From: Owenia fusiformis
Taxonomy: Eukaryota; Annelida; Polychaeta; Sabellida; Oweniidae
DNA length: 64,000 nucleotides
NCBI GenBank assembly: GCA_903813345.2
Contig: CAIIXF020000009.1
Coordinates: 7,248,030 to 7,312,029 of the forward strand
Direction: 5' to 3'
Positions 1 to 64,000 of the stretch are shown here, one piece after another. The notes beneath the pieces were generated by a model. The model saw only the letters and a list, made by a program, of their open reading frames with translations. It had not been told where the DNA came from and ran no database searches. The first letter of the stretch is position 1. Each line of letters begins with the position of its first letter. The translations under genes were made by a program, and so were the position numbers.

Positions 1-200
1 TGAAAATTTGTGGACATAAAGAAACTTTTATATACACACACATATAGCACTACTGGTTGATCAAAAATTCACTCCATAAAATGTTTTAGTTTTTGAACAT
101 CATCATTACGTTCCTGTAGCTACACAGAGCGGAAAGTACAAAACGTAATTTCATAAGTACATTTACAACTGATTTCCTTATTGCAACTTTCAAACTATAC

Positions 201-416
201 CTGCACAAGAGGGAAGCTCATAGTTAAGATATTGGTTCTTTTTATTCCATGCTCCTTCTGGTCCACATGTTTCAAATTTGGGCATTGGCTGAGAGAACTT
301 TTGGGTTGGATCCACACAAGACACTTCACAATTGCTGAAAGGTGGCCAAGTGCGACCAGCTGGGTCACATGATACTTTTGTTCCAGAGGGTTGTTTTAAA
401 GCAGGGCAATTTGAAT
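201..416 (-). CDS. Exon 49: paired half-sushi module
   Basis: Phase 1 to phase 1. [33 protein letters not shown], then [17 protein letters not shown] and LPSCA. Six cysteines in two C-x(11-15)-C-x(4-5)-W...C units, each like the second half of a sushi domain. The donor GTATAGTT at 199-200 shows the transcript continues to the left of the window. Confidence 0.88.
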
Positions 417-3400
417 CTAAAATACAAAGGAAGAGATTTCTACACTGATAGTGGCATTAATACTAGATGAGAGGATTCGGGGGTTAGTGGGTATTTAATT
501 TATCTTTACCAATTTGTTTTCATATCAGGAATGTTTTCTTAGTGTTCGATTGCGTTCCTATAGATGTGCAATTAACTCGATATAATAGTATGTATTCCTT
601 TTTTCCAGAAAACTAAAGGATTTCCCAGATCTAGAATTTAAATAGAACATGTGAAAACTTTGTATTAAAAAAATTGAGGACTGTAAGAATGAAATACCAA
701 ATGTGAAATACCAAATGTGAAATACTAAATATATCTTACATTGTACATATACAGGTACTGTACAGAATGCATGGTTTCCATTGGGATCTTGAGCCACGTA
801 AGTCCTGGAGTACTTCTCCCAAATGTAAACAGGAGACACATCTGTAAATGCACAACACAATTATAAACACAAATACAAGAGATGGCTTAATCTAAAAGCA
901 GATGTGTTGTGACTTTTAGTTCAGGAAAAAGTATATTTTTCTTATCTTATCAGGAAAAAAGCAAAACGAGGGTTTAATCTACAAAAAGCAGCATTGCATT
1001 AATTTCTGCCAAAAATGAAGAGATCTGGGCTAAATATATTTCAAATTTTATTATTGTGGATTTAGTTCGCAATATGAAATAAGAAATCAGTCAAAATGTA
1101 TGCAGAAATAACTGTACTCAGTACCTCCTACTGGGACCACAGTGGCGTTGGTGACAACTGGCTTGGTGTCCTTTACATTGGTTACTCTGACATCACTGAA
1201 CTCGTAGATGACATCGTCACATGTCATGTTTGGTGCATTTGTATCTTCAAAAGTTGTATAAATTATAAGTACAAAGACAATAATACTTTTGAACTTGACA
1301 AAGACAATAGCTAATAAGGGTGCAGAAAGTCTCATACATCAGACGTTTTAGCAAACATACTTACATTTAATGTATTTAGTTTCATAACAATTGTTAATCT
1401 TGGATTGAATTTCTCTATTGCTTTATTTGACTCATTAAGACTCAATAGCAAAGAAGATAAGGATACGGTTGTATTATGTATTTTTCATGTTTATTAACTA
1501 CAAAAACTATGAATAAATAATTCCTTACCCTCTATGTTAACACAAACATACAAGTTGTTCGACTTGATATCTGACCCGATTACTATCTCAGTGGCTCCCT
1601 CTTGCACAAAGTTCACCCAATCAGAGATCAGATTATCAAGTGGGTATGGATCAAAATTATGACCAAACTCAAAAAGATCTCCTATGATGCTATAATTCAG
1701 TCCACCAGTCCATATGTTGACATTGCTGATATGCCCTAACATCCCTGAACCTGGTTTTGGTTCAAACTCAGAATCAAGCTCAGTCCCAAGTACTAAAAGA
1801 CCACTGAAAATAGGAAGAATAGTACATAATGTAATGTCCTAAATGGGCCTAGCATAGGCGTTAAACTATTGTCCATTAGCCTGCACATGAATATAAGTGA
1901 TTTACTTGGATACAGATTTGCAGTGGACTATAAGAAAACATAATAAAACACTAAATGGTAAAGGAGCATCTCAAAAGTTCAATGTAGGATTATGTATTTG
2001 CACATATAATCTGTGACCCCCTCCCTCTCCCCTCACAACTGTGTTTGAGAAATGTTGATATGCATTGTTTCGAAAGTCACACTGTATCTAATATAACATG
2101 TAATTTAGTCATTTTAATAACTATTCAAATCTGTAATACTTAATACTGGACAATTTTATAGTGACTTGTGAATTCAGTATCACTACTGAAAACAACAAGG
2201 CACATGACGTAAACGAGATCACACCATCAAAAAACTTTCAAAATGGCGGCAAGAAATAATGGTTGCCCAGATGTTAATCAGTTCTAGAACTTGATATCCT
2301 CTATCATGTGTGCAAATTTGGAGACAATCTGACAAGTGGTTTTCCTGAAATGGCAATGACAAGATTTATCGGAAAACCTTCAAAATGGCCACCAGAAAAC
2401 AAGATGGCCACCCAAAAGCTACTCAGCTCTTGATATTAATATCCTCTATCATGTGTGTGAATTTAGAGACAATCTGACAAAGTTTCCTAAAATGGCAATG
2501 ACAAGAATTTCCGAAAAACCTTCAAAATGACCACTAGAACTAATGATATCCTCTATCATGTGTGCAAATTTGGAGACAATCTGACAAGTGGTTTTCCTGA
2601 AATGGCAATGACAAGATTTATCGGAAAACCTTCAAAATGGCCACCAGAAAACAAGATGGCCACCCAAAAGCTACTCAGCTCTAGAAATTAATATCCTCTA
2701 TCATGTGTGTGAATTTAGAGACAATCCGACAAAGTTTCCTGAAATGGCAATGACAAGAATTTCCGAAAAACCTTCAAAATGGCCACTAGAACTAATGATA
2801 TCCTCTATCATGTGTGCAAAGGAAAAAATCCGATGAGTGGTTTGCCTAAAATGGAGATGACAAGATTTTCCAGAAAACCTTCAAAATGGCCACAGGAAAA
2901 CAAATTGGCCAACCAAAAGTAAATCAGCTCTAGAAATTGATATCCTCTATCATGTGTGCGAATTTGAAAAAATCTGATGAGTGGTTTTCCTAAAATGGCG
3001 ATGACAAAAAAAGCGGGTTGATCACGATCAGAATCACGATAACGATCAAGACGACTATGACTACTATATCCCACATGGTGTGATAAAAAATGAATAGCTG
3101 CTCATTTTTTGTTTAATTTTACTTTTGTTGTTTTCATGTCTTTTTATTTTCTGTACCAGAGGTGCGCTTAACAAAAAGAGCATGCACTAAGAAAATTCCC
3201 GGGAATAATGTCAGAACACTAACACTAACCAATGACCCCCTCCCTCCCTAACTGTGCAAATACAGTTATTTTTCCAATATCGATCTTTTCAAATGTTCCC
3301 TAAGTGAAATAAGTTGTGAATCTGACATGTTAAACAGCAAATTCATTCTACTAGAAAATATTGTTTTAATTAATTGTTATCATGTTATTAATACTTTTCT

Positions 3401-6400
3401 GACATTCAAAACAAGTATAGTGAAACATGTGTACAGGAAACGGCTCTTGCCAGAGTGGGTCTCTTAATATGTTAGTCAATGGAAAACTATTTTGATATTT
3501 TGAAAACTATTCCTTGTAGGTGTTCGTTAAAGAAAGGTGGTTTCTCAGATAGAGTATTTACTGTTATCCCATGGTTAAAAAGATTTAGATCGAATATCAG
3601 GTGAAGATATATTTGATATGCGGATCAAGATCATATTTTAGGAAAAAATATCCAGACCATAGAATATCACTTTTGAAACCGATGGTTTCAAAAGTGATAC
3701 TCCATGGTTTAGATTTTTTCAAAATTATTCTTTAATATTTTTTTCAAATGTATTTTTAATAAAAATTTTCAAAAACCTTTTTTTCAATAAAAAATAATTT
3801 TAAAATTTTTTTCAATTTTTTTTCGCTGGGTTAAGATTTCCCATGGGATAAATGGACAATTCTATGAATTTTTAAAAATTGTAATTGTATCCACTCATGG
3901 ATATAAATGATATTTTTTCAAAACCATAGGATATTCCTTTATTTATCATCCCCAAAATATTGAATAAGCTTCATGTATGTAAAAAAAGCATCACTTACAA
4001 TAGAGGTGTCCTATATGAAGAGGCAAATTTGTCAGCATCAGTACTAATAGGGTTTTTACTGCTACTGTAGTACACGTAAATGATTCCTTCATTCCAGGAA
4101 AATCCTGAAAACCATTGATAAACCCAGATTTAGATAAATTAAACATGACCTTATCAAAACAAAGGATAAGTCAGGGAATGAGTGGGAATATCACTTTAGA
4201 AAATATTGAAAATTGTAATGTCTAATTGAATTACACATTAAATTTCAAAATTAAACCTCAACATCTCATCTTCCTTCTGAGAGCCCAAAAATATAAAGTA
4301 TCAGGATAAATGAAGAATATTGGCATCAAAGACTATGCATACCAATATGCCAGAATTGAAAAATATTTCAGAAGATGCTTAACTTTAGAATTGTGTAAAT
4401 ACTATGGTATAAATACTGTGTTTTAAATATTATGGTATAAATACTGTGTTTTAAATACTATGGTATAAATACTGTGTTTTGAATACTATGGTGTAAATAC
4501 TGTGTTTTAAATATTATGGTATAAATACTGTGTTTTAAATACTATGGTATAAAAACTGTGTTTTGAATACTATCATATAAATACTGTGACTGTGCTTGTC
4601 ATTTTGAGTGTACTTAAATATTTGTTGAAATTATCCTAGAATTATTATTTAACATAAATTCTTAATTTAATGATTTAATCATTTTTTGATTATCGAGAGG
4701 CTTCTTACAGACTACAATGATTATCATGACAACATTATTATTATGTAAGAATATATATGACCAACATTTTTCCAGTTGCAATTGTCAAACCTGCCCTCTT
4801 TGTCTGGATCCTCTTACAAGTGGTAACAATTATGCAAGTGGTAACAATTATGCAAGTGGTAACAATAATGCAGGTGGTAACAAATAAACTAACCAACATT
4901 TTTCCATTTGCAATTGTCAAACCTGCCCTCTTTGTCTGGATCCTCTTCCCATGGTATTGTCTTTGTTTCTGAACCAAATGTAAGATGGATAGCGGCATCA
5001 TCCATTCTCACCAATTCTTCCCTCTCAACACCATTACGTGTGCTAGAAACATACATATATGAAATACAAAGATCAGCCATCCATGACATAATATAAACCT
5101 GTAGCATTCAGGGTCAAGGCAGTATAACTGATGAACTGTTAAATACCAGGCCCGTAGCCAAAATTTTCCAAGGGGGGTTCACTTTCCAAAAAATTCTAGG
5201 GGGAGGGGGGTTCACTTTGGCAAATTTGGTCAAAAATCACTCAAAAAATAGTCAAGAAAGAAATTTTGGCCTGGGGGGAGTTCGCCCGAGCCCCCCAAAC
5301 CCCCCTGGCTACGGGCCTGAATACTATGAGCACAATAATGGAATTTAAAGTCACGGAGAGTGAAGACTATAAGAATTAACAATATGTCGCCACTTCTGAT
5401 AGTGTCGTAAAAAACTGGAACCAGAGTCAAAATTTTCAACATTTCAGCGATGACCAGGGAAAATCTATTCTAGTAATGTGACATTTAACTAAAACTGGGC
5501 ATGCTATAATACAAATCGTCTTAAGTGTAAACGTTTGCATGATAAGACAAAGAGCATTCTCAATTGAGAATATCAATCAAACAATATTTATTGTCTGAGC
5601 AAATAAGATTTGAATCAAATCTGGTATTATGTCACATGGCAGCCATTTTAACTGATATGCCATATTGAACTCCATTTAAAGCAGAGATCTTATGGGCAAT
5701 GATAAGTCTGTAAAATCTGAACAAAATGAGTATTCTTATTTGAATTAACGCCCAAACAGATGAATAACTACATCCTAGCTTGAACATCTTACAATGGGTA
5801 CAATAAAAACAAGTAAACTTACTCCAGTCCATACAGGGTTAGAAAAGTTCCTTTTGGATTGACATCAATAAATCTAACCCAGAGCATGAGAGTGAAACTA
5901 GTAGTGTTGAAGCTAAATGGGTAGGCCTGTTTTGCCAGAGAAGTTCGGTCATTGGAGTAAAAATTCAAGTCAAAATCACGGTCAATATCTGGAAATAAAG
6001 TGCAAATGATCTCAATATTATAAAAGACAAATATTTAAAATATGATGTAATTGTTAAATTGTCACTGATCAAGAAATAATGTATTTGTTGCAAGTGGTAA
6101 CAATAATACAAGTGGTAACAATAATGTACAATACAGTAAAGCCTGTCTCATCTGAATGCCATTGAGATTTAGTCAGAAATGACCTACATTTCAAAGTCTC
6201 TTAGTGTTGTGAATCAATGAGAAAATTAGAACTGGGAAAAAGTGTTCACTTTGAGAGGTGTTCGGATTAGAGAGGTGTTTAGATATATAAGTTTTACGGT
6301 AATTACACGATTAAATAACTTAATATCATACTTGTAGCTCAAATGGCCAATAATCAATTATTCAAGCCTGAGAGATACATTCAACATCATGCCCAAAGCA

Positions 6401-9400
6401 AGTTTTTACCCATAACAGGTTCACTGATGAAAGGATTCCATGGGGCATTCACATTTGACAACATTGGCTGAAATGATGAAAAACTGCATGAATTTAATTG
6501 AATTGTTGGCCATTTTTTGCTCAAACCCCAAAACCCCCTGACAACAGGCCTGAAAATAAAAGTTTACCTTTGTCGCAGTTTGGTCCAATCTTCCCAGGAG
6601 GGCACATGCAAAAACATTCTCCAACCCCATCTACAGGAGTTGCTCCACCAGTACAGGGAAAGCTACTGCAATCAGCTACATTATTTTCACATGTGTCCCC
6701 TGTATAGCCTTGAATAAGGAAAACATTATATCATGTATTTATATATAATGTACATGGATTTCTTTTTACCAACAATATCCACAAAAATTGGAGATCATAA
6801 CAAAATGTTACCATTTTTGGTGGTGATATAATAAAAATGATATTCAATTCACTCAATGAATGGGCATATACACTGTATAAATAACTTTATTTAATTAACA
6901 TATTCCTTACTAAAACACATTTAAAATTGCTTTCCAAATCATTTATTGTTAAATATCTGCAATTTGGTAATAAAATAATACACAGAAGCCGGAACAGATC
7001 AAATCCTCTCATCTTTTTTACCTGCATAATTTTCAGTATTTTTTTCATGAAATTTTCACAGCAAACACTTACAAGGATGATATTGCCTTGTTCCCCCACT
7101 TACCTTGCTTGCAGTGACACCTATAGCCATAAGGCAGAAAGATTGTCTCCACAGTGCCCCCATTCTTACACGGATTGCTCTCTTCGTAGTCTTTCAGGAA
7201 ATGACAGAATTCTTTGTCACTGTACTCTACAGAAAAAATATCATTTGAAATACAAGTCTCTGTTATTCTTCAAATAGAGGGGCTTGATGTTTAAAAGCTA
7301 AAACCTTGGTGTTGATTTTTTAGAGGCACTGGTAATGTGATGTTGGTAGTCCTTGATATTTTTGGTGTTATCTAATATCCCAGATGCGAGTAGAAATAAT
7401 CTTGATTTAAGTCATTAAAAATTCACAATTCAGTCAAACTGGCGTCATATTTGGAATCTACATATAAAATTACATCTAAAAATGTGGTTTTGAAAGGAGT
7501 TTATCAACTCTGAAAATTTAATTTTCTTTGAAAATGTGACTTCTAGGTCGGGGAGATTCCCCATAGACCCAATGCTGTAAAACTACAAAAAATGAAATAT
7601 CTTTTCTTGTGTTGGGCAGATAATATCTCTTTTCCTGGACATATTTTAATTTGTAACTATCACATACATAAGGGTAATTTGAAAACTGAACCACTAAAAC
7701 TGATGCATAGTCAAGTTTAATGGAATTTTGTAATACCCTGCCATGTTATTTCCCCCGAATCAGCCACCTGGTGGTGAAACTGGTAACTACCTACTCGCAT
7801 CTGAGTAATTCATGTTAATAATCTTTATCTTTGTCTGCTGAAATTCTAATGTAAAAGTGTTGCTTTGATAATTTATTGGTAAATTGATTTGTTAATTTAT
7901 CCAAGTAAAAGAAGTTTGTGTAAAGTGTTAAAAAAACGTTATGGACACCCTGGATACGTATATACATTATGCATGTATGTGTGTACCTTCAGGACATGTG
8001 CACTCCACATTGGCACCAGAGTCGCTACAGTTCTTTGCTTTGTCCGAGCATGGTGATGTGTCCATACAAATGGAGGCTGTCTCATTACATGTTGCTTCAT
8101 ATGTGCCAGGCAAACACCTAAAGAAGGCCACAAAAAATTATACAATGTAATAAGGGATCTTACTTATCTGTCATGAGGCCAACATTTTCCTCTTACATTC
8201 ACGTTGGGAAAGGGTTAAAGCCAAGTTAAAAGCCGATTACTGTTTACTGATTTTCACCTGGTATTGAAAAATAGCATTGCAATTAATTGGTGCAAAATGT
8301 TGACCACTTGTCCTAGAATTCTTGCAGTAAAGGAAAAACTTAAGATCTCATAAAGGGGATCATTTTAGAAAGGTTCATGAATTAAGGCAACAATAACTTG
8401 AGGTAATAATGTACAACAAACTTACTTGCAGAAGAAGTTCTGGAATACATTGTAACAAGAGCCATCATTCTTACATGTGTCGAGTTCGCAGTAATCTGTA
8501 ATGGTGTCACAGACTTTACCCTCCCAGCCTTGAGTGCAGTTACATGTGAAGTCATTGATTTCCTGCTGGCAAGAACCACCATGGAGACAGGGAGAGCTAG
8601 CACACTCATCAATATCAATCTGCGAAAATATACAATATATGGAGAATATACAATATATGGGAATATACAATATGTGGGAATGTACAATATGTGAATAATA
8701 ATAATCATATGGAGAATATACAATATATGGCAATATACAATATGTGGGAATGTACAATATGTGAATAATAAGCAATATGTGGGAATATACAATATGTGGA
8801 GAATATACAATATGGGGGTATTACACAATATGTGGCAAATGCATGTATACAATGTGGGAATATACAATATTTGAATGATATACAACATGTGGGAATATAC
8901 AATCTGGAGGTATTACACAATACGTGGCAAATATATATTTGGGAAACATTGGAATATACAATATTTGTTGTGTATAATTCACAATATGAGTGGGTCATAT
9001 ACATAATCTATGGGGATATGGGTAATGAACAATGTAGCCTGGAGGCATTAATAAACTTACAGTGCAGTTTTCCCCAGTGTAGCCTGGTTTACAGAAGCAC
9101 TCGCAAGTGTCATTGTTCTTGGTCTGTGTCCCAGTATCATCACAATTACTACAGGTTTTTACATTGTTTTCACAATCCTTACCTGTAAAGATAATAATCA
9201 ATTATAAAATGTAGAAAAATATTATAAAAACCTTGAAACTAGACAGGTTGAGGGGCATTTATTCCATATCTGTCAGAAGGTCTTTTATTTTTTATTAATG
9301 GCCAAAATGTGAACACCCGCCAAACTGAACACTTTTGGCCAGGCCAGTCCGAGTGGTCTTCCGATTAGACAGGTTTTACTGTAGCACCAAACTTACCAGA

Positions 9401-12400
9401 ATATCCGGATACACATTCACAAATATAACCATTCACTGCATCAACACACATCCCACCGTTTTGACATGTGACCTCCTCACAGTCGTCAATGTTATTCTGG
9501 CACCTTGATCCAGTGAACCCTGCGGGGCATGTGCCACATCTGAACCCCTCAAGCTCCTCGTCACAGGAAACACCCTCCATGCAAGGGTTTGAGGCACAGT
9601 AGCTCTTGTCTGTGCAATCTCCAAATGCAAACTCTGGAACAGAAAGTAAAAATTGTATTAACTTAATGCATGACAGTGGATGATTGTGGTAATATGCATG
9701 ATTCTGTACTATGCACGATGACCTCCACGAACATATTGGCAAGAGAATTCATAATACCGAAACTTGAAAGAGTATATAATATAATATGAAGTAAATTATT
9801 CACACAGCCAATCTGCAACAGTACCATACAGTACTGTTTTGACAATGGTACTGTACAGTACTGTGAAATATGGCACCATACTGTACTGTGAACTAAAACA
9901 GTACCAAACAGTACTGTGAACACTGTACGGCACTATACTCAAACGGTACCGTATGGTACCATACTCTTAATGTACCGTACGGTATCGTGATTTTATAATT
10001 CGGATTGGGGGTGTTCTCTTCATTTGAATCTAATGCAGCAATAATAAACTATAGTGAACTTGAGGAAAAAACCTTTCCAGCCATTTTGAATTTGTTCAAG
10101 GTCGATGATACACAAATATATGAAAAAGAAGTTTTAGTATTTATGATTCACTTTTAAATATGTTTTATTCAGTATTTTGCAAGATATTGTTTCAAAAAAA
10201 ATTAAATTTAAATAGTGCTTGTCATTAACAATGACTGAAATAATACTGTAAATGTTTATTAAACACGGTTTAACTTGTGTCCAAGATCTTACCTTCTACA
10301 CCAAGTTGCTCTGAACCTGATGAATAAAGGTCACTGAGTAGCGAAGAATTTGTACCATCACCTAGAATATTCACAATAAAATGTGTACAATGGTATGTGT
10401 GCAATAGAATGTGTACAACGGAATGTGTAAAATGAATAAATGGAATATATACAAATGAAACATTTTACAATGAAATGTGAAAATGAATATTTATAATATA
10501 AAAGACACATATTTCTACGACTCACCATAGAAACCGGCACTACAAACACAAAGATGTTCACGTGAGTTGTAATGGCTGACACATTCGCCTGTGCCACCAC
10601 ATTCATCAGCTGCACATTGGTTGATGAGGTACTCACAGTTGCTGCCGTATGTCCAACTGGGACATTCACACTTGTAGCCATGGAGTATGTTACTACAATT
10701 CCCACCATAATAGCATGGTTCCTGGGCACAGGCATCTACAATTTGAGTTACAATTTAGAGTTTGGTGCTTATAACCCTTGGCTTAATCTTCTATGGTTGC
10801 CGCCAGTATCCATTTACTTGTTCATTCTTGTAAGGATACCCAGGCCCTCCACTTCCATGAAATATATATATTCAAAGGCAAAATTCATTAATGCATTACA
10901 TACCAGATACGGCCTGTTTGTGTGAACAGTACATATGTAGTACAGAGTAAACATTGGACTGATACGTCAATTTCATTCAAGATAAAATTTGTACTCTGGG
11001 GAGGTCTTCAAAAACAGATCCGTTTTCAACAAAATGGAGCAGCTTCAGACATATGATTTTTTATTTTCCCATGATTTCATGAGATATGGGCCTAGGTAGA
11101 ATCTTCACAACCTATTTAGCACAAACATGTGTCTGTATCATATGGTTAAAGAAATTCTAACATTTGCCTAGATTTTCTGAAACATTTAATACTGACACAT
11201 GTTTGTGGCAAAATTTTTGTGAAGTTTCTACCCACTGCTTATTCTGGTCAAGTCCAAATTCATTTTATGTCTATGTACTATTATATGTCTATCTAAAATA
11301 TCTGATACTATTTAACCTGGCATTGCCAATGTCTCCTGATTTTAAAAATACTGGCTTTTGTATCACAAAGTCAAATTTTGTTGAGAAATCAGACATTTTG
11401 TGTTCATTAGACAGGTCACTGTATGGGACATGGGTAGCTTCTTATTAAGTAAACCCAGGTATGTGGAACACCTTTGGTACATCTAAAAATGTTTTACATT
11501 GGAGGTGATCAACTTATTAAAGTCCATTTAATATTAAGTTATTTGGTCATTGGACTCTGAAAAGTATTCAATTTAAAGAGGTATTCTGCATACAGAGGTG
11601 TTACTTTTTTTCTTTATTCAACAGACAATTTCTAACATACAGTTCATTTTACATACAATTTTTTCTAACATACAGTTCATTTTACATACAATTTTTTCTA
11701 ACCTACAGTTCATTTTACATACAATTTTTTCTAACCTACAGTTCATTTTACATACACTTTTTTTTAACATACAGTTCACTTTCATGTAACATGTCTAGGT
11801 TTTGTAAATATGGTAATCTGGAGTCATACCTATGAAGCTAGAGCAATCTTTTCCTGTGTACCCCAATTCACATTCACAGTATACACGTATGTTATCATCT
11901 CCTGGATTGATGCATGTTCCATTCCCACAGTCCTTATCGACACACTTGTCATTCGCTGTCTCATTACACCTAGAATGGTTATACTATGATGAAAACACAA
12001 ATTATGCCTACATCGGCAATTACAATTCTTTTAATAAAGCCGCTTTTGACCTGATTGGTGTCGGTTTGAAAAAATGCCAAATTCATCTCAAAAAACTTTA
12101 AAAAATAAGAAATGATATGTCAAGAGCACTTTTATAACTAGTGATTACGTACGGCTGTCTATACCAATAATGTACAAAAAACGAAATTTTTTGCATTAAT
12201 CCTCAGAAGATTGTCGTAGAAATGGGAAGTTTTAATTTATACCTTACACCAGTCCAACCATTTGTACAGAAGCAATTGTAGCCCTCGCCATTTTCACCAG
12301 GGAGGGCATCCTGACACATTCCACCATTGAGGCACTTTTCACCAGCATTGGGCCCCTCATTGCAGCCATTTATGTCATTCTCACATCGATCCCCTGATGC

Positions 12401-15400
12401 TGGAAAACAAAAATTACATGACCTAAACTTGAGTTACCATAGCAACTATGATTTTGACCAATCACAGAACAGCAATTCATTTTTGTCTCTCAATGTATTA
12501 ACGCTAATACACTTACACCATAGCTGTGATAGTCTCAATGAGTGACATTGATGGTGGAAAAGACAACTACATGAGTTACTATAACAACTTACTTTTAACC
12601 AATCGCAGAACAGCATTTTTGAGTCTCAATGTTTAAACTTACACTCCATCTTCTGTGATAGTCTCAATGACAAATATTGAAAATTTTACAAATTGAGACC
12701 ATTATTCATTGAACAAAATATAAAACAGAAAAATATATAGAGAGATAACATAAGAGAAATGTTTCTTCGGGTTTTGATAAAAGAAAACATTAAATATTAT
12801 CACAATACTCATAATATTACCCTTTAGGATTTTTCATTTTATTTTCTACTTATACAAATATTTTGCTTCAGGTAACTTACATTACACTGGGTTACCATAG
12901 CAACATAAAATGTGTTAATTTATTTTTGGATCACCCTCTATGCAGATTATGTATTGGATGTAACATCGGAGATCAAATTCAAAAATCATATTTTCAATTA
13001 TGTGGTAAAATCCACAACCAAAGGAGCAAAGATATCTAATTTACAATATGATCATATTATTTGAGAGTAAGACATTGCAATATCCTTGATCAATTTCTGC
13101 TTTTCAATCTGTCCACTGCAAGATGAGATGCAATGGATATCACCAGAATGGCTATGGGGCCTATAGGTATACATGTCAATGCACTATACATGTATATAAA
13201 TCAGTTTAACTTACTGCCATCTACACATTCACATGTATAGTTCTGGTTCTGGCTGTCATTCTTGTAACATTTACCATTGTAATAACATTTATATGAGTTA
13301 AACTTACTGCTGTCTACACATTCACATGTGTAGTTCTGGGTGTCATTCTTGTAACAGATACAATTGTAATAACATTTATATGAGTTAAACTTACTGCCGT
13401 CTACACATTCACATGTGTAGTTCTGGGTGTCATTCTTGTAACAGATACCATTGTAATAACATTTATATGAGTTTAACTTACTGCCGTCTACACATTCACA
13501 TGTGTAGTTCTGGGTGTCATTCTTGTAACAGATACCATTGTAATAACATTTATATGAGTTTAACTTACTGCCGTCTACACATTCACATGTGTAGTTCTGG
13601 GTGTCATTATTGTAACAGATACCATTGTAATAACATTTATATGAGTTTAACTTACTGCCGTCTACACATTCACATGTGTAGTTCTGGGTGTCATTCTTGT
13701 AACAGATACCATTGTAATAACATTTATATGAGTTTAACTTACTGCCGTCTACACATTCACATGTGTAGTTCTGGGTGTCATTCTTGTAACTACTGATACC
13801 ATTGTAATAACATTTATATGAGTTTAACTTACTGCCGTCTACACATTCACATGTGTAGTTCTGGGTGTCATTCTTGTAACAGATACCTATGTAATAACAT
13901 TTATATGAGTTTAACTTACTGCCGTCTAGTTCTGGGTGCCATTCTTGTAACAGAAACCATTGTAATAACATCTATATGAGTTTAACTTACTGCCCTCTAC
14001 ACATCCACATGTGTAGTTCTGGGTGTCATTCTTGTAACAGATACCATTGTAATAACATGGGGATGAATCACATGGGTTTCTTTCAATTTCACATGTAGGC
14101 CCACTGTAACCTAAAACATATACAATAAAAAACATGTGCATTTAAACATACAAGGTACATGTGTATATAATATGGGAATGAATCAAAACTAAAAGGTAAT
14201 GTCAAATTGGAAAATTGTCAATTGAAATAGATTTGATGCCAAATAACGCAGATGCTAGTAGGTAGTTACCAGATTGACCACCAGGTGGCTCGTTTGGGTC
14301 AGATAGCATGGCGAGTATAGTAGAAAGTTCCCTTTAAATTAAATTACATCTATTTGCGTGGTTCAATTTTCATATAACCCTTATGTATCTAATAGTTATG
14401 CAAATTAAAATATGTCCAGTAAAAGAAAATGTTATCTGTCCAATACAAGAAAAGATATTTCACTTTTTGTAATTTTGTAACATGGGGTCTATGGGGAATC
14501 AACCCGAACAAGAAGTCACATTTTCAAAAAAAATTAAATTTTCAAAGTTGATAGACAATTTTCGAAACCATATTTCTAGATGTACTTTTACATGCAGATT
14601 TCAAATATGACAGCGCTTTGACTGAAGTTTGAATATTTAATGAAGTAAATCAAGATTATTTCTACTCGCATCTAGTCTATTAATGGCGAACACCATCATT
14701 TAGATAGGTCCTGCTTGTATGTTTGCATCCAAAATGGATATTTAAATACATGTAGTTATCAACCGACAAATGTTCACTGTTGCTGTTGGTAGGTGTTCAC
14801 TTGACCAGTTATTAAACAAGGCTATATAAGAGGAGGGAATAATCAATATAATTTGTATTTTCTACCAATAATGACCCATGACACTCTAGCGATAGCATTT
14901 TTGTTTTGCTGTAGTGTTATATAAACTTCTTTTAGACTTATTTTAGACTGAGTGTCATCTGAATGGTTCATCCTTTTATTGTTAAATTCTAACCGTTTTG
15001 TAATTCTCTATAATTTTTTGATGATCCTTTAAATCGTGGAATCCTTGACACATTTGAGTCAGTTTAATGACTTTATTGAATTAATTAAATGACATGATAG
15101 AGTCAATTAAGGGCGATCATTTAATTCTTATCCAATCTGTTTTTTAAATTGATGAGGATGAGCAAAATATTAAGTTGGGACTTAGCAGATAGAGGTAATA
15201 ATAGTTAACTAGATTATCTTCAAAGCAACCAATGCTAGACAAATATCCTGTCTAAAAAAAACAAAGCTTATTAAGAATCATAATTAGTCACACCTGTTTC
15301 AACAGAAGAGATCAAGATCTCAAACTGACCTTTTTATTATTTTTTGGCAGGTAATATAAACATAAACTGCCTAACTCTGATAAGGCAGTTGCAGAAAATC

Positions 15401-18400
15401 TGAAAGAAGTCTTATATCTGATTCAATGTTCACTAGAGACAGGACAATTTGATTTTGCCAAGATTTGTTGTTCACTGTTCACAGTAGGTAGGTGTTCATT
15501 ACAGGATTGTACTTTAACATGGGAGTCAATGGGAGAAAAAGGTTTTGCCAAAAAACATTCACTGTTGAAAAATTATGAACCATCAATTTCTTCCAGACAT
15601 ATGCTCATCCTGAAAAGACTAATTGTATTGCATATTTAAAGAGCATAACATAGTTACTATATTTACCTGATTTACATGAACACATGAGTGTGTTATTCTG
15701 TGCAATAGGTGTACCTCCATTTTGGCAGTAACTTGGGTTCAAAATTATGTCTGAAATGTATGTTAAATCATTACAAAATAAAGCTATATGAATGATTTAA
15801 AACAATACATGTGTAATCATACTAAAAGAAATTAAGTAAAATGTTTATTCTAGTCTCATGCTGTACATGTAAGCTACTGTAAAATATCATGCAAACATGT
15901 AGAATACATGAGGGATTTGTACAGGGAAGTTTTGGATATGGGGTTTATCCAGAGGGAGATATGCATATCTACCTGAGGGACTGAACGGACAGAAGGTAGT
16001 TTTGCACTATATCTCCTGAGGGATAAACCCCATATCCAAACCGCCCATACATAATAGCTTTATCCTATACCCACTAGAGTTTCTAAGAAAATCCAAATAT
16101 TTCAAATCTTTGTTTCAATTTTTCAAATTTTTGTTTCCAAATTATAGGATAAAAAATATATACATGTACCATGATGATAGGGTAACCAACCATATACATA
16201 TATAGACCTTTTCAATCTCATTTCAATCTTGAAAGTATGTTCCCTGATTGATTTTTGGGAATTAACTCACCTGTGCAGTTATTGACTGATATAGAACCAC
16301 CACTTAATGTCTCTGTATCACCATCACAACGTTTACATCGCGTTTGATTTTTTTCATCCTGGTAAAAATTCTTTGGGCATTGTGTACAGGGTTTGTAGCC
16401 ACTGGGGGAGTAGGTGCCCTCATCACAGAATCCTAGAATAATACTTCATGTGAGGCTTCTCTTTAAGGAGACAATGGGATGATATTCATAATAGGATGTA
16501 GGCCCGTAGTAAGGATTTGCCAAGGGGGGTTCACTTTTGACAATTTTTGTTAAAAAATGGCAAAATCACTTAAAAAGTGCTCAGAATGGTGAAAAACTGA
16601 CGATTTTGAAAGAATTTTTGGCCAGGGGGGGGGGGGTTCCCTGGCTACGGGCCTGGGATGCTATAAGGTACATGTGGCTACCATTGTGGTATCACATATT
16701 CTGTTATAAAAATCATTATGTAATACTTATTAAGGATGCAATATAGAGAACGTAATTGAACTGTTTGAATTATGTGAGAAAGCGATAACCCACATGTTTT
16801 GGCCTGATCTCACTCATTCAGCTTCCAAGTAAGAGTTCCTTGATTTTTTTAATTCTAAGGGAACATCATAATATAATAATAACTATGATTGACAGTAAAG
16901 GCCATTAACAGTTTTCAGTGAAAGTTTTTATTTTTATTAAAGATTAAAAAATAGTTATTAAAAACTCCTAAATCACAATGCAAATGTATATATATATATA
17001 TTTTTGAACAACACTTGTAGTTAGTATTTACTTCACAGTAAAATAACATTGAACTTTAAGAATGCGAAACTTGAATGAAGTTTCTGTTGATGTTGATGAA
17101 TTTTGTTAATGGCCCCCTGATGGAAAATATTACCAATGACTGGGTCATTATCTGTTCTGTTCTATTCTACCCTTCTTACCCATGCATTGAGATTCATCAG
17201 TCATTCCAGGCCTGTGTGTTGTAGTGTTGTCTGGACAGGCTTCACAATACGTTGCGTTGACCAGGTATGTGTCTATTGGACATTGTTGACATGGTGGCAG
17301 CCTGGTGGAGGACCACATGCCTTGTATGTTGCATGTTGCTGGAGATAAAATTTCAGTTATAACGTACCTATGATGATGTATGCGATGTATAGTGCAAAGT
17401 GTACACAAGACAGCGGGCCAATAGAAGTTTTGAAAAGCCCGCGCCCGCTAACTTTCTGATTGGTCAAGGCGCTGACGTCATAACCAATCAATCGAAGATA
17501 AAACTGCGTGAGCAATTTTTTTTAACTCTTTTCAATCATTTTCAAACCATTTGTTTGTCAATTCTATAAGAAAACGGTACTCTGACAAGTCTACACCACC
17601 ATAGGTATGTTATAAATTGTTTATGTCATTATCGTGGCACATATGCCCTCGGTTCTCAGAGATCAATGTCCCTCCCAAGGTCGGGCCATATATTACTGAG
17701 ACCTCGGGCATACAGTATATGCCACGATAGTTACATAACCTCTGAGTCTAGCGAAGCATTTGTATGGCAGTCAATTGGGAAACGTTAGCAGGATACATCT
17801 ACCGAAATACGATCATGTATAATTGATTTAAAAAGTATATTGATTGTACCCACATTAAACATAAATAAGATCAAGTACTTGTATGTAAACAGGTTAACAT
17901 GTATTAAAACTACAAATGAACTACATATAAATAGACAAAAATGTCACCACATGGTTGGAATTATATAAGTGTTAAATTTGTTAAAGACACTGAAGCTGGC
18001 ACTGACACTACTCAAAAAAAACAATGGCTACACCAATATTTCACCAATAAAAGGTAGTGACATAAAAGTACTGCGCCATAAATGTGGGGTTGATTTTCCA
18101 AATCACGGTACTATAGGTAAGGCATGGTATATGGTACAGTACAGCATGTATGGCACAGTGGGGCAAGGTACATGGTCAGGTCAGGTATGGTACAGTACAC
18201 TGTACAGCTCAGTACAGTACAGTATAGTATGTATGTACAGCATGTATGGTAAGGTTAGGTTATACTAGAGTACAATACAGTATGATACTGTAAGGTATGG
18301 TACAGTACAGTGCAGTACAATACAGTACACATACAGCACATTAGTAATATACTAACCTAAACATTCACTCTCTAGAGAGACACCTTCAGTTTCAGTCCAT

Positions 18401-21400
18401 GTATCATTGGGGCAAGCGATACACTCAGTCATGCCCTGATCTGGCTGGTATTGCCCCATGGGACAAAGAACACATTTTTCAGATTCCACATCATAGAAAA
18501 GACCAGCTGGACAAGGTACTGGAACAAACATAAGGACAACATATTAGGTTATGGGCTATAGCCCTTAAATTGCGGTATGGAGGTAGAATTTTGGAGACCA
18601 TGTTAGTTACATCCTAATTTGTAATTCTCAACACAATTTGGCAATAATTAAGCAAAATTTTACAGCGTTTAGGAAAAAATCAATATTTATACCCCCCGCA
18701 TGACAAAAGTAGGGGGTACATAGAAAATAATTAATAACTTTACAAAAACATTATGAATAACCACAATTTTTTCAGAATATATGCACATATATGTCATTGA
18801 TTACTGGTAAAAAATTGGTGACTATAGGTATGATGGTTGCTATGGAAACAGAATTTGATTGTCAAAATTTGCTAATTTGTGTCTATTTTGGGCGGGCTAG
18901 TTAACGAAAAAATCCTATGTTAGCAAGTTATGCTGCAATAATAGCATTGTTTTAAGGTTTAGAAAATTGCATATATCTCTTCTCAATATTTATAACCTCT
19001 CTCCCTCCTCCACCACCCCTCCCACATGACAAAAGTAGGGTATACATTGAAAATGATTAATAACTTTACAACAATGCAGCAAATAACCACCAATTTTTCA
19101 GACAGAATAAATGTATATGTCATCAGTAATTTGAAATAATTCTTGGTGATGATGGTTCTATAGAAACAGGATTTGATTGTTGTGAATTTGTGTAGATTGG
19201 GTGGGGGGGTAGTTCATGAAGAATCATATCCTAGTAAATTATGCTGCAAAATACCATTGTTTTAAGGTTTAGGAACTGTGTCCTTTATATATTAAAACTG
19301 AAATAATGATAGGGTGTCATTCACAAATAAATTTTTTGATGAGATTATAATAATAGGTGACATTAACAAACTTTGATTTAGCGGCAGAAAAGAAGGTCTA
19401 TAATATTGCCCGATCCTTTAATGTTTCACTGCAATGCTTTCATTAGATTGGGGACATTCCATACCCTTTTGTCCTGTGAGATATGAGATTAATGGTTCGA
19501 GGACATTCTTATAGAATCTTAGATATTGTTGATTTGTTGATTTCAAAATTCCATGAATCTGGAGAGTATTCAGCTTACTTATCGTATGATCTGTAAAATA
19601 GGCCCTCTGATTGGTCAGTTCTTGTGCTGTACCAATCTGTATTGCTACTGAGATTGTCCTTATTGATTATCTCCTTAGCAATACAGAAAATATTGGTACG
19701 GAGGGAACAATCTCAGTAGCAATACAGAATATTTCATAGGAATTACCTCCTGAGTAAAATGCATTGGCCTAAGACCACACAATAAAAACGTTATAGAATG
19801 ATTTGAGGTGCAATACAGGATATATTCTGCTCTCAATATTATGTATTGGCACTCGACTTTGTCTCGTTCCAACACAGAATTTCTCAAGCAGAATATATAC
19901 TGTATTGCATTTCAAATCATTCAATAATTTATATTACTGCTACTTCAACTAAAGCCTTAGTTGATATTGAAAACAATGAGTTATCACGAAGTACCAAACA
20001 TTTAAGAATGACATGAAGAATGGAAAGTTTGGAAAGACTGTCCAATGCTGAGTTACATATCAGAACATGATTGATATTTCACTGTACTTTGAAACACCAG
20101 AGAATGGAACATCAGCCAGTTGACAAAATGTGTTTGGAAATTTGGCTATTTGGTAAAAGGACATGTTGCTACTAACACTTTCACTGTTTTGTAAGTTGTG
20201 ACACACCCTTCTCCCTGGATAACTGCAATTTGCTTTTTGCTAAGCACCATAGAATCTGTCCTCATGGACTTTCCATGATTCCATGCCTCTCCATGAGTTT
20301 TTATTATAAACTGAATGGTGTTTCTTCATCTTGATTTCGGCACATCAAATGATTTAGTATTGATCCTAATACGGGCATTTAACAAATTCTTGAGAACCAA
20401 TAGCTCCTAACACTGGGTGCATTTTTTGACTTGAGTAAGTGCTGGAAGTCCTGATGATATGCATAGGAGTCTTGATTCTGTGATATCAAATGGCTTGATA
20501 AACACCATCAATCTGCACTCATGGTACATTAATAGTACCGCACAGTACCATTCTATTATGGTGGTGTACAATGTCCATGGTACTGTACAATACTATTTTA
20601 GTCTGGTACCATATATTACCATACCATACAGTACCATAGCCCAAACAGTACCATAAGATACTGTTGGAGATACACAACTGTATGTAATTTTACAGTACTG
20701 TTGCCTGTGAAGCTGTCAAATGGATGTTAACTGTTATCTTCATCAATGATCATCATAAACAACATGTTTGTGACTGAATCTTTTTTATACCAATAAGGAA
20801 CTTTGCGTGCCTGTTGATTGTTGGTTGTATTGTTGAGGTTTTGATTTTGACAGCATTGTACCTACCCCGTGACCTCCTTTTATGGCACATCCCCCCATCA
20901 TCTAGCTAAGATTTGACACCAGGAAATATTGTATCTACGCTAAGCAATGTCAGAAAATACATTATATTGTAGCAGGGCATGGTTCTGATGATCAAAAGTG
21001 ATGAAGAGATGTATGAGGACCGCGAGTTGTCTGTATAATGAATCGGGGGATGAGGTGTGTATTAATGATTAACTTTCCTGTAATCTCAAAATCTGCTTGG
21101 AACTATACCATAGGATTGCTATGCTAATTCCTCAAAGAGAAAATTCTAGGGAAGAAGGAATGGGTACCATTTACACGATTTGAGAAATTATTGGCATACA
21201 TTAAACCTATTTCAAAACAGCATTTATATGATCGTAATCAATGATTCCCAGCCCTCTGAAGTTTGAAAAATAAAAAACGTGGGTGTTAATCCATAGATAA
21301 TCCTTGAAAAGAGAAATATCTTTTGGGGATTATATGGTGCAGTCTTAATAGTCAATAAAATGGTTTAAAGTGTATTGATGTTTTTAACCCGATTCATTCT

Positions 21401-24400
21401 ACAAACAACATGCGGTCCTTTGTTTGACAATCGAATCCTTTTTCCATAGCAACCATCAAACCTATAATCACCATAATCTTTTTCCAGTTACTAATGACAT
21501 ATATCATGCATATACATGTGTAATTTTTTTAGTATGTTAAGACGAGGGGAGTGGCATAAATATTTGGGGATGAACAAAATGATAAAAAGTTACATTGCCT
21601 ACATTGTGTAGAAATGTTGAACTATTAAGTAGGTTTGATCATACAGTTAAACGTCACGCTGACTTTGGATTATAAAGAAGGATGGGTCATAGTGAAATCT
21701 AAAAAATCTAATTGAAACCCAATCATCATTTCAGTTTTAATGCATGCAGGACATACACGTACATATGCAGTTTTCTTATCCTTAAAACAATGCTAATTTT
21801 GCAGCAGAATTCACTAGCATAGTATTCTTTGTGAACCAGCCCCCCCTCCCAATATCTTCACAAATTGTGACAATCAAATCCTGTTTAGAATCTATCATAC
21901 CTATAATTACCAAGAATTTTTTCAATTACTGATGACATATACATTTATCCTGTCTGAAAAATTGATGGTTATTCGCTGCACTGTTGTAAAGTTATTAATC
22001 ATTTTCAATGTATCCCCTACTTTTGTCACGTGGGAGGGGTGGTGGTGACGAAGGAGGGGTTACCGGATTTTCTCGCATATACGCCCCCCTAAATTTAGGC
22101 CCAGGGGCAAAAATCGAGTGTAGTACGCTTATACGCCCATGGGCCTATAAAAAATGACTATTTATTGATTTTTTCAATAAATTCAAGAGTATTTCGTCAC
22201 TGGCAGATCGTTCTGTCGTTACTTCGTTTCAACATGAAGTTCAACGCTGTGCCGTAAGTGGCAGTGGTGGATCGTTCTGTTGTTACTTTGTTTCAACATT
22301 AAGTCCAAGGTTGTAGGTGACATTTCCTTTATAATTCTTACAAAACATGCGATAGGACTACAACAGTAGGTACGGTAGTCATCAGCTCTTCTCACCTTCA
22401 CGCCCACTGGGCCAAAAATCGAAAGTAGTACACTTATACGCCCATGGGCGAAAAATAAGAGGTAAAATAACAGACGAAATTACCCCCTTCTTTCAGTTAT
22501 ACGCCCAGGGCTTATATGCGAGAAACTCCGGTATAAATATTGAGGAGGGATAAACAAAATCATGTAAACTGTTAACTGATACCAGAATCCTACATTCTGT
22601 TGAAATTGTGATAATACAGGCTATACAATAGAAGTTATCCACTGTTGAGTAGGCTTGATCATTCAGTTAAATGCCACGCCCACTTTGGATTATTTAGAGG
22701 GGGTGGGTCATAGAAAAAATTTTTAAAAATATTTCTGATTGAGACTTAATCATCATACCAATTTTAATGCATGCAGGACATATATATGCAATTTTCTAAA
22801 CCTTAAATCAATGCTATTTTTGCAGCATAACTTGCTTACATAGGATTTTTTCGTTAACGAGCCCCCCAAAATAGACACAAATTAGCAAATTTTGACAAAC
22901 AAATTCTTTTTTCATAGTAACCATCTTACCTATAGTCCCCAATTTTTAACCAGTTATCAATGACATACATGTGCATATATTCTGAAAAAATTGTGGTTAT
23001 TCATAATGTTTTTGTAAAGTTATTAATTATTTTCTATGTACCCCCTACTTTTGTCATGCGGGGGGTATAAATATTGATTCTTTCCTAAATGCTGTAAAAT
23101 TTTGCTTAATTATTGCCAATTTGTGTTGAGAATTACTAATTAGGATGTAACTAGCATGGTCTCCAAAATTCTACCTCCATACCGCAAATTAAGAGCTAGC
23201 CCATCACCTATATATCAGCATACATTGACTGTGACCTCAGCCAAATGTAACGCCTTTTATGATTAGGTGTTGGCAGTTCCCTCTTTATTAATTACTATTA
23301 TTTAGATGTATGATAATAAAGACTTTGAGAGCTCTTAGAATTTCTTAGCGTCAAGACCTTCCTGGAATCCTGGTCATCAGGATCTTTTGATTGGAATCTT
23401 CTTGTTCTTAATTAAGATCTGAATATACATGCATAATTTATATGCACTTTGATACCAATTGCACTGTTAAGATTTTAATTTTATGCATTGGTTATGATAT
23501 GACTTTGTTACCATTTTTAACCTATGTGTATAATCCAAATAATGTTTTCCATGTAGTCATTGAAAATAAAATTGATTGTTTTTTAAAGAATTTAATAGAG
23601 TTTGGACCATTTTGCTTTTTTTGATCACCCTGTAGTTTTTGTACACTAAGGCATTTACCTGGTTTTTGCATCATATATTATAAGGTTCCACATAAATGTG
23701 AAAGTTAGTTATAGGCATTTATCCTAAACACTGTAGAGTTTTAGGGATATAAGTTGGTAAGATATATCCCATATCCTGGTTTTGAGGTTTCCATATCTCC
23801 ATCCATATCTCCCAAAAAATGAAAAATGAAAATTTAACTCTACTGGGTTAAGGGATAAAGCAGTTATGCACGGTCAGGCTTGATAAAGAGTTTATCCCTA
23901 CAGTCCCTCAGGTATACGTAGATAGAGATAATCCTATATGAGGTTCAGGATATTGGGATTATCCCGAGGCCAATATAATATATCTGCCCGAGGGCCGCAG
24001 GTCCCGAGGGAAAATATATTATATTGGCCAAGGGAGAATCCCAATATCCTGAACCGACTATAGGATAATATGTTTATCCCATACCAATCTTGGTCATCTG
24101 GTTCACATTGTTCAATCGTGGAAATATTATTCATGTCCAATTTTGTTTTCTTGCCTGTGGGCGGATTTTCCTGTTCTCTCAAATATTCCCACATTTATTT
24201 TCTCGAATTTTTGATTGATTAAGTGGATGCTCCTTCCCTTTTTTAAACCATCAAACAGATCCCAATTGTCTGTGTTTTCTCCATGCATTGTAGTTTACAG
24301 TCATTACGCAAACGTTACAAATTATGAACAAATATGCGAGCGGCGATTATGACGTAGCAGGCAGATATACTATATCTGCCCGCTCGGAGCGGGACGTAAA

Positions 24401-27400
24401 GCTATATCTGCCCGCTGATGAAAATATAAGTTTTTACAAACCGGCTTTATGAACCTGTAACACGTCCAAGTATGGGATAAATATGCATATCTCCCTCTGG
24501 ATAAACCCATATCCAAAACCTTTTGTAATTAAGAAATATTGAATACTTACTGCACACCGTCTCACTGTCAGATACCTTTTCAAGAACATAATTTTTTTCA
24601 TCACCAAGACATTTGAATCCATGTGTATCAGTCATACTTCCAGTCAGTGTTTTTGTTTCATCTTTATCAACTTTCAAATTAGGACATCCTTCTATTCCAG
24701 TGACATTAGTAAAATATTTAGATGCCTCTGTTAAGATATTTTCAATGTCTTGCAGAAGAGCATCTATGAGATTGAAGCAACTTTCTGCATCTCCTATTGT
24801 TATGTCATCAGGCCCAATTCGTATGGCAACACTAGCATATAATGTCTCATTATCCTAAAATGAAAATTAAAAGGTGAAACATTTACAGTAGATTTAGCAT
24901 TCTAGCATTCCCAACAAAGTATTCATATTTAAATGAGGCCATAAAATAGTAGGATAATGTGACAGCCAGTAGTTGAATTCGGGAGTGCTAGCAATACCCA
25001 AGGTAAAGGATGAATGATTCATATGATATATGTTAAACTATACAATGTATTAAATATCATTTTAAAGATAAATCTTTCCCTAACAAAATGACACCATCAA
25101 ATTGAAAAGCCTTTGTTTTCCCGTGGAGTTAGAGACTAAAATTGACACCAGTATCAAATGGGTCAATTTATTTTTGATTTATCCGTCATGCATGTCTCTG
25201 AAGATGATACATTGCAGAGGGACTGAATTAATATCCATAAGTGTGTCGATGGTTTTAGGTTTGGTATGTTAATGAAGACGCATTTCACATATTTAGTCCC
25301 TCGCTTTTGTTACACTGACAATCGGCATTAATATTGCCAATATTACACTGACGAAGAGGTTTGCTTACACTGACGAATGGATAATATTATAGAGGAAGTT
25401 GATCTGTGGAATGGCATGAACATAAGACGTAGCCATACCCCCGGTAACATTTATAAAAATTGCCTCGATATTTTTATACATGTTCCCGGGCCTATGGAGG
25501 TAGCTTTCTATCAAATCTCGAAGATTTCTGGCATGTGCCCAGGGGGAGGTATGTGAAGCTGAAGCTGAGATATTGAATCAAATCCTTTCAATTATTCTTA
25601 TGTAATTATGATATGTGCATAACATTTAAACAAAACAGGCATCATATTCTCAATTAATAATAAATTGGAGTCCCAATTTACTCGTAGTATATAACATGCG
25701 GTTGATGTGATGAACACAAAAATATTTTTAACAAAGAACCAAAAGGTCAATATATTTTTATTCATCAGTCATGCCTGCCCCTGAAGATATTGCAGAGAGA
25801 CTGAATCAGTATCCATTCAAAATGACCACCTTCTACCAAAAGTGTCATTAGACAGTGTGCCATGCTTACAGTATTCACATACCGAATATGAACAAAATCG
25901 CTCCAATACTTTTCGAGTTACAGCAAAAATCGTAAAATAACAAGTAAAGGCCGCCATTTTTCAAGATGGCAGCCATGTGCTTCTTTAATATCTACATTTT
26001 TAGCTTTATTAATGTCCTCTATAATTTTTTTACATTTAAAACATATTGCTATTACAGTTTTACCTATTTCACCTAATTTTTTACCTATTGCACACGTACG
26101 TACGGACGGACGGACAGACGAGCGGATTTTGATAAATGAACTTTTGAATTAGTACCTTAATTCTTGTATTAAACATATATAATTTAAAAAAAAAAAGTCA
26201 TTTCTTATCAAATCTAACTCTTGTCAAATACTATTCTAAGAACCAACCTTTAATGTTAAATTGACTTCTGGAAAATCAACATCCCACAATATACCCCTCG
26301 CTACCTCACACATATAAGCAAGGTGACCTTCCACCGCTAATCCTGAAGCCCTGAGGAAATGTTCATTGAAGACAGTATGGTTCAAGCACGCCTCACTGAG
26401 GGTTGCTCCTATTGGTTCAGACCTATAGGCAATTGTGTAAGTATCAGCCACCATGGCGAGAGGTGGTGCTATAAGGGAAACAACAACATGTGAGGAAGAA
26501 ATTAGAAATGGTTGATAAATGCCACAAAATATTTTCGTTTCTCTTTGTGTTAAATTTACAAAATTGAGTGGTCTGTCATTTTGGTTTTACAAGGATAAAT
26601 AAATGACTAGCAACCAAATATATGCATATTATTGCTAAAAATGCACTCATTCCTCCAGTGGAGCATTTATAAAATGAATCAAAGTAAAACTGATACAATT
26701 ACTAGCTAAACATAGTAAATATAGATCACAGTAGTAGATTTGATTTTGTCACAATCCAATGAATGCTTACAGTAGTTTGATTTTGTCACAATCCAATGAA
26801 AGCCTACAGTAATTTGTTTTTGTTACAGTCCAATGAAAGCCTACAGTAATTTAATTTTTTCATAGTCCAATGAAAGCCTACATTAATTTGATTTTGTCAC
26901 AGTCCAATGAAAGTCTTAAGTAACTTGATTTTGTCACAGCCCAATGAAAGCCTACAGTAATTTAATTTTGTCACAGTCCAATCAAAGCCTACAGTAATTT
27001 GATTTTGTCACAATCCAATGAAAGCCTACAGTAATTTGTTTTTGTTACAGTCCAATGAAAGCCTACAGTAATTTAATTTTTTCACAGTCCAATGAAAGCC
27101 TACATTAATTTGATTTTGTCACAGTCCAATGAAAGTCTAAAGTAACTTGATTTTGTAACAGTCCAATGAAAGCCTACAGTAATTTAATTTTGTCACAGTC
27201 CAATCAAAGCCTACAGTAATTTGATTTTGTTGCAGTTCAATGAAATCCTACAGTAATTTAATTTTGGCACATTCCAATGAAAGCCTACAGTAATTTAATT
27301 TTGTCACAGTCCAATGAAAGCCTACAGTGATTTGATTTTGTCACAGTCCAATGAAAGCCTATAGTAATTTTTTGATTTTGTCACAGTCCAATGAAAGCCT

Positions 27401-30400
27401 ATAGTAATTTAATTTTGTCATAGTCCAATGAAAGCCTACATTTATTTGATTTTGTCACAGTCCCATGAAGGCCTATAGTAATTAAATTTTTTCACCGTCC
27501 AATGAAGCCTACATTAATTTGATTTTGTCACAGTCCAATGAAAGTCTAAAGTAACTTGATTTTGTCACAGTCCAATGAAAGCCTACAGTAATTTAATTTT
27601 GTCACAGTCCAATCAAAGCCTACAGTAATTTGATTTTGTTACAGTTCAATGAAATCCTACAGTAATTTAATTTTGGCACATTCCAATGAAAGCCTACAGT
27701 AATTTAATTTTGTCACAGTCCAATGAAAGCCTACAGTGATTTGATTTTGTCACAGTCCAATGAAAGCCTATAGTAATTTGATTTTGTCACAGTCCAATGA
27801 AAGCCTATAGTAATTTAATTTTGTCACAGTCCAATGAAAGCCTACATTTATTTGATTTTGTCACAGTCCCATTAAAGCCTATAGTAATTTAATTTTGTCA
27901 CAGTCAAATGAAAGCCTACATTTATTTGATTTTGTCACAGTCCAATGAAAGCCTACAGTAACTTGATTTTGTCACAGTCAAATGAAAGCCTACAGTAATT
28001 TAATTTTGTCACAGTCCAATCAAAGCCTACAGTAAATTGGTTTTGTCACAGTCCAATGAAAGCCTACAGTAATTTAATTTTGTCACAGTCCAATGAAAGC
28101 CTTCAGTAATTTGATTTTGTCACAGTCCAATGAAAGCCTACAGTAACTTGATTTTGTCACAGTCAAATGAAAAGCCTACAGTAATTTAATTTTGTCACAG
28201 TCCAATGAAAGCCTACAGTAATTTGGTTTTGTCACAGTCCAATGAAAGCCTACAGTAATTTAATTTTGTCACAGTCCAATAAAAGGCTTCAGTAATTTGA
28301 TTTTGTCACAGTCCAATGAAAGCCTACAGTAATTCCTCACCAACACAATCATGCATTTCAGTAATATTCCAATTTTCGCCCTTGCTGGAATCACACGTTA
28401 GAACCTTTTCTTTTTCATCATAAAACTGGAATCCCTTATCACAGAAGAAATAACATGTTGTTACTGTGCCTTCAACTGTACAATTCATCGTCCCATTTCT
28501 CGGATGTGGAAGGTCAGCAGTCACGCAATTTCCAGCTGAAAGTCAATGAATTCTGCGTAAAATTTCTAAATTGGTGGTATTTTCTCAAAATTTTATTAAT
28601 ACTCATATAAGTTAAAGTATACATTGAGTACCTAGCTTGAATCATATATGCAAATGTAAAATCATAACTTGTGAATTTAGGATTTAGATATTGTGAAGAG
28701 AAATGATGAGCTACAGATGTCACTTGATTAAAAGTTGAAACAAGTTGATGATACATTCTCCCCTGATGCTTATAAACTGGTGATTCATAGTACTCTCTGA
28801 GACACCAACAATATACTGTACAAGTACACTCGACATGTACATACCTTCCACTTTCACTTGTAATGTACAAGTACACTCGACATGTACATAGTACTACATA
28901 CCTTCCACTTTCACTTGAAATGTACAAGTACACTCGACATGTACATACCTTCCACTTTCACTTGTAATGTACAAGTACACTCGATATGTACATACCTTCC
29001 AGTTTCACTTAAAATGTACAAGTACACTCGGCATGTACATACCTTCCACTTTCACTTGAAATGTACAAGATGCTGTGTTGTTCCTCTCGTCAAATGCAGT
29101 AGCAGTTATGTTATATACATCACCAAGGTCATCGAGGCTCACTGGGAGCTTCTCAGGTTCAAACTCCACACGTCGCACATCTCCTTCTCCATCAGTCACG
29201 GTTACATTGTCTTTAGAGAATACAACATCCCTTGGCTCATCCGCATATACAGGTTCTGTATGAGGGTCTGGGCAGGTGATCTTAGGAGGGTTCTCCTCTG
29301 AAAACCAATACATGTACATTTTAAAAATCAATGAATGGTTATACATTATATCAGTTTACCCCTTCACTTAGCTTATATGGCAATTGAAGAACATGGCAAT
29401 ATTATCGATTCAATGAGAAATCATATGTTAATATAATTAATGTATATACGGTATAATTCAACTCACCAGACAGTATTAACTCCACTGTATAACTAATTTC
29501 ATTGGCTGCTTCATCAGAGAATGTAAACAGAAATGTTTCACTTATATTGAAGTAACCATCGAAAAGTGAGCTTTCATGGTATCCTGCTGGTTCCACCATG
29601 GAGCTGGTCACTTCGACATTGTCACTGGCATTTGGAGCATGGAAACCATACTCTTGGTATAGTTTTCTGTAAAGTATTCCCGATGGACACTCTACATCAA
29701 ATGTTGGTGCTTCCACATCTAAAATAACATGAAAGAAACTAGCTAGCTGTTCAATAATAACCATCATCGCTTGCACTGGTTTTAATGAAAGTATTTGTCA
29801 TTTCAGGAAATCATCTGATGGGGCTACTCCTTTTCCAAGGTTTTACCTATAGGTAGATATACTGACAATACACATTTACGTTATTTATTGTGCAGTGATC
29901 TCCCAAGGATTGTTTCTAAGGTGGGTGCAAAATTCTCATTTTCACAATTCAGACCAAAATTGGTCAAACTATGCCATTTTTCATTATTTTCTCAATTTCA
30001 AGTGGGTGCAAATGGATTTTCAGGTGGGTGCAAGCCTGGTTTTAAGATCTCGAATGGGTGCAGTGCCAACTTGCTTTAATGCGGGGGAGATGACTGACAT
30101 TGTCTCAATAACATGATATATCAAATACGCATGTTTAAAACTGAGTGAGTCCGAGGACAGACACTCCAAATCAAGATCCACCTTATTTTATGGTGCATGT
30201 GACATATGAATAAAAGATAAAAAGCCCTAATGTTAGGAGATGACGAAACACCCTCTACCTGTGAAAGAAATAACACAGTAAAATCTGGATATCTAAACAT
30301 CCCCCAATGGGACCACTTTTTTCTTGGTCCCAATTTTTTTTTATTTTCCCATCAATTCACGTTATTAAAACCTTGAAATTATAAAAACTAACACTGACAA

Positions 30401-33400
30401 TCAAACTATTTTTGACCACTTCCAGTGGCATTCATATTAGACAGTGGATGGCATCATGGGTGTTGGTAGGACTTAAATACATGGCAACCCATAGCAGGCG
30501 TCACTTGATTTCTTGATGAGATTAGGTCAAAATATGCCTATTTTCACATTTTCAAATTGGTGCAAATGAATCATCATGTGGGTGCAGGCCTGTTTTTTGA
30601 ATCTCAGGTGGGTGCCACACACACTTTGCTTCAATGCTGGGGATATCACTGCATTTACACTCTACTATTATATACCTTGCATTTGGTGTTCATGAGTAAC
30701 ACATTTGCCTTATTAGTAATGATTATTATGTATTTTATTTGTCCTTTCCTTATTAATGGTTTATCGGTTGACTGTTAGAAGTTAATAATGTACTTTCAAA
30801 AATATACTAAATAATACAACTAGACAAACAGAGTATCTTATGCATTTCTAGAGGTTAGGTATAGGACAGTGATTTAGTGAATAGTTTATTTTGTTGAAAG
30901 GGAACTCACCTACACATTCTGATGGATACCTGGGTTCCCACTCAAAATCTTTACATGTGATTGTATCATTGGCAATCTCAAAACCTTCTCTGAGACATTC
31001 ATACTTGACCTTAGCATTGATTTCATAACTATCAGTAATGTTACTCTGTCTCTGGTCTGGCCTTCTGCCAGGGTCTGTACATGGGTCACCTGTATGTTGT
31101 AACACATATAGAACAGAAATAAGCTTAAGATATACAAATATATGGTGTTTAAATTGAGATCTTGAAGCAAAAATCAAGCAAAATGTTTGGTTCATCATAA
31201 AAAATGTTCATATGTAATAGCTTGCCAATCGCATTATTGGCATTGTAGCAAAATTATAGCAAAATGTTATAAATTATCATTTTATAAAAAACCATAACAA
31301 AAATTTTTTATTAAGGGTTAATGTGTTCGGAGACTCAGCAAGATTAAAATCAGCCTCATATTAAATCTGTGAACTATGCATTGAAGATAACTTTCTGTTT
31401 ACAGAATAAGGAACAACTGTATAGCTTACCCAAACATCTAAAATTCCAAAATGTCCATTGTCCTGTCTCATTACACCGTACAGTAGTCACATCTGGCATA
31501 TCCTCTCTTGTTGACCCTGCCTGAGATGTCCCATTAGTACAGGACATATTGAACTCTACACCATACAAAGTTAGGAAATCATCACTCCAAGGTTTAATGA
31601 CATACTCATAGGGTTCTGTAGATTCCAGTCGTTCAGGTTCACCACAGTTGACAACTTAAATAACAAGACAAACAGGGATAAAAATCATAGTATGAAGAGC
31701 AAAAATTGTCCATTATTCATTTAGCTATAGCCAAAAAGCCTCATTATATTTTGGCACTATATATTAAGTATAATTATGCATCTCTAAATTTAAGTTGAAC
31801 AACCCAATTTTCCTTGAATTTTTTGGGCACAAGTCTAATTTTGTATCTGTTAAAAGTTGAATCCCAAATTTTCCTGAAATTTTGATGGTAAATTTCATTG
31901 TTCAATTTTGGAACTTGAATTTGCTTACTGGGTGATAATTTCTTTTCATGCATTGATCTTTTTAAAAAAAGAAAGTTTGTGTCCAAGTCATGTAATGATT
32001 GTGTAAGTTACATAGAATATGAATTGAAATATATATATTGGTTATTCAGAATGAGAATTACAGCAATCGTCCCTTTCAGTATACATATGCTATATGCCAG
32101 GCTGTATGCTAATGCCAGGCTGTATGCTATATGCCAGGCTGTATGCTAATGCCAGGCTGTATGCTATATGCCGGGATGTATGCTGTATGCCAGGCTATAT
32201 GCCAGGCTGTATGCTGTATGCCAGGCTGTATGCTATATGCCAGGCTGTATGCTATATGCCGGGATGTATGCTGTATGCCAGGCTATATGCCGGGCTGTAT
32301 GCTGTAGACTTACCTGGGCAGTTGAATGAACTTCCCATCAACTTGTAAGAATCGTCAGTCTTATCATAAAGACATTGGAAGTGCTTAGTTGTCTCATTGG
32401 GGTTCCCAATGTCACAAAAGGCAGTGACATTTGCAAGGTATGCTATTTGTGTATCGTCTGTGCTGACATTGTATGGTGGGTATGTCCATTCTGATGTGTT
32501 GAACATATCGCAGAATTGCTCTGAAAAGAAAACAATCAATAAGAAATGGGGTTACAAAACATTTATTAAAGAAAAATAAGACTTAATACAAGTATATTTC
32601 AAATCAATACTTTGTTTTACTGTATATACCTTCGCAAGTAGGAACTGGCTTAGACCAACTTCCATCAGCTGTACATTCTAAAGCACTCTCACTATCCAAC
32701 CTGTAGCCAATGTTACAGTAGTAAAACACCTTATCACCAAGGTGATAGACAGACCTATCGCTTAGTAGGTCACCATTAGCTGTACCATTCGGCTCAGGAC
32801 AAGAGTTTGCTGAAAAAAACACGTAATATGCATTTCAAACTGTTTCCTATTTACTCTTAATATAATCCCCAGTATATAGATATTTATACCCATTAAATGA
32901 TATTAAACTGTCTCAAAATGTTTTAAACAACTCTGAGTATCCTTGAGATCTAAAAATAGTTTCTCATTAAAAAACGTATATGACATCAAGAAGAATTTTA
33001 GTATTTGTAATAACAGGCTTCCAGTTCATCTCAAGCCAGAGTCAACTAAACCCCAGTAAAACTCAACCTCAAGTCAACTCTACCCCAGTAAAACTCAACT
33101 TCAAGTCGACTCAAAAAACTCAACCTCAAGTCAACTCAACCCTAGTAAAACTCAACCTAAAGTCAACTCAACCTCAGTAAAACTCAACCTCAAGTCAACT
33201 CAACCCCAGTAAAACTCAACCTCAAGTCAACTTAACCCGAGTAAAACTCAACCTCAAGTCAACTCGACCCCAGTAAAACTCAACCTCAAGTCAACTCAAC
33301 CCCAGTAAAACTCAGACCTCAAGTCAACTCAACCCCAGTAAAATTCAACCTCAGGTCAACTCAGCCCCTGTAAAACTCCCCTCAAATCAACTCAACCCCA

Positions 33401-36400
33401 GTAAAACTCAACCTCAAGTCAACTCAACCACGGTAAAACTCAACCTCAAGTCAACTCAACCCAAGCGAAACTCAACCTCAAGTCAACTCCAGTAAAAATC
33501 AACCTCAAGTCAACTCAACCCAAGTAAAACTCAACCTCAAGTCAATTCAACCCCAGTGAAACCCAACCTCAAGTCAACTCAACCCCAGTAAAACTCAACC
33601 TCAAGTCAACTTAACAAGAGTAAAACTCAACCTCAAGTCAACTCAACCCCAATAAAACTCAATCTCAAGTGAACTCAACCCCAGTAAAACTCAACCTCAA
33701 GTCAACTCAACCCCAGTAAAACTCAACCTCAAGTCAACTCAACCTCAGTAAAACTCAACCTCAAGTCAACTCAACCCCAGTAAAACTCAAAGGCTATAAC
33801 AGAAAATCAGTTAACTCACAGACACAAGAGCGGTTAAATCTGTAAGTATCATTAGCTCCATATCCATCCTCTCCAAGTGGTATGAAGAATTCCATGGTAC
33901 CATTGGCGGTGTATAGGGTGTAACCTACATTGCAAGAGCATTCATAGCCTCCATCTTTGTTAGAACAATTATGTTTACATGTGTGGCTTCCTTCGTCGCA
34001 TTCATTAATATCTGTAATACGGGAATACACGAGAAATGAAAAAGGTTAAACTACTGCTCCGAGAATAATATTATTTTTGTGTGTAATAGTGTTGCTTGAG
34101 TGAGATAATAATGCTAGAGGTCATCATAATAGAGACTACCATTGCATTTATAAAGTGCGATTTTTAATTTTGTTAATATTAAAGGCTGTAAAGACTTAAG
34201 TTTTAAGAGTGGATATTCCTTCTAAGGAAAACCACTGGTCTTTCGAACACTGCTTCAATATTGACTGTATATTGAATTTTTTTCCTTTACAAATGTTTAG
34301 ATCTTTAATTTATACCAGACTTGTAAATTTTTTTCAGGAGATGTTCATACCAGTGCAATTCACTCCACCAGCATCAAGCCTATAGCCATCCTGACATTCA
34401 CATGTAAAGCTACCATTGTTGTTCAGACATAGCTGGTCACAAGTGGTGTCCACCAAACACTCATTGATATCTTAAAATAAGAATTCATTGTAAATGTTCT
34501 ATAATATGTACTGTAGATACACTTAATACACTTTGCGATCAGAATTCAGGTATTTTGTTTTTGGATATTGTTGTCATGTATTTCGCCTTATTGGTGTGAC
34601 GTCATATAGAAATGATATCAGACATGATGGAGAGACGAAATGGCAGACACATGGCAGTTTTGAGCTAAAAATGTTATTGTTTCTTTTATGAAAATCATGG
34701 GTCTGATATTTACCAGGTATGCCGATTTGACTAGATCATGAGTATATCTTTATATGTGTGAAGTTTCGGTGAAATTCTTGCGAAACATGGATGCCTATAA
34801 GCGCCCCCCATTTTTGCGAAATCGGGGGGCGCTTAACCGCTATCTAAACCATGTCTGTAAGATCTTAGACTTGGCATGTGCCTAGAATGAATGTTGATCT
34901 AGTCAAATCAAACACTTTCATGAAAAATAAATCAATAAAGTACGAAAAACAGAAGATAATCTCTCAAAATCACAAAGCTATAGCAGTGTGGACTAATTGT
35001 GACGTCACTACAAGATAGAATTCATCCAGTGATCGCAAATCATCAATTTGGCTCCCATTTTAATTTGACAGATTGGCGGATTCAGAAAATCCGCCAAGTT
35101 AAAAATCCGTCAAATTTCAGTTTGGAACTTTTGTCCAATGCACTTCAGAAATTGAACTCCAATGGCCCCTTTTCCTATCAACGTGTCATCAATTCTACAT
35201 TATTCCAAAAGAAATACAGAAAATATCTTAGTAAACACCTGTCCTAATGACATAAACATCTACAAAATTTAAACTTTAGTCCTGAATCCACCAAATTAAA
35301 TAGCCACCTGAAGTAGTTGATATGCTATTTGTGATGACCTCACTATATCCATTGCTCTAGAATCATCATAATCAGATTACACAGAGATAAGCTGCTATTG
35401 CTGAAAAGTCATATACCTTGGCATTCTTCCTCTCCAATAAACTGTCCAGTTTCGCTACATGTCATAGAGAACGTTGTATTCTCTGAGGATCCACGTATCC
35501 CGTACCCACCATCACAAGTGACATCTATTGTCTCTTGGAATTCTCTAGTTATGTCGAAGCTTGTCTGGTTGCTGTTTTTAACCATTGGTGCACTGCATTT
35601 CAACTCTGAAATCAAATTACGACTTTTTTATTTTTTATTTATTTTTTAATCATTCAAACATGATATACAGTTAAAAATAAAAAATAAATAAAAAAAAATG
35701 AAAAAACGTTAACTAACATAACATGGAAAGGATAATCACATAAACTCCGAAACACAATTCTTATGTCTTCACTTGCGGACAATTTAGAAATAAAATGGCG
35801 GCTTATTTTTACATATTGAAAAATACATGTAGATATAAGCACATACTTATACAAGTTGGTACTGGGTGTGACCAATTTCCATTTTCCTGACACAACAGTT
35901 TAGGAGCGCCCTCTATTATGTATCCAGGGTCACAGGTGAAGTTGACGATAGTCCCAAAAACTGTTCCATTTCCTGACAATTCTGCATTCAGCGGAGCGGA
36001 AAGTCCATCGCATGATGCAGCTAGATATAAATAGTACAAATTTTCATATCATTATAACTTATTTTCATATAATTATTAGTTGATGTAAAATGTAAAATGT
36101 AAAAAGCGTAAACTGAAATAAAATAAATATTACAAAAAAAATTATGAATCAAATTCATATCATTATAAAGTATATGCATGTTCATTTCATTATAAATCAT
36201 ATTCATTCTGTAATATATATTGTTTTTCAATTCAGGTTTATAATTCAGGTTAACAGCATTACAATAACAGTATATATTCTGTGCGATTTAACAAGATAGT
36301 ACATAAGAGTGATTCAATATTTTGCAGATTATTTCTGCCATGAGCACCATCCGAAATACATCATAATATTGACTTGATATTTTCTAGTCATTTTATGCAG

Positions 36401-39400
36401 ATATTTTGGAGTGTATTATAGAATTTCAAAAGAACCTCCTAGAAAATTCACAAGAGTAAGTTATTGTTATATCATTAATCAATATACTCTGACTTTCTAG
36501 GTTAAATAAAATGATCATAAAAAATATATATATATATTTATATCATTAAAGGTGCAACAATCGACCAGTGTCAAAATATATCTAAGTTTGGATATTTCAT
36601 CAAGACTTACATATATTTTATATTTTTATTATCTACAAAGAAACCTGTGGATGGACTTTATCTCAGCTGATATTCCTCTTATCTTGAAACATGGTGAATC
36701 TTAAAAATCTATAAGTGGGACTCCCTTTATAGAAGCTTTGAACTGAATTTACACTTCTTAATTCTGAAATTGAGACTTTATCCATACATTTTAAGAACAT
36801 AGGTATGTCAAAGAAGATGTTAAGCCAAATATTGACCTGATTTTCTCTCTACAGTCCTTGTTGTCCCTTTAAATAACATGCATATTCATACCAATAGAAA
36901 TATAAGCATACATACCAGTTTTGATATATAAATTTTTAGATCACTGTTCAATCAACTATTTAAACATATACAGTGGTCTCCCCAGCATTAAAGCAAGTAG
37001 GTGCAGCACCCACCTGAGATTTTGAAAACAGCCTTGTACCCACCTAAAATTCCATTTGCACCCACAATTGAAAATAAGAAAAATCATGAAAAATAGGCAT
37101 ATTTTGACCAATTTAGGTCTAAATTGTGGAAATGAGAATTTTGCACCGACCTGAGACAAAAATCCTTGGGAGATCACTGTAATATATATTTTTTACAAGA
37201 AAACTTAACAAGGGTTTACGATGGATGATTCATAATAGTTCTTTATCCTTACGTTCACATGTCGGAGGTTCACCCCAGCCATCATCCCCACATGTTATTG
37301 TGGCGTTTCCAACGATTGTGTAACCCTGGTCACATGTATAGGTGACATTGTGACCATATGTCACACCTCCTGAACTCATGGCGCGAATGTTAGACGTGTT
37401 TAGTGGAACTTCACCGCAAAATTTTGCTACAACACAAGGTAATAATTGGTACAGAAGAAAAAAGTGGAACAACTAAAGCAAAATATCATGTTATGATATT
37501 TCCTGATTTTGAAGTGACATTATGATATATATCTACGTACGTTGACATTGGGGTGGCGTGTTCACATTCCACACTCCCCCGTTCAGACATTCCATTGTTA
37601 TTGTAGAGTTCTCTCGATACTCCTCCCCAGAGAATTCATAACCTGGGGGACAAGATACTTCAACAGTGGTCCCATAGTAAAGTGTGTAATTATCAGGATG
37701 AGGATTTGTCATATTATTGAACAATGGATCCTGGCAATCTGCAAATGAAAAAAAAAAATCTCATACCGATTAATGTTAAATAAAATTATTAAGAGATCTG
37801 GATGTTTCACATCGAACTGTGCCAAGGCCTTGCATTTAAGATACCTCTTATTAGATTGTAGTTTATCTTTATTCCTGTATTACAAAATGGAGACTGCATG
37901 TTCAGAATACATGAACTGTAATACAAACCTGACGAGAATGTAGCAGTAAACCCCTTGCCATTGTCAAATGCACTGGTGGACATTATGACAGATACACTGG
38001 AAGAAGCCTCAACACGGAAAGGAAGATGAGATAATGATCCAGATTGCTTATTTAGAACCACCTCCCCACTATTTCTATTTATCACCTAAATAAAAACAAA
38101 AATATCCTATTAAAGTATTTATGACCTCAATCTTGGAATGTTTTTTTTGATAATTTATAATATCTGTATTGAATACACTTGGAGACAATGCCAAGTCAAT
38201 GTGACAATACCAAGTCAATGTGACAATACCAAGTCAATGTGACAATGCCAAGTCAATGTGACACTACCAAGTCAATGTGACAACACCAAGTCAATGTGAC
38301 AATACCAAGTCAATGTGACAATGCAAACTTTATGTGACAAAATTATTTGCAACTTAATTGAACATGCTTATTTGCAAACTCACCATGGCATGGTCAATTG
38401 TAAATGTACTGTGACATGATCATTTGCAAAAATACTGTGACATAGTCATTCAAAAAATTACTGTGCCACGGTCATTCAAAAATTACTATGACATAAGTCA
38501 TTTGAAAACTTAATGTGACATGGTGAGTTGCAAACTTACTGTGACATGGTCATTCATAAAATTACTATGTCATAGTCATTTGGAGACTTAATTCACAAAA
38601 TTGTGACATAAGTCATTGCAAACTTACTGTGACATGTGACATAATTTATTTGCAAACTTACTGTGACATGGTCATTTGCTTTGAAGTCAAATTCCTTGAA
38701 GACCAAAGACACAGGCCTCCCTGTTGAACCAGTGAGATTCCAGTAACAGGTAACAAAGTTAGGGTAGTTCTGCCCTAGGCTGTACCCTGGCGTTTCTATT
38801 AACCCCTGTGTTACATTCACATCCACAGAGCACCCTGAAGTGAAGACATGTCATTTTAACTTTAATTGTATAATGATGGAGTGTTTTATCCAAAAAGAGT
38901 TCATTCCAAGGGTATGGTGCATGACTTTAGATATACAAGGGTTAAAAAATTGATTTATCAACCATACCAGTTGTTCTATTATTTCCCTCTTTGTATTACA
39001 AAAACAGATAAATATCACACTTTACAAATGACAAAATTCAAAATGGTAACGTGGTAATTTGAACCCAGGTTGCCTGAAATTAAATCAAATCTTGGCATTG
39101 GTTATTAGTCTCCTCTTTAAAAATTTCAAGCTGAATAAGCAGTTTTCCAGCACAAGACGATGACTTATACAGGGCCATTGTCCAATGGTTACATGGCAGC
39201 TTAATTACATTTATTCTTCATTTATTATATACCACTGTGCAGTTTTATATTACCTTGTACATATGTGAACTTGAAACCTTGGCGTAGAAAATTATAGGTC
39301 TCAGAATGGAAGTAAACAAATAGTTGATTGGTGGTTGATTGGATGAACTTAGGTTGTATATCTGTCCCCCTGTATGTCACAAGGACGTCATCTCCTACAC

Positions 39401-42400
39401 TACCGCCATTACGGATCTCAACATAGTCCTCTCTGTTAGAAGACAATTGAAGGTCTGTCACCTATAGAGCATTAAAAAACAAATTGTTGTGAATCATAAA
39501 CTAGTTTAGAACAGTACAGTAGACTATTTATCCATTGTCACTGTAAAAGAATATTGTATGAGAGGTTGTCTTTTTATTATAAGAATACTTACAATTAAAT
39601 TGGGCGATTATTTCTAAAAATGTAAAATGTTAAATTGGGGAATTTATTTAGCATGAACATTAACATTTTGAGTGAGGTATTTATTCATTTAAGTGACAGA
39701 TTTATTTATGCATTTGAATGCCAGATTGATTGATTTGAGTGCCGGACTGATTCAATAAACAAATTCAGCATACAAAAATTGAAACACTGTATGCAAATAT
39801 TTTCAACATTTTATGGAAATATGTTTTGGCCACCATGTACAAAATATTTTATTGAGATATGTTTTAATCATCCTGTACCTTTAGGGTGATAATTTGTCTC
39901 TCAGGGGCCTTGATAACCCACTGTACTCTCTGATCATGCATGTAGAAGCCCTCTGTGTACTTTGGACTTGTGAAATTCTGGTCATCCTCAGTAGCAGTCA
40001 GTTCACCACCATCATCAATATCCTCTGCAAGTAAATGTTAACATTATGTCTCTGCAATATCAAGTCAACTCGACAATGTTTTAGAACACATACAAGGAGT
40101 GATCAAAAAGTAATGTGACTGCATATGCCATTTCAACATTTCAGATCTAATTCTTAAACATTCAAATCAGAGTGTGTTATTCAATGGCGTAGCGTCATAT
40201 ACGCATAAAACGCCATGGCGTACTCTCAAAATTTAGAAAAAAGTTGATTTTTAGATTGAATTGGCCCACACTTTAAACATGGATAAAATAAGTCCATATT
40301 AAGTCAGAATTTTGTATTTTAAAACGCCCCAAAACGCTTCAACTGCAATCTCATTTTCAAATTATCTTATGAAGAAAACCCACCCCCAAACCCCCTCAAA
40401 GATTGTTCGCTTCGCTCACTCGTGGCGTACACTCACAAAAAATTTACGCTACGCCACTGTTATTTCTCTGTTTGTTTATTAATACCCAAAAGTTGCAATT
40501 TCTAAATCTAACTAATAAGGGATTTGTGGTTGCTATGGTAACATGCACGTGTCATACCCAGAAGAAGATGTAATTTCAAGATAAATCTTAGATCACTTGT
40601 CTATTGCCAGGTTAACTTTTGGTCTACACTAGCACTTCACCTTTCAGTATACATACTATGTTATATTTCAGTCCACTTTTGATCAACATTATGCCCCATA
40701 ACCAATCTCGAATTTCCATCTATTTGGTCTATGTCCCACATTACTCACCCATTTCCCATTGGGCTTCCCATCCATCACGTTCTACATTCTTATCAGATAT
40801 GAAGGTGACGATCATTAGGTTGTTAGGGCTTACAAACCACTCAGGGGATGAGGAGGCACCAAGATCACCTGACAACGACTTCACCAATACAGCTGTGCTC
40901 AGTGTTTTGCCTCCAGCCCATATTTGGACCTGGTCTAGGCCTAGCTCAGTGTTGAAACTGGTGAACTGGTGAAGTAATGAAAAGAAATATAATTAATACA
41001 TTTATTATTATATATTAAGGCATGACCATGACAAAATGTCACCACCTTAAGTTATTGCAAATTGTTACAGATGCCGAACAACAACCATCAACAACCATCA
41101 AATGCCAAACTATGTACACAAAAAATCACTTGTGGTGGTGACATATGTGGTGGTGACTGATGTGGTGGTGACATAATACAACAATATCAAAACTCAAACA
41201 CTGGTACCAATTTCACAGCAAGGTTAAACTGCTTCAATAGGAAGAATTTTGACAAAAAACTTTGTAACAAAAGGATTTTGTGCCTGACTGGCTAGCTGAC
41301 ACCTCAAAAATCTTTTGTTGAAAAGCTTTTTCATCAAATATTTTGTATTGAGGTAATTATACATGCAATATCACTCTAACCATAGCCAAAGACCACAAAT
41401 TACAAAACTTTTGTAAATTTGCAATGATTAAATTAATCGGTTTTTAAATGATAGTTGCATTGAAATAGTTTTTCATGTATAAAAGATGGAGTAGTCTATT
41501 ACCTTAGTTTTACCTTTTACATAATTCTGAACCAAATTGAAATTGATTTAAAACATTTTGCCAATTTAAATATTATTATGTTTCAACTTCTTAACAATTT
41601 AATCCCAAAAGATCAGTAAAATGTAAGATTCTGCCATTCATTACTGAATATAAGGTGCTAAAACATACCTTTAATTTTACACGTTTGCCTACAGTGCCCT
41701 CTATAGTCCACCTGCAGTTTTCTGAGTTTTCATATGGTTTTTTGGAAAAATCCCCCGTCTCTTCGTCATAGTAGTATCTACAGCTATCAGCTACAAATCC
41801 AAAGAATGAGATTCATTACATCTGACAGTGTGTGGATACAACATTCATACACTGGCAAATAAGCAAATAAAAATAATATGATTCTGAAAGCTTTGTGAAC
41901 TCACCCCAAACTGGGCCCATATGCAATATACAAACATGTATACTGTACATTGAATGAATCAACTAAGTCACTGAGTTTTCAATACAATCTTGATATCGAC
42001 AAAATACGGTATCTTCATTGCCACTTTTTTTCAAAATAATTGAAATTGAAAAAAATCTCAATCAAAACTTACGACAGTCGCTTTCATCAGAGAAGTCTCC
42101 GCAATCGTTTTCTCCATTACATTTAAACTTTTCCTGGATACATTGTCCCGTTGCACACTGGAAAAAACCTGTAAAACACAGAAAAATTACCCTTTTCAGA
42201 TACTATAGTTGCAATTTGGTAGACTCTGAATATTGTAGAGAAACAGATCCAAAAAATGATTGTCCTTTTTTAGGTAACCAAATGGACAGAGAAAAGCACA
42301 AAAATACTAGAAAAGTAACTGATTTGATAACCTGTTACTCTGACACGGGATGATGTTGTATGAAATCAGTAGGTATACTGAATATAAATATACCATTTCA

Positions 42401-45400
42401 GTGATCTCCCCAGGATTTTTTCTCAGGTGGGTGCAAAATTCTTATTTTTACAAATCAGACCACAATTGGTCAAAATATGTCCTTTTTCCATAATTTTTCT
42501 CATTTTCAAGTGGGTGCAATTAGATTTTCAGGTGGGTGCTATGCTATTTTCAAAATCTCAGGTGGGTGCTGCGCCCACTTGCTTTAATGCTGGGGAGATC
42601 ACTGCTTATATTCTGGTGTGGTGTATTCATCATCTATCTGCCCTACATGAACAATTACTACTAGAAAATCATTGGAATTACAAATCACAATGAAGAAAAA
42701 TATTTAGAAAAGGTTCATACATTAACAAGACGATTGAGTACATCAATAAAGCAAACTCAGTTTTAACAAAAGGTGTAATAATGATAAAAACAATTCAACG
42801 CAACTTAAAATAGAAATAAAGATACACTTTCATTGGGAACCACCCAATTTTATTTATGAGGTCAATTGTTTAATTGCCAATTCAAGATATTTTATTCTCA
42901 ACTTTAGAGTTATATTTTAACACAATGCAAATACTTGATATATTCAAAAATGAGAGTATGTATATTGTTACATACCAGATATATGAACGATTCCCTAGAC
43001 CCTTTGCTTGTTTTTGTTAAATATGGTGGTTAAACAACATTTTTATATGATGACTCTCGTGTTTTCCCGCTAATTGCAACTATTTTCCTTATATTTTTTA
43101 ATTCAATTGGGCAAGTATTTACTACAAGGATCGAACAAATCCCAAGAAGATCATAATTCCGCCACTGTGTTGTACAGTTCATTTTGAATTTAATTTGCCA
43201 ATAACTTCCTCATTGAAAGATTTGAAAAAAGCTACAAATTGTGAAAAATAATAAACATGCACAGTATGTTTCAAAATATCTAACCTTAACTAAAATCAAT
43301 GCAATAAATATCTAGCAAAAGTTATTGTTTTACTGTATCACTGCAGTCAAAACAGGTGGTGCAATGTATGTAAGTAGATAATTATTTTTGACTTTTAAAT
43401 AAAAAAAATATATATTTGTTATATCTAAGTCTATGACATGCTGAAGGTCATCGTGATCTTCCTGATAACCTACTCTTAAAAGTAAAATCATGTTAAGTAA
43501 TTCAAAATTGATGGCCTTCAACATTTCTATAGAATGCTCAAGTAAAGTATTCCTGAATATTTGCTATGCAAATCTAAACTTTAAAATGTCATATTTATGA
43601 GATCTCCCATGATCTTGACTTTATATAGTACCTTTTCATCGACGGCATTTTGAGTCAAACCCAAATACGCTAGAGCAACTTAAGTATTCAAAACAATTTA
43701 AAGAATAAAAACTTTCAGTTTGCCATGTTGGTGGATGTTCAGGGGTTATTAGCAGCAGACAACCTGGATTTTCACCAGTTTTTTTCACAAAATCGCCTGT
43801 TGTTTTTAGAGATTTTTCAACTTTTCCATGTTAAATTTTTGATTTCCAGTTATTTTGCCTGTTGATTTTAACATTAATTAGCCTGTCGTGAGAAATTCTC
43901 GTGAATCCCCTGATGTTACTTACAAAAATGTTTATTTGTAATGTATGAAATGTACACCCAGAGGAAATATGAAAATAAACAAGACACAAGCTGAAATATA
44001 CCATTTATTGAACTTTGAAGAGCAAAATGACCCCAATGATGCCATATTTACCCAGTAAGCCCAAAACCTAATCAATCTTTAAACTGTAATAGTTAAACTT
44101 CTAAGGGATTAAGTTGGACCCAAAAATACAGTTGAAACTGACGACAGTTTTCTTCCTTTTTATTTTTCCTGGGGTTTCTTGTATGCAAAAATAAATTGAT
44201 GTAATACAGTATAATTATTGTAAGAACGATTTTTCATTATCAAAACAGAAGTTCCTAGAGCAACATTAAGCTCTAAAACATTCTAAAAGATTAAAGTCTA
44301 TTTCTCCTATCACTTTTTCGACTGATGCATCTTTACTGAAATAATCCTCTTCTTACCATTTAGACAAGCCCCTGCCTTGCAGACAAAGGGAAGCTGATCT
44401 TTGCATTGGCTATACCCCCACTCATAATCCCTGCCCAGGTAGCTGTCCTCTCTGACATTGATCTTAGTACACATGCCATTCGTATCCTCTGGCTCATAGG
44501 CACCCCAGTAGCCCTGACTGACACTATAAGAAGACACAATAGAACCCCAGGATATGCTGCTACTTCTGTTATTTAGTCCTGAAAAACATTCATAAAGCAA
44601 TCAGGTAAACATTCATCAGGTAAATATCATCAAGTAACACGGGTAAACATTCATATAGCAATTCAGGTAAACATTCATCAGGTAAATATCATCCAGTAAC
44701 ACCGGTAAACATTCATATAGCAATTCAGGTAAGCGTTCATCAGGTAAATATCATCAAGTAACACGGGTAAACATTCATATAGCAATTCAGGTAAATATTC
44801 ATCAGGTAGATATCATCCAGTAACACAAGTAAACATTCATATAGCAATTCAGGTAAACATTCATCAGGTAAATATCATCCAGTAACACCGGTAAACATTC
44901 ATATAGCAATTCAGGTAAGCGTTCATCAGGTAAATATCATCAAGTAGCACAGGTAAACATTCATATAGCAATTCAGGTAAACGTTCATCAGGTAAATATC
45001 ATCCAGTAACACCTGTAAACATTCATATAGCAATTCAGGTAAACATTCATCAGGTAAATATCATCCAGTAACACAGGTAAACATTCATATAGCAATTCAG
45101 GTAAACATTCATCAGGTAAATATCATCCAGTAACACAAGTAAACATTCATATAGCAATTCAGGTAAACATTCATCAGGTAAATATCATCAAGTAATACAG
45201 GTAAACATTCATATAGCAATTCAGGTAAATATTCATCAGGTAAATATCATCAAGTAACACAGGTAAACATTCATATAGCAATTTAGGTAAACATTCATCA
45301 GGTAAATATCATCAAGTAACACTGGTAAACCTTACTTCGGATACTAAATGGTTAAATGCATTGATCCTGGTAACTTATAGTGACATCTATATTTTGCCAT

Positions 45401-48400
45401 CCTGCATTTGTGCTTACCTATCCAGTATTCCTTAACACCTTGGGCCCAAGCTAGCTCACCAACGTGTTTGTTCTCATGGTAACCAAATATCTCCACTAGG
45501 TTACCCCCATACCTGCAACATAGCAATTCAGGTAAACAGTCAACAGTATATCAAAAGTAAGATAAACATCCAACAGTATGTAAATAAGTAAATACTCATA
45601 TAGCAAGGTAATCATGCATACAGTACCTCCATATGACAATACAGGTAAACATTCAACAGTTAGAGTCACAGAGCTAAACATTTATATAGCAAGGTAAACA
45701 TTCATACAGTTACAGAGTAATAGAGGTAAACATTCATATGGCAATTCAGGTAAACATACTTACAGTTAAACATGTAAGCATTCACATAGTAAAATAAACA
45801 TTTATACAGTTACATTGATAAACAATGATGGCAATTCAGGTAAACATTCAACAGTCACAGAGCTAAACATTCATAAAGTAACTTTGTCTAAACATGAATG
45901 GAAATTAGAAAATCTGACTTATTGTCCCTTATCTAGTGAGACATATAGTGGTTAAGTATGATTTTATGATAGATTAAGGCCTGTGTACTGTGTAGTTAGA
46001 TTTAGTAATAGGAGTAACCCCAGCCAGCTAATAAAGTTAGTTTTAAGTCTGACCAAGCCAGAAATACCCAAAATAGTTTGAGCTCTTCACATTATCATAA
46101 TGTACTAAATCTTGATTTAACGATTATTAAAATGACCCTTAAATAGACTTAAATAACTTATAAATATGCTATTAAATAAATATATGGCTACTATGTGTTT
46201 TAAGTACATATGGTAAACCTGTATATCTGAACACCTCTCTAATTTGAACATCTCTCAATATGAACACTTTTTCTAAGTCCTAATTTTGTTATTTCCCATT
46301 GAGTCACATATTAATGTGAACACCCACTAATCCAAACATTTTTGGCTGGTCCCAATGGCATCCAGATAACTGTCATACTAATATCAAATGAGGGAAAATA
46401 CCCTACTATTGTAAATTATTAGACAAATGCACTGAGAATGTGTTTAATCATTTCAAAGCCGGTACTTTGGAAAAGAACCTTCATTTTAAATTAGCTTTAG
46501 CCAAGTGATGCTGTTCTTAGTCAATAGGGGCATGATAAACTATATAACAGCAATGCCAAAGCGTGGCAAATCCCATCGAACAGCCATGGCTGCCATTTTT
46601 ACAAAATCTAGCTTCTACTACTTTTTTCAGTAAAATAACACAAATGGCCATCAACCATAATTTTCAAAATGCTCTCTCACTAGCTAAATTGTCATAAGGA
46701 AGTGTAATATGACTAAGTTAGCATATACGTACATAACGGCCAGTTTTCAAAATGGCCACCTACTAATCAAAGTGTCATGAGAGAGTGTGCCATGCTTATG
46801 AGTATTCACATATGAATATGAAAAAATCGCTCTAATACTTTTCAAGTTATAGCAAAAATCGCAAAATAGCGAGTAAAGGCTGCAATTTTTCAAGATGGCT
46901 GCCATGTGTTTCTTAAATAACTAGATTTCTAGCATTATTAATTAGCCATTATGTCCCTATCATGCCTGAGGTCTGACGTCAATATAGCCCGAGCTTGCGA
47001 GGGTTATATTTACGACAGACCGAAGGCATATATTCAATGATACGGACATAATTGTTGTATTACATACCTAAAGTACATTTTACATTACATTTCATGAATA
47101 TAATATGTAGAAATGTGTGAAAAAAGACAAAAATGCTTTTATATCAATGACGTCACACGTCTGTGTGCGATTGAAATATGTAAGAAATGAAACGTGACGT
47201 CATACGATTGTCATGGTAAAAAGTTTGGCGGCTATACAGGAATATATAGCAGTCTTTCAGCTCCATTGACTTCCATACAAATGCTTCGCTAGGTATGTAA
47301 TACTTAGCCATTATGTCCCTATCATTGAATATATGCCTGAGGTCTGACGTCAATATAGCCCGAGCTTGCGAGGGTTATATTTATGACAGACCGAAGGCAT
47401 ATATTCAATGATACGGACATAATTGTTGTATTACATACCTAAAGTACATTTTACATTACATTTCATGAATATAATATGTAGAAATGCGTGAAAAAAGACA
47501 AAAATGCTAAATGTTTTCATGTTATATCAATGACGTCACACGTCTGTGTGCGATTGAAATATGTAAGAAATGAAACGTGACGTCATACGATTGTCATGGT
47601 AAAAAGTTTGGCGGCTATACAGGAATATATAGCCGTCCTTCAGCTCCATTGACTTCCATACAAATGCTTCGCTAGGTATGTCATACTGCCTATATACCTA
47701 TGGACGAAGGCATCCCCTTAATCCCTCCGAACTTTGTTCTATGGGATAAATGAACTGTTCAAAATTTTGAAAATTAAAATTTTTTTTGCACCTATAAGAA
47801 CTATTTCAGTTATTTTAGTAGATATTTATGTAACTGACTGTAGACACACATACATTTATGTAACTGACTGTAGACACACATACATGAAACTGACTGTAGA
47901 CATGCCTACGGGTAATTATATTTTAGTGTGCTGCCGATATAAAAGCGTATTTCTGAATATTAAATAATAAGAAAGAATGTTCAGGAAATGATCGTGAAGC
48001 ACACTGGCAAACAGAAGGTTGACACATGAATCAAATTGGTTGATCTTATGCCCTTTCATTGAATATACCTCCTCCCAGACTTCAATGCTAGTTAAATGAT
48101 TAAGATTCCAAGTTGACTTCATGAAGGAGGTCATAACACTCCTCTAAAAATGTTGTTTGCCGAAATGACATACTGGATCTATGAAAACCTCTAATAATCA
48201 TTTTAAGGTAAACAAAGAAACATCTCAATCTACTTTCTTTAAGTGTAAAACCAAATAATAGTGAACAGTCAAAAGTAGTGAATATTAGTTGATCAATTTT
48301 AGAACCAAAGGGTTTGTATTTTACTGTCTAAAATCTGCTTATACGAGGGATGACCAATAAGAAAAGATGTATAAAAATGTTTCATATTTTCCTCTTCACA

Positions 48401-51400
48401 TTTTCAGGGTTGGAAGATAATTGAACGGTGTAGCATGTGTGATATGGTCAAACGGAATGGTCCATTAAAAGTGTCTGTATGAAAATGAGTCCATTACTTA
48501 TTGATCATCCCTCGTATATGGTGCATTTTGTTTTAATTGTTGATCCTAAAAATAGGTGGGTCTACAAATAGTCAAGATCTTCAAGATTTGTCTCTGTAGA
48601 ATTATTGCCAAACAACCTCCAGGAATTTTTCAGAATTGCAGGAAAACAACCTTAAAAACAAGATTTTTTCATAAATAATATTCCGGGTGTCTTATTTATT
48701 AAATAAAGCAGCAAATAATGTAAAACTTGAAAAGATTTATAAAAAAACTTGTCTCTTTTCTTTTAAATATTGAGATATTTTTGGAAATGTTGATATGTTA
48801 AACAGCAATCATTTTCATCATTCTTGACATAGAATTTGAGGTAGATTCTACATTATAGGGTATAAAACATGGAATGTGTGTCATTGAGTGGTTCAAATGA
48901 AAAAAGAATTTATTTTTCAAACTATAAAACATGGAATGTGTGTCATTGAGTGGTTCAAATGAAAAAAGAATTTATTTTTCAAAATATAAAACATGGAATG
49001 TGTGTCATTGAGTGGTTCAAATGAAAAAAGAATTTATTTTTCAAAATATAAAACATGGAATGTGTGTCATTGAGTGGTTCAAATGAAAAAAGAATTTATT
49101 ATTCAAAATATAAAACATGGAATGTGTGTCATTGAGTGGTTAAAATGAAAAAAGAATTTATTTTTCCAAATTTGAAAACTATAAAATGAGCTTGAACATG
49201 ACCGTATACTTACTTAGGTGTGTAGTATTTTTATTGGACCACCCTGTCCCTGTATAGGGGCGTACATACAGGGGGGGGGGTACTTACAGGGTCTTGATTC
49301 TTGTTACGATACTCCTAACATATACAAGCTTCATACTTTTTGAGTAACAGAATGAAAGAAAAAGTCTAAACAAATCTGATGGCCTTGGAAAAACGAAAAA
49401 ATAGTCTATGAATCAATTAATATCTTTTGAGATGACTGAAGCAAGGGTGTTGGCCTTATATGTATAAACTTGAACTCAAGTGTGTAGATGGCTATTGAAA
49501 ATGAGTAAACGCTTCATTAATGAAGACCAAAGCATGTCTTAATCGGGACATGGATCAGTTTTTTTAAATCAATATGTACCTGAACCCAAGGTCAATATTT
49601 GATGACCTGTTAACATATTATAGACATGACCATTCTACCAAAGTAACCAGATTTTTTAGGAACTTGTATATAGAGAAGTATCCTAAAAAAATTGTGGGTA
49701 CTTAGTGTTTTAGGTGTGTTATGTTTAAACTGCATGTTTTTTAGAATCATCCTTTAAATATATTTAAATACAAGACGGAATATAATTTGCGCTATTACAA
49801 ATCCCCAAATAGAGGAATTCAGTGCTTTGTATGAGAATGTCTATAAAATATATAAATTTGCACATTTCATTTTGAGAGTTCAGGTAGCATTTCAAATGTT
49901 TGTAAATAATATTGCCTTACATATAATTATGCCAAAAACTAAATATGTTAACTTAAAAAAGAATATAACCAAATGAAGAGAGCAATATAATTCCTGAAAA
50001 TGAGAAAATATAGTTACTTTTGATGGGTATAGATTATTTTAAATGCATCAATGTAGTTTGAATAATGACTGAAAATAGTATTGGTAAATCAAAATGTTAG
50101 AAAGGTTTTAAAGCGCTATCCTTAATTTGCATATGCTCTTTAAAATAAAGTTTACAGCACTTAAATCAAACACGTACAAGACAATACACTTCTTTATCCA
50201 AACATTGGGGGAATCACCTCTTTATAATGAATCATTTGATACATGTCTAGCTATTTTTTAAAAATTGAATAAACATTTGCCTGATTAATATATGGGTCAG
50301 GCCCATAAGCAAGATTTGCCAAGGGGTTTCGCTTTACAAAAAATTCGGGGGGTTCACCTTTGACAGCTTTGTCCCAAAAATGGCCAAAATCATGTTCGCT
50401 CGAACCCATCAGAACCCTCCTCTGGCTATGGGCCTTTGGGTTTGAGATCAGTTTTGAACTGTAAGTAAATTGTTTGAGTTGGGTATCCCCAGAGATCCCC
50501 TTGTTAGGCGTAAGACTCATACATATATGTACAGTAAAACCTGTTTAATCCAAATGTTTCTGGGGTTGTTCAAGTGTTCAGATTAGAAGGTTTTCACATT
50601 CTTAATACATGCATCACCAAAAAATTAAAAAAATTGAGACTGAGAAAAAGTGTTCACATCAAGAGATGTTTGTATATGCATTGCAGAGGTGTTTTGGTGT
50701 ATCATAATTATACATGTAAATCATCCTGGTCACATTGCATACAACCAAGTGCATACCTTTGACATGTAATCTGGGCATCCTCCCATTCTGCTTTCTGTGT
50801 GAACACCTTGTAGCAGGTGGTAGTATCCAAACTCCATGTATCTGCAAGTACATCAACAACAGGGCATAAATAAGAACAATAAATTAGAACAGCAGGGCAT
50901 AAATAAGAACAGCAGGGCATGAATAAGAACAACAGAGTATAAATTAGAACAACAGGGCATAAACAAAAATAGCAGGGCATGAAGAAGAACAGAAGGGCAT
51001 GAATAAAACAGCAGGGCATGAAGTAAAAGAACGGCAAGACATGACTAAGAACAGCAAGGCATGATAAGAACAGCAAGGCAAGAATTAGAACAGCAGGACA
51101 TGAAGTAGGATATAAGGGCATGAATAAGAACACCGAGTATAAATTAGAACAACAGGGCATAAATAAGAATAGCACGACATGAATAAGAACAGAAGGTCAT
51201 GAATAAAACAGCAGGGCATGGAGTAGAAGAACAGCAGGCCATGACTAAGAACAGCAAGGCATAATAAGAACAGCAAGGCATGAATTAGAACAGCAGGGCA
51301 TGAAGTAGGATATACGGACATGAATAAGAACAGCAGGGCATGAATAAGAACAGATGAACATGGATAAGAACAACAGGATATGAAGTAGAAGAACAGCAGG

Positions 51401-54400
51401 GCATACATAAGAACATCAAAGCATGAATTAGAACAAAAGGGCATGAATTAGAACAGCAGGGCATGAATTAGAAAAGCAGTACAATCCGACATGAATAAGA
51501 ACAAAGGGGCATGAATTAGAACAGTGGGACATGAATTAGAATAGCAGGACATGAATAAGAACAGCAGGGCATGAATTAGAACAGCAGGACATGAAGTTAG
51601 CTATAAGGGCATGAATAGAATAGCAGGGCATGAATAAGAACAGCAGGGCATGAAGGTAGATATAAGGGCATGAATATAATAGCAGGGCATGAATTAGAAC
51701 AGCCGTGCATGAATTAAGATATAATGGCATGAGTAAGAACAGCAGGGAATGAAAAAAGATATTAGGGCATGAATAGAATAGCAGGGCATGAATAGAATAG
51801 CATGGCATGAATTAGAGCAGGGGGCATGAATTAAAATATAATGGCATGAGTTACAACAGCAGGGCATGAAGTAAGATATAAGGGCATGAATAGAATAGCA
51901 TGGCATGAAGTAGGACAAAGAATTAATATGCAAAATGTCACCACTTGCCATTTGTCACCACATGTGGTGGTGACATAACAAAATGGCAAGTAAATGGGGT
52001 GTGATATACAAAGGGTCAAAACAGATGCATATAAAGTGAATTTTTACACTGGAATTCAATGATGAAATATCAAGAAAAGGGATTATTTCAAAAGTGCCAA
52101 GGATGATTGGCACCCATGAATTAAACTCAATTCTCTATTGACTGGCACGGACCAGTTTGTATCCATATGTTAAGGAATGACAATGCCAAGTATATTACCA
52201 TTATACTCATACATTACATATTCAGTAAACCTGTGCAAGTGGAACACACTCAGTCTTCACTGCGAAGAGAGCCGAGTTAACGAAGATGTTCAACAAACAC
52301 ATTCCTATTCTAAAAGAGTACTTGCTAAATCATTAATTCTATTGCCAAGAAAATAACATTAAATAACACATTTAACATACGAGACAGAATCTGACAGTTG
52401 GTATACAGATAAATAAACACAAATTACATCTTCCAATATAAAAATGACAAGGGGCACTAAACGTTGTCCCTCTAACTGACAGCACCTCTTTAAGGTCCCT
52501 TTCGGTTCATCAGAGCTAAATGAATCATAAAAATATAAAAATCCTGACAAAGCTGGTATGGTATGTTTATTAAAAATTCAAAACAGGTAAAAAGTATAAC
52601 TGAATCATACACACTGATCTCAACCAACCTAGGCTTACATTGCATGTAGTCCTATATAGACAATGTGCCCCATTATATTCTAAGGTCACTCTTCGTTCTT
52701 ATAGATTCTAATTAAATGTACATGTATATCCCCATTCAGATACAGATCCTTAAGTAAACCAAAACCTCTTCCAATTAATACCTCTAACATGTGTGAAAAA
52801 ATAGAAAGATTTTATTTACCTTAACTTTTTTGTGGAGTCAAATTTATGTTCGGATTAAGTCTTCAACTAAGTATTTCTAACTTACAATTGTCCAATTTGA
52901 AAAGTTAAATTTTTCTGACACGGTGCTGTCCTGAAGGATCAGATTTTCAAAATTTCATTCATCAATTATCTGCCTAAATAGACTGACTTCATAGACCACC
53001 CTCTAGGATGATTCACTTGAGACTCTGATCCCAGCTCTAATCCCCCCCCCCCCTTCCATACTACAAAGTTGACACCAACTACTGCCAACTAACAATCATG
53101 TTCCATTTTAGTAGTTAACCATATAGGGTCAACTTGTTTTTCGTAGAACATGTCCTCCGTCTATCCAGAGAGTTGAAACAAAACTCAGTGATCTCCTCAG
53201 CATTTAAGTAAGTGGCAGCACCCACCTGAGATTTTTTAAAAAACATACTTTTACCCACCTGATAATCTATTTGCACCCACTTGAAAATGAGAGAAATCAT
53301 GGAAACTGGAATATTTTGACCAATTTTGTGAATTGTGAAAATGGAAATTTTGCACTCAGTTGAGAAAACATTCTGTGGAGAACACTGATATTTATCTCCT
53401 GGCCTGATCAGAATAGCAACTCTTCATTACTTTATATTGTATTGTCTTAAACATATTTATAACATCCAAAACATCCTTAGTACTGTCAATTCCATCAAAA
53501 TAGTTGTAGGGAACAAATTACAATCAAATAAAATATGGCGAAAATGACATCCTCAATAGAATGCTACTTAGTAATAAAAATACCAATTCAATAAACATGT
53601 CTAAATGTGAAAAACTATACTTGGGCACATAATGCTGATGTTATATGTATATCATGTCTATCAATCTATAAATAAATTGTTGACAACTTTAAAAGATCTA
53701 CATACAATGTTAGGTTATCATTTATGCAGGTGTATGAAAAGCCCATAATAAAAGTGATCATGATCATGAATAAAGATTTTGCAGTTTTAATAATCCTGGC
53801 TGTTAGTTTATGTCAAAGGCCAATATATAACTCATCAATTGAATGGAAGTGAACAAACTATTTTATAGAATTTAGAAACATTTTGGATAGACAGTATTCA
53901 ATTATTCAAAGGCAATTATAGGGACTTCTCTGATGCTACTTGAGAATATGTCCCTCATGTATTAACTATGTGATGGCAAAATAATATATTGATTAAAAGA
54001 CTACCCAATTATGTACAAATATATTTAAAGTTAAATAAATTGTGAAATACTACACAACACTACACAGCACAACACAACACTATACTACACCACACTAAAA
54101 TGCACTGCACTATGTTACTCACCATCTTGACACTTGAATGTATACTGGCCATTCTGAAAATAAACAAAATATAACTTTAACATTTTATTTGTTAAATGGA
54201 CTTCTGGTAGAGATGGGGGTATTTTGTTGTCTGTTGACAATGTTGATACCTTTTGCATGACAAATAAAATTCTTTGATTTTCAATGAATTATTGCATTTA
54301 CCAATTTTTGTTTATCCCAGAGAATATATGGGGGTGGGGCATTGAAATTGTAACGCTTAAGTGGTAACATTGTTTGTTGTTTAATTGTACCATGATTCAT

Positions 54401-55738
54401 GCTATGACAACAAAATTAAAATTGAAAAGCTGTGTATTAACTTACTATTAAGCATTCTTGATATTTACATAAAAGGAGAATAAAATACAAATGCGCTAAT
54501 GTGTTTTGTCATTGTCAGGCCTGTCAACTTAGGAACACCTAACATGAGGGGGTAGGAACGAAAAATTTCAAATCATATGCAGGACATATACCCAATTTTC
54601 AAACCATTCGCGTGAAAAGTCTGAACGGAATGCGTTTTTCCAGCAAATGTGTGGCAATCAACCAAACAAGTCTCTAATCTAAACACCTCTAGATGTGAAC
54701 AAATCTTTTGGTCTTATCTCTTCACCTATCAAAGACTCATGCAAAAAATTGAAATGTGAACACGTCACTTATCTAAACACTTTTGACAAGTTCCAATGGT
54801 GTTTGGATTAGACAGGTTTCACATCATTTTCAGATGCAAATATTGATTTCTGTCTAATCTAACTTCCTTGTCTGTCAAGGGCATTACCAGGGTCAAAATT
54901 AGGTGAGGCAAATATAAAAGCATTGAGGCAAAGAGACTAGATGCAGATATCATAATGTTTTGACTTCTTTTCCGTGTTTTCAGTTAAAAAAAAAAATATA
55001 TATTTCTGTAAATGCTTGTGAGGCATATTGTCTGGTAGTTTAGAAAATACATCACCAAGAAAATGCATGTTGTAAAAAAATGTTGTAATATTATACATTA
55101 ATCAATAAGAGGTACTAAAGGGAATGTTATAAAAACCCTTCGACCTTCGACCTGCACCTTCGACCTTCGCCTTCGACGTACAGGGTGTCCAAAAAGCGGG
55201 CCAAAAAAAAAGTTATAAAAACCCTTCGACCTGCACCAGTTTGACTTTTCTTATGAAAATTGTCAAAGTCCAAACATATTTCCAAGTCAAACTTCACATA
55301 GATTATGAAATTGAACGGAGCTCTGTCCTCGTCGAAAAACTTTATAGGCCTGGTGACGCCATCACTTTTCGGACAAGATTTCAAAGTTAAATAACAAGTT
55401 ATTGACGCCATATCCCGTTTTAATATTGATCACACAACAAGACTATAATGAGAACTCAATAAATAGGACAGTAATTAATCGCTACTTCCTCTAATTTTAC
55501 TTCGATTCAATCGAATCAAAACCAGAAAGTAAGTTCTAAAAAGGGAAACTTCCATTTAAACCACCCAATTGACTACCCGATCAACATCAACAGAATCTTA
55601 ATTTGATAACATGAAAACGCTATTTCACCCCTGTAACTATACCTAGAGTACTGCAAACGTTGCAATTTAAGATCTTAATGATCTCACCTGTGAACCACAA
55701 ATCAAGTGTAATAAATGTATAATAACGAGTACACAGCA
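201..55738 (-). CDS. Giant secreted SVEP1/polydom-like mosaic protein (whole gene, 3' partial)
   Basis: 49 exons are listed individually below and numbered in transcript order. Joined, they keep one open frame of about 2,671 codons. Order: signal peptide, CTLD, LDLa, CUBx3, CCPx4, cbEGFx2, CCPx4, HYRx2, CCP, unknown region, GCC2/GCC3x3, EGFx14, pentraxin, HYR, half-sushi pair. The modules are cysteine-rich and extracellular, and N-glycosylation sequons are frequent, so a secreted matrix, adhesion or humoral recognition protein is inferred. The CCP-HYR-HYR-CCP-GCC2/GCC3-EGF-pentraxin run matches the SVEP1 core as I know it. The CTLD/LDLa/CUB head does not. The last donor (199-200) leaves phase 1, so coding continues beyond the window. 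Alternative: a SVEP1 paralogue or a lineage-specific mosaic sharing that core. Confidence 0.88.
740..841 (-). CDS. Exon 48: HYR domain 3, second half
   Basis: Phase 1 to phase 1. [34 protein letters not shown]-x-A-x-D-x-x-G-N-x-A-x-C is the HYR C-terminal signature. Acceptor gcatttacag, donor GTAAGATA. Confidence 0.92.
1125..1244 (-). CDS. Exon 47: HYR domain 3, first half
   Basis: Phase 1 to phase 1. [38 protein letters not shown]. It has the A-P-x-x-x-C opening of HYR. Unlike HYR 1 and 2, this domain is split by an intron. Donor GTACTGAG. Confidence 0.88.
1529..1803 (-). CDS. Exon 46: pentraxin domain, C-terminal part
   Basis: Phase 2 to phase 1. [37 protein letters not shown], then [20 protein letters not shown], ending [10 protein letters not shown]-x-x-x-L-G-x-E-x-D and G-x-I-S-N-V-N-I-W are pentraxin hallmarks; the calcium-ligand loop after E-x-D is shortened. 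Acceptor cctattttcag, donor GTAAGGAA. Confidence 0.93.
2200..3065. repeat. 145-bp satellite array, left copy
   Basis: About six imperfect units sharing cttgatatcctctatcatgt, aatttgGAgacaatctgac, and paired aaaatggcca / aagatggcca blocks. It starts with a leader (aacgagatcacaccatcaaa) that also opens the array at 63 kb. Lies in the intron between exons 45 and 46. No coding evidence. Confidence 0.9.
3563..3851. repeat. Foldback element with perfect hairpin
   Basis: Outer arms ttatcccatgg (3563-3573) and ccatgggataa (3841-3851). Inside, a perfect 15-bp hairpin with a 3-nt loop: atcacttttgaaacc (3666-3680) and its reverse complement (3684-3698). Intronic. Confidence 0.7.
3999..4104 (-). CDS. Exon 45: pentraxin domain, part 3
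   Basis: Phase 1 to phase 2. [35 protein letters not shown]. It continues W-K-N-V with G-F-S-W, aligning to the pentraxin signature W-H-x-x-C-x-S/T-W but with Gly for Cys. Found by frame and phase; acceptor atggttttcag, donor GTAAGTGA. Confidence 0.85.
4395..4590. repeat. 28-bp minisatellite
   Basis: About seven units of tatggtataaatactgtgtt followed by ttaaatac, AT-rich, in the intron between exons 44 and 45. Confidence 0.85.
4757..4893 (-). repeat. Partial duplicate of exon 44 3' end plus 18-bp spacer repeats
   Basis: 4757-4815 repeats the last 57 nt of exon 44 (aacatttttccagttgcaat versus aacatttttccatttgcaat) including the exon/intron junction, with the donor changed from GTTAGT to GTCATA. 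Between the two copies are four units of caagtggtaacaattatg. The same 18-bp motif recurs near 6090-6125 in the neighbouring intron. Confidence 0.88.
4894..5042 (-). CDS. Exon 44: pentraxin domain, part 2
   Basis: Phase 2 to phase 1. [49 protein letters not shown]. Of two possible acceptors, only tatgtttctag keeps the frame with exon 43. The last 57 nt of this exon are repeated imperfectly at 4757-4815. Confidence 0.87.
5147..5319. mobile_element. MITE-like element, TIR caggcccgtagcca (copy 1)
   Basis: Terminal inverted repeats caggcccgtagcca and tggctacgggcctg, G/C-run-rich interior, and a short flanking duplication (AATAC on both sides). Non-autonomous, intronic. Confidence 0.82.
5823..5988 (-). 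CDS. Exon 43: pentraxin domain, part 1
   Basis: Phase 1 to phase 2. [20 protein letters not shown], then [19 protein letters not shown] and TFLTLYGL. This is the LamG/pentraxin opening; the usual Cys of F-T-x-C is Met here. Acceptor ctttatttccag, donor GTAAGTTT. Confidence 0.9.
6132..6300. mobile_element. Pogo/Tigger-like MITE (copy 1)
   Basis: Starts acagtaaagcctgtctcatc and ends near aagttttacggt. Interior contains gttcggattagagaggtgtt. Resembles TIRs of pogo/Tigger-type elements (acagtaaaacctgtctaatc). Related copies lie near 9290-9383, 30276-30445, 46212-46378, 50531-50700 and 54673-54825; boundaries are approximate. Confidence 0.65.
6568..6708 (-). CDS. Exon 42: EGF 13 end and EGF 14
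   Basis: Phase 1 to phase 1. [45 protein letters not shown]. Last EGF before the pentraxin domain. Acceptor ccttattcaag, donor GTAAACTT. Confidence 0.93.
7104..7226 (-). CDS. Exon 41: EGF module 13 (main part)
   Basis: Phase 1 to phase 1. [40 protein letters not shown]. The N-G-G and C-x-C of an EGF are clear; exon 42 supplies GYTGDTC. Two overlapping AG acceptors; the one used keeps phase. Donor GTAAGTGG. Confidence 0.9.
7381..7803. mobile_element. 423-bp non-autonomous DNA element, TIR cagatgcgagtag (copy 1)
   Basis: Perfect 13-bp terminal inverted repeats (7381-7393 and 7791-7803). An inverted second copy is at 14249-14674. Shared internal blocks include the caccaggtggct segment. No ORF. 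Intron between exons 40 and 41. Confidence 0.85.
7987..8117 (-). CDS. Exon 40: EGF 11 end and divergent EGF 12
   Basis: Phase 2 to phase 1. [46 protein letters not shown]-like cysteine spacing with an unusual C-S-D-K-A-K-N-C loop. Donor GTACACAC. Confidence 0.88.
8426..8619 (-). CDS. Exon 39: EGF modules 10 and 11
   Basis: Phase 0 to phase 2. [34 protein letters not shown]: calcium-binding EGF; then [31 protein letters not shown] completed in exon 40. An 18-bp minisatellite starts about 10 nt upstream of the acceptor. Confidence 0.95.
8630..8985. repeat. 18-bp minisatellite touching exon 39 acceptor
   Basis: About 18 units of gggaatatacaatatgtg with variants; starts about 10 nt outside the exon 39 acceptor. 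The ORFs read across it are artefacts. Confidence 0.88.
9061..9182 (-). CDS. Exon 38: EGF module 9
   Basis: Phase 1 to phase 0. [34 protein letters not shown]. The loop between Cys1 and Cys3 is compact and atypical (C-S-N-C). Donor GTAAGTTT. Confidence 0.92.
9292..9383. mobile_element. Pogo/Tigger-like MITE fragment (copy 2)
   Basis: One-sided copy ending ttagacaggttttactgta, about 10 nt outside the exon 37 donor. Interior ccaaaatgtgaacacccgcc matches the family. Confidence 0.6.
9397..9633 (-). CDS. Exon 37: EGF modules 7 and 8
   Basis: Phase 1 to phase 1. [34 protein letters not shown]; then [31 protein letters not shown]. The second EGF is canonical with an I-D-D-C opening. Acceptor tctgttccag, donor GTAAGTTT. 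Confidence 0.95.
9805..9995. repeat. GTAC-rich degenerate repeat
   Basis: Runs of self-complementary gtaccatacagtactgt-type words. Similar tracts occur at 18120-18345 and 20515-20690. Intronic. Confidence 0.7.
10293..10361 (-). CDS. Exon 36: short Ser-rich linker exon
   Basis: 69 nt, phase 1 to phase 1. [20 protein letters not shown], then VE. No cysteine; interrupts the EGF array. Being symmetric it could be skipped without a frameshift, so it may be alternatively spliced. Donor GTAAGATC. Confidence 0.82.
10526..10735 (-). CDS. Exon 35: EGF modules 5 and 6
   Basis: Phase 1 to phase 1. [33 protein letters not shown]; then [28 protein letters not shown]. The second EGF runs into the cysteine-free linker of exon 36, so its sixth cysteine is missing or supplied from exon 37. 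Donor GTGAGTCG. Confidence 0.93.
11610..11785. repeat. 33-bp minisatellite near exon 34 donor
   Basis: Five units of taacatacagttcattttac followed by atacaatttttt, ending about 43 nt from the exon 34 donor. Confidence 0.88.
11830..11969 (-). CDS. Exon 34: EGF module 4
   Basis: Phase 2 to phase 1. [46 protein letters not shown]. Six EGF cysteines. Acceptor accattctag, donor GTATGACT. Confidence 0.93.
12243..12399 (-). CDS. Exon 33: EGF module 3
   Basis: Phase 1 to phase 2. [46 protein letters not shown](R). The apparent GTAAGG donor 5 nt earlier would break the frame; the donor GTATAA at 12241-12242 gives G-W-T-G-V-R-C across the junction and is preferred. Confidence 0.9.
13200..13990 (-). 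repeat. 87-bp array of exon 32 3' end plus 5' splice site
   Basis: Nine extra units of 71-93 bp (mostly 87) follow exon 32. Each has the [21 protein letters not shown]-coding segment (21 residues in full; positions 13215-13278 in the last unit) and then gGCAGTAAGTTTAACTC. Minus-strand donors sit at plus positions 13989, 13918, 13831, 13741, 13654, 13567, 13480, 13393, 13306 and 13213 (first base of AC). No acceptor is inside the unit. The second unit lacks 16 nt and creates a stop; the later units stay open for 256 codons. Confidence 0.93.
13991..14110 (-). CDS. Exon 32: EGF 1 end and EGF 2, followed by duplicated donors
   Basis: Phase 1 to phase 1 when the first donor (GTAAGTTAAAC) is used. 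[39 protein letters not shown]; exon 33 completes EGF 2 with TSGDRC. Nine further copies of the 3' part of this exon with the same donor follow at about 87-bp spacing. Reading through the first donor reaches a stop in the second, truncated unit, so the first donor is the only one that works without skipping. Confidence 0.9.
14249..14674. mobile_element. Non-autonomous DNA element, TIR cagatgcgagtag (copy 2, inverted)
   Basis: Starts cagatgctagtaggtagtta and ends tttctactcgcatctag, the reverse orientation of the element at 7381-7803. Similar length (about 426 bp). Confidence 0.83.
15667..15750 (-). CDS. Exon 31: EGF module 1 (main part)
   Basis: Phase 1 to phase 1, 84 nt. [26 protein letters not shown]; completed by GYSGPTC in exon 32. 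EGF pattern C-x-N-G-G...C-x-C...G-Y-x-G-x-x-C. Donor GTAAATAT. Confidence 0.92.
15900..16060. repeat. Inverted repeat around ggatatggggtttatcc
   Basis: Arms ttggatatggggtttatcc (about 15932-15950) and ggataaaccccatatccaa (about 16021-16039). The same word family returns at 23780-24070 and 24470-24520 in another intron. Confidence 0.72.
16271..16432 (-). CDS. Exon 30: GCC2/GCC3 module 3
   Basis: Phase 1 to phase 1. [40 protein letters not shown]: the clearest of the three ephrin-receptor-like repeats. Acceptor tattattctag, donor GTGAGTTA. Confidence 0.95.
16499..16655. mobile_element. MITE-like element, TIR caggcccgtag (copy 2)
   Basis: aggcccgtagtaagg at the left and ctggctacgggcctg at the right, with GGATG repeated on both flanks as a probable target duplication. 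Confidence 0.78.
17180..17338 (-). CDS. Exon 29: GCC2/GCC3-like module 2
   Basis: Phase 1 to phase 1. [45 protein letters not shown]. The core C-x-x-C-P-x-x-T-Y...C-x-x-C-P is kept; the first half is divergent. Donor GTAAGAAG. Confidence 0.92.
18120..18345. repeat. GTAC-rich degenerate array next to exon 28
   Basis: Dozens of overlapping tggtacagtacag words ending about 10 nt from the exon 28 donor. Confidence 0.75.
18357..18518 (-). CDS. Exon 28: GCC2/GCC3 (ephrin-receptor-like) module 1
   Basis: Phase 1 to phase 1. [40 protein letters not shown]: the C-P-x-G-x-(F/Y)...C-x-x-C-P-x-G-x-Y-Q pattern of GCC2/GCC3 repeats. Acceptor gtttgttccag, donor GTTAGTAT. Confidence 0.93.
19636..19922. repeat. 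Two consecutive hairpins inside the foldback element
   Basis: Hairpin A: tctgtattgctactgagatt... at 19636-19657 with a perfect 22-bp reverse complement at 19708-19729. Hairpin B: arms of about 36 bp at 19796-19831 and 19887-19922 with few mismatches. Confidence 0.85.
22061..22533. mobile_element. MITE-like element nested in the foldback arm
   Basis: Terminal inverted repeats taccggattttctcgcatat and (reverse complement) taccggagtttctcgcatat, 473 bp, TA-type flanks. It interrupts one sub-unit of the right arm between aaggaggggt and ataaatattgagg, so it inserted after that arm formed. Confidence 0.85.
23935..24060. repeat. Palindromic element, ggttcaggatattgggatt arms
   Basis: Left arm ggttcaggatattgggatta (about 23941-23960) and right arm aatcccaatatcctgaacc (about 24037-24055), with inner arms ggccaatataatatat / atatattatattggcc. 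Intronic foldback. Confidence 0.8.
24551..24854 (-). CDS. Exon 27: unrecognised extracellular region, part 2
   Basis: Phase 0 to phase 1, the longest exon seen. [38 protein letters not shown] (likely amphipathic helix), [31 protein letters not shown], ending SETVC just before the first GCC2/GCC3 module. Four cysteines. No assignable family. The exon lies beyond a 6-kb intron filled by a foldback element. Confidence 0.88.
25840..26115. repeat. Dispersed repeat with cgccatttttcaagatggc (copy 1)
   Basis: gtgccatgcttacagtattc, aaaatcgctccaatactttt and gccgccatttttcaagatgg also occur at 46780-46960 and 56260-56560. Ends in a ggacggacggacagacg tract. Family unknown. Confidence 0.75.
26248..26468 (-). 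CDS. Exon 26: unrecognised extracellular region, part 1
   Basis: Phase 1 to phase 0. Begins [20 protein letters not shown] and contains [27 protein letters not shown], and ends VNLTLK. Two cysteines. I recognise no domain family. Its place between the post-HYR CCP and the GCC2/GCC3 modules equals an uncharacterised linker region in SVEP1 (from memory, not checked). Donor GTTGGTTC. Confidence 0.85.
26755..28333. repeat. 1.6-kb array of 37-bp units touching exon 25 donor
   Basis: About 42 units of tttgattttgtcacagtcca followed by atgaaagcctacagtaa, with higher-order repetition (a block of several units repeated). The last unit stops about 8 nt from the exon 25 donor. Confidence 0.93.
28341..28535 (-). 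CDS. Exon 25: sushi/CCP 9 with extra cysteines
   Basis: Phase 1 to phase 1. [50 protein letters not shown]: six cysteines rather than four, with the conserved Trp. A single CCP after paired HYR domains is the SVEP1 arrangement. A 1.6-kb array of 37-bp units ends about 8 nt from the donor. Confidence 0.93.
28842..29042 (-). repeat. 47-bp array of exon 24 3' end plus 5' splice site
   Basis: Four extra copies of cttccactttcacttg with aatgtacaag (the last 27 nt of exon 24) plus about 20 nt of intron including the donor GTATGTACATG. Donor AC positions: 29041, 28994, 28947, 28900, 28843. One unit carries a 10-nt insertion. Confidence 0.92.
29043..29297 (-). CDS. Exon 24: HYR domain 2
   Basis: Phase 1 to phase 1. 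[55 protein letters not shown]: canonical HYR with both cysteines. The last 27 nt plus the donor (GTATGTAC) are duplicated four times in the following intron. Confidence 0.95.
29467..29718 (-). CDS. Exon 23: HYR domain 1
   Basis: Phase 1 to phase 1. [18 protein letters not shown], then [19 protein letters not shown] and [19 protein letters not shown]: a hyalin-repeat (immunoglobulin-like) fold with the A-x-D-N-V motif. The usual Cys near the C-terminal strand (A-x-C-x-F) is Tyr here. Donor GTGAGTTG. Confidence 0.9.
29893..30096. mobile_element. hAT-like MITE, TIR cagtgatctcccc (copy 1)
   Basis: Starts cagtgatctcccaaggat, ends gggggagatgactg. Internal aggtgggtgcaaaattc and gtgggtgcaaatgg blocks are shared with four other copies. 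TIR form is typical of hAT-type elements (inference). Confidence 0.8.
30276..30445. mobile_element. Pogo/Tigger-like MITE (copy 3)
   Basis: acagtaaaatctggatatct at the left; atattagacagtggatgg at the right. Degenerate; boundaries approximate. Confidence 0.5.
30525..30651. mobile_element. hAT-like MITE (copy 2, truncated)
   Basis: Only the right half is preserved: aatcatcatgtgggtgcagg to gctggggatatcactg. Confidence 0.7.
30910..31089 (-). CDS. Exon 22: sushi/CCP 8
   Basis: Phase 1 to phase 1. [51 protein letters not shown]: complete CCP. Acceptor cataacag-type tract, donor GTGAGTTC. Confidence 0.95.
   Translation of the reverse strand: MTHVQTLAEGQTRDRVTLLIVMKSMLRSSMNVSEKVLRLPMIQSHVKILSGNPGIHQNV
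31430..31654 (-). CDS. Exon 21: sushi/CCP 7
   Basis: Phase 1 to phase 1. [52 protein letters not shown] with a longer Cys1-Cys2 segment. Acceptor tgttatttaag, donor GTAAGCTA. Confidence 0.94.
32086..32308. repeat. Minisatellite touching exon 20 donor
   Basis: About eleven units of atgccaggctgtatgctat with 12-20-nt variants, ending about 4-6 nt from the exon 20 donor. Confidence 0.92.
32314..32520 (-). CDS. Exon 20: divergent sushi-like module (CCP 6)
   Basis: Phase 1 to phase 1. Four cysteines in CCP-like order ([27 protein letters not shown]), but no Trp between Cys3 and Cys4. Rich in N-glycosylation sequons (NTS, NVS, NVT, NET). Called CCP from position and cysteine spacing. A minisatellite touches the donor GTAAGTCT. 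Confidence 0.88.
32630..32809 (-). CDS. Exon 19: sushi/CCP 5
   Basis: Phase 1 to phase 1. [51 protein letters not shown]: complete CCP with conserved Trp. Donor GTATATAC. Confidence 0.96.
33030..33792. repeat. 32-bp minisatellite near exon 18 donor
   Basis: About 23 units of aaaactcaacctcaagtcaa followed by ctcaaccccagt, ending about 27 nt from the exon 18 donor. Confidence 0.93.
33820..34011 (-). CDS. Exon 18: calcium-binding EGF 2 with long last loop
   Basis: Phase 1 to phase 1. [30 protein letters not shown], then an unusually long Cys5-Cys6 loop (about 38 residues, including [19 protein letters not shown]) before RSCV. Such long loops occur in other mosaic matrix proteins. A 32-bp minisatellite ends close to the donor GTGAGTTA. 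Confidence 0.93.
34351..34470 (-). CDS. Exon 17: calcium-binding EGF 1
   Basis: Phase 1 to phase 1. [33 protein letters not shown]: six cysteines, the D-I-N-E-C calcium motif, and an N before the aromatic strand. Donor GTATGAAC. Confidence 0.95.
34725..34910. repeat. Inverted repeat with GC-rich central hairpin
   Basis: Outer arms tttgactagatca (near 34726) and tgatctagtcaaa (near 34898). The central hairpin taagcgcccccc (34798-34809) pairs with ggggggcgctta (34824-34835). Probable MITE core in the intron between exons 16 and 17. Confidence 0.72.
35417..35605 (-). CDS. Exon 16: sushi/CCP 4
   Basis: Phase 1 to phase 1. [44 protein letters not shown]. Four cysteines; the conserved Trp before Cys4 is replaced by Phe (G-Q-F). 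Donor GTATATGA. Confidence 0.93.
35847..36020 (-). CDS. Exon 15: sushi/CCP 3
   Basis: Phase 1 to phase 1. [47 protein letters not shown]: complete CCP. Acceptor tatatctag, donor GTATGTGC. Confidence 0.96.
36971..37179. mobile_element. hAT-like MITE (copy 3, reverse orientation)
   Basis: cagtggtctccccagcatta at the left; gggagatcactg at the right; internal cacccacctgagattttgaa. Opposite orientation to copies 1, 2 and 4. Confidence 0.82.
37253..37426 (-). CDS. Exon 14: sushi/CCP 2
   Basis: Phase 1 to phase 1. [44 protein letters not shown]: textbook CCP with four cysteines and the conserved Trp. Acceptor gtgttgtag, donor GTAAGGAT. Confidence 0.96.
37541..37738 (-). CDS. Exon 13: sushi/CCP 1
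   Basis: Phase 1 to phase 1, one complete sushi module: [39 protein letters not shown]. Four cysteines and the Trp before Cys4 are present. Donor GTACGTAG. Confidence 0.95.
37929..38085 (-). CDS. Exon 12: CUB3, second half
   Basis: Phase 0 to phase 1. Starts [16 protein letters not shown] and ends GFTATFSS, the final CUB strand. No cysteines. Acceptor tttatttag, donor GTTTGTAT. Confidence 0.88.
38180..38335. repeat. 19-bp minisatellite in CUB3 intron
   Basis: Eight units of ccaagtcaatgtgacaata, passing directly into the next, exon-derived array. Confidence 0.9.
38345..38661 (-). repeat. Degenerate array of exon 11 3' end plus 5' splice site
   Basis: About eleven degenerate units of gcaaacttactgtgacatgg followed by tcattt. 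The exon 11 boundary itself reads tgcaaacttac then tgtgacatggtcatttgc, so the unit is exon 3' end plus donor. At least two non-genic units keep the full cttac donor. Confidence 0.85.
38662..38834 (-). CDS. Exon 11: CUB3, first half
   Basis: Phase 1 to phase 0. Reads [20 protein letters not shown], then [14 protein letters not shown]: a clear CUB with the P-G-Y and N-Y-P-N motifs and the first disulfide. The intron falls about 12 residues later than in CUB1 and CUB2. The donor region (TGTCACA before GTAAGTTT) is copied repeatedly in the downstream intron. Confidence 0.94.
39254..39461 (-). CDS. Exon 10: CUB2, second half
   Basis: Phase 0 to phase 1. Contains [20 protein letters not shown] (acidic D-Y-V-E-I strand), QLFVYFHSE and the terminal QGFKFTYVQ. 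No cysteine, so CUB2 is entirely cysteine-free. Donor GTAATATA. Confidence 0.92.
39879..40024 (-). CDS. Exon 9: CUB2, first half
   Basis: Phase 1 to phase 0. Reads [20 protein letters not shown], then [16 protein letters not shown]. It matches the CUB start but has no cysteine. The intron position after the I-T-L-K strand equals that of CUB1. Confidence 0.88.
40182..40449. mobile_element. MITE-like element, TIR aatggcgtagcgt
   Basis: Left end tcaatggcgtagcgtcatat; right end aaatttacgctacgccactg (reverse complement begins cagtggcgtagcgtaaat). 268 bp, no ORF, in the intron between exons 8 and 9. Confidence 0.82.
40749..40965 (-). CDS. Exon 8: CUB1, second half
   Basis: Phase 0 to phase 1. Begins [16 protein letters not shown] and ends [18 protein letters not shown] is the CUB penultimate strand. 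No cysteine, so the second CUB disulfide is absent. Two AG acceptors lie 8 nt apart; only the upstream one keeps phase 0 with exon 7. Confidence 0.9.
41669..41790 (-). CDS. Exon 7: CUB1, first half
   Basis: Phase 1 to phase 0. Starts [14 protein letters not shown] and has ENCRWTIEG (the CUB C-x-W strand), ending GKRVKLK. The first CUB disulfide (two cysteines) is present. Acceptor tttgtag, donor GTATGT. Confidence 0.9.
42073..42168 (-). CDS. Exon 6: LDL-receptor class A domain
   Basis: Phase 1 to phase 1. Reads [16 protein letters not shown], then [15 protein letters not shown]. With ACLN from exon 5 this gives six cysteines and an intact calcium cage (N-x-x-x-D-C-x-D-x-S-D-E). A canonical LDLa ligand-binding module. 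Donor GTAAGTTT. Confidence 0.95.
42399..42604. mobile_element. hAT-like MITE (copy 4, best preserved)
   Basis: cagtgatctccccaggattt at the left and ctggggagatcactg at the right: a perfect 15-bp TIR. 206 bp, no coding potential. Confidence 0.85.
44357..44578 (-). CDS. Exon 5: CTLD C-terminal half and first LDLa cysteine
   Basis: Phase 1 to phase 1. Contains [12 protein letters not shown], then [13 protein letters not shown], the [14 protein letters not shown] end of the CTLD, and ACLN, the first cysteine of the following LDLa. The sugar/calcium motifs are off consensus: EPE where EPN or QPD is usual, and W-G-Y where W-N-D is usual. Acceptor gtttttcag, donor GTAAGAAG. The 61-bp repeat array touches the acceptor. 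Confidence 0.92.
44583..45335. repeat. 61-bp minisatellite between exons 4 and 5
   Basis: About twelve units of gtaaacattcatatagcaat, tcaggtaaacattcatcagg, taaatatcatccagtaacac. It touches the exon 5 acceptor; degenerate relatives continue on the other side of exon 4 (45525-45880). Confidence 0.92.
45418..45512 (-). CDS. Exon 4: CTLD central part
   Basis: Phase 2 to phase 1. Encodes (R)[17 protein letters not shown], then [13 protein letters not shown](G). GGNLVEI and YWIGLNN (completed in exon 5) are hallmark CTLD positions. Acceptor ttgcag, donor GTAAGCAC. Minisatellites flank it on both sides. Confidence 0.9.
46212..46378. mobile_element. Pogo/Tigger-like MITE (copy 4)
   Basis: ggtaaacctgtatatctgaa and cacctctctaatttgaacat, ending catccagataactgtcat. 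Intron between exons 3 and 4. Confidence 0.6.
46940..47690. repeat. Tandem duplication of a palindromic 370-380-bp element
   Basis: Two near-identical copies (about 46941-47304 and 47305-47690) from ttagccattatgtccctatc to atgcttcgctaggtatgt. Each contains an inverted pair (tcattgaatatatgcct / aggcatatattcaatga) and tgacgtca-type words. A relative lies at about 17620-17765. Confidence 0.85.
47826..47905. repeat. 30-bp tandem repeat, three units
   Basis: atttatgtaactgactgtag then acacacatac, third unit shortened. Confidence 0.85.
48862..49172. repeat. 62-bp tandem repeat, five units
   Basis: aaaacatggaatgtgtgtca, ttgagtggttcaaatgaaaa, aagaatttatttttcaaaat. Nearly identical copies; not near an exon. 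Confidence 0.93.
50298..50435. mobile_element. MITE-like element, TIR caggcccgtag (copy 3)
   Basis: caggcccataagcaagattt to ctctggctatgggcct; shortened interior. A further fragment lies near 62610-62692. Confidence 0.72.
50531..50700. mobile_element. Pogo/Tigger-like MITE (copy 5)
   Basis: acagtaaaacctgtttaatc at the left; interior gagaaaaagtgttcacatca shared with copy 1. Right edge uncertain, 50-60 nt from the exon 3 donor. Confidence 0.6.
50757..50841 (-). CDS. Exon 3: CTLD N-terminal part
   Basis: Phase 1 to phase 2. Encodes [19 protein letters not shown] and then EDAQITCQ: the CTLD helix region with the usual Trp-x-x-Ala-x-x-x-Cys spacing. The acceptor is cttgcag and the donor GTATGC. 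A 1-kb minisatellite begins about 20 nt upstream of the acceptor. Confidence 0.88.
50865..51915. repeat. 1-kb minisatellite near exon 3 acceptor
   Basis: About 50 units of 19-22 nt, gaacagcagggcatgaataa and variants, starting about 20 nt upstream of the exon 3 acceptor. Several long minus-strand ORFs across it are repeat translations, not genes. Confidence 0.93.
53185..53387. mobile_element. hAT-like MITE (copy 5)
   Basis: cagtgatctcctcagcattt to tctgtggagaacactg; internal cagcacccacctgagatttt. Same orientation as copy 3. Confidence 0.78.
54123..54153 (-). CDS. Exon 2: 31-nt microexon, start of CTLD
   Basis: Reads [10 protein letters not shown], phase 0 to phase 1, between acceptor ttattttcag and donor GTGAGTAAC. 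It supplies the first cysteine of the C-type lectin-like domain; the join to exon 3 gives [18 protein letters not shown], a typical CTLD opening. The call rests on splice sites and frame continuity because the exon is too short to judge by itself. Confidence 0.72.
54673..54825. mobile_element. Pogo/Tigger-like MITE (copy 6)
   Basis: tctaatctaaacacctctag at the left; ggtgtttggattagacaggt at the right. Confidence 0.6.
55120..55430. other. Unassigned repeat-like segment with tacagggtgtcc
   Basis: Contains duplicated cttcgacctgcacc blocks around tacagggtgtccaaaaagcg, a mariner-type terminus motif. A 94-codon minus-strand ORF crosses it, but I recognise nothing in it and it overlaps the repeats. 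Probably a decayed element. Confidence 0.45.
55688..55738 (-). CDS. Exon 1 candidate: signal-peptide exon
   Basis: 51 nt, phase 0 at both ends, read as 17 codons with a hydrophobic core [12 protein letters not shown] followed by GSQ. That looks like a signal peptide and cleavage region. The acceptor follows a T-rich stretch (...tttgatttag) and the donor is GTGAGATC. The frame joins phase 0 to exon 2. An in-frame TAG lies directly upstream and there is no ATG inside, so the initiator must come from an earlier short exon that I could not identify between here and about 58.2 kb. The call rests on hydrophobicity and phase only. Confidence 0.5.
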
Positions 55739-55744
55739 CTAAAT

Positions 55745-56560
55745 CAAAAATTCAAAATTTTGGGGTTTGTAGAAAAAACCGGGTACCAGGTAGTAAATCC
55801 TCCATGCTGGTTTCAAACTTGGTACCCGGTACCCGGTTGAAAAAACTGGTTGAAAAAACCAGGTACCCCAAAAAACGAAAAATACGAATAAATAACATAA
55901 TAATTAGATCATTAGAAAATGTGTAAGAGTTGTTTTGAATTTACAAAAATGTATATCAGCAAGGCGACTTGTTGGGAATGGATGTTCACAATACACAGCT
56001 GTCCAAAAGAGTAGATGCATGTGTTCACTGGCCACCGTCCACTATACACAGGTGTTCAATAGAGTAGACTTATGTGTTCACTGGGCACAGATCTTCACCA
56101 AAGAATTGTTCATTTTGACAACTGTGGATCCTGCCACCCCTGTAAAATAATGGACTCCCCCACTTGGTCTCTTAAAACCACTTGTAAAATATATAACACC
56201 ATCACACAAAAACACTTCATCAAATTGAAACCAGGAAGTGCCTTCTAGCCACAATGTCATTTAACAGTGTGCCATGCTAATAAGTAGTCACATATCAAAT
56301 ATGAACAAAATCGCTCCACTACTTTTCAAGTTATAGCAAAAATTGTAAAATCGTGTGTAAAAGCCGCCATTTTTCAAGATGGCTGCCATGTGTTTCTTAA
56401 ATATCTACATGTCTAGCTTAATTAATGTGCTATATAACTTTTTTACTTTTAAAACTCATTGCTATTACAGTTTTATATACTGTACCTAAATGACTGTAAA
56501 ATCGTCACTAAAATGGCTGCCATTTTGAAACGAGCGGCCATTTTGAAAATCGGCTATTGA
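55745..56560. repeat. Repeat-rich upstream segment
   Basis: 55775-55870 has self-complementary ggtacccggt / accgggtacc words. 55990-56095 repeats gtccaaaagagtagatgcat-type blocks about three times. 56260-56560 is copy 3 of the dispersed cgccatttttcaagatggc family. No exon found here. Confidence 0.6.
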
Positions 56561-58170
56561 GCAGAACTTCTACTCCCATAGGGTATATGTGTCTATATGC
56601 ATAAACTATGAAAAAAGCACTTGGTGAAAAATGTGTATACCCTCTGCATTTTCTTGGTGTTGTATTTTCTAAACTACCATATTGTCTCATATGTTAGTGA
56701 GGCATGTTGCCTCATCTGCTGGTGAGGCTATTGCCTCGCCTGCCTCATACCTATGCCTGGCTCTACCGAATCGATATCTGTATTTTAAATCTTCTGTTCA
56801 TTGCTTTCACCTCAAACTCACCCAGTGAGAAATATGAATAAGATTCAACATGTACATCTTCTATATACCTTCATGATTATGTTAAGCAACATTCAATAAA
56901 GTCAAGTCACTCTTCTGATTGTAATGCTACATTTCATTACAGAATTAATCCCCTCACATTTTAACTATTTCCACCATCTAATAGGGGTTTCTTATTCTAA
57001 ATCAAGGATCAGTTTTAATAGACTACTAATAGGCCATTCCAGAAGAAATCGAGTTAATACATAACTTACAAACCACTCCACCTAAAAAAACCTTGCAATG
57101 GTGTATTAATTGAGTATTGCCAGTTTTAATACATAATTCAAAAACCACTTGACTAAATCACTTTTCATGGTCTATTGGTTATCTATTGGTGATGTTTTAG
57201 TGGTATATTCAATTTCTTTTTATCAAGTCTACATGCAATGCCTATTTACTGAATTTGTATTGCTACTGTTATAAGCGTTGTCAAAGAATGAATAACTACA
57301 TTTTTAACAAATGGATGTTACAAAATCGCAGGATGTTCCCTGAGTCACAATTGTAAGACATAGCCCATCAATTTATTTGACCAAAACTAAACTGTGGCAA
57401 TGCTAACCACATAGTCTGGTTCAAAAAAGAGATGTATAATTTATATGTCTCTGGTTCAAACTACTGAATTATTATAGTTGTGCCAGAAAGATGAAATAAA
57501 AGAATATTACGATGTACCACCAGGCCATCCAACTGTCCCACAATGCGTATTTGTCACATATTTGCTGAAGTAGTTGAAGTTGCGCAAATACGTATTTTCC
57601 TGATTAGACCTACTGTTAAGCAAACATATTTCAGAAGAACATAAAAAATGAACACCGAAAAATGAATGCCGAATTTTCATGCGAATCGTGTATAATGACA
57701 CAAATTTGCTTCAAATTTTCTTGTTCCCAGCAAGGACATCTATCTCGCCTGTACTACTCTTACGACATACTTCTGCACAAAATTTAAAATCGCTACTTTA
57801 GAATTTACAGCCAGTTACTAATATGATACGTTAACGACATTTCGTCCAGTTTTCGAAAATATCGCCATTTTTCTTGGAGCTGGTTGTTTTAATTTTAGAC
57901 GAAATCATGCAATATCTCAAAAAGAGCCTAGCAAGACAGACATGACAGTTTTTACAGTGGGGGACAAAAATAAAACTCAACGTTCAAAAGTTGTCACAAT
58001 GAGCTAAATTCCTAATTTCGTGTCTCAAACTCTCCCAAGCTGTAGAAAAATAATTCCCGTTCACTAAAGTAGCACAATAAATGAATCCAAAGCTTCATAC
58101 CTGCTAATGATAGATAAATCCCTACCAAATCGAACGAATGTTTTCATGAATTTTCATGTTTGTTATCCAA

Positions 58171-58293
58171 GGACGATTGACTCCCAGAATGCAACATCAG
58201 TTAACCTTATTTACTCGTGACAGGTTTCAAAATGGCGGAACGGCATTTTGAAAGCTGGCACGTGTCATGTTGCATTCTGGGAGTCAATCCTCC
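58171..58293. promoter_or_regulatory. Inverted tcccagaatgcaaca elements around aaaatggcgg; possible promoter
   Basis: Two 27-bp arms (58171-58197 and 58267-58293) are inverted copies with one or two differences and carry gactcccagaatgcaacat, similar to the ZNF143/THAP11-type ACTACAATTCCCAGAATGC motif. Between them are ttcaaaatggcgg and ccgcc/aatgg words (YY1-like). About 2.4 kb upstream of the signal-peptide exon, this could be the gene's promoter, possibly bidirectional. A small MITE with 27-bp TIRs is an equal alternative. Confidence 0.35.
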
Positions 58294-59885
58294 GTTCCGT
58301 TGGAATCGGGTGACAGAATCACCTCAACATTTGAAGAGTCGGCATTAACATGTGAATATCCACTTCAACTTTTTAAGTTCTTATTTGTCATTATGGACAC
58401 AAATTCCACTATATTTTGACTAACTATGAATGTGTTAGAATTTATTATGATGTGCGACAGCATGTAATTTTCATAGCTATAGTAATTCTTTGTGTTCCCC
58501 ACTGTAGAATATTATTTAAATTCATTGAACCCCGACTAGAAATTTTACAATAGTTCACGGTGTTCCACATGGAATTACTTCTATATTAGCCAAGAATTGT
58601 CTAGAGGCTCGAGTAAGCCATAAAATTACAGTCTCTGTCTGAGACTGTGATAAGAGTTGTATTTGCAATTCAGATTCAGGCAAGTTCAGTACTCACCTGT
58701 ACTTATTAGCATGCTCTTACAACCCGCCCCTACCCATAAAAGTGCAGTTTAGACTCATGTATATCATGTAATCTGGTGATATCGACGCCAATTTTCACTT
58801 TCTTTTTTTCATTTTTCACCGAAACACATTCCATAAAAATATGAATTTAATACCTCTATTTAAAACTATGAATGCGTTTATACGACTCTAACTTTGCAGT
58901 TAAATAAATTAAGTAATTATGTTGAAACAATACATATCAAATGCCCGAATAGATGTTACTTGGACGAAGTTGTTGTATAAATAGTTTAAATACTTTTATT
59001 TGAACTGTGTAAAACTATTACACAAGGCGAAATGCTTTTAGGTTCTGTATCTTTAGTTTCCCGGGAGTGAAATGTCAAATGATTAGTATCGATATGGAGA
59101 AATGAATTCAACAATGTTTTTCTCTTAACCAATCATTGAAAATATTCTGCAAAAACACGATATTTTATGTTATGTTGACTGATTGACTGCAATATAATGC
59201 GAAAATTATTTCGAAATATTTTATATAACAGTTTTTGTTAACATTTTTTTGTTTCTTTTTAGTGCAATTGTTTTTGCTCATTTTTACCAATTCTTAAGAA
59301 TGAAATAAAATGTCTTTCCGAACCTTGTTGGAAGAAAACAGCATATACAACATCTTTTTAGACCTCTCAATATTATAGTTATACAAAGGAATTTTTGGTT
59401 GATTTTAAAAAAGGATTAAAAAATTAAAACAAAATCTCCCAAAAATAGAAAAAAATCAAGATGAACCTTTTATTTCATTAGCAAGATACTTTTTTAAAAT
59501 CAACCAAAATTTCCTTTGTACAATTGATGTGTTTTCTAAAACAATATAGATGAAAGTATATGTATATTTTTCAAATTATATTGTTACCATTTAAATGACC
59601 ATTAAATTGAATATGTGTTAAATTTTTAGATATTTTTTATGACTGGTTTTAAGAGAAACGTGTGTTCAAAAAGTTCTCCATATCGATACCACTCCTTTGT
59701 AAATTGCTATTTTCCATTTGATCCTAGAGATTAGCTTAGATCTTATTTACTGGCCTTTAAGACTCTCCTACTATACCCTATACGCCTGCCTATTCGACAG
59801 TAACTTTGCGTTCAAAGATTTTACGTGAGACCACCCAATGCGGAGAACGGGTCAATTTGACGCACAGTATTGTAATAGTAAGCTT

Positions 59886-60112
59886 ACTACACTGGCGGAT
59901 CTGGGAGGGCTGCCCCCCCCCCTTGGGTGGGCCAAGAAAAAAATTGGGCCCAGTAAAAACCTTATTTTTTAATTCCAGGCCAAATTTTGATGAAAATGGG
60001 CCTTAAAATTTGGGCCCACTTTTGGGTTTTAGGGGCCCAAAGGTTTTTTCTCTGACCAGAAATTTGCCCCCCCCCCCCTCTTTATTGGTTCCCAAGTCCG
60101 CCCCTGTACTGC
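59886..60112. mobile_element. MITE-like element, TIR ggcggatctggg
   Basis: Left tacactggcggatctgggag; right end reverse complement tacaggggcggacttggga. 227 bp with C-runs. Overlaps two short ORFs that are therefore not genes. Confidence 0.8.
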
Positions 60113-61516
60113 GTCTCGGAAGTAAGGCTTCGTTCCCGTAGGACTTTTAAAATGCATCTTCCAAGTTACAGGAGCATTATGTCTCAGGAGAAAATGAAAG
60201 TGGACAGTAGACATGCAAGCCGGCAATTTCACATAAATATCCTTAAATGCGAATAATGCAGAAACAATTCCGTAGCCGATCAGTGTAACCACCCCACCCC
60301 TGCAAGTTATACCTATACGCACGTGCGAGAACAAGAGCTTTGGCCTTTATCAATGGTTAAAATACTGAACATTACTATACTCCCGACTATCCATAAAATT
60401 TTTAATATCAATTATACTTACTGTAATTTGCAATGTATGGCATAAAACAACACTAATTATAAGAATATAATAATCCATACTGCTTTTAATTGGTTTTAAG
60501 TTTGATTGCACGTTTTTGTATGAAACTTATTTGAGATCAACTTATTGTTTCCGCTATGTTATATCCTATTATCATTCTGCTCGCTTCATTGGCGTCTGCA
60601 AGTGTTAATGCTCTCCCGAGATGAGCAATTCTTGTACTCTTATTTCGTGAAAAGTCTAAAACGATGTATCATTGAGTTCTGGGTGTGTCACAAAATTGTC
60701 TGAGAAATCCAAAAAAGCAATCAATTGAATTTAAATCATCTTCCTCTAAGCACAATCAATCACGTATTCATTATACGTCCTTGCGGCTGATTATTATGTA
60801 ATCCTAAATATTCTTATGATTTCGATATTTTTGTATTAATTACTCATGTATAAACGTGTTTATAAATTTGGGCTGTCCCTTTTTGTTGTCGCATACGCCC
60901 TTGTAGTGTATAACATCTAAAGTGTACAACCATCGTGAGCTATGGCCATTATTACACACTTCTTTTTTATAAGTACTTTGTCAATGAAGTTTGTACAGCG
61001 CTTGAATTTAACAAACCGAAAGTAAGTAACTCATGGCACTTTTTGATGGTTGGACACACCCGAAATCTTTTCGTACCGCTAATATTATTAATTTATTTAA
61101 ACAACATTCCAAGGAAGTAAAAAAATTTAAAAATTGGATGAAATTCTTAGAAAATGATTATAATATGTTTGCCTGTTTTCAATAGGGGTGTAACTACTGT
61201 AACTTGTCTTTACCCAGCGACGTGATCAAAATCACCAGTTAGCAATGTATCTTTATTCAATTCAATGTATGTCATATTCTTTGCACGCAATTTGGAGTGT
61301 ATGCCTTTTTAGATATTATATTGATAATATACAAAGACTAGCCATAGAATTCTTTCAGCATAACCTTTTTTATTCAATTAATAGCTTGTATCTCAGAGAA
61401 ATTGTATGAGCTGGACCGCTATTGTGAAAGGAGGATATCTTTAAAGTATTTATAAAATCAAAATATGAACAAAGGTCGACAGACTCACATAATCCTAAAT
61501 TATGAAATATTACATA

Positions 61517-61654
61517 TACAGGGTGAGCCAAAGAAAGGTAACCCAAACTTTGTAGGAGGAAAGAACATAGAACAAGGTTTTATTGTGCCGATCAAACCCA
61601 TGCTGAATGACTAGGTTAACACATTTTTGGGGTTACCTTTTTGCTCACCCTGTA
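61517..61654. mobile_element. Mariner-type MITE, TIR tacagggtgagc
   Basis: tacagggtgagccaaagaaa ... gctcaccctgta, 138 bp, TA at both ends. Inner arms aaggtaaccc / ggggttacctt extend the TIR. Non-autonomous. Confidence 0.85.
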
Positions 61655-63077
61655 CATGTTTCGCCTTCGTAGTTTATAACTAGACTCTGCGCGCAGGGTA
61701 AGTAGCAAATACCCAATCCGGGAAAAAACAATAAACTGTTGTTTGGGTTGATTTGTGTGGATTGAGCATACATTTGTCTGTTATGGTGGCTATATATATC
61801 AATGGTACTTATTGACAATTCAAGATGCAGAAATGATAAATTGGTCTATTTCAAATATTTATTGTGCGCATACTATTGTTTGTATTGCAATTGAAGTCAG
61901 TCTTTTTGGATTATGAGGCATGTTCAACAGCTAAGGCTAAATGCATTAACCTTGTTATACCCATTTCAAGAAGAATCCGAATTCATCAACTCTTCAGATT
62001 CCATGTTAGGAGTTATTCGTATGGATGTAGCAAGCTTTCAGTCGGGTGGGGGGGGGGGTGCGGTGCGATCGCCAATTTTTGGGGGATGCGTTTTAATCAC
62101 TTCCCTAATAACTGCAAGTAGTGCTGACATTTTCTGTTTGTAAGTAGCTGACTTTTATTTTATACGGTAGAACGCATGAATGAATGCCATCTTTTAAAAG
62201 GGTATGTGATTTAAAAGAACATACACGTAAACGAGACAATAATATAGTCCTACTTGATAAAGATGTCTCTGCATGTAATATAGTTAGACATGGTATCAGC
62301 GCCATCAAACTTGTAGAACACAGCAACAAACATATCAGCAACAAGTTGTCGTAAAAAGTAAAACATCAGCAACTTATCGCCATTAATCCTAAAAAGCAAG
62401 ATAAAAACGCCGCAAATCGTTTACAACATCAGCAACGGCATCAAGCATAATCAACGCCTTAAATAATGCCTGAACAACGGTAAATACTGTTTAGGGTGTT
62501 TAGAGCACAATCAAAGACCAATCACCTAGTGAAAGTAGTGCAGTGGTAAACTTATGTGAAGTGTACAGTAGAAGACTACACATTTAGAAACATATAAAGA
62601 CAGTTGGTTCAGGGGGTGTGGGGGTTGTCAAATTTTTGAATAATTTTTGCCCAAGGGATGGGTTCACTCAAAACCCCCTAGCTAAGGACTTTGGGAATCA
62701 ATATACTTATTTATTCATTAATGGAAGATAATTACCCCACCTTTGGAGAGAGAATACACATTACTTACTATCTCAAAACATGTCCAATATAAGAAGTACA
62801 ACTTCCAAGTGTTTTTGTTGTAAGGGGACTTTCCCCAAGAATACACCATTTGGAGACATTACGACTATTGTAATAAGTATTATCGGTAGGTCAATTACAG
62901 TACCCTGAAGCACCCCCAAGTTCAGCAATAAACATTCACTAGTCATTATCAAAAATACAAATTTTCAGAGAATGGCGGCCATTTTGAATGCAGCATTTCT
63001 TCTTAACCAGAGTCCTATGCCAATAGGGCATCAGCACATGAAATCTGAAAAATCTGCAGAGGTTACATCTTTTAAAC

Positions 63078-64000
63078 AAGGCACGACGTGAACGAGATCA
63101 CACCATCAAAAAACTTTCAAAATGGCTGCCCAGAAGTTAATCAGCTCTAGAACTTGATATCCTCTATCATGTGTGCAAATTTGGAGACAATCTAACAAGC
63201 GGTTTTCCTGAAATGGCAATGGCAAGTTTTATCGGAAAACCTTCAAAATAGCCGACAGAAAACAAGATGGCCGCCCAAAAGTTTATCAGCCTAGAACTTG
63301 ATATCCTCTATCATGTGTGCAAATTTGGAAAAAATCCGATGAGTGGTTTACCTAAAATGGCGATGACAAGATTTTCCAAAAACCTTCAAAACAGCCACCA
63401 GAAAACAAGATGGCCACCCAAAAGTTAATCAGCTCTAGTACTTGATATCCTCTATCATCTGTGCGAATTTGAAGGAAATCTGATGAGCGGTTTTCCTAAA
63501 TTGGCGATGACAAGATTTTTTCGAAAAAACTTCAAATGGCCACCAGAAAACAAGATGGCTGCCACAAAGTTAATCAGCTCTAGTACTTGATATCCTCTAT
63601 CATGTGTGTAAATTTGAAGGAAATCCGATGAGCGGTTTTCCTGAAACGGTGATGACAAGATTTTTCAAAAAACCTTTAAAATGGCCACCAGAAAACAAGA
63701 TGGCCGCCCAAAAGTTAATCAGCTCTAGTACTTGATATCCTCTATCATTTGTGTAAATTTGAAGGAAATCCGATGAGCGGTTTTCCTAAAACGGCGATGA
63801 CAAGATTTTTCGAAAAACCTTCAAAATGGCCACCAGAAAACAAGATGGCCGCCCAAAAGTTAATCAGCTCTAGTACTTGATATCCTCTATCATGTGTGTA
63901 AATTTGAAGGAAATCCGATAAGCGGATTTTCTGAAATGGCGATGACAAGATTTTTCGAAAAATCTTCAAAATGGCTGCCAGAAAACAAGATGGCCACCCA
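63078..64000. repeat. 145-bp satellite array, right copy
   Basis: Six-plus units with period 144-146 (cttgatatcctctatca at about 63153, 63299, 63442, 63587, 63732, 63877), continuing past the window edge. Same family and leader as 2200-3065. Short minus-strand ORFs here are repeat translations. Confidence 0.93.

Follow-up and report, generated by a model that had tools for sequence, protein, structure and literature searches.

The window, by which we mean the whole stretch of 64,000 nt of Owenia fusiformis DNA that was analysed, carries on its minus strand a gene whose exons gave Pfam matches to HYR, CUB, EGF, Ephrin_rec_like, Sushi (1.1e-14) and LDL receptor class A (6e-12) domains, and which we take to encode a polydom/SVEP1-like protein. 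A gene model trained on the window comprised 32 minus-strand exons, after a doubtful one (4968-4923) had been dropped; an exon at 15750-15667 and a Sushi match at 35851-36012 of the window are absent from it. Exons taken as pentraxin and C-type lectin were without such a Pfam match. The GC content was 33-37% along the window (4-kb steps) and 36.7% at the other loci fetched from the genome.

Within this gene, an array of ten donor-bearing copies was confirmed on the minus strand at about 13200-14110. Tandem Repeats Finder placed it at 13203-13928, with a period of 87, 95% of matches and a score of 1294; rows of longer period over the same array extend to 14058. The string AG/TAAGTT (the slash marks the splice site here and below) occurs in 10 minus-strand copies across the array. 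The full repeat unit is made of about 68 nt of exon end and about 19 nt of intron start, that is, exon and intron sequence of one boundary. A DNA search of the one assembly gave a single place. The features of the locus are the following:

15667..15750, minus strand: EGF-like coding exon ahead of the array exon, with phase 1 at the donor; positioned by eye, absent from the automatic model
13991..14110, minus strand: array exon, EGF-like, phase 1-1, acceptor TTTTAG/GT; its last ~68 nt are unit 1, up to donor 1
13920..13990, minus strand: unit 2, 71 nt, with a 16-nt deletion relative to the other units and an in-frame TAG just before donor 2
13215..13919, minus strand: units 3-10, 87-93 nt each, with eight more identical donors, presumed intronic
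13991, 13920, 13833, 13743, 13656, 13569, 13482, 13395, 13308 and 13215, minus strand: last exon-type bases at donors 1 to 10
12400..13990, minus strand: intron if donor 1 is used, 1591 nt, ending in CCAG before the exon at 12399
12248..12399, minus strand: next coding exon in the model, which is in phase with donor 1 and brings the sixth Cys (TSGDRC); 3' end uncertain

The steps from donor to donor are, in order, 71, 87, 90, 87, 87, 87, 87, 87 and 93 nt. A previous sequence-only reading had described an exon end amplified together with its donor behind a single acceptor, and this description holds, with ten copies on the minus strand and the one acceptor ahead of them at 14110. The name "exon 32" given to the array exon is unconfirmed, since our model, which is partial and misses some exons, places it 22nd of the 32 predicted in the window. 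The array exon encodes the sixth cysteine of one EGF-like domain, followed by C1-C5 of the next. The phases agree at phase 1 for the acceptor at 14110 (TTTTAG/GT), the donor (GGC A/GT) and the next acceptor at 12399 (CCAG/CA).

Splice signals and reading frames of the units

The donor 9-mer GCAGTAAGT (GCA/GTAAGT) is the same in 10/10 units. With a matrix built from this gene it scores 3.38 bits, which falls within the range of the 32 model donors (0.86 to 8.56) and thus makes the array donors middling. As all ten are equal in this 9-mer, strength cannot single out donor 1; in classical work on duplicated donors, the upstream site was not always favoured. No credible acceptor was found in the array: 56 AGs were scored and the best reached only -4.6 bits, against 2.2 to 12.7 for the 32 model acceptors, so that the earlier description of a unit with a donor but no acceptor is correct. 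Splicing of donor 1 to the exon at 12399 would give a domain that covers positions 1-32 of 32 of the Pfam EGF model (E 0.0015), at 19.2 bits for a cut-off of 21.5. A longer joined peptide matched EGF at 1.5e-10, the best stretch being located in the next exon.

The frame that runs past donor 1 reaches a TAG in unit 2 after 62 nt. Thus, in this assembly, messages from donors 2-10 would all carry this stop, and the previous observation of a second unit shortened by 16 nt and closed by a stop is borne out. It was also right that units 3-10 are mutually in frame, as their minus-strand frame is open over 234 codons. However, a plus-strand frame over the same stretch is open over 135 codons, which makes the open frame weak evidence of coding; as the units are near-identical and both strands are open, its length means little.

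Compared with the consensus, the units show 15 distinct changes, 12 of them nonsynonymous and 3 synonymous, for an expected 84% of nonsynonymous changes (p 0.73, indels removed; a small sample). The substitutions among units therefore look neutral, and no coding constraint was found in them. A cysteine codon is lost in unit 4. Two insertions occur among units 3-10, one of 3 nt in unit 4 and one of 6 nt in unit 10; both keep the frame, which could hint at a past coding use of the units. A coding role of units 3-10 is not supported, in view of the neutral substitution pattern and of the open frame on the opposite strand. Units 5, 7 and 8 share one sequence; the most divergent are units 2, 9 and 10. 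Unit 1 departs from the consensus at 2 of 68 positions, which does not exceed the divergence of unit 3.

Boundary arrays in the window and across the genome

Two other exon ends of the same gene carry arrays, and a third may have been duplicated:

28817..29069, minus strand: second boundary array, formed by the end of the HYR exon 29297-29043 (E 1.2e-07) and its donor AAG/GTATGT; 47-bp unit, 5 donors
38351..38670, minus strand: third boundary array, formed by the end of the CUB exon 38834-38662 (E 5.2e-10) and its donor ACA/GTAAGT; degenerate units
4744..5007, minus strand: possible two-copy duplicate of the end of a candidate exon, 44 bp (...AATGTTG/GT), flanking an 18-bp minisatellite; strong donor in neither copy

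Local direct copies were found in the window at 3/33 donors (13991, 29043 and 38662) and 0/32 acceptors (p 0.24); among the sites entered by hand, none had copies at its exact position. Such copies occur at 15% of 7,788 intron positions and at 1% of 671 exon-interior positions of the window. The donors therefore do not exceed this intron background, and a tolerance of minisatellites that touch exon ends suffices to explain their copies. Other minisatellites lie in the same gene model. One of them, based on 17 bp (8611-8903), extends as far as the acceptor of an EGF-like exon (8619), whose upstream tract it makes up; another, with 43 copies of 37 bp (26733-28334), lies between exons.

Across the assembly (498 Mb, 525 contigs), the donor word AGGTAAGT was sought three times in succession at gaps of 35-65 nt. 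This gave 624 triplets from 19,109 single words, versus 314 from 33,902 for the reversed word, where triplets of one array overlap. By number of arrays, the same listed stretch held 9 for the donor word versus 7 for the reversed word, about 2.3 times as many per single word, and 9 versus 7 is too few to claim an excess. All nine donor-word arrays among the matches listed were fetched, and eight of them begin at the end of an open reading frame. Five of these exons gave Pfam matches above the cut-off: Muted (5.9e-15), NIF (4.3e-06), Neur_chan_LBD (2.4e-15), UDPG_MGDP_dh_N (1.5e-10) and MRPL52 (6.1e-07). A tetraspanin exon (L001) was weak in Pfam (0.058), and two of the eight donor-array exons were without a Pfam match. 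By eye, the acceptor side appears to be duplicated too, besides the donor array, at the tetraspanin-like locus L001 and at a UDP-glucose dehydrogenase-like one (L008). The ninth donor-word array, L005, is different: at L005/L043 (C1:51116462-51116989, minus strand) lie tandem 58-bp units, each made of a 52-nt look-alike of a mini-intron (GTAAGT, a TACTGAT-like branch, TCTCTCTCATAG) and six further bases, TCCTAG, and the flanks showed no recognisable exon.

A set of Sushi exons chosen without regard to repeats (55 matches in dense clusters, from 150 listed) offered 50 callable donors and 28 callable acceptors, with local copies at 17 and 4 of them, respectively. After 13 donor and 4 acceptor rows had been dropped by hand as whole-exon duplications, copies remained at 4/37 donors versus 0/24 acceptors (p 0.15). 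When the window and the Sushi set were pooled, with a paralogous pair counted once, the figures were 6/69 donors versus 0/56 acceptors (p 0.03), a bias that is only a hint, because acceptor arrays exist elsewhere in the genome. An amplification specific to donors is thus not established: copies at donors do not exceed the level of the introns, and acceptor arrays also occur.

Clear arrays stand at two Sushi donors, with six copies spaced by 112 bp at one and three copies spaced by 139 bp at the other; two related donors retain decayed versions with two copies. The six copies of exon end plus donor belong to the exon at C10:30674818-30674979; five of them are identical over 112 nt, suggesting a very recent amplification. 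Whole Sushi exons also seem to be tandemly duplicated, at spacings of about 283-354 bp at three loci (L013, L014 and L018) and of 1230 bp at another (L022).

The acceptor word TTTTCAGG gave 288 triplets from 55,592 single words, and its reversed form 60 from 23,493. Of the roughly 21 arrays listed, nine were retrieved, picked by eye and in some cases because the printed unit seemed to be coding. Four of the nine run into an apparent exon start, a proportion that cannot be taken as a rate. Two of the four exon starts matched a septin (3.5e-07) and a zinc finger (1.7e-13), one is presumably AlaRS-like (Pfam only 0.034) and one was too short for Pfam. Immediately behind the last exact word, the other five fetched arrays showed no recognisable exon. 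In 4/4 cases the last copy runs on into the exon, the extra copies lie upstream, and the last unit itself closes the frame.

The extra copies thus lie downstream of the exon at donors and upstream of it at acceptors, and they would all be intronic if the outermost splice sites are used. Read-through past donor 1 meets a stop ahead of donor 2 in 11/13 donor arrays; L001, the tetraspanin-like one, stays open past its donor 1 and keeps the frame. The distance from donor 1 to donor 2 is a multiple of 3 in 2/13 arrays, or in 4/13 by typical unit length, the EGF-exon array included, and these counts are about as chance would give. Closed frames and copies lying on the outer side of the exon are the anatomy that inert intronic copies should show.

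Interpretation of the EGF-exon array

Amphioxus has 19-20 chromosomes and a GC content of about 41%, values that would not fit the 12 chromosome-size contigs (31.9-62.2 Mb) and the window GC found here. Tandem duplications of exon/intron boundaries, many with AG/GT signals, are described in this animal as "mirages" in globin, Adh3, troponin C and PGBD5 genes (PMC3087553; PMC3902484). In the accessible text of these two reports, regular splicing is said to be undisturbed for the globin, Adh and TnC mirages, while for PGBD5 the same statement is the authors' inference (PMC3902484). The inner units of a globin mirage are homogenised and its edges are spared (PMC3087553). Like the amphioxus cases (BflGb6, BflGb9, Adh3, troponin C and PGBD5), the array of O. 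fusiformis is made of minisatellite-like units that span a boundary and keep the splice signals, the amphioxus ones being located at donors or acceptors. In contrast, the amphioxus arrays have a cephalochordate host and lie in other genes; also, BflGb6 has 6 and 3 units in two haplotypes, whereas the Owenia array has ten donors. Somatic change has been reported for amphioxus Adh. No report of mirages outside lancelets was among the matches listed, which covered few subscription papers and do not imply absence from print; in one ascidian paper the word occurs, but merely within the title of a reference on another subject.

The EGF-exon array is best read as a further case of this known type of boundary minisatellite, one of several in this genome. 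Very probably, donor 1 is the site in use, and units 2-10 are latent and are spliced out with the intron. Such an array would have been born by tandem duplication of the last ~68 nt of the EGF-like exon with the first ~19 nt of the intron, and slippage or unequal exchange would then have multiplied and homogenised the copies. Donor 1 (13991) would be joined to the acceptor at 12399 and donors 2-10 would stay latent; the units 2-10 would thus be removed with the intron and the EGF domain would be made normally. Donor 1 is probably preferred because it is transcribed first and closes the normal 120-nt exon. The position of the extra copies on the intron side depends on the use of donor 1, which we infer from phase and domain match. 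An inert intronic array appears likelier than a ladder of alternative donors, and the array is most likely spliced out whole.

The extra donors might serve instead as a regulatory decoy, binding U1 or seeing low use, with the resulting transcripts directed to nonsense-mediated decay and the amount of protein tuned in this way. Any use of donors 2-10 would place a stop upstream of further exons, as this reading has it, but the same closed-frame geometry is found at unrelated genes, and closed frames are partly expected by chance because the donor sequence gives TAA or TAG when read in one of the phases. We consider such a role quite improbable.

The previous reading had gone further: it took the array as a ladder of alternative 5' splice sites, in which repair of unit 2 in some alleles could give proteins with variable numbers of 29-residue Cys-rich inserts. 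In a working ladder of this kind, donors 2-10 would see occasional use, and alleles free of the unit-2 lesion would make inserts with four cysteines each. The structural part of the previous reading, namely the amplified exon end, the ten equal donors, the one acceptor and the stop in unit 2, agrees with the sequence; the working ladder is not supported. The ten donors are identical, but in this assembly the unit-2 stop would be present in every isoform from donors 2-10. Units 3-10 share one open frame, which their indels (3 and 6 nt) preserve, but their substitutions look neutral, a cysteine is missing from unit 4 and a frame of the opposite strand is likewise open, over 135 codons. Three consensus units match the EGF model PF00008 weakly (0.00058, 20.5 bits for a cut-off of 21.5), but the first Cys is absent from the unit, which is therefore not a whole EGF domain. 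The open, in-frame array of L001 indicates that not all arrays are closed, but 11/13 arrays of the same kind are closed to read-through. Repeats at boundaries of recent human paralogs can alter splicing, according to the accessible part of the report (PMC2812944), and these tandem repeats resemble our array in that they can add latent splice sites; however, in the human case repeat number varies between paralogs and transcripts support novel introns. A working ladder is possible, but it is without support in our sequence analysis, and we rate it as very unlikely. An assembly artefact, with the repeat over-expanded or collapsed, is extremely improbable: the identity of units 5, 7 and 8 would fit it, and unit number could for that reason be off by a few, but units 2, 3, 4, 6, 9 and 10 each have their own differences, the array is shorter than 1 kb and other loci carry arrays that resemble it.

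A more general hypothesis, which we hold to be unlikely, is that many genes of this lineage carry ladders of identical donors or acceptors silenced by an outermost-site rule, and that a few open in-frame ladders (alleles of the array without the unit-2 lesion, or L001) are sometimes read as variable-length inserts.

Duplications across boundaries have other outcomes elsewhere. In potato RdRp, a duplication across an intron/exon boundary copied the splicing signals, as it did here, but a new intron arose there, whereas the extra copies in Owenia bring donors alone, from which neither a new exon nor a new intron is predicted (PMC4974935, in the text accessible to us). Tandem repeats inside the first intron are described for earthworm metallothionein genes (PMC12783039), and in Caenorhabditis elegans intronic minisatellites have been linked to alternative splicing (PMC4039745); in the accessible portions of these two reports, boundary arrays are not among the repeats described.

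The presence of mirage-type arrays at several conserved genes outside lancelets suggests that they may originate wherever intronic minisatellites abound. Each array also sets up to ten identical splice sites in competition, as a natural experiment, and long-read RNA of one animal could reveal how the spliceosome chooses among equal sites, a question of long standing. In gene annotation, arrays of this kind are prone to be called as false exons.
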